Shown piece by piece: positions 1-64,000 of a stretch of DNA of 64,000 nt (its first letter is position 1; each line of letters opens with the position of its first letter). The notes beneath the pieces were generated by a model, which was not told the DNA's origin, did not search any database, and saw only the letters and a list, made by a program, of their open reading frames with translations. Source of the stretch: Oscillospiraceae bacterium (GTDB lineage: Bacteria; Bacillota; Clostridia; Oscillospirales; Ruminococcaceae); the NCBI GenBank assembly GCA_009781425.1, contig WQYC01000010.1:1-64000 (forward strand). The letters run 5' to 3'. Both the position numbers and the translations under genes were made by a program.

Positions 1-230
1 CTCGGAAAATCGCCGTAAGGGTATTGTTCGGTGTTTTGTTGACTGTGGAATGTATAAAGTCCATTAAAAGCGTTCCAGTTAATGGGTTCACCGTCATTGA
101 GCCAAACGTCATACTTTCCCTCGGACAGTTCTTTCGTACCGATTGCAATACTTCCTTGCCCACGAGGAATGAAAACCTTGTGGCTGTTTTCGCCAGTCAG
201 CGAAAGGTGAAATGTTTCTTCTCTTAACAT
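1..230 (-). CDS. Hypothetical protein, N-terminal part only (runs off window start)
   Basis: Minus-strand reading MLREETFHLSLTGENSHKVFIPRGQGSIAIGTKELSEGKYDVWLNDGEPINWNAFNG...; RBS gaggag upstream of ATG at 230; the + strand ORF 24..227 is antisense to it. Confidence 0.55.
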   Translation of the reverse strand, partial: MLREETFHLSLTGENSHKVFIPRGQGSIAIGTKELSEGKYDVWLNDGEPINWNAFNGLYTFHSQQNTEQYPYGDFP

Positions 231-268
231 TTTTAACTCCTCATATTATATAATACCGCACTTACGGC

Positions 269-301
269 TCTATTTTAGCATAAAAAGCCGAAGAAGTCAA
301 C
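269..301 (-). promoter_or_regulatory. Sigma70-type promoter TTGACT-17-TAAAAT, duplicated at 9330-9362
   Basis: gttgacttcttcggctttttatgctaaaataga read on minus strand; 32/33 identical to 9330-9362 (+). Confidence 0.6.
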
Positions 302-428
302 TAAGAAGCTTCATGAAAATGATTTTCCGTTGATTCGGTGACAATAGCATATAAACAAGAACGCACTTCCATGTGTTCTTGCTTTCATCACCATTTTTAA
401 CACATCAAGAGATGAAAGACAAGGTTTA

Positions 429-465
429 ATTGACATTTAATGCATTTCATGGTATCATAAAGAAA
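429..465 (+). promoter_or_regulatory. Sigma70-type promoter TTGACA-17-TATCAT within a 37-bp perfect inverted repeat (partner 9293-9329)
   Basis: attgacatttaatgcatttcatggtatcataaagaaa, exact reverse complement of 9293-9329; lies upstream of the GH27 gene. Confidence 0.65.
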
Positions 466-492
466 ATATATATCAAACACGAGGTTTTAATT

Positions 493-1734
493 ATGTTAGC
501 AAAAACACCCCCTATGGGCTGGAACAGTTGGGACTGCTACGGTGCGAGCGTCACCGAAGACATCGTAAGGCAAAATGCAGATTACATGGCGAAGCACTTG
601 AAGCAATACGGCTGGGAGTACATAGTTGTTGACATTCAGTGGTTTCAGCCTACTGCTGATAATCACGAATACAAGCCGTTCGCTGACTTGGCAATGGACG
701 AATATTCACGCCTTCTGCCTGCGGAAAACCGCTTTCCGTCTGCGAAGAACGGCGCAGGGTTCAAAGCTTTGGGTGAATACATTCACTCGCTCGGATTGAA
801 GCTCGGAATACATATAATGCGCGGAATCCCGCGGCAAGCCGCCCACAGAAACACAAAAATCAAAGGCATTGATTTAACTGCGCGGGACATAGCTTTGCCG
901 AATTCTATTTGTCAGTGGAACCCCGATATGTACGGCGTAAATCCCGATTCAAAAGGTGCAAAGGAATACTATAACAGCCTTTTTGAATTATACGCCGAGT
1001 GGGGCGTGGACTTCGTTAAGGTTGACGATATTGCGCGCGAGTTTCATGTAGGGGAAATTAACCTGATTCGGCAGGCGATTGACAACTGCGGCAGGGAAAT
1101 AGTCCTTTCGATTTCGCCCGGAGCATCGCCGATTGAACACGCTGAATATTTCAAAGAAAACGTGAATATGTGGCGCATTACCGATGACTTTTGGGACAGG
1201 TGGGATTTGCTTCTCGATATGTTTGAGCGCGCACAAAAGTGGTGTACTCACGCAGTTCCCGGGCATTTTCCCGACGCGGATATGCTGCCTGTCGGAGCGA
1301 TTAACCAATGCTACAGCAAAGACGCGTGGACGAAGTTTACCAAGGACGAGCAAGTCACGATGATGACGCTGTGGTGCATTATGCGTTCGCCGCTGATGAT
1401 TGGCGGTGAATTGACCAAGTGCGACGAATTTACATTGAACCTGCTGACGAACGCAGACTTGCTTGAAATGCTGAATAATTCATGGTGTGCAAGGCAGGTT
1501 TACAGGCGCGATGATACGATTGTCTGGACTGCTGTGCAAAAAAACGGCGGGAATTATTTAGCTGTTTTTAATATTGCCGATGAAGCGAAAATTATTAGCG
1601 TTGAGCTGACAAAATGCGGCTTGGACGGCGAATACAACGCATTTGAATTATGGAGCAAGGATAAGTCTGTTTTAAAAGAAACACTGACAGTAAACATAAA
1701 TCCGCACGGCGTAAAAATATTTAAGTTCGATTAG
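493..1734 (+). CDS. Glycoside hydrolase family 27 alpha-galactosidase-like
   Basis: MLAKTPPMGWNSWDCYG N-terminus, VDFVKVDD, HFPDADMLPVG, MRSPLMIGGEL; start moved to 493 because the 430 ATG lies inside the promoter. Confidence 0.88.
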   Translation: MLAKTPPMGWNSWDCYGASVTEDIVRQNADYMAKHLKQYGWEYIVVDIQWFQPTADNHEYKPFADLAMDEYSRLLPAENRFPSAKNGAGFKALGEYIHSLGLKLGIHIMRGIPRQAAHRNTKIKGIDLTARDIALPNSICQWNPDMYGVNPDSKGAKEYYNSLFELYAEWGVDFVKVDDIAREFHVGEINLIRQAIDNCGREIVLSISPGASPIEHAEYFKENVNMWRITDDFWDRWDLLLDMFERAQKWCTHAVPGHFPDADMLPVGAINQCYSKDAWTKFTKDEQVTMMTLWCIMRSPLMIGGELTKCDEFTLNLLTNADLLEMLNNSWCARQVYRRDDTIVWTAVQKNGGNYLAVFNIADEAKIISVELTKCGLDGEYNAFELWSKDKSVLKETLTVNINPHGVKIFKFD

Positions 1735-1820
1735 AATTAAAGCGAGGATAATAATAATCTCACTGCCGTTTTAAATCCGTTGTCGTGGAATGTGATACGG
1801 GTCAGCTTAAAGGAGGAAAT

Positions 1821-2786
1821 ATGAAACAAATAAAACCGTGCAACCCCGAGTCCCTGCCTTGCGTTCAAAGCGTGCTGGATTATTTCGCGCGCCTTGAAGC
1901 AAACGGCATAATCCTCGGTCAGCACACGCAGACAATCCCGCAGGAGGAACTTGCGCGGATTCACGAAATCACAGGCAAGCTACCCGCTTTGTGCGGGTTT
2001 GAGTTGCTTGCATATTCGCCGAATATAAACAAAAACACACTTGACGATGACCACTGTATCCATGAAATAAATGCAAACGAGAACACGCTTCAAACGGCTT
2101 TTGAATGGGCTGAAAAGCACGGACTCATCACATTTACATGGCATTGGTTTTCGCCGTTGTACGGGAACAACAAGTCATTTTATGCGCGCAATACCGACTT
2201 CGACGCGCGCAAGGCAGTAATCGCGGGAACACCCGAAAATACCGCGCTTCTTTCCGATATGGACGCAATTGCGGAAATCCTCGCAGAATTCCGCGACAAG
2301 AACATACCGATTCTGTGGCGGCCGTTTCACGAGGCTGACGGCGATTGGTTCTGGTGGGGGAAGCACGGCGCGGATACTGCGAAAAAGCTGTGGTTAATAA
2401 TGTTCGACAGATATGTTAATTTATATAAGCTTAATAATCTTATTTGGGTTTGGAACGCGCCTTTGCGCGAATATTACCCGGGCGATGAATACTGCGATAT
2501 AATTTCACGCGACATATATCCGAAGGAACATGAGCACACGGATTTGGCTGAAAAATATCACGAGCTTATGAAAATCACGGATATTCACAAGCCTTCCGCA
2601 ATTGGCGAAATCGGTTCTATACCGAGCATAGAAATGCTTTCAAAAACTCGTATACCTTGGCTCTGGTTCATGATGTGGAGCGGCGAGTTCGCGCTTAGCG
2701 AAAAGCACACGACCGGCGAAGAATTTATAAAAGCGTATAATCACGATTACGCAGTAACGCTCGATAAACTGCCGAAGCTGTATTAA
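1821..2786 (+). CDS. Glycoside hydrolase family 26 beta-mannanase-like, no obvious signal peptide
   Basis: LGQHTQT, TFTWHWFSP, WRPFHEADGDWFWWG, NLIWVWNAP; RBS aaaggaggaaat. Confidence 0.85.
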   Translation: MKQIKPCNPESLPCVQSVLDYFARLEANGIILGQHTQTIPQEELARIHEITGKLPALCGFELLAYSPNINKNTLDDDHCIHEINANENTLQTAFEWAEKHGLITFTWHWFSPLYGNNKSFYARNTDFDARKAVIAGTPENTALLSDMDAIAEILAEFRDKNIPILWRPFHEADGDWFWWGKHGADTAKKLWLIMFDRYVNLYKLNNLIWVWNAPLREYYPGDEYCDIISRDIYPKEHEHTDLAEKYHELMKITDIHKPSAIGEIGSIPSIEMLSKTRIPWLWFMMWSGEFALSEKHTTGEEFIKAYNHDYAVTLDKLPKLY

Positions 2787-3572
2787 CTATGTGATTAATG
2801 AACCCGCCGACACCTCAAAACTCGCTCTGTCACTTCGCAAATCAAATAATAACCTGTCCTTCACATAAAGCCTCACCCTCGCCGGGCACGCTAAGCACTC
2901 GGTAATAATCCTGCTCATTATTCCGTTTTGCGGAGCAGGCAAGTCGTGACCTTTTCGCGGGTAAACGTTAACTGCAAGCACATATTTGCCCTGCTTCAAA
3001 AGGACTTTTTCGGAATTACAGAAAAGAATCCTGACGCCGAGATATGTTGCCATTCTGTATTCTTTACCCTTGTAATAAACGACGCAGATACAACCCTTGA
3101 AGTTGAATCCGTAAAACGGTATATCTGCCATGGACAGCGATACCGAGCAGTTTTGCGCGAAGCTGCACTGAAACCATAAATACGACTTCGGGAACGAAAC
3201 GCCGCTGTCCTTTTCAATATAGCCGAGCCCGTTGTCAAGGTCGATTACTTCGCCGCCAATGCTGACCGCGCCGTTCAGCGCGTGCCGCATACTGATGATT
3301 CCATGACGACATTCCATCGGGAAATACTTAAAAGGACCCATTATATCGTATTTTATAGGCGTTAGCTTTCCGTAATTAATATGACCCTTTATGTCGCCGA
3401 TGTCAATGATTGCACCCTTTTCGGAAAATTTGCACCCTCCGAATCCGTCGAACCAATACGCCTTTTCATCAGTAACGACCTGCGTAAATTTTTCGCCGTT
3501 GCATATGCCTAAAATAAACGCTATGGTTTGATTTTCGTTCTCGTGCTTGAAATAATAGCCGTTAAACTTCAT
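2787..3572 (-). CDS. Tocopherol cyclase-like family protein
   Basis: GYYFKHENENQTIAFI, DIMGPFKYFPMECRHGIISM, YIEKDSGVSFPKSYLWFQ. Confidence 0.6.
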   Translation of the reverse strand: MKFNGYYFKHENENQTIAFILGICNGEKFTQVVTDEKAYWFDGFGGCKFSEKGAIIDIGDIKGHINYGKLTPIKYDIMGPFKYFPMECRHGIISMRHALNGAVSIGGEVIDLDNGLGYIEKDSGVSFPKSYLWFQCSFAQNCSVSLSMADIPFYGFNFKGCICVVYYKGKEYRMATYLGVRILFCNSEKVLLKQGKYVLAVNVYPRKGHDLPAPQNGIMSRIITECLACPARVRLYVKDRLLFDLRSDRASFEVSAGSLIT

Positions 3573-4864
3573 CGCAGGTCACCCGTCGCGGGATTATCAA
3601 TGAGCTTACCGTCCTTCTCAAACCGCGAACCGTGGCAGGGGCAATCCCACGTTTTCTCGGTGCGGTTCCACTTCAGCGCGCAGCCCATGTGCGGACAGCG
3701 CGGCGCAGTCGGAGTCAGTAGGTTTCCGACTGCGGTTATGCCGTTCAGCAATAACTGAGGCTTCATTATGCTTCTGCTCGGCGAAAACACGCTTGCGTAC
3801 GGGTTTTTTCTGCCTTGTAACATATCTGTCAGAATCATCGCTCCGGTCATTGCACCGGTCATGCCCCACTTGTTGAAGCCCGCAGAAACATATAAATCCT
3901 GCGTTCTGTCGGAATACCGACCGATATACGGCACGCCGTCAAGCGTCATGCAGTCCTGCGTTGCCCACGAAAACATTTCGGTCGCATCTGGATAATGCCG
4001 CTTCGCGAATCCGCGCAAAACGTGATACTTTCCGCCTTGATGCCCTGTTCTGTGGTCGCCGCCGCCTATTAACAATAAGTCACCATAATTGCGGAAGGAC
4101 AAGCCGCTCTTCTTTTCTTCAAGATACATACCGTCAACGCTTTGCGCGTTTTCAAGTGCGATTACATAAGACCTGTGCTGATACATTTTCAAAAAATAAC
4201 TGCCGTGTTTATTCAGAAGAGGGAAGTGCGTCGCGACAATAATTTTTTCTGCTTTGATTTTGAATTTGTCTGTGATTGCAACGTTCTGCGCTAATTCTTT
4301 TACCTGCGTATTTTCGTAAATTTTCAAACCCTGTGCAATCCCGTGCAAAAACTGCAGCGGATTGAACTGCGCTTGCTTTTCAAAGATAACCGCTCCTGCC
4401 GTCTTGAAAGGTAGGGGTATTTTTTCTGTGAAGCTCGCGTTGAATCCGAGCGCGTTTACCGCGCGTACTTCCCGTTCAATCGCGTTTCTGTCGGTAAGTG
4501 AATAAACATGAGCGTTTTTCTCTTCAAGCCCGCACGAGAATTTCTCGCCGAGCTCTTTGAATTTCCCGACTGCCGATTGATTCGCTTTGAGGTACATCGA
4601 GGCTTTTTCAATGCCTGCGTTTTTTATGAGTTTATCGTAAATAAGTCCGTGCTGGCTTGTGATTTTCGCGGTGGTGTTTTTGGTAATACCTGAGCCGATT
4701 CTGCCAGCTTCAACTAAGACATAATCGATACCCGCTTCTTTCAAAAAATACGCGCATAAAACCCCTGCCATTCCGCCGCCTATGACGAGAACATCGGTCT
4801 TGATGTTCCGCTCAAGAGCAGGGAATTGCAGGGGTTTGCAGGTTGCAGTCCATACAGATTTCAT
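3569..4864 (-). CDS. FAD-dependent oxidoreductase with C-terminal Rieske [2Fe-2S] domain
   Basis: DVLVIGGGMAGVLCAYFLKEAG; C-terminal CPHMGCALKWNRTEKTWDCPCHGSRF. Confidence 0.9.
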   Translation of the reverse strand: MKSVWTATCKPLQFPALERNIKTDVLVIGGGMAGVLCAYFLKEAGIDYVLVEAGRIGSGITKNTTAKITSQHGLIYDKLIKNAGIEKASMYLKANQSAVGKFKELGEKFSCGLEEKNAHVYSLTDRNAIEREVRAVNALGFNASFTEKIPLPFKTAGAVIFEKQAQFNPLQFLHGIAQGLKIYENTQVKELAQNVAITDKFKIKAEKIIVATHFPLLNKHGSYFLKMYQHRSYVIALENAQSVDGMYLEEKKSGLSFRNYGDLLLIGGGDHRTGHQGGKYHVLRGFAKRHYPDATEMFSWATQDCMTLDGVPYIGRYSDRTQDLYVSAGFNKWGMTGAMTGAMILTDMLQGRKNPYASVFSPSRSIMKPQLLLNGITAVGNLLTPTAPRCPHMGCALKWNRTEKTWDCPCHGSRFEKDGKLIDNPATGDLR

Positions 4865-4938
4865 AATTCCTCCTTGAAAATGATTTCTGTATAGTATGTG
4901 TTGTTTTTATAAAAATATTGGCTTGGGCTGCTACATGA

Positions 4939-5490
4939 TTATACTTCGTTCTCTTTTAAAAATTCAATTAACTTAAAATTGTTTGACGGGAGTACCTTTT
5001 TTAATTCATCTATTGAATAATCCTTCATAAATTTAATATCATCTCTCTTTTTTACTCCATCAAGAAATTTTTCTTCTAAATAACTTTCTTCATAAGAATC
5101 CCAAGGAATTATTCCGAAAAAAGGCTTTAAAAAGATTAAAAAATCTATTGAGCTACGTCGATAAAGCCCCATAGTTTTACTAATATCATCTTTAAAGCTT
5201 GGCGCGTTTTCGTAAAACACTTCTCTATTTGCAATGAGCTTTAACCCGTAATTCCTTACAGGGTGTCCATTTGTTGATGCAATACTTATAGGGTTTTTTA
5301 AATCTAACTTATCAATTTCTTCTAATATCTTTTCTTCTGAATCAAATTTATAATCAAAAAATGCTAATGTTTCTTGCGAATAATTTCCCAAAGTGAACAA
5401 ATTGCATAATTGTGATATAGTCCATGCATCATCGGTTAGTTTAATTGAAAAAATATCGCCTTCTGTCAATTGAATCTTTTTTCTGCCCAT
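4939..5490 (-). CDS. Hypothetical protein, possibly Imm26-like immunity protein
   Basis: N-terminal EGDIFSIKLTDDAWTISQLCNLF resembles the Imm26 start; AT-rich. Confidence 0.4.
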   Translation of the reverse strand: MGRKKIQLTEGDIFSIKLTDDAWTISQLCNLFTLGNYSQETLAFFDYKFDSEEKILEEIDKLDLKNPISIASTNGHPVRNYGLKLIANREVFYENAPSFKDDISKTMGLYRRSSIDFLIFLKPFFGIIPWDSYEESYLEEKFLDGVKKRDDIKFMKDYSIDELKKVLPSNNFKLIEFLKENEV

Positions 5491-5492
5491 TA

Positions 5493-6482
5493 TTAACCTT
5501 CTTTCTTTTTTCTTTGTATTTCCTGCACTCTTTCCGTTAATTGCTTTGCGAAGTCATCATAATCTTGATGAAATTTATTTTTCTTTTCCTCCTTAAGCGT
5601 AACATCCGGAATATCAATGCTCATAATTGATTTAAATAACTCAGCTTCTTCGGGAACGAGATAATATTCACCGACCGGAAAATTATTTTCGATATTCCAC
5701 AATGCAAAGTCTTTAACAAAGCCGTCGTCGTCAGGCATTTCTATTTTCTTAAACTCGCTTTCGGGCAGAACATGAAAAGCGAAATTATACAGCCCATGTG
5801 CGAAAACGCAGAAGCATTTTTCAAACTCCGACCAACCCATGCTTTGCTCCCGCCGTGTTCCTACGCAAACATTTTTTAAATCCTCCGAAGCTTTTTCAAA
5901 ATCCTTTTCAGAAATTGCAAGCAAGAACCCGACAATAGATTTACTAAGTAAATCGCGCTTCGCGCCAAGAAAAGCTTTAGCATCATCTTGCGCTTTTTCA
6001 AGCCAAGATGGGTTTTTATAATACAGCGATATAATTAAATTTGCCGCATTGGGTGCCATAACCTTTGAAGTGTTGCACAGCCCGATTTTTTTCGGAAATA
6101 CTTTTTCAATTAAATAAGTATCATTCGCGGCAAGAGCCATAATTGCTTTAAATATAAAACCGGCGTGGTCTGCACCAGATTGCATTGTTCCGCTGCGAAT
6201 CCCCTCATGTCTTGCATATTGATATATTACATTTGACAGAAGCTTCATATCCCAATTTGAAAAAGCTTCGTATAATCCATAAGAATATATATCTCCGCCT
6301 TTAACGGAAGACCATAAATGTGTAAAAATTCGGCGTTCGGGTGTAAGATTTGGCTTTTCTTTTTTCTCGGCGTTAATAATATAACTGACAAGCTCTTCTC
6401 TGCCTCGGTGCAGCCTTACCTTTTTCGGGTCATCGTACAGCTCTAAATATTTGCTTCTTATTGGATTAGTTTTGTTTGACAT
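5493..6482 (-). CDS. Hypothetical alpha-helical protein, possibly Imm49-like
   Basis: ORF only; 2-nt gap to the next gene suggests co-transcription. Confidence 0.4.
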   Translation of the reverse strand: MSNKTNPIRSKYLELYDDPKKVRLHRGREELVSYIINAEKKEKPNLTPERRIFTHLWSSVKGGDIYSYGLYEAFSNWDMKLLSNVIYQYARHEGIRSGTMQSGADHAGFIFKAIMALAANDTYLIEKVFPKKIGLCNTSKVMAPNAANLIISLYYKNPSWLEKAQDDAKAFLGAKRDLLSKSIVGFLLAISEKDFEKASEDLKNVCVGTRREQSMGWSEFEKCFCVFAHGLYNFAFHVLPESEFKKIEMPDDDGFVKDFALWNIENNFPVGEYYLVPEEAELFKSIMSIDIPDVTLKEEKKNKFHQDYDDFAKQLTERVQEIQRKKKEG

Positions 6483-6557
6483 GGTTCTTTATTCCTTTCA
6501 CGAAATATTTGGGCTTTTTATGCTAAATAAAGGTTTCGGAACTGCAATACTCAAGCC

Positions 6558-8678
6558 TTAAATCCCCGCAACAAGTCTCAGTATATGCAGAGCGTCAGCC
6601 GTAGTAACACTGCCTTTTTCGCTAAAATCATACAACGTCTTCTGCTCTGCCGATAATTCAGTCACACCCGCGGCATAACGCAGAACATTAAGCGCGTCGG
6701 CAGTAGTGAAGCCGCTGTCGTTTGTATCTATAACAAGCGTTGCAAACTTAGAAAGCAGGCGTATATACGCAAGCTGATAACCGTTGCTCGGCTCTGTTAT
6801 TTCCCATGAATTAATAGGCCAGCCGTGGCTTATATCCATGTACATTTTCATGGGCGGCGAGCCTACTAAGCTCTCGCGGATATATGTTCCGAGCGTCATT
6901 TCGGCGGCTGTCGGCGTGTAACCGCCTAAGCTTGTAGGGAAGCCGCTCTGCACGTTATAACCCTGATTCGCTCCGCCCGACAGGAAGCCGGGTGCAGGAC
7001 CATAAGTCGAGACGCCCGCTATGTCCCATTTCGGCGAGCCGCTCTGGAACCAGTCGTGGTATATTGAGGTCAGGCTTTTGGTTGCCCCGTAAGCGTTCAT
7101 GTTAGTCAGGTAAACCATGCCGAACGGATTAACGCCGTGGATATAATGAAGATAGCTTTCGGCGGCGGCTGTGAAGTCTGTTGATTTTTGCGGCTCCATA
7201 TTGTATTCATTCCACAAATAAAAGGTCAGCCCCATTTCGGATTTCGCCCTATTCGAGCCCCACGGATAGTCCTTTAGGAAAGCGCGGTAGCCGCACTCGC
7301 CGAGCTTTCCCGCAAAGTCGTCGGGCTTATTAAACGCCGCAATCAACCCGCCTCTTTCGCCGTTTTTTATGTCAGCAACAACCGCCGGGTTCGCTTCGGG
7401 GAGGTTCATGTACATAAAATAAAGCAAGTGCTGGCTCGTGCGGTAGTGGTCCATAAATCCCCACCACTGATAGAGCGGGAATTTCCTATAGTTCTCCTCA
7501 AATATAGTTAAATAAGCCTTGTCTTTGGTCATTTCAAACATATATAACGCGGCGTAAAGGCGGTTTTCGGTGCGCGCGCCTGTCGAATCGTCGCCGATTT
7601 CCTGCCCGCCCGCCGCCAAGCCCTGCGAATTGTATTCGGCGCTGTTATTCTGATACAATACATTAGGATTCGCTTCAGCCCAAGCCCATGCTTTTTCTGC
7701 AGCGGCTCGGAGTGTATTCGCATAAGGTTTATCCCACTGCGCAAAGACAACAGAGCCAAGCGCGAATGCTCTTGCCGCCGCGTATGCCGAGGTAGTATTG
7801 ACACGCCCGTAGTAAGTTCTACCCGTTGCCGCAGAGGGCGGTGAGCCCCCCGCAAGCCCAACAACGCTTATCATCGAGCCGTCACTGTTTTGCAATCTGA
7901 GTAGATAATCCATGCCCCATTTTGCTTCGTCTATAATGTCGGGGATTCCGTTTCTTGATTCGGGAATATTATAATCATCGCCGAAAACTTCGGGATTCTC
8001 GCGGTAAATGTTCAGCATATCCTCAACGTACCGCGCTGTCCACGGGGTATATTTATTAAAATCGCCCGCGTCATACCAGCCGCCGTGCAGGTCACGCTCC
8101 AAAGCCGCGTTGTCCGGCTCATGGAAGAAGCGCGCCTGTCTGTCCTGTCCCGCGTTTAAATGGCTCGCGCTGTCTGCCCAGCCCGCGCCTGCAAACCGCG
8201 CTTGCTTTTCAAAGCCGGCGCGCTGATAAAAGAACATTCGTACAGCGTGCTTTAACACCTCGTTATAAACGTCCTCGGCAATATTAAAAGACGGCGAACG
8301 CACGCCTCTGTCAACGTCAAGCAGGTAATAGCGCCCCTGTGCTGTCACCGATGAAAAATCAAACCACCAAATCTCGTCACCCGAATTAACATCATCTGCA
8401 AACTTATGCACAGGTGAGCCTTGGAACACTGAGGACTGATTTGATTCATTTATTACTTGGTATACGCTGCCCGGAGAAAAGGACAGATTCGCGTCAATTC
8501 CGCGTTTGGGGTTACGAATCACGGCGACCTTCTGCGAGTCGGGGCGATAGCCGAACTGGTCAACTACGATAAACTCGCTGACGGCGGGCGTTGTGCTTGC
8601 CGCCGCAGGTGCTTCGAGCAGCGGGGCAAGGCTTGTAAATATTGCGAAGGTTAATAGTGCAGATGTAAGTTTTTTCAT
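6558..8678 (-). CDS. Secreted glycoside hydrolase family 9 endoglucanase with C-terminal dockerin-like domain
   Basis: Signal peptide MKKLTSALLTFAIFTSLAPLLEAPAAA; WYDAGDFNKYTPW; HYIHGVNPFGMVYLTN; C-terminal duplicated TTADALxxLRxxAG. Confidence 0.9.
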   Translation of the reverse strand: MKKLTSALLTFAIFTSLAPLLEAPAAASTTPAVSEFIVVDQFGYRPDSQKVAVIRNPKRGIDANLSFSPGSVYQVINESNQSSVFQGSPVHKFADDVNSGDEIWWFDFSSVTAQGRYYLLDVDRGVRSPSFNIAEDVYNEVLKHAVRMFFYQRAGFEKQARFAGAGWADSASHLNAGQDRQARFFHEPDNAALERDLHGGWYDAGDFNKYTPWTARYVEDMLNIYRENPEVFGDDYNIPESRNGIPDIIDEAKWGMDYLLRLQNSDGSMISVVGLAGGSPPSAATGRTYYGRVNTTSAYAAARAFALGSVVFAQWDKPYANTLRAAAEKAWAWAEANPNVLYQNNSAEYNSQGLAAGGQEIGDDSTGARTENRLYAALYMFEMTKDKAYLTIFEENYRKFPLYQWWGFMDHYRTSQHLLYFMYMNLPEANPAVVADIKNGERGGLIAAFNKPDDFAGKLGECGYRAFLKDYPWGSNRAKSEMGLTFYLWNEYNMEPQKSTDFTAAAESYLHYIHGVNPFGMVYLTNMNAYGATKSLTSIYHDWFQSGSPKWDIAGVSTYGPAPGFLSGGANQGYNVQSGFPTSLGGYTPTAAEMTLGTYIRESLVGSPPMKMYMDISHGWPINSWEITEPSNGYQLAYIRLLSKFATLVIDTNDSGFTTADALNVLRYAAGVTELSAEQKTLYDFSEKGSVTTADALHILRLVAGI

Positions 8679-8710
8679 GGGATTTCCTCTTTTCTTTTTA
8701 TAATTTATTT

Positions 8711-9049
8711 TTATGGAATCCGCGCCTTAGGCGCAATCAAATCATAACTACACTGTACCATACGTTGCAGTTCCTGAAAATGAACATCGCCGTCCACATA
8801 AACCGTATTCCAGTGCGTTTTATTCATGTGCCAGCCGGGCTCTACGTCCTTGAACGCTTTCCGCAGGAAATCCGCTTCAAGCGGGTCGCACTTGAGATTT
8901 ATGTAGAGCCTGTCGTGTCTGTGCGCAATCAGCGCGAACATCTTCTTGTTGCCGCTGTGCCGCATAACTGCGGCAATCTCGTCAAACGGATAATCCTCAT
9001 AAACGAACGGCAGAGCAAGGCATAAATTAATCAATTCTCGTTTTGTCAT
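8711..9049 (-). CDS. MmcQ/YjbR family protein
   Basis: ALPFVYEDYPFDEIAAVMRHSGNKKMFALI, NLKCDPLEADFLR, PGWHMNKTHWNTV. Confidence 0.85.
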   Translation of the reverse strand: MTKRELINLCLALPFVYEDYPFDEIAAVMRHSGNKKMFALIAHRHDRLYINLKCDPLEADFLRKAFKDVEPGWHMNKTHWNTVYVDGDVHFQELQRMVQCSYDLIAPKARIP

Positions 9050-9057
9050 ATTACCTA

Positions 9058-9270
9058 TTACCCCTCATACTCAAAGCGTTTCACGGTCTTGCCGTCAACC
9101 TCGATTTCATTTTCCCACATAGAAAGTGGGCGAACCCATGTTTTGCGTTCGCCGTAGAGAGCCTTGTAAATCACCATGTCTTCAAGGGTTTCGCTGTGCT
9201 TTGCGAAGCCGGTGACTTCGTATTTATTGCCTTTGTAGTGGCGGTAAACGCCGAGCAGAATCGGGTTCAT
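9058..9270 (-). CDS. DUF1653 family protein
   Basis: GVYRHYKGNKYEVTGFAKHSETLEDMVIYKALYGERKTWVRPLSMW. Confidence 0.85.
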   Translation of the reverse strand: MNPILLGVYRHYKGNKYEVTGFAKHSETLEDMVIYKALYGERKTWVRPLSMWENEIEVDGKTVKRFEYEG

Positions 9271-9292
9271 TTTAGTTTCCTCCGCAGTTTAG

Positions 9293-9329
9293 TTTCTTTA
9301 TGATACCATGAAATGCATTAAATGTCAAT
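9293..9329 (-). promoter_or_regulatory. Inverted duplicate of the 429-465 promoter, upstream of the DUF1653/YjbR genes
   Basis: 37/37 reverse complement of 429-465. Confidence 0.65.
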
Positions 9330-9362
9330 GTTGACTTCTTCGGCTTTTTATGTTAAAATAGA
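9330..9362 (+). promoter_or_regulatory. Promoter TTGACT-17-TAAAAT for the LRR gene; duplicate of 269-301
   Basis: gttgacttcttcggctttttatgttaaaataga, 32/33 to the reverse complement of 269-301. Confidence 0.6.
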
Positions 9363-9410
9363 ATTCGCAAACAACTTCAAATCTAACAAACATAAAGGAA
9401 AAAGAATTTA

Positions 9411-12401
9411 ATGATTAACAATACCGCAATAAACGCAATCAACTTCCCTGACGATAAATTTCGTCAGTACATTGCCGACTTTGATAAAGACAATAATAGT
9501 GTAACTGAAATTGATGTCACCGAAATGGGCATATCGTCCTTAAAAGGCATTGAGCATTTCCCGAATTTGGCTGTTTTGAAGTGCGGTTGCAATGAGCTTA
9601 CGGCATTAGATATAAGCGGTAACACTGCGCTGATTGAGTTGGAGTGTAACGATAATCATCTGACATCGTTAGACGTAAGTAAAAACATAAAATTAGATGA
9701 CCTGAATTGCGACAATAACCAATTGACGGAATTAGACGTAAGTAAAAACACAGCACTAACCAAGCTTTACTGCGACGGGAATCAACTGACCTCGATAGAC
9801 ATCAGCAAAAATACGGAGTTGATTGAGCTTACGGTTAACGAGAATCAACTCAAATCATTAGATGTAAGCCATAACACAAAATTGTATTTATTTTATTGCT
9901 TCAGCAACCAACTGACATCGTTAGATGTCAGCGTAAACACTGAACTGACGGGCTTGGAATGTGGCGGAAACCAACTGACTTCATTAGACGTGAGCAATAA
10001 TACAAAGTTAGTTGAGTTTTATTGCTACGATAATCAATTAAGCGAATTAGATGTAAGCCAAAATACAGCGTTAGATTTGTTGTGCTTTTACAACAATCAA
10101 TTAACATCAATTGATGTAAGCAAAAACATTGCATTAACCAAACTGCACTGCTGGGAAAATCAACTGACATCGTTAGATGTGAGCGCAAATACCGCACTGA
10201 CGGAGTTTGAATGCGGCAAAAATCAACTGACTTCGTTAGACGTGAGCAATAACACAAGCTTGGTTGAGTTACGCTGTTACGATAATCAAATAGAAGAGTT
10301 GGATATGAGCAATAATGCGGAATTAGTTGTGTTGCTTTGTCACAGAAATCAACTGAAAGAGTTGAATGTAAGTAAGAATGTCGCGCTGACCGAATTAGAT
10401 TGCTGGGCTAATCAGCTGACGTCGTTAGATATCAGCGATAATACTGCGCTGACCGAGCTGGGTTGCAGCACTAATCAACTGACATCTCTTGATGTGAGCA
10501 ATAACGTCGAATTAACCAAGCTGACCTGCCACAGGAATCAACTGACAGAATTCGATGTTAGCAATAACGTCGAACTGACTGAGTTAGCCTGCGGCGAAAA
10601 CCAACTCACATCATTAAATGTGAGCAATAACACAAAGCTGATTGATTTGAGTTGCGGTGATAATCAACTGTCGGCATTAGATATGAGCAATAACTTAGAA
10701 TTAACTGATTTGGATTGCGGCAATAACCGGCTTTCACTATTAGACATAAGCAAAAATACAGCTCTGAAAAAGTTCGCGCCTATAGAACAAAATCTTTCAA
10801 TTTGGCTTAAAGGCGAGACCGTATCGCAGCTCGAAAAGGATTATCCGCTTCCAAAAGAAAAATGGCGCATACTGACGTTTGGGGCGATTATATCATTGCG
10901 AAATCTTGGAACGATAAAGTCGTTATGGTCTTATAACAGCGATAAGGAAACAAGAGAACTGGAGCATTGGTGGGGTATCACCGAACGCAAAGGAGCGATA
11001 AGTACATTAAAAAGTTTAGCGAGTACAAATCCGAATCGCGGCTATGATTATAAACGATTCGTAGCCAATAAATCTGAGTCCAACGAAAATTACTCAGAAA
11101 CCTTAGATATTTTAAAGGAATTAGGATATACAGACGAAGAATTAACTAAGGTGCAGACGCTCGTTGCTTATGATTACGGACGAATATTATACATAGCGCG
11201 AGCGAGCTTTGTTTCGGGGTACATAACAGAAGATGAAGCGTGGTTTTACTTGAGTATTGCGGCAAAAAAAGCGAGCAGAATCTATAATAGCTGGCGTGAG
11301 TATGCGGCGGCTTACGCATTAGGGCGAACTTTTATGTTTTCGGGAGGGATAAAGGATATAAAATGGGTCATGCAGTTTTTACTGCACGACCCCGACAGCC
11401 CGTTTCAATATTGCGAATTCAGAGATGAAGATACGGCGGCAAAGGCGGAAAACGCTCTCACAATCAACGAAATCAACTTTCCCGACGCTGTGTTCCGTCA
11501 ATATATTACCGATAAATTCGACAAAACTAACAGCGGAATAATATCCGCTGAGGAATTGAATAACGCAACAATTATTGATGTTGCCGAGATGGGCATTGTT
11601 TCATTAAAAGGCATTGAACATTTCCCGAATTTAGCAGTTTTGAATTGTGATATAAATGAGCTTTCCGAACTTGACGTAAGCCAAAATACAAAGCTGTTTG
11701 TCTTAACTTGCAATAATAACAAGCTTACATCATTAGATATAGGCGAAAATGCAGATTTAACTGATTTGAAGAAACGATTCGACAGAGGCATGGAGATTAA
11801 AAAAGGAATGGAATCAGGGGCTCTGCCTCGTATGAGCATAGAGCGGTTTTGGGAGTTAATTCATGACGCGAAGGAGCAATCAGAAGGGTGGGAGGAAATG
11901 TGTGACCCGCTCACAGCTTCACTGTCGCAGCTTGAAGATTCCGAAATAGCATTATGGTATCTCATGTTTGACGAGTATCAGCAGTTGTCCTACAAGGAAC
12001 AGCTATGGGCGGCGGCTTACTTAATTAACGGCGGCTGCTCGGACGACGGCTTTGATTATTTCCGCGCATGGCTGATTGCGCAGGGGCGTGAAGTCTACAT
12101 GAACGCGCTCCGCGACCCTGATTCATTGTCGGAAGCCATATCCGAAACCGAGGAAGCTGAATTTGAAGACATAATGAGTGCTGCCAATGACGCTTTCCGT
12201 ATTAAACACGAGCTTGGTAAAAATGATTACGGCAGCTTTTACGAAGAACTGGATTATTATGAATTAACAGAAACAGAGAAAGCGGAAATCTCAGCCGAAA
12301 TAAAATATAGCGATGATATAGATGCAGATTGGGACGAAGACGACACGGATAATTTCCAAGAGCTGCTGCCCAAGCTTTGGGGGAAGCGGGGTAGCACATG
12401 A
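9411..12401 (+). CDS. Leucine-rich-repeat protein (21-aa repeats) with DUF1266-like and C-terminal DUF4240-like domains; no signal peptide
   Basis: Tandem LDVSxNTxLTxLxCxxNQLTS; DUF1266-like GRILYIARASFVSGYITEDEAWFYLSIAAKKASRIYNSWREYAAAYALGR; DUF4240-like MSIERFWELIHDAKEQ...LWAAAYLINGGCSDDGFDYFRAWLIAQGREVY. Confidence 0.85.
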   Translation: MINNTAINAINFPDDKFRQYIADFDKDNNSVTEIDVTEMGISSLKGIEHFPNLAVLKCGCNELTALDISGNTALIELECNDNHLTSLDVSKNIKLDDLNCDNNQLTELDVSKNTALTKLYCDGNQLTSIDISKNTELIELTVNENQLKSLDVSHNTKLYLFYCFSNQLTSLDVSVNTELTGLECGGNQLTSLDVSNNTKLVEFYCYDNQLSELDVSQNTALDLLCFYNNQLTSIDVSKNIALTKLHCWENQLTSLDVSANTALTEFECGKNQLTSLDVSNNTSLVELRCYDNQIEELDMSNNAELVVLLCHRNQLKELNVSKNVALTELDCWANQLTSLDISDNTALTELGCSTNQLTSLDVSNNVELTKLTCHRNQLTEFDVSNNVELTELACGENQLTSLNVSNNTKLIDLSCGDNQLSALDMSNNLELTDLDCGNNRLSLLDISKNTALKKFAPIEQNLSIWLKGETVSQLEKDYPLPKEKWRILTFGAIISLRNLGTIKSLWSYNSDKETRELEHWWGITERKGAISTLKSLASTNPNRGYDYKRFVANKSESNENYSETLDILKELGYTDEELTKVQTLVAYDYGRILYIARASFVSGYITEDEAWFYLSIAAKKASRIYNSWREYAAAYALGRTFMFSGGIKDIKWVMQFLLHDPDSPFQYCEFRDEDTAAKAENALTINEINFPDAVFRQYITDKFDKTNSGIISAEELNNATIIDVAEMGIVSLKGIEHFPNLAVLNCDINELSELDVSQNTKLFVLTCNNNKLTSLDIGENADLTDLKKRFDRGMEIKKGMESGALPRMSIERFWELIHDAKEQSEGWEEMCDPLTASLSQLEDSEIALWYLMFDEYQQLSYKEQLWAAAYLINGGCSDDGFDYFRAWLIAQGREVYMNALRDPDSLSEAISETEEAEFEDIMSAANDAFRIKHELGKNDYGSFYEELDYYELTETEKAEISAEIKYSDDIDADWDEDDTDNFQELLPKLWGKRGST

Positions 12402-12634
12402 CCAAAACAATCGACATTCACGGTATGACAGGCGACCAAGCCAAGCAGCGTGTCGAGCGGGAAATTCGGCTCGCACCGCCAAACTGTGAAAGCATCATAG
12501 TTATTCATGGCTGCAACAGCGGCACGGTTTTGCGCGATATAGTGAGGAAGCAGGTGCGCTCCAAGCGTATTCTCGAAATCGCACCCTGCTTTTTGAACGA
12601 CGGTCAGACGACTATTTATTTGAAGAAAGTGTAA
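12398..12634 (+). CDS. Smr-domain protein
   Basis: TIDIHGMTGDQAKQRVEREI, IIVIHGCNSGTVLRDIVRK. Confidence 0.85.
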   Translation: MTKTIDIHGMTGDQAKQRVEREIRLAPPNCESIIVIHGCNSGTVLRDIVRKQVRSKRILEIAPCFLNDGQTTIYLKKV

Positions 12635-12658
12635 TAATTTGCAAGGAGCTGAAAGATT

Positions 12659-13210
12659 ATGAAAATCATTGATATAACGCAGGAGGTGTTCTCCTGCCGA
12701 GTCTTTCCGGGTGACTCACAGCCTAAGTTTGAGCGGGCTTTGAGCATTGAGCGGGACAAGCTTAACCTCACGAATATCTCAATGTGCGTGCATAACGGCA
12801 CTCACATTGACGCGCCGAATCATTTTGTCGCAGGCGGAAAAGCTGTTCACGAGCTTGATTTAGAGCGGTTCTACGGGAAGTGCGCGGTCGTTGAAAAAGG
12901 CGATATAATTTCAGCGTTGAATAACTGTCACGAGCGAATTATAATTAAAGGCGACTGCGAAATTTCAGAGGAAACAGCGCGATTAATTGCCGATTCTAAC
13001 GTAAAGCTAATCGGCGTTGAAAACCAGAGCGTAGCAAATATAGAAAGCCCCATGAGCGTTCACGTGATTCTGCTGGAAAAGGAAATAGCCCTGCTTGAGG
13101 GCTTGGATTTATCGGGTGTTAATGCGGGTGAGTATGTTTTAGCGGCGTTTCCGCTGAAGCTTGAAGGTTCCGACGGCTCGCCGGTGAGAGCGGTGCTGAT
13201 TGATTCTTAG
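12659..13210 (+). CDS. Cyclase family protein (kynurenine formamidase-like)
   Basis: VFPGDSQP, VHNGTHIDAPNHFVAGGKAVHELDLERFYG. Confidence 0.85.
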   Translation: MKIIDITQEVFSCRVFPGDSQPKFERALSIERDKLNLTNISMCVHNGTHIDAPNHFVAGGKAVHELDLERFYGKCAVVEKGDIISALNNCHERIIIKGDCEISEETARLIADSNVKLIGVENQSVANIESPMSVHVILLEKEIALLEGLDLSGVNAGEYVLAAFPLKLEGSDGSPVRAVLIDS

Positions 13211-13370
13211 TTTGTCAGCTTTAGCTTCAAATCCACAACTTTTTGTGCATATTTAACAAAATTTTTGCTACATATTGATTTTTTGTTTAAATTGTGGTAC
13301 AATTAAAAAATATAGATAATCCGACGGCATTTCGTCAAACATTAAACGAAACCCGAAAGGACGAGTAAAA

Positions 13371-14081
13371 ATGAACACGCCCCAAGCATACATAGACGGA
13401 ACGACCGCGCTGAAAAGCGAAGAATGTGAAAAAACTGTGCAAATTCATGTCGCTCAGCCGCCATTAGTTAAAAACCGTCCGGCATATTTTTTCGTTAAGC
13501 GGAGCTTTGATATTATTGCTTCGTTTTTCGGGTTAATCCTGCTTTTCCCGTTTTTAGTTGCGGTTGCAATCGCGATTCGCGCTGACTCAAAAGGAAAAGC
13601 GATTTTCACCCAAACAAGAATCGGCAAGAGCGGAAAGCCGTTTAAATTCTACAAATTCCGCTCAATGGACAACGACGCAGAAGAAAAACGCGCAGAGCTA
13701 ATGCACTTAAACGAGCGGGATGGACCTGTGTTTAAAATTAACAAAGACCCGCGTATCACGCGGGTAGGTAGCTTTATCCGCAAGTACAGCATAGACGAGC
13801 TTCCGCAGCTTATAAATATTCTGAGAGGCGAGATGTCGTTTGTAGGGCCGCGACCGCCGCTGTCCTGCGAGGTTGAGCAGTATTCCGAGTTCCACAAAAG
13901 ACGGCTCGAGGTCAGGGGCGGGCTCACCTGCTACTGGCAAATCAGCGGACGGAGCAACGTTTCGTTCGACGACTGGGTGAGAATGGACTTGAAATACATA
14001 GAAGAAATGTCGCTCGCCGCAGACGTAAAAATATTTTTGAAGACTTTTAAAGTAGTTTTGAAAAAGAAAGGCTCCTGCTAA
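13371..14081 (+). CDS. Undecaprenyl-phosphate sugar phosphotransferase
   Basis: KRSFDIIASFFGLILLFPFL, FTQTRIGKSGKPFKFYKFRSM, SIDELPQLINILRGEMSFVGPRPPL. Confidence 0.93.
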   Translation: MNTPQAYIDGTTALKSEECEKTVQIHVAQPPLVKNRPAYFFVKRSFDIIASFFGLILLFPFLVAVAIAIRADSKGKAIFTQTRIGKSGKPFKFYKFRSMDNDAEEKRAELMHLNERDGPVFKINKDPRITRVGSFIRKYSIDELPQLINILRGEMSFVGPRPPLSCEVEQYSEFHKRRLEVRGGLTCYWQISGRSNVSFDDWVRMDLKYIEEMSLAADVKIFLKTFKVVLKKKGSC

Positions 14082-14083
14082 GC

Positions 14084-14791
14084 ATGAACAATACCGATTT
14101 TACCGTTGATATAAAGACTCTGCTGCGCATTTTACAAAAATACGCTGCAATTATAGCCGCTGTCACTATCGCGGCTACCTTTGCGGCTTTTGTTATGTCC
14201 GAGTTCGTATTACCCAAAAAATACTCGGCGTCCGCGAAGTTCTATATAGAAAACAGCAGAACGCAGAGCGAAATCGTAAACATTCAGGATATAAACGCGG
14301 CGCGGAACATGGTTAACACCTGCGCCGAGCTGTTCACCACCCGAGATGTTGCAGAGCGGCTTAAAACAGAAGCAAACCTGCCTTATTCCGTCAACGAAAT
14401 CATGGACATGATAAACATGGGGACCTCGGCGAACACCGAGTTTCTCCGCGTTTCAATCACCGCCGCAAGCCCGAGAATGGCAGTTTATATGCTTGAGTGG
14501 TTTGTGAGTATTTGCGCTGAGGAATTCGACAGAATCATAGAGTCCGGCAGAATAAGCTTGGTAGACAGCCCCTATTCAACAGGAAAAGCTGTCTTCCCCG
14601 ATACGATACTGTTCCTTATTCTCGGTTTTTTCGTGGGCTTTGTGCTGACTTATTTAATCGTTTTCGTTAAAGAAATCTTAGACATAAAGGTCAAAGCGGA
14701 AGACGACCTGTTCACGATTTACGATATTCCCGTGTTTGCCGAGGTGATGTGCTTCGATGTTAAGGTGAAGGGGGAGTACAGCTATGAATAA
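14084..14791 (+). CDS. Capsular polysaccharide biosynthesis / chain-length protein (Wzz, CpsC-like)
   Basis: Two TM segments, FVLPKKYSASAKFYIEN, position between sugar transferase and BY-kinase. Confidence 0.82.
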   Translation: MNNTDFTVDIKTLLRILQKYAAIIAAVTIAATFAAFVMSEFVLPKKYSASAKFYIENSRTQSEIVNIQDINAARNMVNTCAELFTTRDVAERLKTEANLPYSVNEIMDMINMGTSANTEFLRVSITAASPRMAVYMLEWFVSICAEEFDRIIESGRISLVDSPYSTGKAVFPDTILFLILGFFVGFVLTYLIVFVKEILDIKVKAEDDLFTIYDIPVFAEVMCFDVKVKGEYSYE

Positions 14792-15494
14792 TTCCGACAA
14801 AAACACGAAAAAGAAAAGCCTGCTCGGCGAGCATACTTCGTTTGTAATTACGGAAGCATATAAAACCGCCCGCACTAATCTTATGTTCTCGCTCTCCACG
14901 AGCGAGAGAAAAATCGTGGTTATTACAAGCTCAAACCCGTCCGAGGGCAAAAGCACCACCTGCTCGAACTTAGGGCTGACTCTCGCAGGCATGGGCGCGT
15001 CCACGCTCCTAATAGATGCAGATTTACGCAAGCCGACGATTCACAGCCTTTTTGGAATCCCGAACAAAAAAGGACTCTCGACGATTCTCGGCGGCTTTGA
15101 TAAAATTGACGACGCGATTGACTACAACGTCGAGGATAATCTTGATATAATTACCTCGGGGCCTATTCCGCCGAACCCTGCTGACCTGCTTGCATCTGAC
15201 TTAATGGACAGCCTGCTGAAAGCCCTGTCAAAGCATTATGATTATATTTTAATAGACACGCCGCCTATTAACGTCGTCACCGACTCACAACTCATGAACA
15301 AGATTATCTCCGGTATTCTTTTCGTGGTTTGGGAGGGAGTTACAACGCATACGGACATTAACGCGGCACTGCGTTCAATCGAAATGGCAAGTGGCAAGGT
15401 GCTCGGCTTTGTAAAAGCCAACTGCAACGCTAAAGGTGCAAAAAACTACAAAAAGAATTACAAATATTCATACGGCAGACAACCGAAAAGGTAA
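14784..15494 (+). CDS. CpsD/CapB-family tyrosine kinase
   Basis: ITSSNPSEGKSTTCSNLGLTLAGMGASTLLIDADLRKPTIH; Tyr-rich C-terminus NYKKNYKYSYGRQ. Confidence 0.92.
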   Translation: MNNSDKNTKKKSLLGEHTSFVITEAYKTARTNLMFSLSTSERKIVVITSSNPSEGKSTTCSNLGLTLAGMGASTLLIDADLRKPTIHSLFGIPNKKGLSTILGGFDKIDDAIDYNVEDNLDIITSGPIPPNPADLLASDLMDSLLKALSKHYDYILIDTPPINVVTDSQLMNKIISGILFVVWEGVTTHTDINAALRSIEMASGKVLGFVKANCNAKGAKNYKKNYKYSYGRQPKR

Positions 15495-15502
15495 AACATA
15501 CA

Positions 15503-16234
15503 ATGACCAGAATAGACTTCCATTCGCATATTTTACCCGACATGGACGACGGCGCGCGCACCATCGCCGAATCGCTCAGTATGCTGAAAATACTTAAAAA
15601 CGACGGCGTTGAAACAGTAGTCGCTACGCCGCACTTGTATCTTCACCGCGAGAGTGTTAATGATTTTTTCAAGCACCGTGAAAGAAGCGCGCGGGTACTT
15701 ATGCGGGCGATTGAAGAAGAAAAAGCAAAGGGAATCGAATACCCGAAAATAGTTTTAGGAGCAGAAATTTATTTTACGCAAGGGCTCGAAAACCTGCCGC
15801 TCAAGGACTTATGCATCGAAGGAACCGATTATTTTATGCTTGAGCTTCCTTATGCAGCTTTTACAAGAACGTTTTTGAACTCGCTCTCGAATTTTATTTA
15901 CAGCTGCGAGCAAAAAATTATCTTAGCGCATATCGAACGTTATTTCGATTTCAGCGACCCTAAAATGGTAGCGCAGGTTTTAGCGCACGGGCTGACCTCG
16001 CAGGTCAACTGCGATTCTCTCATATCTGCGCGCACCCGCAAGGTGACGCTGAAGCTCATTGAAAGCGGGGATATAGGGCTTCTCGGAACTGACCTTCACT
16101 CGATGGACAGACGCCCGCCGCGCTTCAAGGAAGCCGAACAGATTATACGCAGAAAGCTTTCGGATAATACTTTTGAAAACATGATGAATACAGCCCAAAT
16201 GATTCTCAGCGGCGAAGATATAGAAAAATATTAA
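15503..16234 (+). CDS. CpsB/CapC-family tyrosine phosphatase (PHP domain)
   Basis: IDFHSHILPDMDDGARTIAESLSML; LGTDLHSMDRRPP. Confidence 0.92.
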   Translation: MTRIDFHSHILPDMDDGARTIAESLSMLKILKNDGVETVVATPHLYLHRESVNDFFKHRERSARVLMRAIEEEKAKGIEYPKIVLGAEIYFTQGLENLPLKDLCIEGTDYFMLELPYAAFTRTFLNSLSNFIYSCEQKIILAHIERYFDFSDPKMVAQVLAHGLTSQVNCDSLISARTRKVTLKLIESGDIGLLGTDLHSMDRRPPRFKEAEQIIRRKLSDNTFENMMNTAQMILSGEDIEKY

Positions 16235-16254
16235 ATAAATTTAGGAGGACTATA

Positions 16255-17655
16255 ATGCAAAAGAGAACGCAAAAAAGAAAGATTCTGTTCACGTTTGTTT
16301 TAACAGCAGTGCTCGCACTATCGTTCAGCGTGAGCTTCACGGCATCGGCAAGGGAGTGGGACTTAACTATTCCGTCGCTCAAGGAGGTCTTCGCTGATTA
16401 TTTCCCTATCGGTAATATCCTTGAGCCCGCAGAAGCCTTTGAGGGCAAAACTGCCGAAATGTTCACATATCATTATAACTTTGTCACGGCTGAAAACGCC
16501 ATGAAGCCGAGCTATATCGCGCGGACTCCCCATGACTGGGACTTCTCGTTTCACCGCTTAGATATGTATATTGACTGGGCTCTTGAAAACGATATACAGG
16601 TAGTCGGGCATACGTTAGTTTGGCACTCGCAGTCGGCGGCTTGGCTGACAAACGATGAAGAGGGAAATCCGTTAACCCGCGCTGAAGCCCGCGTCAACAT
16701 GGAGCGGTACATAAACACCGTAGCAGGGCATTTCGCAGGGAGAATATACTCGTGGGACGTTGTGAACGAAGCTCTGCGCACCTCCGTCGGAAGCCCGCCG
16801 ATTACCCCCGCTGACGAGGGCTGGTGGAAAAATATGCTGAGAACCGGAAGCGAAAGCAGCGCAAATGAAGCCTCCGCCTGGTACGCGGCTTACGCGAACG
16901 GCATGGACGAAGCGGCAGGGGAGTGCCCGTCTGACTATATTTATGACGCGTTTGTTTTTGCGCGCTTAGCTGACCCGAACGCGATTCTCTATTACAACGA
17001 CTTCAACGAAACAGGCGCAGGCAAGCGCGAAGCAATGGCGCAGATGACAGAGGAAATAAACGCGAGATGGGAAACCGACCCGCGCAACACAGAGCCCGGA
17101 CGGCTTCTGCTCGAGGGAATCGGTATGCAGGCGCACTACTGGACATCTGACCTCAGCCCTGTCAGCGTCGAACTTACGATTATGCGATTCGCTGAAACGG
17201 GTGCAAAGGTAAGCATAACCGAAATCGACATTCCTATGGGAAGATACGGCGCGTATGAAGACGCTACAGAAGAAAACCTCACCCTTCAAGCGAAGCTGTA
17301 CCGCGATGTATTTGATGTGTTCATGAGACATTCCGACAGCATAGAGCGCGTTACCTTCTGGGGTAAGGCAGACCCGCAGAGCTGGAGAAAAGAAGGAAGC
17401 CCGCTGCTGTTCAATGCAAACTTTGAAGCAAAAGAAGCCTATCACAGCATACTAACACTCGTGCTCGGCGCAGTGCCCGCTGACACGCAAAACAATACAG
17501 AAACAGAAGTTACCGAACAGCCTGCTGTTACTGCTCCGCAGGAGGATACGCAGGACGGCAAGGAATCAAGCTTACCGGTTCTGTGGATTATCATAGCAAT
17601 CGCAGGCGGAGCAGTTTTAATAATAGGCGGAATAGTATTATTGAAAAAAAGATAA
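16255..17655 (+). CDS. GH10 endo-1,4-beta-xylanase with signal peptide and C-terminal TM anchor
   Basis: FTAENAMKP-like, GHTLVWHSQ, WDVVNEAL, TEIDIP; C-terminal LPVLWIIIAIAGGAVLIIGGIVLLKKR. Confidence 0.92.
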   Translation: MQKRTQKRKILFTFVLTAVLALSFSVSFTASAREWDLTIPSLKEVFADYFPIGNILEPAEAFEGKTAEMFTYHYNFVTAENAMKPSYIARTPHDWDFSFHRLDMYIDWALENDIQVVGHTLVWHSQSAAWLTNDEEGNPLTRAEARVNMERYINTVAGHFAGRIYSWDVVNEALRTSVGSPPITPADEGWWKNMLRTGSESSANEASAWYAAYANGMDEAAGECPSDYIYDAFVFARLADPNAILYYNDFNETGAGKREAMAQMTEEINARWETDPRNTEPGRLLLEGIGMQAHYWTSDLSPVSVELTIMRFAETGAKVSITEIDIPMGRYGAYEDATEENLTLQAKLYRDVFDVFMRHSDSIERVTFWGKADPQSWRKEGSPLLFNANFEAKEAYHSILTLVLGAVPADTQNNTETEVTEQPAVTAPQEDTQDGKESSLPVLWIIIAIAGGAVLIIGGIVLLKKR

Positions 17656-17661
17656 TAAGAA

Positions 17662-17697
17662 AACGCGGAGCTGTGAAAAGCTCCGCGTTAATTTTTT
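17662..17697. terminator. Bidirectional intrinsic terminator between convergent genes
   Basis: AACGCGGAGCT gtgaaa AGCTCCGCGTT followed by T-tract. Confidence 0.8.
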
Positions 17698-19087
17698 ACT
17701 TGCCTTTTGCCATTTTGAACATCGCTTTGAGTGTAATTCTGTTGCCTGTATGCGTTATGATTGTTTCATAAATCCGCGATACAAACATCAGCATAAGTAC
17801 ACAGCAGACAGCTAAGAAGCCTACTGAAATCAACGCGCCGACAGCGTTCATTTCTCCCGAAATAATTACCCCGGGCAAAGCGAACGGCGACGAAATCGGG
17901 AAGTAATAGCTGAACCTTTGCACGATATTTACTTCCTCACTGTCAATGCTGAAGGCGGGCGAAACGTATGCAAGATAGAAGCCGAAAACGCCGATTAATG
18001 ACATAGGAGTCAGCGCGGACTGTAAGTCCTCTATGCGGCTGATTGTCGCGCCGAACAGCCCGCCGATTAACGAATAGAAGAAGAAGCCGAGCAGGAAAAT
18101 CACAATAATCCAAATGAGCGACAAAGGATTAAAGCCTGAAAAAGCCTCATCAAAAGCAGTTTTAACCATGTGCATCTGTACATCGTCAACCGCGATTTCG
18201 ACCGAGCCGAAAACCTGCCCGAGCGTCCCGAAAGGAGCGACAATCGCTGAGATTCCGAAGCCTGCCACGACTAATGCAAAGAACTGTGTGAATGAAGCAA
18301 GCCCCATGCCGAGAACCTTTCCGAGAATTACAGCCATCGGACGCACAGAAGTCAGCAGTGTTTCCATGACGCGCGAGGTTTTCTCGGTTGCAATCGCCTG
18401 TGCGGTGAGCGAGCCGTACATGAATATAAACATAAATAAAACCATAGAAGAAACCATAGGTATTATTGAATTCGCGAGCATGGTAGCCATTTCGTTGCGG
18501 GGAGTTTCACCCGCTATAGTAATCTGCGAATTGACATAGATTGATATATCATCAATGCTGTCCTCGGGCACGCCGATAGAAATCATATGCGCCCGCCATA
18601 CCCTGTTGTTCAGCATTTCGCTGATTGTATTAAAATTAGCGGTTGACAAAAGCCCGTCGAACTCGGGGCGGGAGATAATAACATCATAGCCGTATTCCGC
18701 CGCGATAACCTCAATAAGTCCGATTGCTTCAAGGCTTGTTCTGACTTTCTCCGTAATCGCTTCAACCTCGCTCTCGGAAATCATGACTACATCAATGTTA
18801 TAAGCCGTAAGAAAACCATAATACGGCGCAGGCTCAATGCTGCTCCTGTCGCTTAGATAAATGGTATCAATTCTGAACGGCGAAATAACCCCGACCTCTT
18901 CAAGAGTCGGCTCTTTATCATTATCCCTTCCCATAAGGAGTCCGGGCAAAAAGTTCGCGCCGAGCGACATCAGCAGAATACAAGCTATAATAATAATAGT
19001 ACTGATAATATAAGATTTACTTTTAATCATCTGCAAAAAAGTGAACTTAAAAACCTGCTGCCAGCCTTTAGCCTTCATTTGTGTCAC
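17696..19087 (-). CDS. ABC transporter permease (NatB-like)
   Basis: Multi-TM, TEKTSRVMETLLTSVRPMAVILGKVLGMG. Confidence 0.88.
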   Translation of the reverse strand: MTQMKAKGWQQVFKFTFLQMIKSKSYIISTIIIIACILLMSLGANFLPGLLMGRDNDKEPTLEEVGVISPFRIDTIYLSDRSSIEPAPYYGFLTAYNIDVVMISESEVEAITEKVRTSLEAIGLIEVIAAEYGYDVIISRPEFDGLLSTANFNTISEMLNNRVWRAHMISIGVPEDSIDDISIYVNSQITIAGETPRNEMATMLANSIIPMVSSMVLFMFIFMYGSLTAQAIATEKTSRVMETLLTSVRPMAVILGKVLGMGLASFTQFFALVVAGFGISAIVAPFGTLGQVFGSVEIAVDDVQMHMVKTAFDEAFSGFNPLSLIWIIVIFLLGFFFYSLIGGLFGATISRIEDLQSALTPMSLIGVFGFYLAYVSPAFSIDSEEVNIVQRFSYYFPISSPFALPGVIISGEMNAVGALISVGFLAVCCVLMLMFVSRIYETIITHTGNRITLKAMFKMAKGK

Positions 19088-19973
19088 CTCCCGCTTTCTC
19101 TACAAATATTTCATGCAAGCTCGGCTCACGGAGCTCGTATTTAACCAAGGTTATGCCGCCTTCAATTGCTTTTTTGAGGAAGGTCTCCGCTTGCACAGGA
19201 TTGCCGACTCTGAAGTCCGTGCCGTTCGGAGTCTGCTGAACTACCTCAAGCCCACATTCAAGCGCGAGCGGCAGGATATTCTCGTCAGCCTTAACCGAAA
19301 GCTTAACTCTGCCGTAGCCTTTTTTGATTTCGTTTAAATTTCCCTGCAACACCGCTTCACCTCTGTGCAGAATCACGATGTCCGTGCAGAATTCCTCAAT
19401 CGTCGGCATTTGGTGGCTGGACATGATTATGTACTTGCCCTTGTTAATTTCATCGCGGATTACCGAGCGGAATAAGTCAGTATTAACAGGGTCGAGTCCG
19501 CTCAGCGGTTCGTCTAAAATTAACAATTCCGGGTCAGAAATAAGCGCGATAGCAAGCTGCACCTTCTGCTGATTACCTTTAGAAAGCGTTTCTGCGCGTT
19601 TTTTAAGATATTCCGAAGCGCCGAGGCGGTCAAGCCAAAAATTAATCGCGTCGTTAGCTTTGTTTTTCTTCAAGCCCTTCAGCTCCGCGAAGTACATCAT
19701 CTGCTCGTGAATGGTATATTTAGCGTACAAGCCGCGCTCCTCCGCCAAATAACCGACACGCTCCTCCGTGGTGTTTAAGGCTCTGCCTTTCCAGGTTACT
19801 GTCCCACCCTCTCTCGACAGCATACCGAGAATCGAGCGGATTGAAGTGGTTTTGCCCGCGCCGTTAGTGCCGAGCAGCGCGAAAACGCCCGGCTTGTCAA
19901 TAGTAAAGCTGAGCCCTTTTACGGCAGTAAATTCACCGTAACGCTTGACAAGATTGTCAACTATCAATGACAT
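19068..19973 (-). CDS. ABC transporter ATP-binding protein (NatA-like)
   Basis: LLGTNGAGKTTSIRSILGML, LSKGNQQKVQLAIALISDPELLILDEPLSGLDP. Confidence 0.93.
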   Translation of the reverse strand: MSLIVDNLVKRYGEFTAVKGLSFTIDKPGVFALLGTNGAGKTTSIRSILGMLSREGGTVTWKGRALNTTEERVGYLAEERGLYAKYTIHEQMMYFAELKGLKKNKANDAINFWLDRLGASEYLKKRAETLSKGNQQKVQLAIALISDPELLILDEPLSGLDPVNTDLFRSVIRDEINKGKYIIMSSHQMPTIEEFCTDIVILHRGEAVLQGNLNEIKKGYGRVKLSVKADENILPLALECGLEVVQQTPNGTDFRVGNPVQAETFLKKAIEGGITLVKYELREPSLHEIFVEKAGGDTNEG

Positions 19974-20165
19974 TACATTTCTCCTTCCAATGTAAATTAA
20001 TTTTACTTTTCTTCTTTATAAATTCTATCATAAAAACAATTTCATGTCAACAAAAAATATTTTTAAAAATTTTATTAAAGTGTGCTAAAGTTTTTAAAAT
20101 AATGTCCGATATTAATAATGAAGTATTTTACAAAAATAGTTTCTTTATGACGAAAGGAGAATCCC

Positions 20166-20804
20166 ATGAACGTACAAAAACCGCATGATACCAACAGAGC
20201 GTCCCATCACAACACCGCCAGAACCGCGGCGCAGGAAACACAAAAGAAGGAAACAACCTTAGCGGCGGACAACACTGATAAGCTTGAACAAGCAACTACA
20301 TCTACTTATAAGCCCGCTTACAGCAAGGGCATGAGCAAGTCTGAGCACCGCAATATAGGCGGCGAGGATTTCCGCGCAAACGCAGGCAAATCCGCACGTC
20401 AGCTGAAAAACCAAGCTGTAACAAGCATGGTTTCTGCACAGGTTAACGGACAGGCGAACAAAAGCGGAGTCGTTGGCAAGCTTAACTTCGGCAAAACCCC
20501 CGAAGCACTGAACGCGCTCAGAGCTGCAGAAGCAACATCAGCAAAGCATGATGATTACTGGGGCGTTGAAGCCACAGCTGAACGTATTTTCACCTTCGCT
20601 AAAGCCTTAGCGGGCGGCGACGACAGCAAGTTCCAAACCTTGAAGAACGCATTCCTTGAAGGCTTCAGACAGGCATCGGGCGCAAGAGGCGGAAACCTCC
20701 CGAGCATCAGCTATCAAACAAGAGACAGAGTTCTTGAAATGTTCAACCAATGGGAAGGTGAAATCAACGCGAAAAAAGCACCTCCGGTTCCGGCTGAGAA
20801 ATAA
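20166..20804 (+). CDS. Hypothetical protein (DUF5610 / 'hydrogenase-4 component G'-like C-terminus)
   Basis: YWGVEATAERIFTFAKALAGGDDSKFQTLKNAFLEGFRQA...LPSISYQT. Confidence 0.5.
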   Translation: MNVQKPHDTNRASHHNTARTAAQETQKKETTLAADNTDKLEQATTSTYKPAYSKGMSKSEHRNIGGEDFRANAGKSARQLKNQAVTSMVSAQVNGQANKSGVVGKLNFGKTPEALNALRAAEATSAKHDDYWGVEATAERIFTFAKALAGGDDSKFQTLKNAFLEGFRQASGARGGNLPSISYQTRDRVLEMFNQWEGEINAKKAPPVPAEK

Positions 20805-20816
20805 GAATAAAGCTTT

Positions 20817-20848
20817 AAACGACTGCTTGAAAAAGCAGTCGTTTTTGT
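20817..20848 (+). terminator. Intrinsic terminator
   Basis: AAACGACTGCTT gaaa AAGCAGTCGTTT TTG. Confidence 0.85.
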
Positions 20849-20859
20849 TTGCATAAAAA

Positions 20860-21038
20860 AGTCGGTCGCCCCGAAGGGCAACCGACTGAACCGCTAACGC
20901 CGTAAAATATGGCATATAAAACCCGCCAACGGCAGGGTGGGTAAAGTTCGCCTGCAGGTTCGCGCTCCCTTCGTCCGACGGTTTTAACCGCCGGGAGGTC
21001 TGCAATCCGCTGACAGAGTCGAAATCCCGTTTTATATG
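20860..21038 (-). ncRNA. Structured small RNA, probable 6S RNA (ssrS-like)
   Basis: Minus strand: TATAAT at 21050-21045, closing helix CATATAAAAC/GTTTTATATG, central bulge, apical stems CTCCC/GGGAG and GGCGGTT/AACCGTC, terminator AGTCGGTTGCCCTTCGGGGCGACCGACTTTTTT. Confidence 0.65.
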
Positions 21039-21121
21039 TGTTGGATTATATTAACCATACTTAAACGCACGAAGCAGTAAAGTTTCTCAGGTGAACCTGT
21101 CTCAGGTAAGCCTAAACTAAT

Positions 21122-21439
21122 TTAAACTTCCTCAAAGCCGTCCATCATTTCGTCAAAATGCGATAAAAACATCTCGCCTATTTTGTCGGAAAGTGCTTCA
21201 TCGTCTATCGTCGCAAGGAAAAACTCGCCGTCTTCCTCAACCTCGCGCAGAACTATAAACTCAACCTCTGCGTCCTCGTCTTCTTCCTCGTTCTCGTCGT
21301 AAGGAATCAGCGCGAGATAATTTACGTCCTCATAAGTCAGCGCGTCGATAATTTCAAATTGCTCGCCGTCGAGCTCAATTATATCGGCTTCAAATTCCTC
21401 GGTTTCTTCCAAGCCGTTGTCTTTTTCAAAGTCAGCCAT
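21122..21439 (-). CDS. DUF1292 family protein
   Basis: Acidic; IIELDGEQFEIIDALTYEDVNYLALIPYDENE; RBS gaaaggtg before ATG 21439. Confidence 0.8.
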   Translation of the reverse strand: MADFEKDNGLEETEEFEADIIELDGEQFEIIDALTYEDVNYLALIPYDENEEEDEDAEVEFIVLREVEEDGEFFLATIDDEALSDKIGEMFLSHFDEMMDGFEEV

Positions 21440-21602
21440 ATTTTGCACCTTTCTGTTGCGTTATTGTGTTAGATTAAGTATACAATAAAAACAACCGCTT
21501 GTCAATAAGAAATACTGCATTTTTTGCCAAGATTTTGAAAAAACATATAAAACATTGTTAAGAGTAATAAACAATTGTTTAAAACTTTGTGCATTTTGAC
21601 TG

Positions 21603-21631
21603 TTGACATTGCTGTATAAATATGGTATTAT
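21603..21631 (+). promoter_or_regulatory. Near-consensus sigma70 promoter TTGACA-17-TATTAT
   Basis: TTGACA 21603-21608, 17-nt spacer, TATTAT 21626-21631. Confidence 0.8.
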
Positions 21632-21637
21632 ATAAAC

Positions 21638-22270
21638 ACGGAAGAAACTTCAGAAAACAAAAGCAGAAACAGAAGCGGCGAAAACAGTAAGATTAACGAT
21701 GGTGAAATTACTGTAAAAGGGCAGCGGAAGAAGAAGCGGAAGGCGAGTATGAAGCGGAACCGAGGCAAAGGCGGGCTTCAAATATAAATTGAAGTGAAAA
21801 GCCAAAACGACCGAGAAAGGGGAGCGAGTCCAATGGATGTAGAAATCAAAGTGCTGAGCGTATGTTGCGGCTCGTGCACCGATTAAGCAAATGCTTGAAA
21901 TCAAGGTTGAACTTGAAAGCTCGAACGGCTTAAAGGTTTACTGGATTTAAGACGGTACTTCTACCGAAAAACGCTTATACCGGGAATCAAGTTAGCAACA
22001 ACACTTAGCGGAAATAAATTTAATAAGGCGGAAAAGCCTGATTGCCTAACTGAAAGTTTATATGCCGGCAGGAAGATGACTGCACTTTAAGGTGACGGAG
22101 GGTGTAAAGAAACCGGAAGGAAGCCTTGAAAGTAAGCCGGATTAACCGCGAAAGCGTTTAAATAAAAAATGTAAAGTTTCAAGTAAATCCAACGAAAGCG
22201 ACATGAGCGCGTCGTGGGAAGCAAAATTTAATATATACGACCCGCGCAGGTTGACTGCGCGGGTTTTTTG
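21638..22270 (+). ncRNA. Long (~630 nt) structured non-coding RNA, class not identified (ROOL/GOLLD/OLE-type large ornate RNA to be tested)
   Basis: No + strand ORF of 60 aa or more in the body of the region; strong promoter; hairpins ACAGTAA/TTACTGT, CTTCAA/TTGAAG, CGGTA-CTTC-TACCG, AGGC-GGAAAA-GCCT, CGC-GAAA-GCG; terminator CCCGCGCAG-gttga-CTGCGCGGG-TTTTTT. Confidence 0.7.
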
Positions 22271-22318
22271 TGCTATAATTAATTCTGTACACCCTTTTGA
22301 AAGGCGGTCGGAATTTTT

Positions 22319-23311
22319 ATGGATTATAAAATTAATCTCGGCGCGTGGAACAGCGTTTTCGCCGTTCCGTCCGCAGTCGTGGATAATTACATAAAATTAG
22401 CAGGCGGAAATAATTTAAAGGTTCTGCTTTTTGTTCTAAGAAACGCGGGCGAAAATATAACAGTTGATGAAGCTTCGTGCAAAACCGGAGTAAATCCGGA
22501 CGACGTGAAGGACGCTTTGCTCTTTTGGGAGCAGACAGGGATTTTCGCGGCGCGTGAAAATGAAATTGTACCAAGCGAAACCGCGCAGGTATCTGCTAAT
22601 AAATACGAAACAGAACACGAGCGAATAGCTTCAAAGCTGAAAAAAATTGAAACAGAAGCAAAAGTCCAATTAGAGCGCGAACCGCGCTTTAATCCGAAAG
22701 AAATCGCACAGGCAGTTCGCGGCGACGAGGGCATGGACTTCCTCTTCAAGGAATGTGAAAAAATCTTCGGCAGACCGCTCAAGCATAACGAGCAGAACTC
22801 GCTGATGATTATAACCGAAGACGTCGGAATCCCCGCCGAATGTGCGCTGATGTTAGTTGAATACTGCGCCTCCTGCGGAAAAGCAACGCCCGCTTACATG
22901 AGAAAAATCGCGAAGGACTGGCACGAACGCGAGATTTTATCAATAAGCCAGGCAGAAGATGAAATAAAAGTTCTGCGCGAAATCAACAGCTTTGAAGGCA
23001 GAATGAAACGCCTGCTCGAAATGAAAAGAGCTTTTTCCGAAAAAGAAAAAATAATTATCAGAAGGTGGTCTGCGAGCAATTACGGTGAGGAATTGCTTTT
23101 CACTGCCTATCAAATGACGCTCGACGGCGCGAACGAATTATCGCTGCCTTACATGAATAAAATCCTCGAAAACTGGGACAAGGACGGCATAAGAAGCAAG
23201 GAACAGTTAGAAGAATCGCAGAAGAATTTCAAGAATAACAAGCAAAAAGCCGAAGATGTTAAATCTTCGTTCGACTTGGAAAAAATATGGCAGAATATTA
23301 TCGAAAAGTAG
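22319..23311 (+). CDS. DnaD-domain primosomal protein
   Basis: DnaD-like FKECEKIFGRPLKHNEQNSLMIITEDVGIPAECALMLVEYC; followed by DnaC-like ATPase. Confidence 0.8.
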   Translation: MDYKINLGAWNSVFAVPSAVVDNYIKLAGGNNLKVLLFVLRNAGENITVDEASCKTGVNPDDVKDALLFWEQTGIFAARENEIVPSETAQVSANKYETEHERIASKLKKIETEAKVQLEREPRFNPKEIAQAVRGDEGMDFLFKECEKIFGRPLKHNEQNSLMIITEDVGIPAECALMLVEYCASCGKATPAYMRKIAKDWHEREILSISQAEDEIKVLREINSFEGRMKRLLEMKRAFSEKEKIIIRRWSASNYGEELLFTAYQMTLDGANELSLPYMNKILENWDKDGIRSKEQLEESQKNFKNNKQKAEDVKSSFDLEKIWQNIIEK

Positions 23312-23320
23312 GAAAAATTA

Positions 23321-24289
23321 ATGAACTTAAATGCAAAATATTATTCGCGGGCAGGCGAGGAAATAAAACGCCGCAGTGACGTCAACAAAGAAAAGCTGAG
23401 CTTCCGAAAGCGCGAGGTTGAGTTGAAAATCCCGCAGTATAAGGCGATTCGTTGGGAAATGGCTAAGACAGGCGCGAGGATTTATGATATAATTTATTCG
23501 GGCGAAAGCGAAGCGATGCGTGCCGAGAAGCTTGAACGCTTAACCAAAGAAAATCTAAACGCGCAGGAAACTATAAAAGCTCTGCTCGCGCAAAACGGCT
23601 TCGAGCCTGATTACTTAACAGAAATTTATTCCTGTGAAAAGTGCCGCGACACCGGTGTTTATCAGAATCGCCGCTGCTCCTGCTTCAAGGAAATCGCCAA
23701 GAGAATGGCGGCGGAAGAGCTGAACGCGTCTTCTCCGATTAAGCTCTGCGATTTCGATTCGTTTGATTTGAGTTTTTACGCCGACAGCTTTACTATAGAT
23801 AAAATGTCCCGCAATTTTAATTTTTGCAAGCATTACGCCGAAAATTTTCATCTGCCCTGCGACGGGATTTTCATGCAAGGGGCAACAGGGCTCGGCAAAA
23901 CGCATTTGTCTTTAGCAATTGCGAAAGCCGTGATTGCAAAAGGGTACAGCGTGATTTACGGCTCGTCGCAGAAGCTGCTCGGCGCGATAGTAAAAGAAAA
24001 TTTCGGCAGGGAATCGGAAGTGGATTCCGAGCAGCTGCTTGAAAAAACAGACTTGCTTATAATCGACGACCTCGGCACAGAAGTCGATAACAAATATTAT
24101 GTTTCTGTGTTTTATAATCTGCTCAACTCCAGGCTCAGCGCGGGCTTGCCGACTGTCATAAACACGAACAGCGAAGTCGCACAGCTCAAAAAGCACTACG
24201 GCGACGCAATAGTTTCAAGAATCCTGACAATGGAATGTCTGCCTTTCTTCGGCGATGATATAAGAGTAAGCAGGAAACACGGAAAATAA
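23321..24289 (+). CDS. DnaC/DnaI-like helicase-loader ATPase
   Basis: CEKCRDTGVYQNRRCSCFKE zinc motif; FMQGATGLGKTHLSLAIAKAV; LLIIDDLGTE. Confidence 0.9.
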   Translation: MNLNAKYYSRAGEEIKRRSDVNKEKLSFRKREVELKIPQYKAIRWEMAKTGARIYDIIYSGESEAMRAEKLERLTKENLNAQETIKALLAQNGFEPDYLTEIYSCEKCRDTGVYQNRRCSCFKEIAKRMAAEELNASSPIKLCDFDSFDLSFYADSFTIDKMSRNFNFCKHYAENFHLPCDGIFMQGATGLGKTHLSLAIAKAVIAKGYSVIYGSSQKLLGAIVKENFGRESEVDSEQLLEKTDLLIIDDLGTEVDNKYYVSVFYNLLNSRLSAGLPTVINTNSEVAQLKKHYGDAIVSRILTMECLPFFGDDIRVSRKHGK

Positions 24290-24293
24290 TACT

Positions 24294-24322
24294 TGCAATT
24301 TGTTTAAAAATATAGTATAATA
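24294..24322 (+). promoter_or_regulatory. Promoter TTGCAA-17-TATAAT for the polyamine operon
   Basis: ttgcaatttgtttaaaaatatagtataat. Confidence 0.6.
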
Positions 24323-24355
24323 TAAGTTCACATAAAAAAGAAAGGGACGTGAAAA

Positions 24356-25120
24356 GTGGATAATAAATTAACGCTTTACGGGTTCAATAACCTCACAAAA
24401 TCATTAAGCTTCAATATTTTTGACGTTTGCTACGCGAAAACCGAGCGCGAACAGCGCGATTATATCGCGTATATCGACGAGCAGTATAACTCGGAGCGTC
24501 TGACGAATATTCTGACGCAAGTCACGGACATGATAGGCGCGAAGGTTCTGAACATTTCGCGCGCGGATTATGAGCCGCAGGGCGCAAGCGTGACGATTCT
24601 GATTGCAGAAGAAAGCATGATTAAGCATCTTTCGGGCGATAAAGTCATTGCGCACTTAGACAAAAGCCATGTCACCGTTCATACTTATCCCGAGTACCAC
24701 CCCGAAACGTTCCTTGCGACGTTCAGAGTGGATATAGACGTGACTACCTGTGGTGAAATCACGCCGCTTTCAACATTAGATTTCTTAATAGGCAGCTTCG
24801 ACTCCGATATAATCACAATGGATTACCGCGTCCGCGGTTTTACGCGGGACATAGGCGCGAAAAAGCTCTTCATTGACCATAAAATCACCAGCATACAGGA
24901 ATACATCGACAAAGGAACACTCGCGAAGTACGACGCAATGGACATTAACGTTTATCAGTCGAATATATTCCACACAAAAATGCTTATAAAAGACATAGAT
25001 TTGCAGAATTATCTGTTTAACGCTGATGTTTATGAAATTCCGCCTAAGACAAGACTCGATATTATGAATAATCTGCGGCAGGAAATGATAGAAATATTCT
25101 CGGGAAGTAATATTTATTAA
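24356..25120 (+). CDS. speD: S-adenosylmethionine decarboxylase (GTG start)
   Basis: [58 protein letters not shown]. Confidence 0.9.
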
Positions 25121-25141
25121 TAAAGTTAGAGGTGATACACT

Positions 25142-25837
25142 TTGCCATTCAACAAGCTGCGGAAAAAGAAAAATGTTGCAAGTGAAGCAGAAATAAAAAA
25201 AGATGTTTTTGATTACAAGTACGACCCTGCGCGCGTGCTGTATCATAACGATTTTGAAAAAGAATTAAACGGCTGGGAAGCGCGGACTATTCTTGACCCC
25301 GACCACTTCGATTACGGCAAGTACGAAGTGCGCGTGGAGGTGTCGGACGAGCAGAAGCGAAGCGGCTCTAAGTGCATGAAAATATCGGGGCGGCGCATGA
25401 ACTGGAACGGCGCGACGCTCGAAATTACATCTTACTTAAAACAAAATATATATGATTATGAAGTGCAGGCGTGGGTTAAATTCGGCGAGCTTAACACAGA
25501 TTGCAAGCCGCAAAGATTAACGCTGACCTTAGAAACGCACGCTACAATAGGCGGCGTGGATTTCCCGCACTTTGATACGATGGAGGACTACTGCGGGAAT
25601 GTCGGGATTCTGTCGAAATATTGGCTGCCCGTCGGGAGTAAGCCCGAAGACTGGGACAGCCGCTATCCCAATAATTATACCACATATGACGGCTGGGTTC
25701 TGCTCCGCGGCAAAATAAATATCCGCCCCGCGCATCATACCCGCGTGCTGATTTATTTTGAAACCGGCGAGGATGAGCTGAACTCAAACGTGATTTATGT
25801 TGACGATTTTGTGCTGCTGAGGGGAATTGAGAATTAA
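25142..25837 (+). CDS. Carbohydrate-binding-module-like protein (CBM4/9/22-type fold), no signal peptide, TTG start
   Basis: FEKELNGWEAR, GSKCMKISGRRMNWNGATLEITSYL, YIDDF-like YVDDFVLLRG. Confidence 0.6.
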   Translation: MPFNKLRKKKNVASEAEIKKDVFDYKYDPARVLYHNDFEKELNGWEARTILDPDHFDYGKYEVRVEVSDEQKRSGSKCMKISGRRMNWNGATLEITSYLKQNIYDYEVQAWVKFGELNTDCKPQRLTLTLETHATIGGVDFPHFDTMEDYCGNVGILSKYWLPVGSKPEDWDSRYPNNYTTYDGWVLLRGKINIRPAHHTRVLIYFETGEDELNSNVIYVDDFVLLRGIEN

Positions 25838-26151
25838 TGCAAGAATTAAATATTGAAGCTTTACGTAATATTTGCCGTGGTGATAATATTAAATGGACTT
25901 TACACGCATTAAAGCGTTTAAGGAAGCGTAAAATATCGTCAGAAGCGGTTGTTAATGCAGTTTTGGCAGGCGAAATAATTGAACAATATCCCAACGATAA
26001 ACCGTTCCCAAGTTGTTTAATATTTAACAAAGATTATAAAAATCCACTCCACGTTGTTATTAGTACAGATGATAAAAGCGTATATCTAATAACGGAATAT
26101 CACCCAACACTTTCCGAATGGGAAAGCGATTATAAAACGCGAAAGGAGTAA
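25837..26151 (+). CDS. DUF4258 family protein (RelE/BrnT-like toxin candidate)
   Basis: IKWTLHALKRLRKRKISSEAVVNAVLAGEIIEQYPNDKP...VYLITEYHPTLSEWESD. Confidence 0.75.
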   Translation: MQELNIEALRNICRGDNIKWTLHALKRLRKRKISSEAVVNAVLAGEIIEQYPNDKPFPSCLIFNKDYKNPLHVVISTDDKSVYLITEYHPTLSEWESDYKTRKE

Positions 26152-26156
26152 AACTA

Positions 26157-26393
26157 ATGTGTGTTTTTTGCAAAGGTAACTTAAAACCAAGCATGACTGA
26201 CTATATCGAAAAAAGCGATAATAATATTATTTTAATCAGGGAGGTGCCGTGTGAAGAATGCGAGCAATGCGGCGAGCCGTTTTTTGATAATAATATTGTA
26301 AAAGAAATCGAGAGGATTCTAAATCAAATTCAATATAATATTTCAAGTGAAATATCATTAACTGTGATTAATTATGACAAAAATGTCGCTTAA
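26157..26393 (+). CDS. YgiT/MqsA-type zinc-finger protein (antitoxin candidate)
   Basis: CVFCKGNLKPSMTDYIEK...VPCEECEQCGEPFFDN. Confidence 0.8.
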   Translation: MCVFCKGNLKPSMTDYIEKSDNNIILIREVPCEECEQCGEPFFDNNIVKEIERILNQIQYNISSEISLTVINYDKNVA

Positions 26394-27828
26394 CCAATCC
26401 CGCGCCCCAATCAAAGAAGCTCTCGAAGAATTTACCTTGCGGCGCGTCGTTCCTTTTGATGTGCCCGGGCATAAACGCGGGCGCGCGAACGCCGAGCTGA
26501 CCGACTTTCTCGGAAAATCCTGCATGAATATTGACGTGAATTCCATGAAGCCGCTTGATAATCTTTGCCACCCTGTTTCTGTAATTGCGGAAGCCGAAAA
26601 GCTTGCGGCAGCGGCGTTTAATGCCGCTCATGCTTTCTTTATGGTAGGCGGGACAACCTCGTCCGTGCAAGCCATGATTCTCGCGGCAACCAAGCGCGGC
26701 GATAAATTAATCCTTCCGCGCAACGTCCACAGAAGCGTAATAAACGCGCTTGTTCTGAACGGCGCGGTGCCTGTTTATGTCAACTCGAAGGTTAATAAAA
26801 CGCTCGGCATTTCGCTTGGAATGTCGCTTGAGGACGTTAAGCGCGCGATTGCAGAAAACCCCGATGCAAAGGCGGTTTTGGTGAACAATCCGACCTATTA
26901 CGGTGTCTGCTCGGACTTAAAAGCAATCTGCAAATTAGCGCATGAAAATAATATGCTCGTGCTTGCCGATGAAGCGCACGGAACGCACTTCTATTTCGGC
27001 GAGAATCTGCCAATCAGTGCAATGGAAGCGGGCGTGGATATGTCGTCCGTAAGTATGCATAAGTCGGGCGGCTCGCTCACGCAAAGCTCGTTTCTATTAA
27101 TCAATAAAGGCATGAACGAGGGGTACATCAGGCAGGTTATAAACCTTACGCAGACTACCTCTGCGAGCTATTTGCTAATGTCAAGCCTTGACATTTCCCG
27201 CAAGAATCTTGCTTTGCACGGCAAGGAAATTTTTAAAAAAGCGACCGAGCTTGCTGAATATGCGCGCTGGGAAATTAATCTTATCGGCGATTATTACGCT
27301 TACTCGCGGGAAATCATAAACGGTGATACTATTTTTGATTTTGATGTAACAAAACTGCCCGTCAACACGCTTGAAATCGGGCTTGCAGGGATTGAAGTCT
27401 ATGACCTTCTGCGAGACGATTACGACATTCAGGTGGAATTCGGCGACATCGGCAACATCTTGGCTTATATTTCTGTCGGCGACAGAGAGCGCGATTTGGA
27501 AAGATTAGTCGGCGCGCTGTCGGAAATTCGGCGGCTTCACAAGCGGGGCAGGGCAGGAATGTTAACTCAGGAATACATCGACCCCATTGTCGAAATGAGC
27601 CCGCAGGAAGCGTTCTACGCGCCGAAGCTTTCACTTCCGCTCAGCGAAACTGTCGGGAAGATTTCAAGCGAGTTCGTAATGTGCTATCCGCCGGGAATCC
27701 CGATTCTCGCGCCGGGCGAGCGAATCACTGCGGACATCGTCGAGTATATCAGATACGCAAAAGAAAAAGGCTGCTTCATGATGGGCGCGGAGGACGAGGA
27801 AATAGAAAGATTGAATGTGATAACGTAG
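26374..27828 (+). CDS. speA: PLP-dependent Orn/Lys/Arg decarboxylase, probable arginine decarboxylase
   Basis: FDVPGHKRGRANAEL, FFMVGGTTSSVQAMILA, DEAHGTHFYF, SVSMHKSGGSLTQSS. Confidence 0.88.
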   Translation: MTKMSLNQSRAPIKEALEEFTLRRVVPFDVPGHKRGRANAELTDFLGKSCMNIDVNSMKPLDNLCHPVSVIAEAEKLAAAAFNAAHAFFMVGGTTSSVQAMILAATKRGDKLILPRNVHRSVINALVLNGAVPVYVNSKVNKTLGISLGMSLEDVKRAIAENPDAKAVLVNNPTYYGVCSDLKAICKLAHENNMLVLADEAHGTHFYFGENLPISAMEAGVDMSSVSMHKSGGSLTQSSFLLINKGMNEGYIRQVINLTQTTSASYLLMSSLDISRKNLALHGKEIFKKATELAEYARWEINLIGDYYAYSREIINGDTIFDFDVTKLPVNTLEIGLAGIEVYDLLRDDYDIQVEFGDIGNILAYISVGDRERDLERLVGALSEIRRLHKRGRAGMLTQEYIDPIVEMSPQEAFYAPKLSLPLSETVGKISSEFVMCYPPGIPILAPGERITADIVEYIRYAKEKGCFMMGAEDEEIERLNVIT

Positions 27829-27872
27829 GGAACGGATTTATCCGTTCCGGAACGCATAAATGCGTTCCCTAC
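27825..27872. repeat. GTAGGG-family palindromic repeat (TIR GTAGGGAACG/CGTTCCCTAC)
   Basis: 48 bp; its TAG is the speA stop codon. Confidence 0.75.
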
Positions 27873-27894
27873 ATTTAATTTAAAGGACAAAATT

Positions 27895-28308
27895 ATGTGG
27901 ATTTTATACGCACTTTTAGCCGCGTTTTTCGCCGCGCTTGTCTCAATCCTCGCGAAAATCGGACTCGACGGCGTTAACTCAAATTTAGCCGTCGCAATAC
28001 GCACCTGCGTGGTTTTAGTTATGGCGTGGGGCATGGTTTTTATTACAGGAAAGCAAAACGAAATAGCTGACATAACGCAGAAGAGCTGGGTTTTTCTGAT
28101 TCTTTCGGGCTGTGCAACAGGATTCTCGTGGCTGTTTTTTTACAAGGCTTTGCAGCTCGGCGAGGTTTCAAAGGTCGTGCCGATTGATAAGCTGAGCATT
28201 GTAATAACATTGATTATGGCGTTCATAATATTAGGGGAAGCTGTAACGGCGAAGACGATAATAGGCGGGATTTTAATAACGATTGGGACGTTGTTGTTTG
28301 TGTTGTGA
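27895..28308 (+). CDS. Small EamA/DMT-family transporter
   Basis: 137 aa, 4-5 TM; LAKIGLDGVNSNLAVAIRTCVVLVMAW, FFYKALQLGEVSKVVPIDKLSIVIT. Confidence 0.8.
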   Translation: MWILYALLAAFFAALVSILAKIGLDGVNSNLAVAIRTCVVLVMAWGMVFITGKQNEIADITQKSWVFLILSGCATGFSWLFFYKALQLGEVSKVVPIDKLSIVITLIMAFIILGEAVTAKTIIGGILITIGTLLFVL

Positions 28309-28330
28309 ATTGGAAGGAGAGAAAATTATA

Positions 28331-28741
28331 ATGAGAATTTATATTTCAAGGGCGGAAATAAGAGATGAATATGGCGGAAAAGAGCTTTATAAGGACGCTT
28401 TCGTTTTAATATCAGAACTGGAAAATCGCGGGCATGAAATAATTTATTTAAGTGACTATGATAACCATAAAATAAAGTTTTACACAGAAATTTATGAAAC
28501 GATTTCGTCATGTGATTGTTTGCTTGCATTTATTCTAAGAAGCGGCAGTACATGGAGAGCGGCAGAAGTGACTTATGCATCGAGAGGCGTTGGTATAGCT
28601 GAAAAATTTAATTTTAGTATGCCGGTTTTTCTTTATATAATTGAAGATTGTTGGCATGATAACAATCTGCCAAATGTTCATGTGCTTCCGGCAGATATTA
28701 TTTCAGCAGCAGATTTAATTGAAGCGAAAATGAAAATATAA
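28331..28741 (+). CDS. Hypothetical protein
   Basis: RBS ggaaggag before ATG 28331; MRIYISRAEIRDEYGGKELYKDAFVLISELENRGHEIIY, AT-rich. Confidence 0.55.
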   Translation: MRIYISRAEIRDEYGGKELYKDAFVLISELENRGHEIIYLSDYDNHKIKFYTEIYETISSCDCLLAFILRSGSTWRAAEVTYASRGVGIAEKFNFSMPVFLYIIEDCWHDNNLPNVHVLPADIISAADLIEAKMKI

Positions 28742-28852
28742 CCACCCCGCCGCTAAAGCGGCACCCCTCCACAGGAGGGGAATTTGGGACTGCGAAATTA
28801 TAGAAAATTCCCCTCCGAGGAGGGGTGGACGGCGAAGTCGGCCGGGGTGGTT
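28740..28852. repeat. MITE-like palindromic repeat, copy 1
   Basis: TIR AACCACCCC...GGGGTGGTT; second copy at 33856-33967. Confidence 0.85.
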
Positions 28853-28889
28853 TAGAATTAAACGATTTACAAACAATATGAGGTAGATT

Positions 28890-29753
28890 ATGGACTTATG
28901 GTTCAGCGAATACCACACCGAGGGCGTGCGGTTTTCAATTAAGGTAAATAAGCAGTTGTACTCGGGGCACAGCGATTTCCAGCAAATCGACGTGTTCCAG
29001 TCGCGTGAGTTCGGGCGTTTTCTGACGCTCGACGGCTTCATGATGCTAACTGAGCGCGATGAGTTCATCTATCACGACATGATAGTGCACGTTCCGATGG
29101 CTGTAAATCCTGATATTCGCAAGGTGCTTGTAATCGGCGCGGGCGACGGCGGGGCGGTGCGGGAGCTAAGCAGATACGATTATATCGAGAAAATAGACTT
29201 AGTTGAAATCGACGAGCTTGTAGTCGAGGTCAGCAAAAAATACCTGCCGACGACTGCCTGCGCGTTTTACGACGAACGCCTTGAAATTTTCTTTCAAGAC
29301 GGCTTAAAATTTATCCGCAAGTGCCATAATTGCTATGACTTAATCGTCGTGGATTCCACTGACCCGTTCGGGCCGGGCGAGGATTTGTTTACAAAGGAGT
29401 TCTACGGAAACTGCTTCAAGGCTCTCACTGAAAACGGCATAATGGTGAATCAGCACGAAAGCCCCTTTTATAAAAACGACGCGAACGCAATGCAGCGCGC
29501 ACATAAAAGAATCGCCGAAACCTTCCCAATCAGCAAGGTCTATCAGGCGCACATTCCGACTTATCCGTCAGGGCATTGGCTCTTCGGGTTTGCCTCGAAA
29601 AACCTTCACCCGACGAACGACTTAAACCCTGCAAAGTGGAACAGCCTCGGAATCGACACTAAGTATTATAACACACAATTGCACTACGGCTGTTTTGCTT
29701 TACCGACTTATGTAGAGGAGATGTTACGCGATGTCGAAAATGAAAAGGATTAA
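28890..29753 (+). CDS. speE: Spermidine synthase
   Basis: DLWFSEYHTEGVRFSIKV, VLVIGAGDGGAVRELSRY, DLIVVDSTDPFGPGEDLFTKEFY. Confidence 0.93.
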   Translation: MDLWFSEYHTEGVRFSIKVNKQLYSGHSDFQQIDVFQSREFGRFLTLDGFMMLTERDEFIYHDMIVHVPMAVNPDIRKVLVIGAGDGGAVRELSRYDYIEKIDLVEIDELVVEVSKKYLPTTACAFYDERLEIFFQDGLKFIRKCHNCYDLIVVDSTDPFGPGEDLFTKEFYGNCFKALTENGIMVNQHESPFYKNDANAMQRAHKRIAETFPISKVYQAHIPTYPSGHWLFGFASKNLHPTNDLNPAKWNSLGIDTKYYNTQLHYGCFALPTYVEEMLRDVENEKD

Positions 29754-30747
29754 CATCATGACGTCCTGCGATAATAATTTAGCTCTATATATACTTCCGC
29801 AAATCGCAAGCATAGGCGAGAGTTTAAGCGGCTGCGAAGTTTATTTTTATCTGTTTCATAATCGTATAAAGCAAGAAAATATAAGCTTCATAAAAAATTA
29901 CGCAGAGGCTTTCGCTAATATAAAATTTCATGAGATATTTATAGAAAACACTGCGCCTTACGAAGAATTCGCGAAGCACGGCGGAAATTTTCCTTATGAA
30001 GCATATCTGTACTTTTTATGTCATGAGCACCTGCCGGAAAGCATGGACAGAATACTTTACATAGATGCGGCAGATATAATTATTAACGGCAATATAGATG
30101 AATATTATTTTGCAGATTTTGAGGGTAAAGCGATGGTAGCTACTCATAATCGGTTGAAAACTGACCAATTCTTTAATCATACAGTATTTGAAAAAGAAGA
30201 TATGCTAAACCTCGTCAATTTAAAAAGTATATTGCGAGGTGCGATGAACAGCGGTTCCTTCGTAATTAATCTCGAAAATTTCCGTGAACGTAATTTAACA
30301 GAGAATAATTATTACAGTATTTTGCATTTAATACGAGAAATAATTCCGAATACCGAAGAGCTGTATTACGGCGACCAAGGGCTTTTTTCTGTAGCCTTTG
30401 TCGGAGAAGTCAAGTATTTTGGAGCTGAAGGCTCTGTAATAAAAAACACGCTCTTCAAGCCATATAATTGTGTTGCTTCTTTTTCAGAAAATTTGCTCCC
30501 GCCGCCCATCATCTGTCATTTTGCGGCGGCAAAATATAAGCCGTGGGAAGCACGAGTCTCTCCGGATATATTAGAACGCTTCAAAGATTACAGCGTTGAA
30601 AATATAATCAATCATATTTACAGAATTCCTGAGCATTTTAATTATTTTGAAATCTGGTGGAAATACTGTGAAAAGACTCCGATTTACGAAGATGCGCATA
30701 TAAAAGTAAATGAGTTTACAAAGAAAATAATACAGGATTCAATATAA
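29740..30747 (+). CDS. Glycosyltransferase family 8 protein
   Basis: NIMTSCDNNLALYILPQIASI, RILYIDAADIIINGNIDEYY, MNSGSFVINLE, YGDQGLFSVAF. Confidence 0.82.
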   Translation: MKRINIMTSCDNNLALYILPQIASIGESLSGCEVYFYLFHNRIKQENISFIKNYAEAFANIKFHEIFIENTAPYEEFAKHGGNFPYEAYLYFLCHEHLPESMDRILYIDAADIIINGNIDEYYFADFEGKAMVATHNRLKTDQFFNHTVFEKEDMLNLVNLKSILRGAMNSGSFVINLENFRERNLTENNYYSILHLIREIIPNTEELYYGDQGLFSVAFVGEVKYFGAEGSVIKNTLFKPYNCVASFSENLLPPPIICHFAAAKYKPWEARVSPDILERFKDYSVENIINHIYRIPEHFNYFEIWWKYCEKTPIYEDAHIKVNEFTKKIIQDSI

Positions 30748-30776
30748 AAAATATACGTAAAAGGAAATGCTACGAA

Positions 30777-31649
30777 ATGTCGAAAATGAAAAAAACGCAG
30801 AATATTGAAACCTTTATCGGCTGTGACAGCGGTTATGACGAAGCGGGAATCGTCCTTTTCGGCGCGCCTTATGACGGGACAACCTCAAACCGCCCAGGTG
30901 CGCGGTTCGGCGGCGCGGCGATACGGCGGGAATCCTTCGGGATTGAAACCTACAGCCCTTATATTGACCGCGACTTATCCGAGTTAAAGGTTTTTGACGG
31001 CGGCGAAATTGAGCTGTCGTTCGGTGCGCCTGTGCCTGTTTTGAAAATGATTTACAACTACACAAAGCAGGTAATCACCGACGAAAAGCTGCCTGTTATG
31101 CTCGGCGGCGAGCATTTAGTTACGCTCGGCGCGGTTCGCGCAATAGTCGAAAAGCACCCCGAGCTCGTAATCATTCACTTTGACGCGCACGCCGATTTAC
31201 GCGATGAATACTTAGGGCAAAAGCTTTCGCACGCCTGTGTTATCCGCCGCTGTCATGAGCTTGTCGGCGACGGCAGGATTTATCAGTTTGGAATTCGTTC
31301 AGGCGACAAAGAAGAATTTACGTGGGGGAAAGACCGCGTTTTCACACAGAAATTTAATCTTAATAAGCTTGAAGAGGTTATAAAGAAAATCGGCGATAAG
31401 CCTGTTTATTTCACGCTTGATTTAGACATACTTGACCCGTCTGTCTTTCCTGCGACAGGCACGCCGGAAGCAGGCGGAATCAGCTTTAACGAGCTGCTGA
31501 AGGGAATCGGCAGGGTTTGCGGATTAAATATAGTCGGCTGTGACTTAACGGAGCTGTCGCCGCCTTATGACCAAACAGGCGTGTCAACTGCAGCCGCGTG
31601 CAAAATTCTGCGCGAGCTTCTGTTGAACTTACCCAATTCAAAAGTATAA
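30777..31649 (+). CDS. speB: Agmatinase
   Basis: FGAPYDGTTSNRPGARFGGAAIRRES, IHFDAHADLRDEY, FTLDLDILDPSVFPATGTPEAGG. Confidence 0.93.
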   Translation: MSKMKKTQNIETFIGCDSGYDEAGIVLFGAPYDGTTSNRPGARFGGAAIRRESFGIETYSPYIDRDLSELKVFDGGEIELSFGAPVPVLKMIYNYTKQVITDEKLPVMLGGEHLVTLGAVRAIVEKHPELVIIHFDAHADLRDEYLGQKLSHACVIRRCHELVGDGRIYQFGIRSGDKEEFTWGKDRVFTQKFNLNKLEEVIKKIGDKPVYFTLDLDILDPSVFPATGTPEAGGISFNELLKGIGRVCGLNIVGCDLTELSPPYDQTGVSTAAACKILRELLLNLPNSKV

Positions 31650-31653
31650 TTAT

Positions 31654-33567
31654 ATGCAAAGAAAACGAGTAAAAAACGGTGAATATTACACGCTGATTTC
31701 AGCGACAGTGCTTTTGAGAACCGCATTTTTTCTGCTGACCGCAGGCTTCGCGGCGAGCGAAGCTTTTCTGCTGACCTTCTATGACCTCGGAATTGCTGAT
31801 TTTCTGCTGATTGAGCTGCTTTTAATTATAATAGTAAGCTCGCATTTCCGCGGAAAGGAATGTGTACTAAAAACGCTGTCAATCACCTGGACAAGCCTGT
31901 TTGCGGTGCTTGTGTCGCGGTTGATTTTAATGTACTTTTATAACTTGGAGTTGCTGAACGCATCGGTAATCAGAATGTTTGAGCCGTTGATTATTTACGT
32001 TGTTCCGATTGGAATTATAGTCGCTTTGGCTTTTTCTGTGCAGTTTAAAAAAGCGGGCGCGTACCTTAAAAATTCGCTCTTAAAACCCACAAGCATTGCG
32101 TTTTTTATCACTTGCTTTGTGCTAATCGGTGCATATATTTTTCTTTCGGTGACTTTAATTTACAGGCTTGAAGGCTTCGATTTTAACAGGCAGACCATTG
32201 AAGAGTTTTTCGCGCTTGTTGAGTTCAGCGATAAATTAATCATCGCGAATTACGCGGTTAATTCGCTCTTGATTTGCGGCACGGTGCTTTGTTTTTACAG
32301 AGGTGCGAGAATCACCGATGTTACAATTAAACTTAATTATAAATCAAAAGGAGCAAAAGAAATGAACGGAAAACTATTAATTATAGGTGCGGGCGGCGTG
32401 GCAAGCGCGGCATTCGCGAAGTGCTGTATGAACAGCAAGGTTTTTAAGGAAATCATGCTTGCGAGCCGCACAAAAAGCAAGTGCGACGCGCTTGTCGCAA
32501 AATGGGAAAGCAAGACGGACGCGAAGCTTTTCACCGAGCAGGTGGACGCGGATAATACGCAAGAGTTAATCGCATTAATAGAAAAATTCAAGCCCGACGC
32601 AGTGCTCAATCTTGCGCTTCCGTATCAGGATTTGACGATTATGGACGCTTGCTTAGCGACCAAAACGCACTACATTGACACGGCGAACTACGAGCCGCTC
32701 GACACCGCTAAATTTGAATACAAGTGGCAGTGGGATTACCGGGAACGCTACAAGGAGGCGGGGATTACCGCGCTGCTCGGCAGCGGCTTTGACCCGGGCG
32801 TGACGGGCGTTTTCTGCGCTTATGCGATGAAGCATTACTTCGATGAAATTCATTATATTGATATTCTCGACTGCAACGGCGGCGACCACGGCTATCCTTT
32901 TGCGACGAATTTCAACCCCGAAATAAATATCCGCGAGGTCAGCGCGAACGGACGTTATTGGGAAAACGGCGAGTGGATTGAAACAAAGCCGATGGAGATT
33001 AAACGCGAGTATGACTTTGAGGAAGTCGGCAAAAAAGATATGTATCTGCTCTATCATGAGGAGCTTGAATCGCTCGCGAAAAACATCAAGGGCTTGAAAA
33101 GAATCCGCTTCTTCATGACGTTTGGGCGGAGCTATCTCACGCATCTGCAATGCCTCGAAAACGTAGGCATGACCTCGATTAAGCCGATTAATTATGAAGG
33201 CAAGGAAATCGTTCCGATTCAGTTTCTGAAAGCTGTTCTGCCCGACCCCGCGAGCCTCGGACCCCGCACAAAAGGGAAGACGAACATCGGCTGTATCATG
33301 CAGGGTGTGAAGGACGGCAAGCCGCTTAAATACTACGTTTATAACATCTGCGACCATGAAGAATGTTACGAGGAAGTCGGCACGCAGGCGATTTCCTACA
33401 CTACGGGCGTTCCGGCGATGATAGGCGCAATGCTTGTGATGAACGGCGAGTGGCGCAAGCCGGGAGTTTTCAACACCGAGGACTTCGACCCTGACCCGTT
33501 CATGGACGCGCTGAATAAGTGGGGACTGCCGTGGAAAGAGTGCTTTGAGCCGGTGTTGGTGGAGTAG
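31654..33567 (+). CDS. N-terminal multi-TM region in frame with carboxynorspermidine dehydrogenase (saccharopine dehydrogenase family); alternative internal start at 32362
   Basis: Residues 1-236 hydrophobic; residue 237 onward MNGKLLIIGAGGVASAAFAKC...LLGSGFDPGVTGVFCAYA; SD aaaggag precedes ATG 32362. Confidence 0.85.
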   Translation: MQRKRVKNGEYYTLISATVLLRTAFFLLTAGFAASEAFLLTFYDLGIADFLLIELLLIIIVSSHFRGKECVLKTLSITWTSLFAVLVSRLILMYFYNLELLNASVIRMFEPLIIYVVPIGIIVALAFSVQFKKAGAYLKNSLLKPTSIAFFITCFVLIGAYIFLSVTLIYRLEGFDFNRQTIEEFFALVEFSDKLIIANYAVNSLLICGTVLCFYRGARITDVTIKLNYKSKGAKEMNGKLLIIGAGGVASAAFAKCCMNSKVFKEIMLASRTKSKCDALVAKWESKTDAKLFTEQVDADNTQELIALIEKFKPDAVLNLALPYQDLTIMDACLATKTHYIDTANYEPLDTAKFEYKWQWDYRERYKEAGITALLGSGFDPGVTGVFCAYAMKHYFDEIHYIDILDCNGGDHGYPFATNFNPEINIREVSANGRYWENGEWIETKPMEIKREYDFEEVGKKDMYLLYHEELESLAKNIKGLKRIRFFMTFGRSYLTHLQCLENVGMTSIKPINYEGKEIVPIQFLKAVLPDPASLGPRTKGKTNIGCIMQGVKDGKPLKYYVYNICDHEECYEEVGTQAISYTTGVPAMIGAMLVMNGEWRKPGVFNTEDFDPDPFMDALNKWGLPWKECFEPVLVE

Positions 33568-33574
33568 GAGTATA

Positions 33575-33850
33575 ATGAAAGCAAGAGCTATTATATCTTT
33601 AATATGCGGGCTTTATGGAGTCTTAGTTTGGATTTTGCCTTTAATGGAAAATGTGTTGCAAATTGATATTGGAGTAATGATTATTTTTGCATTACCTATA
33701 TGTATATTTGCAATCATTTTAGGTTCAATAGCCATGAAGAAAATAGGAAAAAACGGCTCAGGATTTAAAATAGCTGTTACAGGTTTTATTCTTGGAATAG
33801 TAGGATTTATACTCGCTTTATTGCCTTATGTATTTTATAGATTTTTTTGA
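33575..33850 (+). CDS. DUF4190-like small membrane protein
   Basis: AIISLICGLYGVLVWILP...IFAIILGSIAMKKIGKNGSGFKIAVTGFILGIVGFIL. Confidence 0.7.
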   Translation: MKARAIISLICGLYGVLVWILPLMENVLQIDIGVMIIFALPICIFAIILGSIAMKKIGKNGSGFKIAVTGFILGIVGFILALLPYVFYRFF

Positions 33851-33855
33851 TATTA

Positions 33856-33967
33856 AACCACCCCGCCGCTTCGCGGCACCCCTCCAACGGAGGGGAATTG
33901 GGAACTGCTAAATTAATAGATATTCCCCTCCTTGGAGGGGTGGCAGGCGAAGCCTGACGGGGTGGTT
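33856..33967. repeat. MITE-like palindromic repeat, copy 2
   Basis: AACCACCCCGCCG...GACGGGGTGGTT; same internal layout as 28740-28852. Confidence 0.85.
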
Positions 33968-33990
33968 AAATTACGATAAAGGTAGTAATT

Positions 33991-35115
33991 ATGCACACTT
34001 GGCTTAAAAACTTAAAAACCCCCTGCTACGTCATTGACGAGGCGGGGCTGATAAAAAACCTTGAAATCCTGCGCGGCTTGGAAGCTCGCACAGGCTGTAA
34101 AGTCCTGCTCGCGCAGAAGGCTTTTTCGGCGTTCGCGCTGTATCCTTTAATTGCGAAATACATCAGCGGCACGACGGCAAGCGGGCTTTTTGAAGCGCGG
34201 CTCGGCTACGAACATATGAGCGGCGAAACCCACGTCTTTTCCCCCGCCTACACCGAGGAAGACTTCGCAGAGCTTGTGAAAATCTGCGACTGCATAGTTT
34301 TTAATTCCTTTGCACAGTGGGAAAAATATAAATCTGCAATTCCGCGCAATATTTCCGCAGGTCTGCGCGTAAATCCCGAGCTATCTACGCAGAATCATGC
34401 AATCTACGACCCCTGCGCGCCGTTTTCGCGCTTGGGCGCGACATTAGAGAGCCTTAAAAACAAAGACTTAACAGGAATCGCGGGACTGCACTTTCATACA
34501 CTTTGCGAGCAGGATTCAGACGCGCTTGAAGCTACGCTTGATGAATTTGAAAAGAAATTCAACTATATTTTCCCGCAACTCAAATGGGTAAACCTCGGCG
34601 GCGGTCATCATATCACGCGCGAGGATTATGACATAGAACGGCTTGAAAGGTGCATTGCGCGCATGAAAGCATACGGCTTGCAAGTCTATATCGAGCCCGG
34701 CGAAGCCGTCGCGTTGAACGCGGGTTGGTTCGCGGCGAGCGTGCTTGATGTCGTGCAAAACGGCATGAGCATTGCAATTTTGGACGCTTCGGCGGCCTGC
34801 CATATGCCCGACGTGCTTGAAATGCCTTATCGTCCGCGAATCGTCGGCGCAGGAGAAATTGACGAGAAAAAACACGTTTATCGTCTTGCGGGGAACACCT
34901 GCCTTGCGGGCGACGTGATTGGGGATTACAGCTTCGACTGTGAACTAAAAAGTGGCGATAAGCTGCTTTTCTGCGACATGGCGATATACTCGATGGTGAA
35001 AAATAATACGTTCAACGGCATGCCGCTGCCTTCGATTGCGGTTCTGCGCGAGTCGGGCGAGCTCGAAATTATAAAGGAATTCGGATATGAGGATTTTAAG
35101 GGGAGATTATCGTAG
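33991..35115 (+). CDS. nspC: Carboxynorspermidine decarboxylase
   Basis: TPCYVIDEAGLIKNLEIL, LLAQKAFSAFALYPLI, GLHFHTLCEQD, WVNLGGGHHITREDYD. Confidence 0.92.
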   Translation: MHTWLKNLKTPCYVIDEAGLIKNLEILRGLEARTGCKVLLAQKAFSAFALYPLIAKYISGTTASGLFEARLGYEHMSGETHVFSPAYTEEDFAELVKICDCIVFNSFAQWEKYKSAIPRNISAGLRVNPELSTQNHAIYDPCAPFSRLGATLESLKNKDLTGIAGLHFHTLCEQDSDALEATLDEFEKKFNYIFPQLKWVNLGGGHHITREDYDIERLERCIARMKAYGLQVYIEPGEAVALNAGWFAASVLDVVQNGMSIAILDASAACHMPDVLEMPYRPRIVGAGEIDEKKHVYRLAGNTCLAGDVIGDYSFDCELKSGDKLLFCDMAIYSMVKNNTFNGMPLPSIAVLRESGELEIIKEFGYEDFKGRLS

Positions 35116-35169
35116 CGCAACTTTTTATGTTTTACTTTAGTGTTATAAGTAAAACAGGAGGATTCTAAC

Positions 35170-35745
35170 ATGAAAAAGTTATTAAGCGCATTATTTTGCA
35201 CTATTTTGGTTTTCGCAGCTGTCGGGTGCAGTAAAACTACCGAAGAACCGCAAGCAATTCCACAAATTGACGAACCGGAAACTATAACCGAGCAAAGCAG
35301 CAGCGTAACTGTTGACGATTTCGTTCTGACAGTTTACACCGATAAGAATATTTACACTACAGACGAAGAAATAGAAATTTGGGCGGATTTTAAGTATATC
35401 GGAAGCCAAGATTCAATTGAAATTTTCCATTCAAGCGACTATTTAGTTTACACTATCTTTGACGGCGAACGTTACTGGAACAATGGATTTGTAAATACTA
35501 TTTTAATCAGCAGTATCTTAACGAAAGACGTGGCAGAGCATCACGATTTCAAAAAAAGCGGCGGCTGGAGCGGGGACGACCCCGACGCGGCTTTCTGGGA
35601 GGAATTCTACAGTGCATCGGATTTGCGCCTACCCGCAGGTGAATATACCGTAACAGCGCACGTTGATTTTTCTCTGTCGGACGAAAATATGCTCGGAACG
35701 CGCAATCAATTTAAAACCGAATTGCAAATTACAGTAAAAGAATAA
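35170..35745 (+). CDS. Hypothetical lipoprotein
   Basis: Lipobox MKKLLSALFCTILVFAAVGCSK. Confidence 0.65.
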   Translation: MKKLLSALFCTILVFAAVGCSKTTEEPQAIPQIDEPETITEQSSSVTVDDFVLTVYTDKNIYTTDEEIEIWADFKYIGSQDSIEIFHSSDYLVYTIFDGERYWNNGFVNTILISSILTKDVAEHHDFKKSGGWSGDDPDAAFWEEFYSASDLRLPAGEYTVTAHVDFSLSDENMLGTRNQFKTELQITVKE

Positions 35746-35752
35746 AACTAAA

Positions 35753-35780
35753 AAACCTGCCGTTTAAGGCAGGTTTAATT
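35753..35780. terminator. Intrinsic terminator
   Basis: AAACCTGCC gttta(a) GGCAGGTTT AATTTT. Confidence 0.7.
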
Positions 35781-36734
35781 TTATTCATTAGCCGCTAACA
35801 ATGCCGCAATCGCTTCGGGTGACATATTACCGCCCGGTGATTCTTCGGCGGCGGGAGCGGGAGCCTCTTCAACAGCAGGGGTTTCGGGTTCCGGTTCTTC
35901 CTGCGGGACGCCGAGGACGTCGTCCCCTACATCGGGTGCGGAATTCGCCGCTAACATCGCGGCTATAGCTTCAGGTGACATATTTCCGCCAGATGACTCT
36001 TCAGCGGCGGGCGCGGGTTCCGGTTCGGGTGCGGAATTCGCCGCCAACATCGCCGCAATAGCTTCGGGTGACATATTTCCACCAGGTGCTTCTTCGGCGG
36101 CAGGAGCTTCGTCGGGGGTTTCATCTTCTTCGCCGCCCATTGACGCCATCAGCGAATTAATCATATCCTCGCTCATCGTGTCGACTTCCGCTTCGGAGAC
36201 TGCCGGCTGTTCGGCTTCCTCAGTAACAGGCTCAGAACTTTCTGAAACAGCAGGAACGGCGGTTTCTTCCGCGGCGTTCGCCGCTTCAAGCGATTCAAGG
36301 TACTTTTTATAGCTGTTTTCGTAGTAATTCCTGTGTTCCTGTAGAGCGGACTTATAATTTATTTCTTCGTTTTCAAAGCGAAGCCAGTATTTATCGCCCG
36401 GAAGCATACCGCGGGTCTTGCGAATCACTGTGTAGGGGTGATACTCCTCAATGCCGAAGCGTTCCAATTCAATGGCGGTATAAGGCGTTTTATCGGGAAA
36501 AATCCTGCTCGTGAACAGGAAATAAATGTCGTTAATCGTCAGCGGACGTCTGATACTGGTCAGAATCTTCTCGCCTGCGTTGGGGTTAAAGCTGTAGTCT
36601 ACAGTCCCCGTGTCCGAAATTGTATACTCCGCGAGCAACGTATTTCCCGATAAAAGCTCGAAAACAAGCGGATACGGGATTTCAAACGGCTCGGGATTTA
36701 TTATATTATAAGTATGGGATTTTATTACTTTCAT
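35781..36734 (-). CDS. Hypothetical protein with C-terminal tandem GGNMSPEAIAA(M/L)LAAN motifs in an acidic linker
   Basis: Three near-identical copies of the motif; start moved to 36734 because the divergent promoter lies at 36769-36797. Confidence 0.6.
   Translation of the reverse strand: MKVIKSHTYNIINPEPFEIPYPLVFELLSGNTLLAEYTISDTGTVDYSFNPNAGEKILTSIRRPLTINDIYFLFTSRIFPDKTPYTAIELERFGIEEYHPYTVIRKTRGMLPGDKYWLRFENEEINYKSALQEHRNYYENSYKKYLESLEAANAAEETAVPAVSESSEPVTEEAEQPAVSEAEVDTMSEDMINSLMASMGGEEDETPDEAPAAEEAPGGNMSPEAIAAMLAANSAPEPEPAPAAEESSGGNMSPEAIAAMLAANSAPDVGDDVLGVPQEEPEPETPAVEEAPAPAAEESPGGNMSPEAIAALLAANE
35904..35936. repeat. GTAGGGGACGACGTCCTCGGCGTCCC repeat inside minus-strand CDS
   Basis: Reverse complement encodes PDVGDDVLGVP; 31/33 match to 61642-61674. 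Confidence 0.8.
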
Positions 36735-36768
36735 AGTTTTCTCCGGCTTTTTTGATATTACACACATT

Positions 36769-36814
36769 ATTATAACATAATATTGTTGACTCGTCAACTG
36801 TTTTGTGTTATAAT
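36769..36814. promoter_or_regulatory. Face-to-face bidirectional promoter (both TTGAC(T/G)-17-TATAAT)
   Basis: + TTGACT 36786-36791 / TATAAT 36809-36814; - TTGACG 36797-36792 / TATAAT 36774-36769. Confidence 0.75.
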
Positions 36815-36841
36815 TATTAAGATGAAAGGAGATTATATTTT

Positions 36842-38212
36842 ATGGTACAGAAATTAAATTCTTATTCGGAAATTACAGAAGACATTGTAAAGCTGTCAGA
36901 GAGGGTTGTCAGCAATATGCAAATCAACCCTGAGCTATATACAAAATACGAGGTAAAGCGCGGTTTAAGAGACATCAGCGGCAAGGGTGTGCTTGCAGGG
37001 CTGACGAACATCGCCGAGGTTAAGTCTTACACAATCGACGACGGCGAGATGATTCCCTGCGAAGGGAAGCTGTATTATCACGGCTATGACATTGACGAAA
37101 TCGTGAAGGGCTTCGTGAAAAATAAGCGGCACGGCTTTGAGGAAACTATTTATCTGCTTCTTTTCGGGGAATTACCTACGCCCGAGCAGTTAAAATTCTT
37201 CAACGAACTCTTGATAGCTTACCGCGACCTGCCGCCAAGCTTCACGCGCGACGTAATCTTAAAAGCACCGAGCCGCGATATGATGAATTCGTTGGCAAGG
37301 AGCGTGCTGACGCTTTACTCATACGACGAAAAAGCCGATGACATCTCGATTCCGAATATTTTGAGGCAGTCGCTCCAGCTTATTTCGCTCTTTCCGAGGC
37401 TTGCGGTCTACGGCTATCACGGCTTCAAGCACTATCACGAGGACCAGAGCTTGTACATTCACGCACCCTTACCCGAGCTTTCAACAGCGCAGAACATACT
37501 TTATATGCTTCGCCCGGACAATCAGTACACCGCGCTCGAAGCGGAAGTGCTCGACATAGCCTTAGTTCTGCACGCTGACCACGGCGGCGGGAACAACTCG
37601 ACGTTCACCTCCCGCGTAATTACCTCGTCGGGAACCGATACTTACTCAACTATAGCAGCGGCAATCGGCTCGCTTAAAGGCCCCAAGCACGGCGGCGCAA
37701 ACATAAAGGTCTCGCAGATGTTCGACGACATGAAGGAAAAAGTCAAAAACTGGGAGGACGACCACCAAATCGAGCAGTATCTTGCAGACCTGCTCGACAA
37801 AAAAGCGTTCGACAACTCCGGCTTGATTTACGGCATGGGTCACGCTGTTTACTCGCTGTCTGACCCGCGCGCGTTGATTTTCAAGCAGTATGTTGAGCAG
37901 CTGTCCAACGAAAAAGGTCTCGCAGACGAATTTAAGCTTTACTCCCGCGTTGAGCGGCTCGCTCCCGAGGTAATCGGCGCGAAGCGCAAGACCTTCAAAG
38001 GCGTCAGCGCGAACGTAGACTTCTACAGCGGCTTTGTTTATAAAATGCTTGAGCTCCCCGAAGAACTGTTCACGCCTATCTTCGCGATTTCGAGGATTCC
38101 GGGCTGGTGCGCGCACCGCATGGAAGAAATCACAGGAAGCGGCAAGATTATCAGACCGGCTTATAAAAATATCCGCAAGCACCGTGAGTACGTTGATTTT
38201 AATAACAGATAA
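36842..38212 (+). CDS. gltA: Citrate synthase
   Basis: GLTNIAEVKSYTIDDGEMIPCEGKLYYHGYDI, ALVLHADHGGGNNSTFTSRVITSSGTD, GMGHAVYSLSDPRA. Confidence 0.93.
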   Translation: MVQKLNSYSEITEDIVKLSERVVSNMQINPELYTKYEVKRGLRDISGKGVLAGLTNIAEVKSYTIDDGEMIPCEGKLYYHGYDIDEIVKGFVKNKRHGFEETIYLLLFGELPTPEQLKFFNELLIAYRDLPPSFTRDVILKAPSRDMMNSLARSVLTLYSYDEKADDISIPNILRQSLQLISLFPRLAVYGYHGFKHYHEDQSLYIHAPLPELSTAQNILYMLRPDNQYTALEAEVLDIALVLHADHGGGNNSTFTSRVITSSGTDTYSTIAAAIGSLKGPKHGGANIKVSQMFDDMKEKVKNWEDDHQIEQYLADLLDKKAFDNSGLIYGMGHAVYSLSDPRALIFKQYVEQLSNEKGLADEFKLYSRVERLAPEVIGAKRKTFKGVSANVDFYSGFVYKMLELPEELFTPIFAISRIPGWCAHRMEEITGSGKIIRPAYKNIRKHREYVDFNNR

Positions 38213-38217
38213 TACAA

Positions 38218-38241
38218 AAAGGACACCTTTCGGTGTCCTTT
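38218..38241 (+). terminator. Intrinsic terminator
   Basis: AAAGGACACC tttc GGTGTCCTTT. Confidence 0.7.
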
Positions 38242-38255
38242 GAATTTGTAAGTTA

Positions 38256-38666
38256 TTATTGAAAATCCTCATCGGACGCTTCAGCCATGAAAAAATCGTC
38301 GCTGCCGTCGATAATATCGTCTTCGTCAATTATAATCGCCTTATCGCGCCCTGTTACCTTATCCTTCAGCTCGCCGACGAAATTCCCAGCAGACTCCTTA
38401 ACGTCGCAGACAGTCTGCTCGCCTTTTTTAACCATGTCTTGCTTTCTTATATCATTAATGCCCTCGACTATTTTATCCGCGCCTGTTTTAATCGCGCCGA
38501 CAGCGAACATGGACGCCTTGTGGAACTTCTCGCCGTAGGTTTCGTTCTCGCTTGCGTAGATTACAGCGTCTTCTTCTTCGTCAATTTTCGCGCCTAATTT
38601 TTTACTCAAATAAACTCCGAGACCCACGAGAGCGGCTCCGCCAAGCAAAATAGTAGTAAGTTTCAT
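38256..38666 (-). CDS. Hypothetical membrane-anchored protein
   Basis: Single N-terminal TM, acidic C-terminus. Confidence 0.5.
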   Translation of the reverse strand: MKLTTILLGGAALVGLGVYLSKKLGAKIDEEEDAVIYASENETYGEKFHKASMFAVGAIKTGADKIVEGINDIRKQDMVKKGEQTVCDVKESAGNFVGELKDKVTGRDKAIIIDEDDIIDGSDDFFMAEASDEDFQ

Positions 38667-38720
38667 AAAATCTACCTCCGCATTAAATTTTGTCGTACTA
38701 TAAGTATAATATAAAATTGC

Positions 38721-39404
38721 TTATTTGTCAACAATTGCCTCTAAATAATTTATTTTATGCCCTAAATTAATAAAAAGACGCTCATACTCGGTAATAATAT
38801 TTCCCGTAATGCCGCTGTTATGTAAGTCGCGGGTGACGTTTTGAACAAGGAAGCCGTTCGCGGAAAGGCTTTCCAAAGAAAAATCGAAGAAACCGCTGTT
38901 ATCGGTTTTAAAGAAAATTCTGCCGTCTTCGATGAGGATTTGCTTGTATATATTTAAGAAAAGCTCGTGCGTCAGCCTGTGCTTCGCGTAACGCTCCTTC
39001 GGAAAAGGACAGCTGAAGTTCAAGTAAATCCGTTCAACTGTATGCGGAGGAATTACAAGAGCCAAGAATTCAGCCATCCCGATTATGTAGCGGACGTTGG
39101 GGATTTGCTCTGCTTTTGTCAGCTCCAATGCAGAAACAGCGACGTTTTCGCTCTTCTCGACAGCTAAAAAGTTAATATCGGGGTTCGCTTTCGCCGCCTG
39201 ATTGACGAAGCCGCCCTTGCCGCAGCCGATTTCGAGCCATAGCGGGTTTGAATTTCCGAAAACGCTGTTAAAAATTAACAATTTTTCTTTTGGTCTTTCG
39301 CCCGTGTCAAAAAGCTTTTGAACAAAAAGCTCGGAACACGCTGAAACCCGCTCAGCAAGGTTCTTTTTCTTTCTCATTCTCATAAAAAAGCTCCAAACGT
39401 TCAT
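38721..39404 (-). CDS. trmB: tRNA (guanine-N7)-methyltransferase
   Basis: WLEIGCGKGGFVNQAAKANPDINFLAVEKSENV, YLNFSCPFPKERYAKHRLTHELFL. Confidence 0.88.
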   Translation of the reverse strand: MNVWSFFMRMRKKKNLAERVSACSELFVQKLFDTGERPKEKLLIFNSVFGNSNPLWLEIGCGKGGFVNQAAKANPDINFLAVEKSENVAVSALELTKAEQIPNVRYIIGMAEFLALVIPPHTVERIYLNFSCPFPKERYAKHRLTHELFLNIYKQILIEDGRIFFKTDNSGFFDFSLESLSANGFLVQNVTRDLHNSGITGNIITEYERLFINLGHKINYLEAIVDK

Positions 39405-39503
39405 GAATTAATAAAAACAAGAACAAACAAATATAAAAATACTATTGAAAAAAGTAAATAAATATGTTATTATAAAGTATAACCCCGAAAGGAACAGAAT
39501 ACG

Positions 39504-40124
39504 GTGGAAGATTTTACAACACTTTTAAACGAAAACCTCGATATACTGAAAGAAATCGGCAGTATCGGCATGGGGCACGCCTCCACGTCGCTGGCGCAGA
39601 TGCTCGGCATGAAGGTCGTCATGAGCACTCCGTCGGTCTACATAATGACGCCGCAGGAGGCGTCCGAGTATCTCAACAAGCGCAGCGAATCCTGCTGGGC
39701 GGTGCGGCTCGGATTGCAAGGTGCTGCAAAGGGTAATATTTTACAGCTTTTGAGTAAGAAATTCGCTGTGAAAATTATCAACTACTTTTTCCAAAACAAT
39801 ATCGAGGACTTAGGCGACCTCGACGAGATGAGCCTGTCTGTAATTCAAGAAATCGGAAATATTACCTCGGGCGCGTATTGCAACTCGCTCGCTTCAATGA
39901 CAGGGCAGTTGATTGACATTTCGCCTCCGACTCACAGTAAAAACATCGATGACGACATCGGGCTCACCGAGAGCAAAAAGGATAACCGCCCGCTCGTGAT
40001 TATTAACAACAGCTTTTTCATCGGCGATGAAGAGGTCAACAGCGACTTCCTGTTCATTCCCGAGGACGAAACAATCGCGATGATTCTGCGGGAACTGAAA
40101 AGATACTACGGATTCACATCATAA
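39504..40124 (+). CDS. CheC-family chemotaxis phosphatase-like protein (GTG start)
   Basis: DILKEIGSIGMGHASTSLAQMLG; SVIQEIGNITSGAYCNSLASMTG. Confidence 0.88.
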   Translation: MEDFTTLLNENLDILKEIGSIGMGHASTSLAQMLGMKVVMSTPSVYIMTPQEASEYLNKRSESCWAVRLGLQGAAKGNILQLLSKKFAVKIINYFFQNNIEDLGDLDEMSLSVIQEIGNITSGAYCNSLASMTGQLIDISPPTHSKNIDDDIGLTESKKDNRPLVIINNSFFIGDEEVNSDFLFIPEDETIAMILRELKRYYGFTS

Positions 40125-40126
40125 AA

Positions 40127-40155
40127 TGTAGGGGCGGATTCTATATCCGCCCGTT
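40127..40155. repeat. GTAGGGG-family palindromic repeat
   Basis: gtaggggcggattctatatccgcccg. Confidence 0.6.
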
Positions 40156-40160
40156 TTTTA

Positions 40161-40661
40161 TTACGTAATAATCCGAAACTTCCCGATAACCGGGATTTCA
40201 ACAGCCTTTCCGTTCGCGGCGTTCACGATTCCGTAAACAATAGCCGCAATCAGCGCAAAGCCTATTGCTCCGGTAATAATTGAAAACGGATTGAAGAACC
40301 AACTCGCGCCCCAGCCCCAATTCCAGCCCCATCTGCCAAACGAGAAAACGCCTTGTAAAATCCCGTTGATGAAGCCGAGAATAAGAACTATAAGCCCTTG
40401 ATTCGCATGAAACCGCCCGAACTTCGAGTCGGGGCAGGCGACCAACGGAAGAAAAAACAGCAGATACGCGAGCATAGCCATGACCTTATTCGCTTGTATA
40501 TCGCTCTCGCAAAAAGCACCGCTGTAGTCCTTGCCTTTAAAATCGGTGTTACCGGCGGAATTCTGCGTATTTTCAAAATCACTGCCGTCACAGCGAACGC
40601 CGCACTTCCTGCAAAAATTATTATCATCGGGATTCTGCGCCCCACATTTGCCACAATACAT
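40161..40661 (-). CDS. Zinc-ribbon plus DUF4870-like membrane protein
   Basis: MYCGKCGAQNPDDNNFCRKCG; FHANQGLIVLILGFINGILQG. Confidence 0.7.
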   Translation of the reverse strand: MYCGKCGAQNPDDNNFCRKCGVRCDGSDFENTQNSAGNTDFKGKDYSGAFCESDIQANKVMAMLAYLLFFLPLVACPDSKFGRFHANQGLIVLILGFINGILQGVFSFGRWGWNWGWGASWFFNPFSIITGAIGFALIAAIVYGIVNAANGKAVEIPVIGKFRIIT

Positions 40662-40812
40662 ATAATCATCTCCTTTACCTATATTGTAACACACCGTACT
40701 ATATATTGCAAGGTACTATGTCTACGAATATATCGAGATATTTTCACTGCTTTTTGTATAAAATTACTAAATTTACGGACGCCGTTAACGGCGTCCGCGA
40801 TATATTTTATTG

Positions 40813-42102
40813 TTACATTGCGATTCGCATTGCGTCGGGACCGGGGAACTCGCGCTTCACTATATCTGCGCCGATTGCCCGAAGCTTTGCCGCCAAATCC
40901 TCGTAGCCCCGCTCAATATGGAAAATGTCTTCAATTTCAGTGACACCTTTTGCGCAAAGCCCTGCAATAATCAGTGCCGCGCCCGCTCTTAAATCGGCGG
41001 CTTTCACAGGCGCGCCCGTGAGCTTATCAACGCCTTCGATTACTGCGACCTTACCGTCAACAGAAATATCCGCGCCCATACGGCGAAGCTCGTCAACGTA
41101 TCTGAAGCGGTCCTCGTAAATGCTCTCTGTGATTATGCTCGTGCCGTTCGATAAAGTCAGCAACGCCGCGAACTGCGGCTGCATATCGGTAGGGAAGCCC
41201 GGGTGAGGCATGGTTTTGAGGTTCATGCGCTCATAAGGGCGGTTACTGCCGATTATACGCAGGCTGTCGTCGTGCTCTTCTATAATTACGCCCATTTTTT
41301 CAAGCTTGGAGGAAATCGGCTCAAGGTGCTTGGGGATTACGTTTCTAATCGTAACATCGCCGCCCGCCGCTGCCGCCGCAACCATATAAGTTCCCGCTTC
41401 AATCTGGTCGGGAATAATCGCGTACTGCGTGCCTGTAAGCTTCTTCACGCCGCGGATTTTGATTACGTCAGTGCCCGCGCCCATGATTTCTGCGCCCATA
41501 GAGTTCAGGAAGTTCGCTAAATCCACTATATGCGGCTCTTTTGCCGCGTTTTCGAGAATCGTAAGTCCGTCAACCTTAACAGCCGCGAGCATAGCGTTAA
41601 TAGTCGCGCCGACTGTGATTTTATCGAAGTAAATCTGCGTACCGTAAAGCCTGTCAGCTGTAATCTCAACAATGCCGCTCTCAATTGAATAATTCGCGCC
41701 GAGCGCCTTGAAGCATTTCAAATGCTGGTCAATCGGGCGGTCGCCGAGCGCACAGCCGCCGGGCATCGAAACCTTGGCGTGATTAAATTTAGTGAGCAGT
41801 GCCCCCATAAAATAGTAGGAAGCACGGAAAAGGCGCGCCTTTTCATAAGGCACGACAGTGTCTCTGATATGTCTGGCGTCGATTTGAATAGTGCTTTTGT
41901 TGAGCATTTTCACGTCTGCGCCCATTTCGGAAAGGATTTTAAGGCAAACCGAAACGTCATTAATCATAGGTACATTTTCGAGAATGCAGGGTCCGTCCGC
42001 GAGAATCGCGGCAGGAAGAATAGCGACAGCGGCGTTTTTCGCTCCGCTTATATAGATGTCGCCATTAAGCTTATGCCCCCCGTTAATAATGAACTTTTCC
42101 AA
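40813..42102 (-). CDS. murA: UDP-N-acetylglucosamine 1-carboxyvinyltransferase
   Basis: ISGAKNAAVAILPAAILADGPCILENVP, MPGGCALGDRPIDQHLKCFKALGA, HPGFPTDMQPQFAALLTLSNG. Confidence 0.95.
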   Translation of the reverse strand: MEKFIINGGHKLNGDIYISGAKNAAVAILPAAILADGPCILENVPMINDVSVCLKILSEMGADVKMLNKSTIQIDARHIRDTVVPYEKARLFRASYYFMGALLTKFNHAKVSMPGGCALGDRPIDQHLKCFKALGANYSIESGIVEITADRLYGTQIYFDKITVGATINAMLAAVKVDGLTILENAAKEPHIVDLANFLNSMGAEIMGAGTDVIKIRGVKKLTGTQYAIIPDQIEAGTYMVAAAAAGGDVTIRNVIPKHLEPISSKLEKMGVIIEEHDDSLRIIGSNRPYERMNLKTMPHPGFPTDMQPQFAALLTLSNGTSIITESIYEDRFRYVDELRRMGADISVDGKVAVIEGVDKLTGAPVKAADLRAGAALIIAGLCAKGVTEIEDIFHIERGYEDLAAKLRAIGADIVKREFPGPDAMRIAM

Positions 42103-42243
42103 CTTTACGTATCCTCTTTTTTCATTTCATTTTACTCTTTTTTATTTACGGATAAAATTTCCTTTATATATTACTAAAGTATATCATAAAAAAAATCGCT
42201 TGTCAACTATATTATTATCGTATTTATTTACAAATTTTATACG

Positions 42244-43467
42244 TTAAATTATAGGTTTTGTTGTGAGGTCAAGCCCGCAAGGCTTCGCTTTCTCAAAAGC
42301 GAGCGCGTAAATATCACCGCAGCGCGCTTCAAGCACTGCCTGCTTCCTGCATAAATCGCTCTTTTTCATGAGTGCGGCGAGCGAAGCGTCAAGAGGCAGC
42401 GTTGAGTCTGCTTTAGCAATGATTTCTCTGCCTTTTTCGTTCATGCCGAGGATTCGGATATACTGCGGCTTGGTTTTTGCGTCGTTTTTGGTAATTCCGA
42501 GCAGACAGCAAAGGATTATTCTGCGCAGTCTTGCAAGCGTGTACCGCTTAGTTTTGATAAGCGCCATGAGCTCGGGGAGGCTTCGCGCCGCCCGCACAGC
42601 CTTATGAATACGGTTTTCGAGCCCGTGCATAACATTCGGGGCTTTGCTTATTTCAGCCGCGCTCATTGTACGCAGCTTGCATAAAATTGCAGTTTCAAGG
42701 CGGGAAATAGAGGAGAACTCCGCCGGAAATTCGCACGGCGTAAACTTAGAAACATCTTCGCCATTCGCAATCATCTTGCGGAGCAGGGAAGCGGAGGCAG
42801 TGGTAAGTTTTTCTTCCGGTTTTTCGTTTTCGGAAACTAAACCTTGAAAATACGGGTGGATTTTCTTCGGTTCTTCTTCTGCTTCATCAGAATCATGCGC
42901 CGCGCCGAAGCGCGTAATTGTCACAGGCTCAATGCTTGAACCCGTGTCTGCGAGGGACTTTATATACTCTATAGCGAGCGTGTTGTTCGGAGAAGCTAAG
43001 GTTTCGGGGATTACGTCCTCGTAATATTTTTTGATAGTTTCGACGAGCGCGGCGGGATAAGGCAGTCCGCGGCGCATCATTCCAAGGAATTCGTCAGTTT
43101 CCTCTGCGTAGACAACCGCGCCTGCGGTTTCCTTCAGCAAATCAATATCGCCGCACTCGCTTCCGAAGCTGAGCAAATCTATGCAGTTCAGGCTGTTCAA
43201 AATATGCACTGCGCCCGCCGCGAATTGCTGTGCGCTTGCAAGCGAAGCCGCCACAGGAAGCTCTAAAACTAAATCTGCGCCGTTTTCAAGAGCCATTTTT
43301 GTGCGGGTGAACTTGTCAAAAATAGCGACATCGCCGCGTTGTGTGAAGTTTCCGCTCATCACGGCGACAATGTGCGTAGCACCGAAGTCAGCTTTGGTGC
43401 GGTCGATATGATACTTATGCCCGTTGTGAAACGGATTGTACTCGCAGATAATCGCGGCAGTTTTCAT
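42244..43467 (-). CDS. tmcAL: tRNA(Met) cytidine acetate ligase (TmcAL-like nucleotidyltransferase)
   Basis: IICEYNPFHNGHKYHIDRTK, HIVAVMSGNFTQRGDVAIFDKFTRTKMAL. Confidence 0.92.
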   Translation of the reverse strand: MKTAAIICEYNPFHNGHKYHIDRTKADFGATHIVAVMSGNFTQRGDVAIFDKFTRTKMALENGADLVLELPVAASLASAQQFAAGAVHILNSLNCIDLLSFGSECGDIDLLKETAGAVVYAEETDEFLGMMRRGLPYPAALVETIKKYYEDVIPETLASPNNTLAIEYIKSLADTGSSIEPVTITRFGAAHDSDEAEEEPKKIHPYFQGLVSENEKPEEKLTTASASLLRKMIANGEDVSKFTPCEFPAEFSSISRLETAILCKLRTMSAAEISKAPNVMHGLENRIHKAVRAARSLPELMALIKTKRYTLARLRRIILCCLLGITKNDAKTKPQYIRILGMNEKGREIIAKADSTLPLDASLAALMKKSDLCRKQAVLEARCGDIYALAFEKAKPCGLDLTTKPII

Positions 43468-43584
43468 TTTTTATGTTCCTTTTATCAGATATTGTGTTGA
43501 TATGCGGATAATGCTTATTCGGCGAAGTTGCGTTGTAGGGACGACCGCCCTCGGTCATCCGTTGAAAGTTTTTATTAGATGTAG

Positions 43585-44193
43585 TTATATCGTTCCGTAA
43601 TTGTAAATATTCATATTCTTACTTATTAACAAGTCATTGCTTTTTTTACGGTTTAATAAAATTTCTTTTAATACATCAAGTGTTTTATCGTCAGGATTTG
43701 TAAAAAGCACTGGTTGCCGAAAACAAATTCCCTTAATGGAGACCTCGCGTCCGAATAGCATCTTATTACGCTCCGAACTATGGACTTGTTCAAAACATCC
43801 ATAATTACAACCATAACAGGGAAATAAGCTATTCCAAATAACATTTTTTAATTCATCACGTAACAGCACTTGCTCTAATATATCTTTAGAGGTAAGAATA
43901 TGCCATGTGTCATTAAACATCTTAATATAAACACCGTGATACGAACTGCGATGTTCTTTTCCGTCTTTAATTTTATTTTGGTCGATATAATAAAATTTCA
44001 CATACCAGTTATAACCATTATTCCCCGCTGATGGCGACAGTTTGTTTTTTCGTAACCATCCGGCAAAATTTAATGCCCGTTCTTTGTCGCTTTCGTTTTC
44101 AATATAAAAACTAACTGCCTCCTCTAACGGCAGAGTTTTTCCCTTTTTCGGTTCTTTACCAGGTTTGTGGCTATTAAGCGGTGTCTTCGGCAT
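43585..44193 (-). CDS. Hypothetical protein, AT-rich, flanked by inverted short repeats
   Basis: ORF only; flanks at 43517-43561 and 44222-44268. Confidence 0.5.
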   Translation of the reverse strand: MPKTPLNSHKPGKEPKKGKTLPLEEAVSFYIENESDKERALNFAGWLRKNKLSPSAGNNGYNWYVKFYYIDQNKIKDGKEHRSSYHGVYIKMFNDTWHILTSKDILEQVLLRDELKNVIWNSLFPCYGCNYGCFEQVHSSERNKMLFGREVSIKGICFRQPVLFTNPDDKTLDVLKEILLNRKKSNDLLISKNMNIYNYGTI

Positions 44194-44371
44194 TATTTAT
44201 TCCTCCATAAATATAGATTTTCTACGAAATGGACGAACACAATTCGTCTCTACGCAACTTCACCTAATATAAATTCTCCACAAAACAAAATTTCAAAAAA
44301 CACTTGCTTTTTCCGTCGAAAAAGTATAGAATTAAATGTATATTATAAAAATTCAAAGCGAGGGCAGATTT

Positions 44372-45565
44372 ATGAAGATTCTTGTAGTTAATGCGGGTAG
44401 TTCGTCGCTGAAGTATCAGCTGATTAATTTAGCGGACGAAAGCGTCATAGCAAAAGGAAATTGCGAGAGAATAGGCATCGACGGGCGTATTACGCACGCG
44501 GCAGGCGGTAAAAAAATCGAAAAGGACACAGCGTTCCCGACGCACACAGAGGCGTTTATGAGCGTTGTTGAAGAGCTTACAAAGGGCGAAGCGGCTGTTA
44601 TATCCGGCATGGACGAAATCGGCGCAGTAGGGCACAGAGTTGTCCACGGCGGCGAGGTTTACTCGGGGACGGTCAGCGCGACAGAAGAGGTAATCAAAAC
44701 TATTGAAGACCTCAGTAAGCTTGCTCCGCTCCATAATCCTGCGAACGCGCTTGCGCTTCGCGCCTGCAAGCAGGTGATTCCCGAAAGCGTACCGCAGGCG
44801 GCTGTTTTCGATACCGCGTTCCATGCGACAATCCCCGAAAAAGCCTACATATACGGTATGCCTTACGAGTTTTACGAGAAGCACAACGTCAGAAAATACG
44901 GCTTCCACGGAAGCTCGCACAGCTTCGTCTGCAAGGAATTAGCTCTGCACCTCGGCAAGGATATAAGCACCATGAAAATAGTTTCCTGTCACTTAGGCAA
45001 CGGCTCGTCGATTACTGCAATTGACGGCGGGAAATCTGTCGATACTTCTATGGGCTTCACGCCGCTCGACGGTGTTCTCATGGGGACACGCGCAGGTGCG
45101 CTTGACGCGTCGGCAGTGACCTATATGATGAAAAAGCTGAACGTTTCTGTTGACGAAATGGATAGTATTCTAAACAAAAAGTCCGGCTTGCTCGGAATCG
45201 GCGGCTTCAGCGATAACCGCGATTTAACCGCCGCTATCAAAGCGGGTGACAAAAAAGCGAAGCTTGCGGGCGATATTCTGCGCTACGGAATCAAAAAATA
45301 TATCGGCGCGTATGCCGCCGCTATGAACGGGCTTGATTACGTTATTTTCACAGGCGGAATCGGCGAGAACGCGACAGACGTCCGCGAGGATATAGTCGGT
45401 GACTTGCAGTTCTTCGGCATTGAGCTTGACAAGGAAGTAAACAGCGCGACGCACGGAGACTTGGCTCGCGTGACTAAGAACGGCAGTAAAACCGAGGTTT
45501 GGGTTGTGCCGACGAACGAGGAACTGTTAATCGCAAGAAACACGAAAGAATTGTTTAATTTATAA
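44372..45565 (+). CDS. ackA: Acetate kinase
   Basis: MKILVVNAGSSSLKYQLI, GHRVVHGGE, CHLGNGSSITAIDGGKSVDTSMGFTPLDGVLMGTR, FTGGIGENA. Confidence 0.96.
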   Translation: MKILVVNAGSSSLKYQLINLADESVIAKGNCERIGIDGRITHAAGGKKIEKDTAFPTHTEAFMSVVEELTKGEAAVISGMDEIGAVGHRVVHGGEVYSGTVSATEEVIKTIEDLSKLAPLHNPANALALRACKQVIPESVPQAAVFDTAFHATIPEKAYIYGMPYEFYEKHNVRKYGFHGSSHSFVCKELALHLGKDISTMKIVSCHLGNGSSITAIDGGKSVDTSMGFTPLDGVLMGTRAGALDASAVTYMMKKLNVSVDEMDSILNKKSGLLGIGGFSDNRDLTAAIKAGDKKAKLAGDILRYGIKKYIGAYAAAMNGLDYVIFTGGIGENATDVREDIVGDLQFFGIELDKEVNSATHGDLARVTKNGSKTEVWVVPTNEELLIARNTKELFNL

Positions 45566-45568
45566 ACG

Positions 45569-45600
45569 TAGGGGCGGACGACACTGTCCGCCCGTTTTTA
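45569..45600. repeat. GTAGGGG-family palindromic repeat
   Basis: gtaggggcggacgacactgtccgcccg. Confidence 0.6.
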
Positions 45601-45615
45601 CGAAAGGAAATAAAA

Positions 45616-45975
45616 ATGGCTAAAAAATATATTCTTTACCTCATCAGATGGCAGTTAAGCACGCCGATTTTAGCGATTGTTTTGATTTGGCTCGCGAGCA
45701 TGAATACGATTTTAGCAACCGTAATTGCGAATCTGATAGGCGGGCTGATTTTCTTTTGGGTAGACAGGTTCATCTTCAGAACAATTTATCCGAAGCCCTT
45801 GTGGGAAATTGAAGAAGATATAATCTGTGCCGATTGCGGCGCGAAGGGCAAGGGCTACCGAATCACCGAATGGCTCGGCTACAACCGCAGAAAAGACAAA
45901 GCTCCCGAGTTCCGGTGCGAAACCTGCAAGGATGTGAAAATGAATGAAGTGAGCGGGAAACTAAAGAAAAAATAA
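45616..45975 (+). CDS. Small membrane protein with CxxC...CxxC zinc-ribbon-like tail
   Basis: Two TM; CADCGAKGKGYRITEWLGYNRRKDKAPEFRCETCKD. Confidence 0.6.
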   Translation: MAKKYILYLIRWQLSTPILAIVLIWLASMNTILATVIANLIGGLIFFWVDRFIFRTIYPKPLWEIEEDIICADCGAKGKGYRITEWLGYNRRKDKAPEFRCETCKDVKMNEVSGKLKKK

Positions 45976-46006
45976 TTGTACATTGTTCATTGTTAATTGT
46001 ACATTA
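45974..46006. repeat. AATTGTACATTGTTCATTG-type repeat
   Basis: aattgtacattgttcattgttaattgtacatta between convergent CDSs, supplies the stop of the 46004-47461 gene. Confidence 0.65.
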
Positions 46007-47461
46007 GCCTCTCCCGCCTCTTCCCGACCTCGCAATCGCTTCCATCTGCGCCAAGCTGCTGTCGCTCACGTCGCCGCCCATAATCCCCATCGCGTGGCTG
46101 AGCTTCTGCGCGCGGTGGTTTTTGTCCTTGATGTTGTCGCTGAGGTGCTTCTGATAGCCTTTGATATAAGCTTCAAAGCTCGGAATATGGTCTTTGTAAA
46201 GCGGGTCTTCTTTTTCCATAACAGAAACGAAAAAGTCATGGATTTTCTTATTGTTCAAGCCGCAAAGCCGTTCAATAATATACTTGTGCGTAGCCGTGAG
46301 GTCAGGATTATCAACAATCGCGCTTGCAAACGTGAAAAAGCGGTCAAAGTCTTCATATTGCAGATAATTGCAGGCGGTGATAATGCTGTTGTAATAATTC
46401 TGCGAGATGATAATCTTATCGTCGTACTTGATTTCGCCGGCAAGGAGCGCATCAAGCTGCTCGTCAGTGAGCTCGGTGACCGCGTGAGCCGACTCAATAG
46501 CGGAAGCGTCGGGGAGAAGCTCGGCTTTAAGCAGAACCTCGCGCGGAATCGGTTTTCTTGTGCTTGTTTTTAAGGTTTTATATGCTTTTCTGCGTAATTC
46601 AACGAAGTTTTGCGGCTTAACGCCGCTTCTGCGGAGCAGAAAGCTCTCAAGCATAGACGGCGGGATTTGCCCTATCGGAATCTTAACATAAGGGCAGGAA
46701 AGCGCGATAATACGCGGCTCTCTGCCGTACTGCACCGCTTGCTCGGGTGTTTCGTAAAGCATATCCTTTAAAGGCTCAACAACTAAGCATCTGAATTCGG
46801 TATCGTCCAAAAGGCAGGCGGTTACGCTGTGGTGCCCGTCGAGCAGAGCCGAGAACATACCCGACATATGATAAGCTAAGCCGCCGATTTTCTTTCCGGA
46901 GGCTATTTTTTCGCGCTGTGCGCGGACCTTGGCTTCGGTGAATTCGGCAGGGCTCGTCGTCGGAATTAAAAAACAAGGAGTAAAATTGCTGTCTCTGCCC
47001 ATTGTGCGGTTATAGGTCGCAGTCCCTGCGACCTCGCGCCTGTGCGTATACGCGCTCCAGAAGAACTCGCCCGCGCCGTTGCTCGGAATCATTTTCGCGT
47101 CATGGCAGACGTAAATCCCTTCAGACAAAAGCTCAAAGAAAGGGTGCAGTGCCTTAGTCATGCTCTGCTGATAGGTGAAATAGCTGTCGCTCACGGAGGA
47201 CAAAACTGTTTTTATAGCTTCCTCACAAACGGCAGTCGTGCTGATTTGACTGACTAATTTATCGCTGAAATCATTGCCCTTTGAAGCTCTTGTCATATTG
47301 ATGATGGCTTCTCTGCCGCAGTAGAGAACATCTGTAACGGGTGCGTCCGGCGCGACAGGCGAAACGGTCGTAGTCCCGATAACATCGTGCGACTTAGAAA
47401 CGTCAACCAACAGAAGCTCACGGTTTCCAACAGTCATGTGATACGTGTTAATCATCGGCAT
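46004..47461 (-). CDS. Hypothetical 485-aa protein with LDGHHSVTA motif (ParB/sulfiredoxin-fold-like)
   Basis: ORF; GLAYHMSGMFSALLDGHHSVTACLLDD. Confidence 0.5.
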   Translation of the reverse strand: MPMINTYHMTVGNRELLLVDVSKSHDVIGTTTVSPVAPDAPVTDVLYCGREAIINMTRASKGNDFSDKLVSQISTTAVCEEAIKTVLSSVSDSYFTYQQSMTKALHPFFELLSEGIYVCHDAKMIPSNGAGEFFWSAYTHRREVAGTATYNRTMGRDSNFTPCFLIPTTSPAEFTEAKVRAQREKIASGKKIGGLAYHMSGMFSALLDGHHSVTACLLDDTEFRCLVVEPLKDMLYETPEQAVQYGREPRIIALSCPYVKIPIGQIPPSMLESFLLRRSGVKPQNFVELRRKAYKTLKTSTRKPIPREVLLKAELLPDASAIESAHAVTELTDEQLDALLAGEIKYDDKIIISQNYYNSIITACNYLQYEDFDRFFTFASAIVDNPDLTATHKYIIERLCGLNNKKIHDFFVSVMEKEDPLYKDHIPSFEAYIKGYQKHLSDNIKDKNHRAQKLSHAMGIMGGDVSDSSLAQMEAIARSGRGGRG

Positions 47462-47486
47462 AATTTAAAACATCCTTTCGGGGGCG

Positions 47487-48356
47487 TTATTTCTGAACTA
47501 AGCGTTCATGGATAAAACCGGAGATTTCTGTCTGAATTTCTTTGGAGAAGAGCCTCTTAGGCAGCCAAAAAACGGCTTTGTTGTGCTTATAAACAATAAA
47601 AACATTGTTGGTTTCAATAAAATAATTCGCTTCGCCCCACGGAATGAACTCGTTTCCCGATTGAAGATGGCTTTCAACCGCGGAGAATCCGGCAGTTGAA
47701 ACCGAAAAAGTAATCTCCTCAGAGAGAGCGGGGTCAGTTTTATATAGCTGCGAGTAATGGAAGTTCGCAATCAGCGCGCAAACTAAATAAACGAGCATAA
47801 CTATGATTCCGCCTGAGAAAACCGAAATCGGCAGATACCAAAACCACTTGTCCTCAGTATCACCCCAAGAAAAGTGCAGATAAGCGAACACTGACAAAAT
47901 AGAAATAAGCGTGATTAGCTTAAAAACATTTCTGAGACGGGTGTTAAGCAGAATCGCGTTGCTTAAATTAATTTCGCGCTCTTTATAAAAGCCGTTGACC
48001 GTATACGGCACATCGCCGGGGTCACCGCTGATATACAGGTATTTCGGCGGGAGTATACGCTTTTGATGTACATATTCAATTTTGGGGTTGAAGGAAACCG
48101 CACCCTCTAAGATTCCGCGCAGATTGAGCAGCTTCTTCTCGTCGGGCAGGCAGAACTTCGGGATTCTGTACGCGACACCGGCGACATGAATAATAAAGTC
48201 GGTTCTGCTTTCCGTTATGGTTTTTACTTCTGTCCAACGGTAGATAGTCGGATTCTCCTCGCCATGCAGATAAACGGCGAAAAAATCTCCGACAACGAAG
48301 GTTTGCTCTGCGGCGTGCGAAGTGACCTTTACGCCGGGAAGTGACTCGAAAGCCAT
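47487..48356 (-). CDS. YcxB-like membrane protein
   Basis: Two TM; FSAVESHLQSGNEFIPWGEANYFIETNNVFIVYKHNKAVFWLPKRLFS. Confidence 0.6.
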   Translation of the reverse strand: MAFESLPGVKVTSHAAEQTFVVGDFFAVYLHGEENPTIYRWTEVKTITESRTDFIIHVAGVAYRIPKFCLPDEKKLLNLRGILEGAVSFNPKIEYVHQKRILPPKYLYISGDPGDVPYTVNGFYKEREINLSNAILLNTRLRNVFKLITLISILSVFAYLHFSWGDTEDKWFWYLPISVFSGGIIVMLVYLVCALIANFHYSQLYKTDPALSEEITFSVSTAGFSAVESHLQSGNEFIPWGEANYFIETNNVFIVYKHNKAVFWLPKRLFSKEIQTEISGFIHERLVQK

Positions 48357-48399
48357 AAAAAATCCTCACTTCTTTTAATTTTCACAAATATCTTTAATT

Positions 48400-48440
48400 A
48401 TTATAACATAATTGACACAGGCTGTCAATTATGTTATGAT
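48400..48440. promoter_or_regulatory. Face-to-face bidirectional promoter in a perfect 15-bp inverted repeat
   Basis: ATAACATAATTGACA caggc TGTCAATTATGTTAT; + TTGACA-17-TATGAT, - TTGACA-17-TATAAT. Confidence 0.8.
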
Positions 48441-48474
48441 AAAATATAGAACAAACAGAAAGGACATATTTAAA

Positions 48475-49914
48475 ATGTCAGACAAAAAATTAGTACAGGA
48501 AATAACCTCGCGCGACGAGGACTTCGCCAAATGGTACACCGATATAGTCACAAAAGCCGATTTAGTCGGCTATTCAGGCGTTAAGGGCTGCATGGTTATC
48601 CGCCCCTACGGCTACGCAATCTGGGAAAATATACAAAAAGACCTTGACAAACGCTTCAAGGACACGGGGCATGAAAATGTTTATATGCCTATGTTTATAC
48701 CCGAAAGCCTGTTGCAAAAGGAAAAAGACCACATCGAGGGCTTCGCGCCGGAGGTTGCGTGGGTTACGCACGGCGGAAGCGAGGAGTTAGCGGAGAGAAT
48801 GTGTGTCCGCCCGACCTCGGAGGTGCTCTTCTGCGAGCATTACAAGCAGATTGTGTCTTCTTACCGCGACCTGCCGAAGCTTTACAATCAGTGGTGCTCG
48901 GTAGTCCGCTGGGAAAAAACCACCCGTCCGTTCCTGCGCTCGCGAGAATTCCTGTGGCAGGAGGGGCATACTGCTCATGCCACGTCTGCGGAGGCTATTG
49001 AAGAAGCCGAGCGTATGCTTGAGGTTTATGCGGATTTCTGCGCGGAGTCGCTTAATATGCCGGTAATAAAAGGAAAGAAAACCGAAAGCGATAAGTTTGC
49101 AGGCGCAGTTTCGACCTATTGCATAGAAGCGTTAATGCACGACGGCAAGGCACTGCAAGCAGGAACTACGCACGACTTCGGCGACGGCTTTGCGAAGGCC
49201 TTCGACATAACCTACACAAGCAAGGACAACAAGCTTGAATACGTTCACCAGTCCTCATGGGGCGTGAGCACGCGGCTCATCGGCGGGATAATAATGTCGC
49301 ACGGCGACGACTCGGGGCTTGTGCTTCCGCCTGCGATTGCGCCTGTGCAAATCGTTATAATTCCGATTGCACAGCACAAAGAGGGTGTCTTAGAAAAAGC
49401 AAATGAACTTAAAACGCAACTTTTAGGGCTCGGCTGGCGTGTTAAGGTTGACGACAGTGATAATTCGGCAGGCTGGAAGTTCTCGGAATACGAGATGAAG
49501 GGCGTGCCTCTGCGCCTTGAAATCGGGCCTAAGGACATTGAACAGAACCAGTGCGTAATCGTTCGGCGCGATACAAGGGAGAAAGCCTTTGTCTCGCTTG
49601 ACGAGCTTGAAAGCAAGGTCGCGGAGCTTACAGACGCATTAGCTAAAGGCATTTACGAGAAAGCGCTCGCGAATGTCAACGCGCGGACTTACACCTGCAA
49701 AAATATTGACGAGATGAACGCTGCGCTCAGCGAGAAAGGCGACGGCTTCATCAAAGCGATGTGGTGCGGTGAAGAAGCGTGCGAAGACGAGGTTAAGGAA
49801 AAAACAGGCGCGGGCTCGCGGTGTATGCCGATACAGCAGGAAAAAATTGCAAAGACCTGCGTTTGCTGCGGGAAACCCGCGACGGCGTTGGTTTATTGGG
49901 GGAAGGCGTACTGA
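48475..49914 (+). CDS. proS: Prolyl-tRNA synthetase (archaeal/eukaryal-type)
   Basis: [75 protein letters not shown]. Confidence 0.95.
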
Positions 49915-50327
49915 TGCAATTATCACGTTTTATTGATGCTCAAAGCCAAATCTATGAACAAGCATTACAAGAAATAAAAAGCGGAAAAAAACGAGGTCAT
50001 TGGATGTGGTTTATTTTTCCACAAATTAATGGGTTGGGTGTCAGCAGTACAGCAAATTTTTATGGAATAAAGAATTATGAAGAAGCCAAAGCTTATATCG
50101 AAGATGATGTTTTAAGTACAAGGTTGTTTGAAATTTCAAACACTCTGCTTAGTTTAAAAGGTAATGACGCTTCAATTATTTTTGGATACCCTGATGATTT
50201 AAAATTAAAATCCTGCATGACGTTATTTTCGATGGTAAGCTGTAATCCTGTGTTTCAATTAGTTTTAGAGAAGTTTTATAAAGGCGAAAAAGACAAGAAA
50301 ACAATTGATATATTATCGAAAGGTTGA
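49914..50327 (+). CDS. DUF1810 family protein
   Basis: RFIDAQSQIYEQALQEIKSGKKRGHWMWFIFPQINGLG; FGYPDDLKLKSCMTLF. Confidence 0.88.
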   Translation: MQLSRFIDAQSQIYEQALQEIKSGKKRGHWMWFIFPQINGLGVSSTANFYGIKNYEEAKAYIEDDVLSTRLFEISNTLLSLKGNDASIIFGYPDDLKLKSCMTLFSMVSCNPVFQLVLEKFYKGEKDKKTIDILSKG

Positions 50328-51049
50328 GAAAAATGAAAAAACTTTTATCGTTAATTTTAGCTTGTACTTTATTAATAGTGTTCAGCTTCGGCGTGTTCGC
50401 GGAGGATTCCGACGGCGGAAATGAATATGTCAGTGAAGCTGTCGATGATAATAACGCAGAAGACGGCGAGCCCGCCGTTACGGCGAACGAGCCCGAGGAC
50501 TGCGACGAGTGCGAAAACGACATTCAGTTTTGCGTCTGCGAGCCCGCGCCCCCCGAAGGCTGCGAGGATTGCGGCGAGTGCGAGGATTGCTTAGTTGACG
50601 AGGACTGCGCAGACTGCGAAGAAAACCCCTGCGAGTGTGAATTTTGCCTGTACTGCGGGGTTTACCCCTGCGAGTGCTCCGATATTATAGCCCCGGATGA
50701 ACCCGAAGAACTCGAAGGTGACCCGGAACCTATACGCTCTGCGCCGTTCGTGCCGCCGCCGCCGCTTGAAAACAGCGACTTGTCCTTTGACGACTCGCAT
50801 AGAATTACGGAAACCTCGCAAGCGCGGCTTGAGCCCGAGCCGGAGCCTGAACCTGAACCCGAGGAAGAAATAGAGGAAATCATTCCGCTTGCAATGAACG
50901 AGATTTACGACAACCCCGGCGGTCCCTCGGGCGGCGGCTCGGGTGTACTTCCGCTGATTATCATGTTATCGCTATTAATCGCGGGAGCGGGGACAGCCGC
51001 GCCATTCGTCTTCAAGTATTACAGACAAAAAATGATTTACAGGTATTAA
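50324..51049 (+). CDS. Hypothetical secreted/membrane protein with acidic Cys-rich region and C-terminal TM
   Basis: Signal peptide; CDECENDIQFCVCEPAPPEGCEDCGECEDCLVDEDCADCEENPCECEFCLYCGVYPCEC; EPEPEPEPEEE; TM LPLIIMLSLLIAGAGTAAPFVF. Confidence 0.6.
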   Translation: MRKMKKLLSLILACTLLIVFSFGVFAEDSDGGNEYVSEAVDDNNAEDGEPAVTANEPEDCDECENDIQFCVCEPAPPEGCEDCGECEDCLVDEDCADCEENPCECEFCLYCGVYPCECSDIIAPDEPEELEGDPEPIRSAPFVPPPPLENSDLSFDDSHRITETSQARLEPEPEPEPEPEEEIEEIIPLAMNEIYDNPGGPSGGGSGVLPLIIMLSLLIAGAGTAAPFVFKYYRQKMIYRY

Positions 51050-51064
51050 TTTAAACTGCATGAA

Positions 51065-51132
51065 AACCCGCTGTTGGCTACCAAACTCCATTTATGAATG
51101 GAGTTTGGTAGGAATGACAAGCGGGTTTTTTG
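51065..51132 (+). terminator. Composite terminator with nested 14-bp perfect hairpin
   Basis: AACCCGC...[TACCAAACTCCATT tatg AATGGAGTTTGGTA]...GCGGGTTTTTT. Confidence 0.75.
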
Positions 51133-51189
51133 TTGAAATTGCACAAATTTGCACGGAAAAAATTTACTTAAAAAATTTTCGTTGCTCTA

Positions 51190-51254
51190 TTGACAATTGA
51201 AGCGAAACGCAATATAATATATATTACGGTGTCTTGATACACTATATATAGTAC
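51190..51254 (+). promoter_or_regulatory. nrdD promoter with tandem NrdR-box-like sites
   Basis: TTGACA-17-TATAAT; ACACTATATATAGTAC at 51239-51254 and weaker ACGCAATATAATATAT at 51207-51222, 32 bp apart. Confidence 0.7.
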
Positions 51255-51274
51255 CGAAAGGAAAAGTAAGAGTA

Positions 51275-53626
51275 ATGCTGACAAAAATCCTCAAGCGGGA
51301 CGGACGCCATGTTCCGTTCAATATTGAAAAAATCGCTGACGCGATTTATAAAGCGGCACGCGCCGTAGGCGGACATGACTATGAATCCTCGCTTCGGCTC
51401 GCGGAAAAAGCCTGCGAAATATTAGAAAGGCAAGCCGAAAAAACCGGACAACCTCCCTCTGTTGAGGAGGTTCAGGATGTGGTGGAAAAGGTTTTAGTCG
51501 AAACGGGACACGCAAGAACCGCAAAGGCTTATATTATCTACCGTTCTGACCGCACGCGTGTGCGCGAGATGAACACAAAGCTGATGAAAACTTTGGAAGA
51601 CTTGACCTTCAAGTCTGCAATAGAGTGCGATATAAAGCGGGAAAATGCCAATATCGACGGCGATACCGCGATGGGAACAATGCTCAAATACGGCTCGGAA
51701 AGCGCGAAGCAGTTTTATGAGATGTATCTGCTTTCCCCCGAGCACTCCAAGGCGCACGCCGAGGGTGATATTCATATTCATGACCTTGATTTCTTTACGC
51801 TGACGACTACCTGCTGTCAGATTGATTTAATCAAGCTGTTCAAGGGCGGCTTCTCGACGGGGCACGGCTACCTTCGCGAGCCTAATAACATCGCGAGCTA
51901 TTCTGCATTAGCTTGCATTGCGATTCAGTCGAATCAGAACGACCAGCACGGCGGGCAGTCAATCCCGAACTTCGACTACGCGCTTGCCGAGGGCGTGCGT
52001 AAGAGCTACCTGCATCTTTATAAGAAAAATATTCTGCGCGGAATCGGGCTTCTAACAGGCAATTTAGAGGTTAACGAGCTTGAAGAGAAAATCGAAGCTT
52101 ATATAGAAAAACTCGAAGCCGAGCAGGGCAAAACGCCGTCGCTTTCTGCCGGCAAGGATTATTTTGACTTAGAGCTGCCTTACATAACCGAGCTCACGGG
52201 AGACGCGGACACCGCGAAAAAAGTGCAGGACTTCACTCGCAAGCTGACCGAAAAGGAAACCGAGCGCGCGACCTATCAAGCGATGGAAGCTTTAGTGCAT
52301 AACTTGAATACGATGAACAGCCGCGCGGGTGCGCAGACACCTTTTTCCTCTATCAACTACGGCACAGACACGACTCCGGAGGGAAGAATGGTTATCCGTA
52401 ATATTCTGCTTGCCAATGAAAGCGGCTTGGGTAACGGTGAAACGCCGATTTTCCCTATTCATGTGTTTAAAATTAAAGAAGGAATCAGCTACAACCCCGA
52501 AGACCCGAACTATGATTTATTCAAGCTTGCCTGTCGCGTTTCGGCGAAGCGGCTCTACCCGAACTTCTCGTTCCTTGACGCGCCGTTTAACCTCAGCTTC
52601 TATAAAGAGGGCGACTACGACACCGAAGTCGCTTACATGGGCTGCCGCACACGCGTAATCGCGAACCGCCATAACACCGAACGTCAAACCGTTTCGGGGC
52701 GCGGGAATTTAAGCTTCACGTCGATTAACCTGCCGCGTATCGGGATTATTTCCTCGAAAGACCAGGTTGAATTTTTCAAGAACCTTGAAGATGTGATGAA
52801 CTTAGCAATTAGCCAGCTTATGTATCGCTTTAAAATTCAATGCCAGAAAAAAGTCAAGAACTTCCCCTTCCTTATGGGGCAGGGCGTTTGGATGGATTCC
52901 GAGAAGCTCGGCCCTGAAGACAGCGTTGCGGAAATTCTTAAACACGGCACGCTTGCTATGGGCTTCATCGGGCTTCCCGAGTGCTTAACTGCACTGCTCG
53001 GCAAGCACCACGGCGAAAGCGAAGAAGCACAGGAGCTCGGTCTGCGTATAATCAAGCGTATCCGCGACAGATTAGATGAAGAGGGCGCGAAGACCGGTTT
53101 GAATTTTACGCTCTTAGCGACACCTGCAGAGGGGCTTTGCGGAAGATTTTTAAGAATGGATAAGAAGCGTTTCGGCATGATTAAAGGCATAACTGACCAC
53201 GATTATTATACGAATTCATTCCATATTCCCGTTTATTATGATATTTCGGCGTATAAGAAAATCGAGCTTGAAGCGCCTTATCACGCGCTGACCAACGCAG
53301 GGCATATCAGCTATGTTGAAATGGACGGCAATCCGAGCAATAACCTTGAAGCCTTTGAAAAAATTATCCGCTTCATGAAGGAAAAAGGTGTCGGCTACGG
53401 CTCGATTAACCACCCTGTTGACCGCGACCCTGTTTGCGGCTACACAGGTGTAATCGGCGACCGCTGTCCTAAGTGCGGACGCTTGGAGCATGAAAACGGC
53501 GGTAAGAAATTCGAGCGGATTCGCCGTATTACAGGCTATTTGGCAGGGACAATCGACCGCTTCAACAACGCGAAGCAGTCCGAGGAACGCGAAAGACTCC
53601 GTCATGACTTGGCGGATGTGAAATGA
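51275..53626 (+). CDS. nrdD: Anaerobic ribonucleoside-triphosphate reductase
   Basis: ATP-cone KRDGRHVPFNIEKIADAIYKAA; HIHDLDFFTLTTTCCQIDL; CGYTGVIGDRCPKCGR; RITGYLAGTIDRFNNAKQ. Confidence 0.95.
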   Translation: MLTKILKRDGRHVPFNIEKIADAIYKAARAVGGHDYESSLRLAEKACEILERQAEKTGQPPSVEEVQDVVEKVLVETGHARTAKAYIIYRSDRTRVREMNTKLMKTLEDLTFKSAIECDIKRENANIDGDTAMGTMLKYGSESAKQFYEMYLLSPEHSKAHAEGDIHIHDLDFFTLTTTCCQIDLIKLFKGGFSTGHGYLREPNNIASYSALACIAIQSNQNDQHGGQSIPNFDYALAEGVRKSYLHLYKKNILRGIGLLTGNLEVNELEEKIEAYIEKLEAEQGKTPSLSAGKDYFDLELPYITELTGDADTAKKVQDFTRKLTEKETERATYQAMEALVHNLNTMNSRAGAQTPFSSINYGTDTTPEGRMVIRNILLANESGLGNGETPIFPIHVFKIKEGISYNPEDPNYDLFKLACRVSAKRLYPNFSFLDAPFNLSFYKEGDYDTEVAYMGCRTRVIANRHNTERQTVSGRGNLSFTSINLPRIGIISSKDQVEFFKNLEDVMNLAISQLMYRFKIQCQKKVKNFPFLMGQGVWMDSEKLGPEDSVAEILKHGTLAMGFIGLPECLTALLGKHHGESEEAQELGLRIIKRIRDRLDEEGAKTGLNFTLLATPAEGLCGRFLRMDKKRFGMIKGITDHDYYTNSFHIPVYYDISAYKKIELEAPYHALTNAGHISYVEMDGNPSNNLEAFEKIIRFMKEKGVGYGSINHPVDRDPVCGYTGVIGDRCPKCGRLEHENGGKKFERIRRITGYLAGTIDRFNNAKQSEERERLRHDLADVK

Positions 53627-54471
53627 AGCCAATAATAAGCGAATGGTTTATAATAGGCGTTTCGGCGGCGGCTATGGCTTTCTTAATGCTGTGGACGGCG
53701 GGCGCAGGCATGAGCGGCGGCAGAAACCCATTTATGGTTTTTATCGCCCTCACACCGCTTTTCATTATAATCGCAATCATAATTTATGTTTATTATCAAT
53801 TTAAGATACTGCGCGATATTCCCGATATTCAAGCACCTGACGCAAAAATTAAAGTCATACAGAATTATCTGCGCCGAAATACTATTAATGTGAATCTGCC
53901 TTTTTACGGGCGAATCAGACGTAAGTTCCTTTCTATGCTCGTGGTTGCTTACGCGGACAAGGGCGATTATCTCGCCGCATTTGAAACCTGCGAAAAGGTA
54001 TGGCGGTTCCTCCCGCACGGTTTCGCGGCGAGGTCGTCGCTGACCGGGGAGGAAGCCGCGATTTACGCAGATGAAATCATAGTTTTGATTCACCTCGGCA
54101 GACTTAAACCTGCAGAAAGCCTTTTACGCGAGCTTGAAATAAAATCCTTCTCGGATTCTGCGGGGTTTTTCCTCGCGAAGCTCTGCGGGTTATATCTTTT
54201 AACTTACAAAGGCGAACATAAAGACATTGCCGCCGCCCGCGAAAAACACGGGCAGGCGCGGTCTTTTTTGTCTGACAGGAGTATTGAAGAGCGATTCCCC
54301 ATGAAGGATTTTAAGTATACTTTATTATTTTTGGAAGCGAAGCTTGATAAGCTCGAAAAGAAATACGACCAAGCCCGCGCGGAGCTCGAGAATATCACCT
54401 ACGACAGCCCTAATTACGGAAATAAACGCTTAGCAAGGGAGGAACTCGAATATTGGATAACACGTTCTTAG
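53623..54471 (+). CDS. Membrane protein with TPR-like C-terminal region
   Basis: Two TM then helical repeats. Confidence 0.5.
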   Translation: MKPIISEWFIIGVSAAAMAFLMLWTAGAGMSGGRNPFMVFIALTPLFIIIAIIIYVYYQFKILRDIPDIQAPDAKIKVIQNYLRRNTINVNLPFYGRIRRKFLSMLVVAYADKGDYLAAFETCEKVWRFLPHGFAARSSLTGEEAAIYADEIIVLIHLGRLKPAESLLRELEIKSFSDSAGFFLAKLCGLYLLTYKGEHKDIAAAREKHGQARSFLSDRSIEERFPMKDFKYTLLFLEAKLDKLEKKYDQARAELENITYDSPNYGNKRLAREELEYWITRS

Positions 54472-55058
54472 CCATGCTTTTCCGCATGAGGCATATCAGC
54501 CGCTGGAGTCTTATGTTCAACACTCAGCATGAAAGCCTCATGCAGCATACTGTCGAGTGCGCTTTTATAACGCACTTTCTCGCGATTGTCGGGAACTGCT
54601 ATTTCAACATGAATTACAACGCGGAAAAGCTTTGCTCTTACGCCTTGTTTCACGATGCTTCGGAAGTGCTGACGGGCGATATGCCTACGCCTGTGAAATA
54701 TTTCAACGAGGAAATAAAAACAGCATACAAAGACATCGAGAAAATCGCTTGTGAGCGGCTTTTAGCGCATTTGCCACCCGAAGCGGAAAAACTGCGCGAG
54801 GTTTATTCGGCGTACCTTGACAGCGGGAGCTTGAATGAGGACGAGCGGAAGCTAATCAAAATCGCGGACAAGCTTTGCGCTTACCTCAAATGTACCACCG
54901 AGCTGAATGCTTCCAACAAGGAATTCGAGGCGGCGCGCGACGGAATACGCAGACAGCTTGACAAAATCGCCGCCGAAAGTCAGGAGCTGCGCTACTTTTT
55001 AGACAACTGCACCGACTCGTTCACGCTGTCGCTTGATAACTTGAAAGGTGCATTATAA
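54453..55058 (+). CDS. HD-domain 5'-deoxynucleotidase (YfbR-like)
   Basis: MRHISRWSLMFNTQHESLMQHTVECAFITHFLA; LFHDASEVLTGDMPTPVKYFN. Confidence 0.9.
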   Translation: MDNTFLAMLFRMRHISRWSLMFNTQHESLMQHTVECAFITHFLAIVGNCYFNMNYNAEKLCSYALFHDASEVLTGDMPTPVKYFNEEIKTAYKDIEKIACERLLAHLPPEAEKLREVYSAYLDSGSLNEDERKLIKIADKLCAYLKCTTELNASNKEFEAARDGIRRQLDKIAAESQELRYFLDNCTDSFTLSLDNLKGAL

Positions 55059-55684
55059 TGCAATATTCGCATATTATTTGGGACTGGAACGGGACGCTGC
55101 TTGACGATGTTCACTGGTGCGTGGACGTAATTAACCGTATGTTAGCGAAGCGAAAGCTAAAAACATTCGCTGAGGTCCGCGATTATCACGAGGTTTTTTC
55201 CTTTCCTGTGATTGATTATTACAGGAAAATCGGCTTTGATTTCGAGAAGGAGCCGTTCGAGGATTTGGCTGTTGAATACGTCGAGGATTATTATTCGGGC
55301 AGCTTTAAGCTGCACGAAAATGCAGAGGAAACCCTCGCCGCGATTCACGCAAAGGGCGTCAAGCAGGTGATTCTGTCCGCTTCGGAAATTAATTATTTAA
55401 AAGCACAGCTTTCCTGTTTTGATATTGAAAAGTACTTCGCGGAAATCCTCGGTATAACTGACATTTACGCGGGAAGCAAAAGCGAAATCGGCTTGGAATT
55501 CATGAAAAGAAACGAGGTCGAAAAGGCTCTGCTCATCGGCGATACTGAGCATGATTTTGAAACGGCGATGAAGCTTGGAACTGACTGCGTGCTTATTTCA
55601 AGCGGGCATCAAAGCAGGGAACGGCTTGAAGCCTTGGGTGTTCCAGTGCTTGAAAATATCGCCGAAATTTTGAGGTTTTTATGA
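55058..55684 (+). CDS. HAD-family phosphatase
   Basis: IIWDWNGTLLDDV; VILSAS; LLIGDTEHDFETA. Confidence 0.88.
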   Translation: MQYSHIIWDWNGTLLDDVHWCVDVINRMLAKRKLKTFAEVRDYHEVFSFPVIDYYRKIGFDFEKEPFEDLAVEYVEDYYSGSFKLHENAEETLAAIHAKGVKQVILSASEINYLKAQLSCFDIEKYFAEILGITDIYAGSKSEIGLEFMKRNEVEKALLIGDTEHDFETAMKLGTDCVLISSGHQSRERLEALGVPVLENIAEILRFL

Positions 55685-55998
55685 TAGAATCTTCCCGCTT
55701 TACAGTTATAGACGAAGCTTTTGACTGCTCGGTCTGCGGTGCAGAAATTCAGCCGCTCGGATATACTGCCCGCGACCACTGTAATAAATGCCTTTGCTCG
55801 CTTCATCTTGACGATAATCCGGGTGACCGCCTTAGTAATTGCGGCGGCGTGCTTGAGCCTGTCGGCGCGGAGCAGGGGAAGAAGGGCGTGAAAATTATTT
55901 ATAAGTGCAAAAAGTGCGGCATGAAAAAGAAAAATATCGCCGCAAAAGACGACGATAATGAGATGATTATAAAATTGTTTGGGAATCCAATCACATGA
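55681..55998 (+). CDS. RNHCP domain-containing protein
   Basis: FDCSVCGAEIQPLGYTARDHCNKCLCSLHLDDNPGDRLSNCGGVLEPVG. Confidence 0.88.
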   Translation: MIESSRFTVIDEAFDCSVCGAEIQPLGYTARDHCNKCLCSLHLDDNPGDRLSNCGGVLEPVGAEQGKKGVKIIYKCKKCGMKKKNIAAKDDDNEMIIKLFGNPIT

Positions 55999-56230
55999 TA
56001 TGCACTTCGTATTTACTTTCGGAAACATCGTAACCCATTTCAGCCAGCTCATGAAAGAGCTGGTATTTTCTTATTCCCGTAGTGTCGAAATCCACGGCTA
56101 CGCTGTTGACAGCAGGGTTCATGCTCACGGATATTACTCCCGCAAGCTTGTCTAAATCACCTTTTATCCTCTTTATATCCTTTTTCCCGTCAATTTCATT
56201 GACAATAAAGTACGCACTCGCTTTTGACAT
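55991..56230 (-). CDS. HMA-like ferredoxin-fold protein lacking the CxxC motif
   Basis: IKRIKGDLDKLAGVISVSMNPAVNSVAVDFDTTGIRKYQLFHELAEMGYDV; RBS gggggag. Confidence 0.65.
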   Translation of the reverse strand: MSKASAYFIVNEIDGKKDIKRIKGDLDKLAGVISVSMNPAVNSVAVDFDTTGIRKYQLFHELAEMGYDVSESKYEVHIM

Positions 56231-56302
56231 TTTGTCCGCTCCCCCTCGCTCTTTTAATAACTCTATGATTATTCTTTGCAAAATATACTGACATTATTCG
56301 CA

Positions 56303-56334
56303 ATAAAAAAGGAACCGCTGCTGTGAGCGGTTCC
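56303..56334 (-). terminator. Intrinsic terminator
   Basis: GGAACCGCTCACAGCAGCGGTTCCTTTTTT on minus strand. Confidence 0.75.
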
Positions 56335-56344
56335 TGTGTGTTTA

Positions 56345-56833
56345 TTATTTCATTCCGAGCAATGCCTTGTCGCCGTTTTTTAAGTAAAGCTCAGTTAAAT
56401 CCCATGTTTGTCCTATGCTGACGCTTTCATTTTCGTTCGGCGTGAACTCAAAATCGAACAGGCTAATGAAGTACATTTCGGTTTCTTCTATGTAGCGGGG
56501 CGTGTCCCACAGGTCTTCAATAGTAAGAATAAAATCGTCTAAATAATCCTTTCTGTCGCTGAGCAGAAAGACGCATGGCACAATTTCACCGCCGTTGGAA
56601 ACGGCGCAGTGCGCGCGGATAACCCTTGCAGCTCCCGACGTGTAGTATTCAATGGAGTTGAGAGAATAAGTGGTAACACCCTCTAATTCGGGATAATCCC
56701 ACATACCCTGCCGCAGAGTAATATTAGCCCGCGCGGCGAAGCGTTCTGCGTTTGAAAAGCTCGACGAGCAAGCCGCCAAGGATAAAATAATAATTAAAAC
56801 CGAAATCACCGAAATTATTTTTTTTGCTTTCAT
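56345..56833 (-). CDS. Hypothetical lipoprotein
   Basis: MKAKKIISVISVLIIILSLAACSSS. Confidence 0.55.
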   Translation of the reverse strand: MKAKKIISVISVLIIILSLAACSSSFSNAERFAARANITLRQGMWDYPELEGVTTYSLNSIEYYTSGAARVIRAHCAVSNGGEIVPCVFLLSDRKDYLDDFILTIEDLWDTPRYIEETEMYFISLFDFEFTPNENESVSIGQTWDLTELYLKNGDKALLGMK

Positions 56834-56845
56834 AGTATTGTCCCC

Positions 56846-57883
56846 CTAAAAACATCTTCCCGTTTTTTCTTTTTGATTTTCTTTTTTGCATTTATCGCCG
56901 CATTTGTAGCAGATTTCGTTGGCAAGCGGCAGGTTTTCCTCAAACGCCTTCACGTTTTCCATTGTCGTAAGTGCAATTTCGCGCATGGCTTCCTCGGTGA
57001 AGAACGCCTGATGCGAGGTTAGAAGCACGTTCGGGAACGTCAGAAGCCGCGAAAGCTCGTCGTCCTTTATGATTGTATCTGACAAATCCTCAAAGAAATA
57101 CTCGCTTTCTTCCTCGTAAACGTCCAAGCCCGCGCCGCCGATTTGCTGATTCTTCAAAGCCTCGATTAAAGCCGCGGTGTCAATCAGCGCGCCGCGCGAT
57201 GTATTTACTATAATTGCATGAGATTTCATCTTTTTTAAGTTCTCACGGTTTATAATATGCTTGGTTTCGGGCGTGAGAGGACAGTGCAGGGAAATAACGT
57301 CCGAAGCCCTCAAAAGCTCGTCAAGCCCGACGTATTCTACATCTAAGCCTTCTACAGGATAAGGGTCAAAGGCTAAAACCTTCATGCCGAAGCCCTTGCA
57401 AATCCCCGCGAAAACCCGCCCGATTTTGCCTGTGCCGATGACGCCGGCGGTCTTCCCGGCTAAATCGATGCCGATGAAGCCGTTTATACTGAAATTATTA
57501 TCCCGCGTCCTTGAATAGGCTCTGTGGGTTTTGCGGTTGAGCGTTAAAAGAAGTGCGGCGGCGTGCTCCGCGACAGCCGCAGGCGAGTATTCGGGAACTC
57601 TTACGACGTGAATTTTTTCGTATGCGGTTTTGAAGTCTACGTTATTGTAACCCGCGCATCGAAGCGCGAGCAGCTTTACGCCATTTTTATACAGGATTTC
57701 AAGCGTTTCCTTGTCCGCGTTGTCGTTGACAAAAATGCAAACAGCGTCAAAGTCCTTTGAAAGACAAGCAGTTTCAGCGTTCAGCTTGAAATCAAAGTAT
57801 CTGATTTCGGTGTTAAACTCCTGCGCCAGCTTATCAAACCAAACCTTGTCATACGGTTTCGTGTCGTAAAAAGCTATTTTCAA
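56846..57883 (-). CDS. D-lactate dehydrogenase-like 2-hydroxyacid dehydrogenase with Cys-rich tail
   Basis: AGVIGTGKIGRVFAGICKGFGMKVLAFDPYP; HCPLTPETKHIINRENL; NTSRGALIDTAALIEAL. Confidence 0.9.
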   Translation of the reverse strand: MKIAFYDTKPYDKVWFDKLAQEFNTEIRYFDFKLNAETACLSKDFDAVCIFVNDNADKETLEILYKNGVKLLALRCAGYNNVDFKTAYEKIHVVRVPEYSPAAVAEHAAALLLTLNRKTHRAYSRTRDNNFSINGFIGIDLAGKTAGVIGTGKIGRVFAGICKGFGMKVLAFDPYPVEGLDVEYVGLDELLRASDVISLHCPLTPETKHIINRENLKKMKSHAIIVNTSRGALIDTAALIEALKNQQIGGAGLDVYEEESEYFFEDLSDTIIKDDELSRLLTFPNVLLTSHQAFFTEEAMREIALTTMENVKAFEENLPLANEICYKCGDKCKKENQKEKTGRCF

Positions 57884-57885
57884 AT

Positions 57886-58161
57886 TTATTCTTCTACCCC
57901 TTTAAGCAAGTCTTCGGCAAGCTTTAAGTCGCGCTGGGCTGTGTCTTCGTTGTCGGCGATTGCAGTGATTTTCACCTCGTCGCCTTCCTTAAAATTACCC
58001 GAGAGAAGCCCGATTAAGCTCTTCATAGCTACCTGCCGAGATTGGTCTTTGGCTATGTAAACGCTGGAGCTTGCTTTCTTTGAGAGCGTGTCAATCAGAG
58101 AATTTACGAATCGGTTGTTCCAATCGACTGCTATTGTGACTTGTTTTTCAACAGTGAACAT
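57886..58161 (-). CDS. HPr-like protein lacking the GLHARPA active-site His
   Basis: MFTVEKQVTIAVDWNNRFVNSLIDTLSKKASSSVYIAKDQSRQVAMKSLIGLLSGNFKEGDEVKITA. Confidence 0.75.
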   Translation of the reverse strand: MFTVEKQVTIAVDWNNRFVNSLIDTLSKKASSSVYIAKDQSRQVAMKSLIGLLSGNFKEGDEVKITAIADNEDTAQRDLKLAEDLLKGVEE

Positions 58162-58254
58162 AATTTTTTGTCCTTTCACAAGTGATATATCCTTAGTATA
58201 ACACAAAATTCTTGCAAATGCAAGAATTTTGTGTTTTTATATAAAATTGTTAGC

Positions 58255-58947
58255 TTAAACGATATATTTTGCAGTAGCGACCTTCACGCCGGGGCCCATT
58301 GTAGAAGCCACAGTACAGCTTTTAATATACTGACCTTTAGCGGCGGAGGGCTTTGCTTTTACGACTGCGCCAATTAAGGTATCGAAGTTTTCTTCTAACT
58401 TTTCTTTGCCGAACGAAACCTTGCCGATAGGGCAGTGGATAATATTAGTTTTGTCTAATCTGTACTCGATTTTACCTGCTTTTGCTTCGAGAACGGCTTT
58501 CGCAACGTCCGGTGTAACTGTTCCGGCTTTAGGGTTCGGCATAAGTCCGCGAGGACCGAGCACCTTACCGAGACGCCCCACAACGCCCATCATGTCGGGG
58601 CTTGCGATGACAACGTCGAAATCCATCCAGCCGCCTTGAATCTTAGCAACTGTGTCGTCGTCTGCAACGAAGTCACTGCCTGCTTCTTCGGCCGCTTTAA
58701 TATTATCGCCTTTAGCGAATACGAGGGTTCTGACTTTTTTACCTGTGCCGTTCGGGAGAACAACCGCACCTCTGACCTGTTGGTCAGCGTGGCGGGAGTC
58801 AACGCCGAGACGTATGTGCATTTCGACTGTTTCGTCGAATTTAGCTTTCGCGGTGTCGCAGATTAACTGCAACGCTTCGGTTGTATCGTATTGTTTATCG
58901 CGGTTTACGAGCTTTGCGCTCTCGTTGTATTTTTTACCGTGTTTCAT
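58255..58947 (-). CDS. rplA: 50S ribosomal protein L1
   Basis: [64 protein letters not shown]; the upstream extension to 59043 is repeat-derived. Confidence 0.95.
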
Positions 58948-58999
58948 AGTTAAATTTTCCTCCTTGTGGTGAATCGATTCGTTGAATCTCCCACTGACG

Positions 59000-59034
59000 A
59001 ACAATGTACAATTGACAATGTACAATTGACAATT
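59000..59034. repeat. ACAATGTACAATTGACAATG repeat array
   Basis: acaatgtacaattgacaatgtacaattgacaattt between rplK and rplA. Confidence 0.8.
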
Positions 59035-59084
59035 TGTTATCATTGCAGTTTTGTTTAATATTTTGATGTTGAATAAATAAAATT

Positions 59085-59117
59085 AATTGTCAATTGTCAA
59101 TTGTCAACTGTCAATTA
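59085..59117. repeat. AATTGTCAATTGTC repeat array, inverted relative to 59000-59034
   Basis: ttaattgtcaattgtcaattgtcaactgtcaatta overlapping the rplK stop. Confidence 0.8.
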
Positions 59118-59532
59118 CCTCCACGCCCATTGAGCGTGCTGTTCCCGCTACCATTGACATAGCGGTTTCAACGCTGCCCGCGTTAAGGTCAACCATTTTT
59201 GTTTCAGCGATTTGCTTAATTTGGTCTTTTGTGATTTTAGAAACTTTGTTTCTGTTAGGTTCGCCGGAAGCCTTTTCAAGCTTGCAGGCTTTTTTAATAA
59301 GAACCGACGCAGGCGGTGTCTTAGTGATGAACGAGAAGCTTCTGTCAGCGTAAACCGTGATAACAACAGGGATTAAGAGCCCCATGTCGTTCTTGGTGCG
59401 CTCGTTAAAGTCCTTCGTGAACGCCATTATGTTGACGCCGTGCTGACCTAAAGCCGGGCCTACAGGCGGTGCGGGGGTTGCTTTTCCTGCAGGAATTTGC
59501 AGTTTTATATAACCTACTATTTTTTGTGCCAT
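59104..59532 (-). CDS. rplK: 50S ribosomal protein L11
   Basis: [42 protein letters not shown]. Confidence 0.96.
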
Positions 59533-59556
59533 CTTTTTATATAGTCCTTTCTAAGA

Positions 59557-60081
59557 TTAAGAAGATACTTTCTCTACATCAGAGAGTTCTAATTTTGTCG
59601 GTGTCGGCTGTCCGAACATGGAAACCATTACCGTGACGGTTCCTGCGGCGGCGTCAAGCTCTTTAACCACGCCTTCGATTCCTTCAAACGGGTCAGACTT
59701 GATAACGACTATGTCGCCTTCTTTTAAAGAAGCCTTCGTCGTCTTTTCGACTACGCCGAGGTTGTTTATTTCCTCTTCGGTAAGCGGGATAGGTTTTGAA
59801 CCGGGACCCACGAAGCCTGTAACTCCGCGCGTATTCCGGCAGATATACCACGATTCGTCGGTCATGACCATCTTGACGTAGACATAACTGGGGTAGAGCT
59901 TAACCTTTACGAGCTTAGGCACGCCTTTTGCGGTGGTTTCCGTGACCTCTTCGGTCGGAACCATAACCTCTTCAATTAAATGCCCTAAGCTTCTGTTCTC
60001 TACTAATGTCTTGATGTTGTCCGCGACTTTGTTTTCATAACCCGAATAGGTATGAAGAATATACCATTTTGCCTCTGACAT
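59557..60081 (-). CDS. nusG: Transcription termination/antitermination factor NusG
   Basis: WYILHTYSGYENKVADNIK; LYPSYVYVKMVMTDESWYICRNTRGVTGFVGPGSKPIPL. Confidence 0.95.
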   Translation of the reverse strand: MSEAKWYILHTYSGYENKVADNIKTLVENRSLGHLIEEVMVPTEEVTETTAKGVPKLVKVKLYPSYVYVKMVMTDESWYICRNTRGVTGFVGPGSKPIPLTEEEINNLGVVEKTTKASLKEGDIVVIKSDPFEGIEGVVKELDAAAGTVTVMVSMFGQPTPTKLELSDVEKVSS

Positions 60082-60102
60082 CGGTTGTCCCCTTTAAATT
60101 TT

Positions 60103-60393
60103 TTACCTGAGATAAACTTGGTCTAAAATAAATGCGAAGACATAATCAAGCCCGAAAATAATCGCCGCTGTCGTGACTATAGCGGTGAGCACCACGCCTG
60201 TGTTGTTGAGCACCTGCTTGGGTGTGGGCCATGTTACTTTCTTGAACTCTGCCTTTGCGTCCTTAAAATACCTTACAACGGAGCGCTTCGGGCGTTTAGC
60301 CGCGGCGGCTTTTTGAGCGTTTCTTTGGTTTTCGAGCTTTTCGCGCTCTTTTTCTTTTGCTTCTTTAGCGAATTCTTTTTCAATATTTGCCAT
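60103..60393 (-). CDS. secE: Preprotein translocase SecE
   Basis: VRYFKDAKAEFKKVTWPTPKQVLNNTGVVL. Confidence 0.93.
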   Translation of the reverse strand: MANIEKEFAKEAKEKEREKLENQRNAQKAAAAKRPKRSVVRYFKDAKAEFKKVTWPTPKQVLNNTGVVLTAIVTTAAIIFGLDYVFAFILDQVYLR

Positions 60394-60414
60394 AAATGAA
60401 GTCAGCTCCTTTCC

Positions 60415-60564
60415 TTATTTCGTTTCTCTGTGAGCCGTGTGCTTACGGCAAAAACGACAGTGCTTTTTCATTTCAAGCCTGTCCGGGTCGTTCTTTTTGT
60501 TCTTTTTGGTGTTGTAATTGCGTTGCTTACATTCCTGGCAAGCGAGTGTGATTTTCACTCTCAT
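60415..60564 (-). CDS. rpmG: 50S ribosomal protein L33 (49 aa, absent from the supplied ORF track)
   Basis: Manual translation [49 protein letters not shown]; paired CxxC motifs. Confidence 0.94.
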
Positions 60565-60759
60565 ATATCGGCACCTCCTAATTATTTCGCCGCTTGGCGG
60601 CGGAAAGCCTCCCTCAAAATTTGAAGGGTTCGCATTAAATTTTCTGCGGAAAATTTAATGCACACAAAAATAACCCCTATTGAGGTATTACTATTGTAAC
60701 ACACAAAACAGGGGTTGTCAAGAACTTTTTGAAAAAAAGTTTTGCTTTTCTTTAAAAAT

Positions 60760-61269
60760 TTATGTACTTTTTATTTCGCCTCTGCGAATTATGCCCATGA
60801 ACGCTTTGTTTTTCTCTAAAACAAACTTGAATAAAGGCACGCCGATTACGGTAATTACAACGAATTGCCCCACTCCGACGAAAACCATGCACTGCCATAA
60901 CGGAAAAGGTGCTTCAAAAATCATTTTAATCATGATGCCTACGAGCACTGCGTTGGTAAATACAGGCAACAGCGACGAAACCCAGATGTTTTTAATCCGG
61001 CTCATGGGGAATACCGCGAGAGCAGTCCCGAGCGTGCCGAGAAGCACGTCTATCAGTCCGTAAGGGCTTCCGAGGAGATTCGCGATTAAACAACCTATAA
61101 TCATCGGAATACAGAAAATCGGGTTGTAAAAGCAAAAAAGCACTAAGATTTCCGAGAAGCGAAACTGAATTTCACCGAAGGCTAACGGGTTAATCAAGGT
61201 CAGAGCGACGTAAACCGCCGCTATGACTGCGCCGAATGCAATTTGCTGCACAGAAGGTTTTTTGAACAT
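60760..61269 (-). CDS. queT: QueT-type transporter (queuosine precursor ECF S component)
   Basis: QIAFGAVIAAVYVALTLINPLAFGEIQFRFSEILVLFCFYNP, GCLIANLLGSPYGLIDVLLGTLGT. Confidence 0.88.
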   Translation of the reverse strand: MFKKPSVQQIAFGAVIAAVYVALTLINPLAFGEIQFRFSEILVLFCFYNPIFCIPMIIGCLIANLLGSPYGLIDVLLGTLGTALAVFPMSRIKNIWVSSLLPVFTNAVLVGIMIKMIFEAPFPLWQCMVFVGVGQFVVITVIGVPLFKFVLEKNKAFMGIIRRGEIKST

Positions 61270-61279
61270 AATAATATTC

Positions 61280-61322
61280 TCCTTGTTTTTTTGTGTTCAG
61301 TGGTTAGCAAGTTAAACACTGC
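61280..61322 (-). promoter_or_regulatory. Probable preQ1-I-type riboswitch controlling queT translation
   Basis: Minus strand GCAGUGUUUAACUUGCUAACCACUGAACACAAAAAAACAAGGAG: P1 CAGUG/CACUG, pseudoknot CUUG/CAAG overlapping the SD, A-rich linker. Confidence 0.7.
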
Positions 61323-61437
61323 AAAACTAATTTTAGCATAGTTTTTCGTAAATGTAAAGAGTTTTTAAAATTTTTCTTGACGTTTTTTATATTATAAAGT
61401 ATAATTATAGTATATTATAATATTTTCGGGCAGGTAA

Positions 61438-62337
61438 ATGCGGGTGAAAATAAAACGCCGTCCTCAAAGCTTCGTCAAAAAAGAAGCTTCACTGACACCT
61501 ATTATAATGATTACCAACATCCTTATTGCGGGGGTGCTGCTTTTGATGGTGTTTTTTGCTTATAAGTATTTTACTTCCGAAGAAGCAGACGACGAACAAT
61601 TGACAATTGACAATGAACAATTGACAATTGACGAAACAGAACCCGACGTAGGGGACGACGCCCTCGGCGTCCCGCCCGAAGAACCCGAAATCCCCGAACC
61701 GCCGGTCATGACCAAAGCCGTTACGACGCCGCCTTACGCGGAAGAAGCACCCGAAATCGTTATTATTCCCGATTATACAGACGAATTTTATGAAAACGCT
61801 ATGTTTATCGGCGACTCGATTATGACGGGGATTCATCTTTACGGGCATATTCCTGCGGGCAACGTCTTCGCGAAGGTCGGTGTTAACCCCGACAGTGTCA
61901 TGGAAACTAAAATAAGCGGGCAGACCGCGCTTGAAATGGCGGTGGATATGAAGCCCGCGCGCATTTATATCATGCTCGGCTCGAACGGAATCGCGTTCAT
62001 GTCGGCAGGCAGAATGGTTTCAGATATGGAGGAATTTATCGCCGAGCTTGAAAAGGCTGTGCCGAATTCCCAAATAATTCTGCTGACGATTCCGCCCGTA
62101 ACCGATGAATACGACCGTGAACACCCCGAAACTATAGAAAAAATAACCGCTTATAACACGTTACTGTTAGAAGCAGCAGAAAGAAACAATTATTTTATTA
62201 TAGACACAGCTTCGATTTTAAGCACAACCACAGGCTTTCTCGCTCCGGCTTACGCCGAGGTTGACGGCTTGCACTTCCGCAACGCCGCATATAAAGCAAT
62301 TCTGAGCTATATTCAATTTACTATTGAAAATGAATAA
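61438..62337 (+). CDS. Membrane-anchored SGNH/GDSL-type hydrolase with repeat-derived linker
   Basis: TM ITNILIAGVLLLMVFFAYKYF; FIGDSIMTGIHLYG; MLGSNGIAFMS; DGLHFRNAAYKAI. Confidence 0.85.
   Translation: MRVKIKRRPQSFVKKEASLTPIIMITNILIAGVLLLMVFFAYKYFTSEEADDEQLTIDNEQLTIDETEPDVGDDALGVPPEEPEIPEPPVMTKAVTTPPYAEEAPEIVIIPDYTDEFYENAMFIGDSIMTGIHLYGHIPAGNVFAKVGVNPDSVMETKISGQTALEMAVDMKPARIYIMLGSNGIAFMSAGRMVSDMEEFIAELEKAVPNSQIILLTIPPVTDEYDREHPETIEKITAYNTLLLEAAERNNYFIIDTASILSTTTGFLAPAYAEVDGLHFRNAAYKAILSYIQFTIENE
61595..61632. repeat. CAATTGACAATTGACAATG repeat inside CDS
   Basis: gaacaattgacaattgacaatgaacaattgacaattg encodes EQLTIDNEQLTID. Confidence 0.8.
61642..61674. repeat. GTAGGGGACGACGCCCTCGGCGTCCC repeat inside CDS
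   Basis: 31/33 identical to the reverse complement of 35904-35936. Confidence 0.8.
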
Positions 62338-62376
62338 TTGTACATTGACAATTGTCAATTGTCAATTGTCAATTGT
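62336..62376. repeat. AATTGTACATTGACAATTGTCAATTG repeat array
   Basis: Between convergent SGNH hydrolase and mnmA; contains the mnmA stop codon. Confidence 0.8.
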
Positions 62377-63401
62377 ATCGTCCCGCCGCCTATTACAACA
62401 TCTTCGTCATAAAAAACCACGCTCTGCCCGGGTGTTAACGCCCTTTGCGGGCTGTCGAAGGCAACGTGAACGCAATTCTCGCCGGTAGGCGAAACAGTGC
62501 AGGGCTGTTCCTGCCCTGAATAGCGCGTTCGTGCAGATAAGCGCAGGGTTTCTTTTAATTCAGGGAAGGCAATCCAGTTGAGCTCGCGGGCAGTCAGCCT
62601 GCTTGAAAACAGTTCGGAGCTTCCGCCTGCAGTGACTGTGCCTGTTTTTGCATTTTTTCCCGTTACGTAAAGCGGCTCGGGCGCGGCAAGCCCTAAACCT
62701 TTGCGCTGACCGATTGTGTAGTTAATTATTCCGTTGTGTCTGCCGAGAAGCTTGCCATTTTTGTCAATAATATCGCCGCTCTGAAAAGATTTTCCGATGA
62801 AGCGCTCGATATATCCCGCGTAATCGCCGTCGGGAATGAAGCAGATGTCCTGACTGTCGGGCTTGTCGGCGTTTAAGCCGTGCTCGCGTGCTAACTCGCG
62901 CACCTGCTTTTTGTCCCCTTTCAAATCTCCGAGCGGGAAAATTATACGTGACAGTTGTTCTTGCGATAATCCGTAAAGCACGTAAGACTGGTCTTTTGGT
63001 GATAATGCTTTTTTGAGCAGAAAACGTCCGCTTGCCTTGTCGAATTCAACCCGCGCGTAATGTCCTGTCGCGAAATAATCACAGCCGAGCGATTCCGCGC
63101 AGTCGAGGAACGCGCCGAATTTAATATGTTTATTGCAAACTACGCAGGGATTCGGGGTTTCGCCGCTGATGTATGAATTTACGAAGCTTTCGATTACTTT
63201 TTGCTTGAACTGCTCTTTTAAATCGAAGACATGGTGCGAGATTCCGAAGCGTTCGGCAACTGAGCGCGCTTCGTCGCAGGCGGCTTCTGCGCCGTCATAA
63301 AGCTTCATAGTCGCGCCGATAATATTATATTCGTTTTTAAGAAGCGTCAGTGCGACCGAGCTGTCAACGCCGCCGCTCAAAGCAAGCATTAAATTTTTCA
63401 T
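62355..63401 (-). CDS. mnmA: tRNA-specific 2-thiouridylase
   Basis: MLALSGGVDSSVALTLLK; GETPNPCVVCNKHIKFG; ATGHYARVE; QDICFIPDGDY. Confidence 0.95.
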   Translation of the reverse strand: MKNLMLALSGGVDSSVALTLLKNEYNIIGATMKLYDGAEAACDEARSVAERFGISHHVFDLKEQFKQKVIESFVNSYISGETPNPCVVCNKHIKFGAFLDCAESLGCDYFATGHYARVEFDKASGRFLLKKALSPKDQSYVLYGLSQEQLSRIIFPLGDLKGDKKQVRELAREHGLNADKPDSQDICFIPDGDYAGYIERFIGKSFQSGDIIDKNGKLLGRHNGIINYTIGQRKGLGLAAPEPLYVTGKNAKTGTVTAGGSSELFSSRLTARELNWIAFPELKETLRLSARTRYSGQEQPCTVSPTGENCVHVAFDSPQRALTPGQSVVFYDEDVVIGGGTIQLTIDN

Positions 63402-63519
63402 GTGTAGCACCTCACAAGATAATTCTACCATATATTTACGTAAAAAACAAGATAAATCGCTTGCAAATAAGCGCGGTTTGTGATATAATTAAACTTAAAT
63501 ACTACTTGGAGGTAACATT

Positions 63520-64000
63520 TTGCCTTTATTCGGTTTTTTTGACTACGGGAAAGCAGGCAAGGGAATTGCGAAAGACGCGCCTGTGAAGCGTCCTTTCTTT
63601 AAGTTCTGGGAGCTTTTTGCGCGGAAATTCTGGAAGTTTTTCTTTATTAATTTTATTTATCTGCTCTTCTGTCTGCCTGTTGTTACCTTCGGGCCTGCGA
63701 CGGTCGCGATGACGCAGGTGATGAGAAAATTTTCGATTGAACAGCCGATTTTCATTTTTGATGAGTTTTGGCGGGCGTTCAAAAGTAACTTTAAAAAATC
63801 CTTTTTCCTTGGCATTGTGAATATTATTTTTATCGTTTCTTTTGTATACGCTTATGTTTATTACGATATTTTGACAAGCTTTGAGCCGTCTTTCTTTAAC
63901 TTGGCTTTGATGTCTATGACGATTGCGGCGGGGGCGTTTGTGCTGATGATGCATTTTTATATCTATCCGCAAATCGCCTCGCTGACGCTGAGCCTGCATC
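63520..64000 (+). CDS. YesL/DUF624-like membrane protein, TTG start, truncated by window end
   Basis: MPLFGFFDYGKAGKGIAKDAPVKRPFFKFWELFARKFWKFFFINFIYLLFCLPVVTFGPATVAMTQVMRK; SD ttggaggtaac; not in the ORF track because of its TTG start. Confidence 0.8.
   Translation, partial: MPLFGFFDYGKAGKGIAKDAPVKRPFFKFWELFARKFWKFFFINFIYLLFCLPVVTFGPATVAMTQVMRKFSIEQPIFIFDEFWRAFKSNFKKSFFLGIVNIIFIVSFVYAYVYYDILTSFEPSFFNLALMSMTIAAGAFVLMMHFYIYPQIASLTLSLH

Follow-up and report, generated by a model that had tools for sequence, protein, structure and literature searches.

A structured RNA family beside DUF1292 and 6S RNA with a strong ribosome site and a conserved short frame

Introduction

Two-codon minigenes, as single elements, and dual-function RNAs have been described before. 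The lambda bar minigene has two codons and acts via its translation and not via a protein, and RNAIII, SR1 and SgrS are regulatory RNAs with a dual function. 6S RNA sequesters RNA polymerase and holds it, and, on the side of the ribosome, one 30S initiation complex covers ~54 nt of mRNA. Two-codon minigenes in the LEE1 leader and in axe-txe (mg2) combine a strong ribosome site with an AUG, one codon and a stop (PMC8708949). Such frames with strong sites were proposed to stabilise RNA in cis (PMC8708949), an effect that would need no sponge role.

Here, I compare these systems with an RNA encoded in a 64,000-nt stretch of Oscillospiraceae DNA (contig WQYC01000010.1, positions 1 to 64,000), hereafter the window. 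A free-standing structured RNA with a ~17-codon frame, joined in relatives by spaced mini-frames, was not previously known as far as I found, and a literature search of incomplete coverage returned no report of such an RNA.

Results

Boundaries, known classes and neighbours

A preliminary description, made from the sequence of the window, had proposed a large structured non-coding RNA bracketed by an ideal promoter and a terminator. Both signals are present, flanking an interval of ~630 nt, and the locus has the following outline:

21603..21631, + strand: putative sigma-70-type promoter, TTGACA-17-TATTAT with TG before the -10, read from the sequence and found in the same form upstream of homologs
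21640..22270, + strand: the RNA, its 5' end placed from the -10 and its 3' end from the terminator, with homologs found by blastn
22239..22270, + strand: intrinsic terminator GACCCGCGCAGGTTGACTGCGCGGGTTTTTT, read from the sequence; many homologs have terminators of different sequence
21122..21448, - strand: DUF1292 gene, the divergent neighbour, kept throughout the genus and also in further genera of the family and a second family
20884..21083, - strand: 6S RNA (RF00013), the neighbour beyond DUF1292, 39.8 bits, E 2e-6, gathering score 46.4

The promoter matches the consensus at 11 of 12 positions and has the TG before its -10, and because most of the genus has a promoter of this form 130-280 nt 5' of the corresponding internal ATG, it is more than a chance match; the RNA would be transcribed from here. 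The body was said to hold no + strand ORF of 60 aa or more, which was borne out, the single mechanical frame (63 aa, 22203-22394) crossing the terminator into dnaD. If the reading favoured below is borne out, it would also show that the lack of such an ORF is no evidence that an RNA stays untranslated.

The cmscan comparison with Rfam that had been suggested earlier was run, and no routine RNA matched: the whole window gave zero matches at gathering thresholds, and at E<=10 the interval 21400-22330 gave only weak ones, most of them driven by the terminator. ROOL, GOLLD, OLE, raiA, RNase P and tmRNA were unmatched at E<=10 in this interval, which agrees with the reported absence of tmRNA and RNase P signatures and leaves the suggested kinship with ROOL, GOLLD or OLE unsupported. 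Searching distant homologs against Rfam gave no match to ROOL, GOLLD or OLE either, and kinship with an Rfam family was rejected, the neighbouring 6S RNA being the only match. ARAGORN found no tmRNA in the window, and a tmRNA identity was rejected since the genome already has a normal tmRNA elsewhere (contig C6, 162 bits) and a tRNA-like domain is absent here. The 6S RNA itself scores below the gathering score, so that routine annotation would miss it.

Comparing the 631-nt interval with 60 genomes of the genus by blastn returned one full-length homolog with 76% identity, a second with ~72% over most of the interval, and several patchy ones. In most of these loci the RNA lies between a divergent DUF1292 and dnaD; in L009 it adjoins DUF1292 only. 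The anchor GCGAGTCCnRTGG lies beside DUF1292 in 50 of the 56 genus genomes with a DUF1292 match, a tally that includes G022, G029 and G009. When 85,000 species genomes were scanned for the pattern, the RNA turned up in MAGs of Ruminiclostridium/Oscillospiraceae type and in one isolate, Acutalibacter sp. 1XD8-36 (L152), while hits in unrelated phyla lacked the architecture and were about as numerous as the dozen or so estimated by chance. A covariance model of the anchor region matched every sampled genome of the genus as well as other genera and families of the order; the class-wide search outside the order gave nothing convincing, with a single match of 26 bits. All opened matches from ~29 bits up had the architecture. 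Many matches near or below ~28 bits were ordinary gene starts with strong sites (L201, L204, L209, L212, L213, L216), and the tally of the model is therefore not a count of true members. One of these, L201, carries at 935-992 a 41-codon frame (MESKIKKLIKLVQQLEELIKAIISILGWIY...) behind a ribosome site of -22 kcal/mol; it looks like a small amphipathic peptide gene, and was found only via its site.

6S RNA lies beyond DUF1292 in several relatives too, including one from another family. Because the genes downstream of the RNA differ between species and DUF1292 and 6S RNA stay upstream, the RNA is tied to these two and not to dnaD, as had been supposed. DUF1292 accompanies 6S RNA and the RNA in at least two families and is a possible functional partner.

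A strong ribosome site and a frame of conserved length

At the centre of the RNA, a ribosome site and a 17-codon frame (together 21815-21886) had been overlooked in the preliminary description:

21815..21824, + strand: Shine-Dalgarno site GAAAGGGGAG, 16S-tail duplex of -13.7 kcal/mol, second of 56 sites including those of the window's 55 genes
21833..21886, + strand: sORF1, 17 codons, MDVEIKVLSVCCGSCTD, with its start codon in the apical region of helix P1

GAAAGGGGAG is found eight nt upstream of the ATG, and its duplex with the 16S tail is stronger than that of all but one of the 55 genes. Relatives have the forms GAAAGGAGG or GAAAGAGGTG, and the 16S 3' tail of a complete congener, GGATCACCTCCTTTCT, is complementary to the sites. 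Over 60 loci have the frame start at a fixed place with a strong site before it. Frame 0 is free of stops for at least 15 codons in all 62 loci and ends at a near-constant distance, giving 15-24 codons in 60 of them (29 and 50 codons in the other two), while many loci have a stop among the opening few codons of the +1 and +2 frames. Frame 0 has 16-18 codons in most true members that lie outside the genus; in the family f13 it has 17 codons in ~14 genomes, with peptides such as MGIEESCFQPQAHCMYW and others like MVTEETSYQFAGLAATL.

The peptide itself varies between clades, and what is shared is an acidic start and the part that is forced by P1. Codon-position counts showed a modest third-position excess in one clade (291 vs 246 and 181); for the window's own clade the counts were 50, 58 and 46, with no such excess. 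As more than 60 loci have a strong Shine-Dalgarno site at the centre of the RNA, followed by a frame whose length is conserved, calling the RNA non-coding is doubtful. A conserved frame with synonymous bias had been named beforehand as evidence against that label: the frame is indeed conserved, but the bias is weak and confined to one clade, and sORF1 therefore resembles a short frame that is translated from inside a structured RNA. It is probably translated, judging from these comparisons, but not as a normal protein gene. The motif ESQ recurs in sORF1 peptides. The window's sORF1 contains CCGSC, and a thioredoxin-like pseudogene was considered and rejected, as the frames of other species share no such motif.

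Covarying hairpins

The minimum free energy of the RNA was -169.1 kcal/mol vs -149 +/- 7.3 for 20 shuffles (z -2.7, better than all 20), an excess which alone is weak evidence of structure. Comparison of loci provided the following helices:

21774..21803, + strand: P0 hairpin just 5' of the ribosome site, GGCUUCAA...UUGAAG...AAGCC, a shifted form of a strongly covarying hairpin of relatives
21824..21831, + strand: P1 5' strand GCGAGTCC, pairing with 21868-21875, from the comparison of loci
21868..21875, + strand: P1 3' strand (C)GGCTCGT, within sORF1, from the comparison of loci
21917..21931, + strand: P2 hairpin AAGC-TCGAACG-GCTT, its stem covarying around a conserved UCNNACG heptaloop
21953..21966, + strand: P4 hairpin CGGTA-CTTC-TACCG, conserved and covarying
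22147..22156, + strand: P5 hairpin CGC-GAAA-GCG, followed by TTTA, kept in ~30 loci

P0, which was identified within the genus only, has a 3' arm that ends ~28 nt upstream of the internal ATG. Since MAFFT misaligned it between clades, a script was used to count its pairs by register. Over its first six positions, the 30 genomes gave 179 of 180 standard pairs vs 132 +/- 4.3 with shuffled partners, and most positions showed three or more pair types. As the arms had been chosen for pairing, a comparison with shuffles was added as a second control, and hairpins of at least 7 pairs occupied this place in 27 of 30 loci vs 34 of 600 shuffles. In P1, GCGAGUC pairs with GACUCGC, the latter lying within the frame, and most of the variation is one-sided. 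The P2 stem occurs as AAGC/GCUU, AAAC/GUUU, CAGC/GCUG, GAUAC/GUAUC and UGC/GCA, P4 recurs as CGGTG/CACCG, CGGTG/TACCG and TCGGA/TCCGA, and a fourth pair of P5 covaries across its ~30 loci. Three of the four hairpins quoted in the preliminary description, P4, P5 and ACAGTAA/TTACTGT (CGGTAA/TTACCG in the sister species), thus recur with paired base changes, whereas AGGC-GGAAAA-GCCT is not conserved among relatives. The idea of a structured, independent RNA unmatched in Rfam stood up well, given the paired base changes and the RNA's own promoter and terminator. On the evidence of these alignments and signals, the RNA is a new family of folded RNA, apparently transcribed on its own, in gut bacteria of one order.

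A spaced series of minimal frames in relatives

Strong sites followed by an ATG are about three times as frequent in the loci as expected (210 vs 70.6 +/- 7.4 in dinucleotide shuffles), where the shuffle z-scores overstate significance because related loci are not independent. The combination of CCRATG with a strong site, counted outside sORF1, occurs at 1.46/kb in the RNA vs 0.056/kb in antisense and distant DNA (~26-fold), and 35 of the 58 frames that it opens in the RNA have 2-3 codons, while 0 of 19 control frames were shorter than 4 codons. These modules are regularly spaced: taking one representative per lineage, 27 of 60 intervals (<=120 nt) measured 48-56 nt, and these 27 came from 15 lineages, giving a pitch of ~52 nt. 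Random placement gave 7.6 +/- 2.7 such intervals, with a maximum of 18 in 2000 trials. In one clade, the spacing is instead ~63-67 nt.

Module frames have either 2-3 or about 8-15 codons. G003 has four two-codon modules at +305, +356, +407 and +458 (AUG AAG UAG three times, then AUG UAC UAA), and in G344 the frames MGR, MGK, MGR and MG precede the 17-codon frame, while in many other relatives the modules follow sORF1. L159, L117, L109, L243 and L199 have ~7-10 modules over ~1.1 kb, with two-codon frames interspersed with frames of ~10-14 codons. Two-codon minigenes (site, AUG, codon and stop) numbered 22 in one count, with further cases in others, and none sits in the leader of a regulated gene. 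The window's own copy has no such minigene; its subclade (the window member and the sister species) has sORF1 only, and in most members of f13 a series is not obvious.

Three side observations concern these arrays. L067 (G103) has a 67-nt unit of site and 8-codon frame three times in tandem (+279 to +413 from the sORF1 ATG), suggesting that modules multiply by local duplication. A C-terminal (F/Y)HD(L/E)N motif ends frames in L159 (+486), L117 (+533), L109 (+534), L199 (+562) and L243 (+537), and with its synonymous codon changes across genera this frame is the best candidate for a functional micropeptide. Near the terminator, at the 3' ends of the L159, L117 and L109 arrays, modules of the form GGAGUGAGACC(A/G)CC lack the AUG.

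Discussion

The family, its structure, the conserved frame, the modules and their spacing are features read directly from the sequences. The narrow length of sORF1, its fixed setting, the two-codon frames, the complementarity to 16S rRNA and the pitch of the modules all point to ribosome engagement. I infer that the RNA is translated and has a regulatory role in which it would engage ribosomes via its short frames, either capturing and holding ribosomes or 30S subunits or being remodelled by them, a reading to which I assign a probability of roughly 45%. The RNA would engage ribosomes at very strong, dedicated start sites ahead of very short frames, and would not serve as an ordinary mRNA. In nearly all members, one such site has a constant structural setting, in which P0 (within the genus) precedes the extended Shine-Dalgarno site and P1 follows, with the AUG in its apical region, and the 15-24-codon frame extends into the 3' strand of P1. 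Translation itself, and not the peptides, would be the point, and the RNA could regulate or store the capacity for translation, in the way that 6S RNA does for RNA polymerase. The module pitch of ~52 nt is close to the length of mRNA expected under a single 30S initiation complex. More tentative, but possible, is a categorically new kind of bacterial RNA that offers ribosomes a succession of landing sites, each module with a minimal frame and about the size of one 30S footprint, and that sequesters or stores ribosomes in slow growth, as the counterpart of 6S RNA on the side of translation.

A ribosome site this good could simply express a functional micropeptide, and the RNA may be a dual-function messenger that encodes the sORF1 peptide of 15-24 residues and, among relatives, further peptides of 8-15 residues. 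The conservation of the frame, the third-position excess of one clade and the recurring motifs (ESQ in sORF1, (F/Y)HDLN downstream) are consistent with this. Still, the sORF1 sequence differs greatly between clades while its length is narrow, the sequence of its 3' half is set by helix P1, the window's clade shows no third-position excess, and two-codon frames hardly encode useful peptides, which makes a messenger role somewhat unlikely. Another reading is that ribosomes on these sites protect a regulatory RNA of other function from nucleases, in line with the stabilisation in cis proposed for two-codon frames (PMC8708949) and with the several hairpins that are conserved besides the frames. 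Protection alone leaves the narrow length of sORF1, its integration with P1 and the regular pitch unexplained, and I consider it improbable.

Even less probable is a purely non-coding ornate RNA, in which GG...CC-RAUG would bind a protein or an RNA and merely resemble a ribosome site: the conserved hairpins and the late modules that keep GGAGUGAGACC without an AUG would suit it, but a frame-specific absence of stops over at least 15 codons in all 62 loci, the near-constant distance to the stop and the complementarity to the 16S tail argue against it. A 5' leader or attenuator of the downstream gene, here dnaD, which the RNA precedes in the window and in several congeners, was rejected as highly improbable, because a terminator intervenes and the downstream genes vary by species while DUF1292 and 6S RNA keep their place.

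If holding of ribosomes is the correct reading, a common gut and rumen RNA would be neither a messenger nor non-coding in the classical sense: it would be a scaffold that engages translation, with short frames that matter through their position and length. One conserved locus would then link 6S RNA, the DUF1292 protein and the supply of ribosomes, and sequestration of ribosomes by an RNA would become directly testable.

Compared with known systems, the RNA shares its size range with ROOL, GOLLD and OLE, and like them stands alone as a structured RNA, in bacteria from similar habitats; it differs in having conserved translation-start modules and in being unmatched by their models. 6S RNA, whose gene lies two genes away in an arrangement that is conserved, would have in this RNA an analogue that acts on ribosomes if the sponge idea is right, but the two share no resemblance in sequence or structure, and the link is one of proximity and analogy only. 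tmRNA also engages ribosomes and contains a short frame; here the tRNA-like domain is missing, and sORF1 comes with a start codon and a site of its own. RNAIII, SR1 and SgrS resemble it as structured, regulatory-type RNAs with a short internal frame, but there is no detectable kinship, the sORF1 peptide is poorly conserved though its length is kept, and relatives add mini-frames. In two-codon minigenes, too, a strong site, an AUG, one codon and a stop act via translation. Those reported are single and lie in the leaders of protein genes, whereas here, among relatives, they often form spaced series within a free-standing RNA, which also has a conserved longer frame and is separated by terminators from its differing downstream genes.
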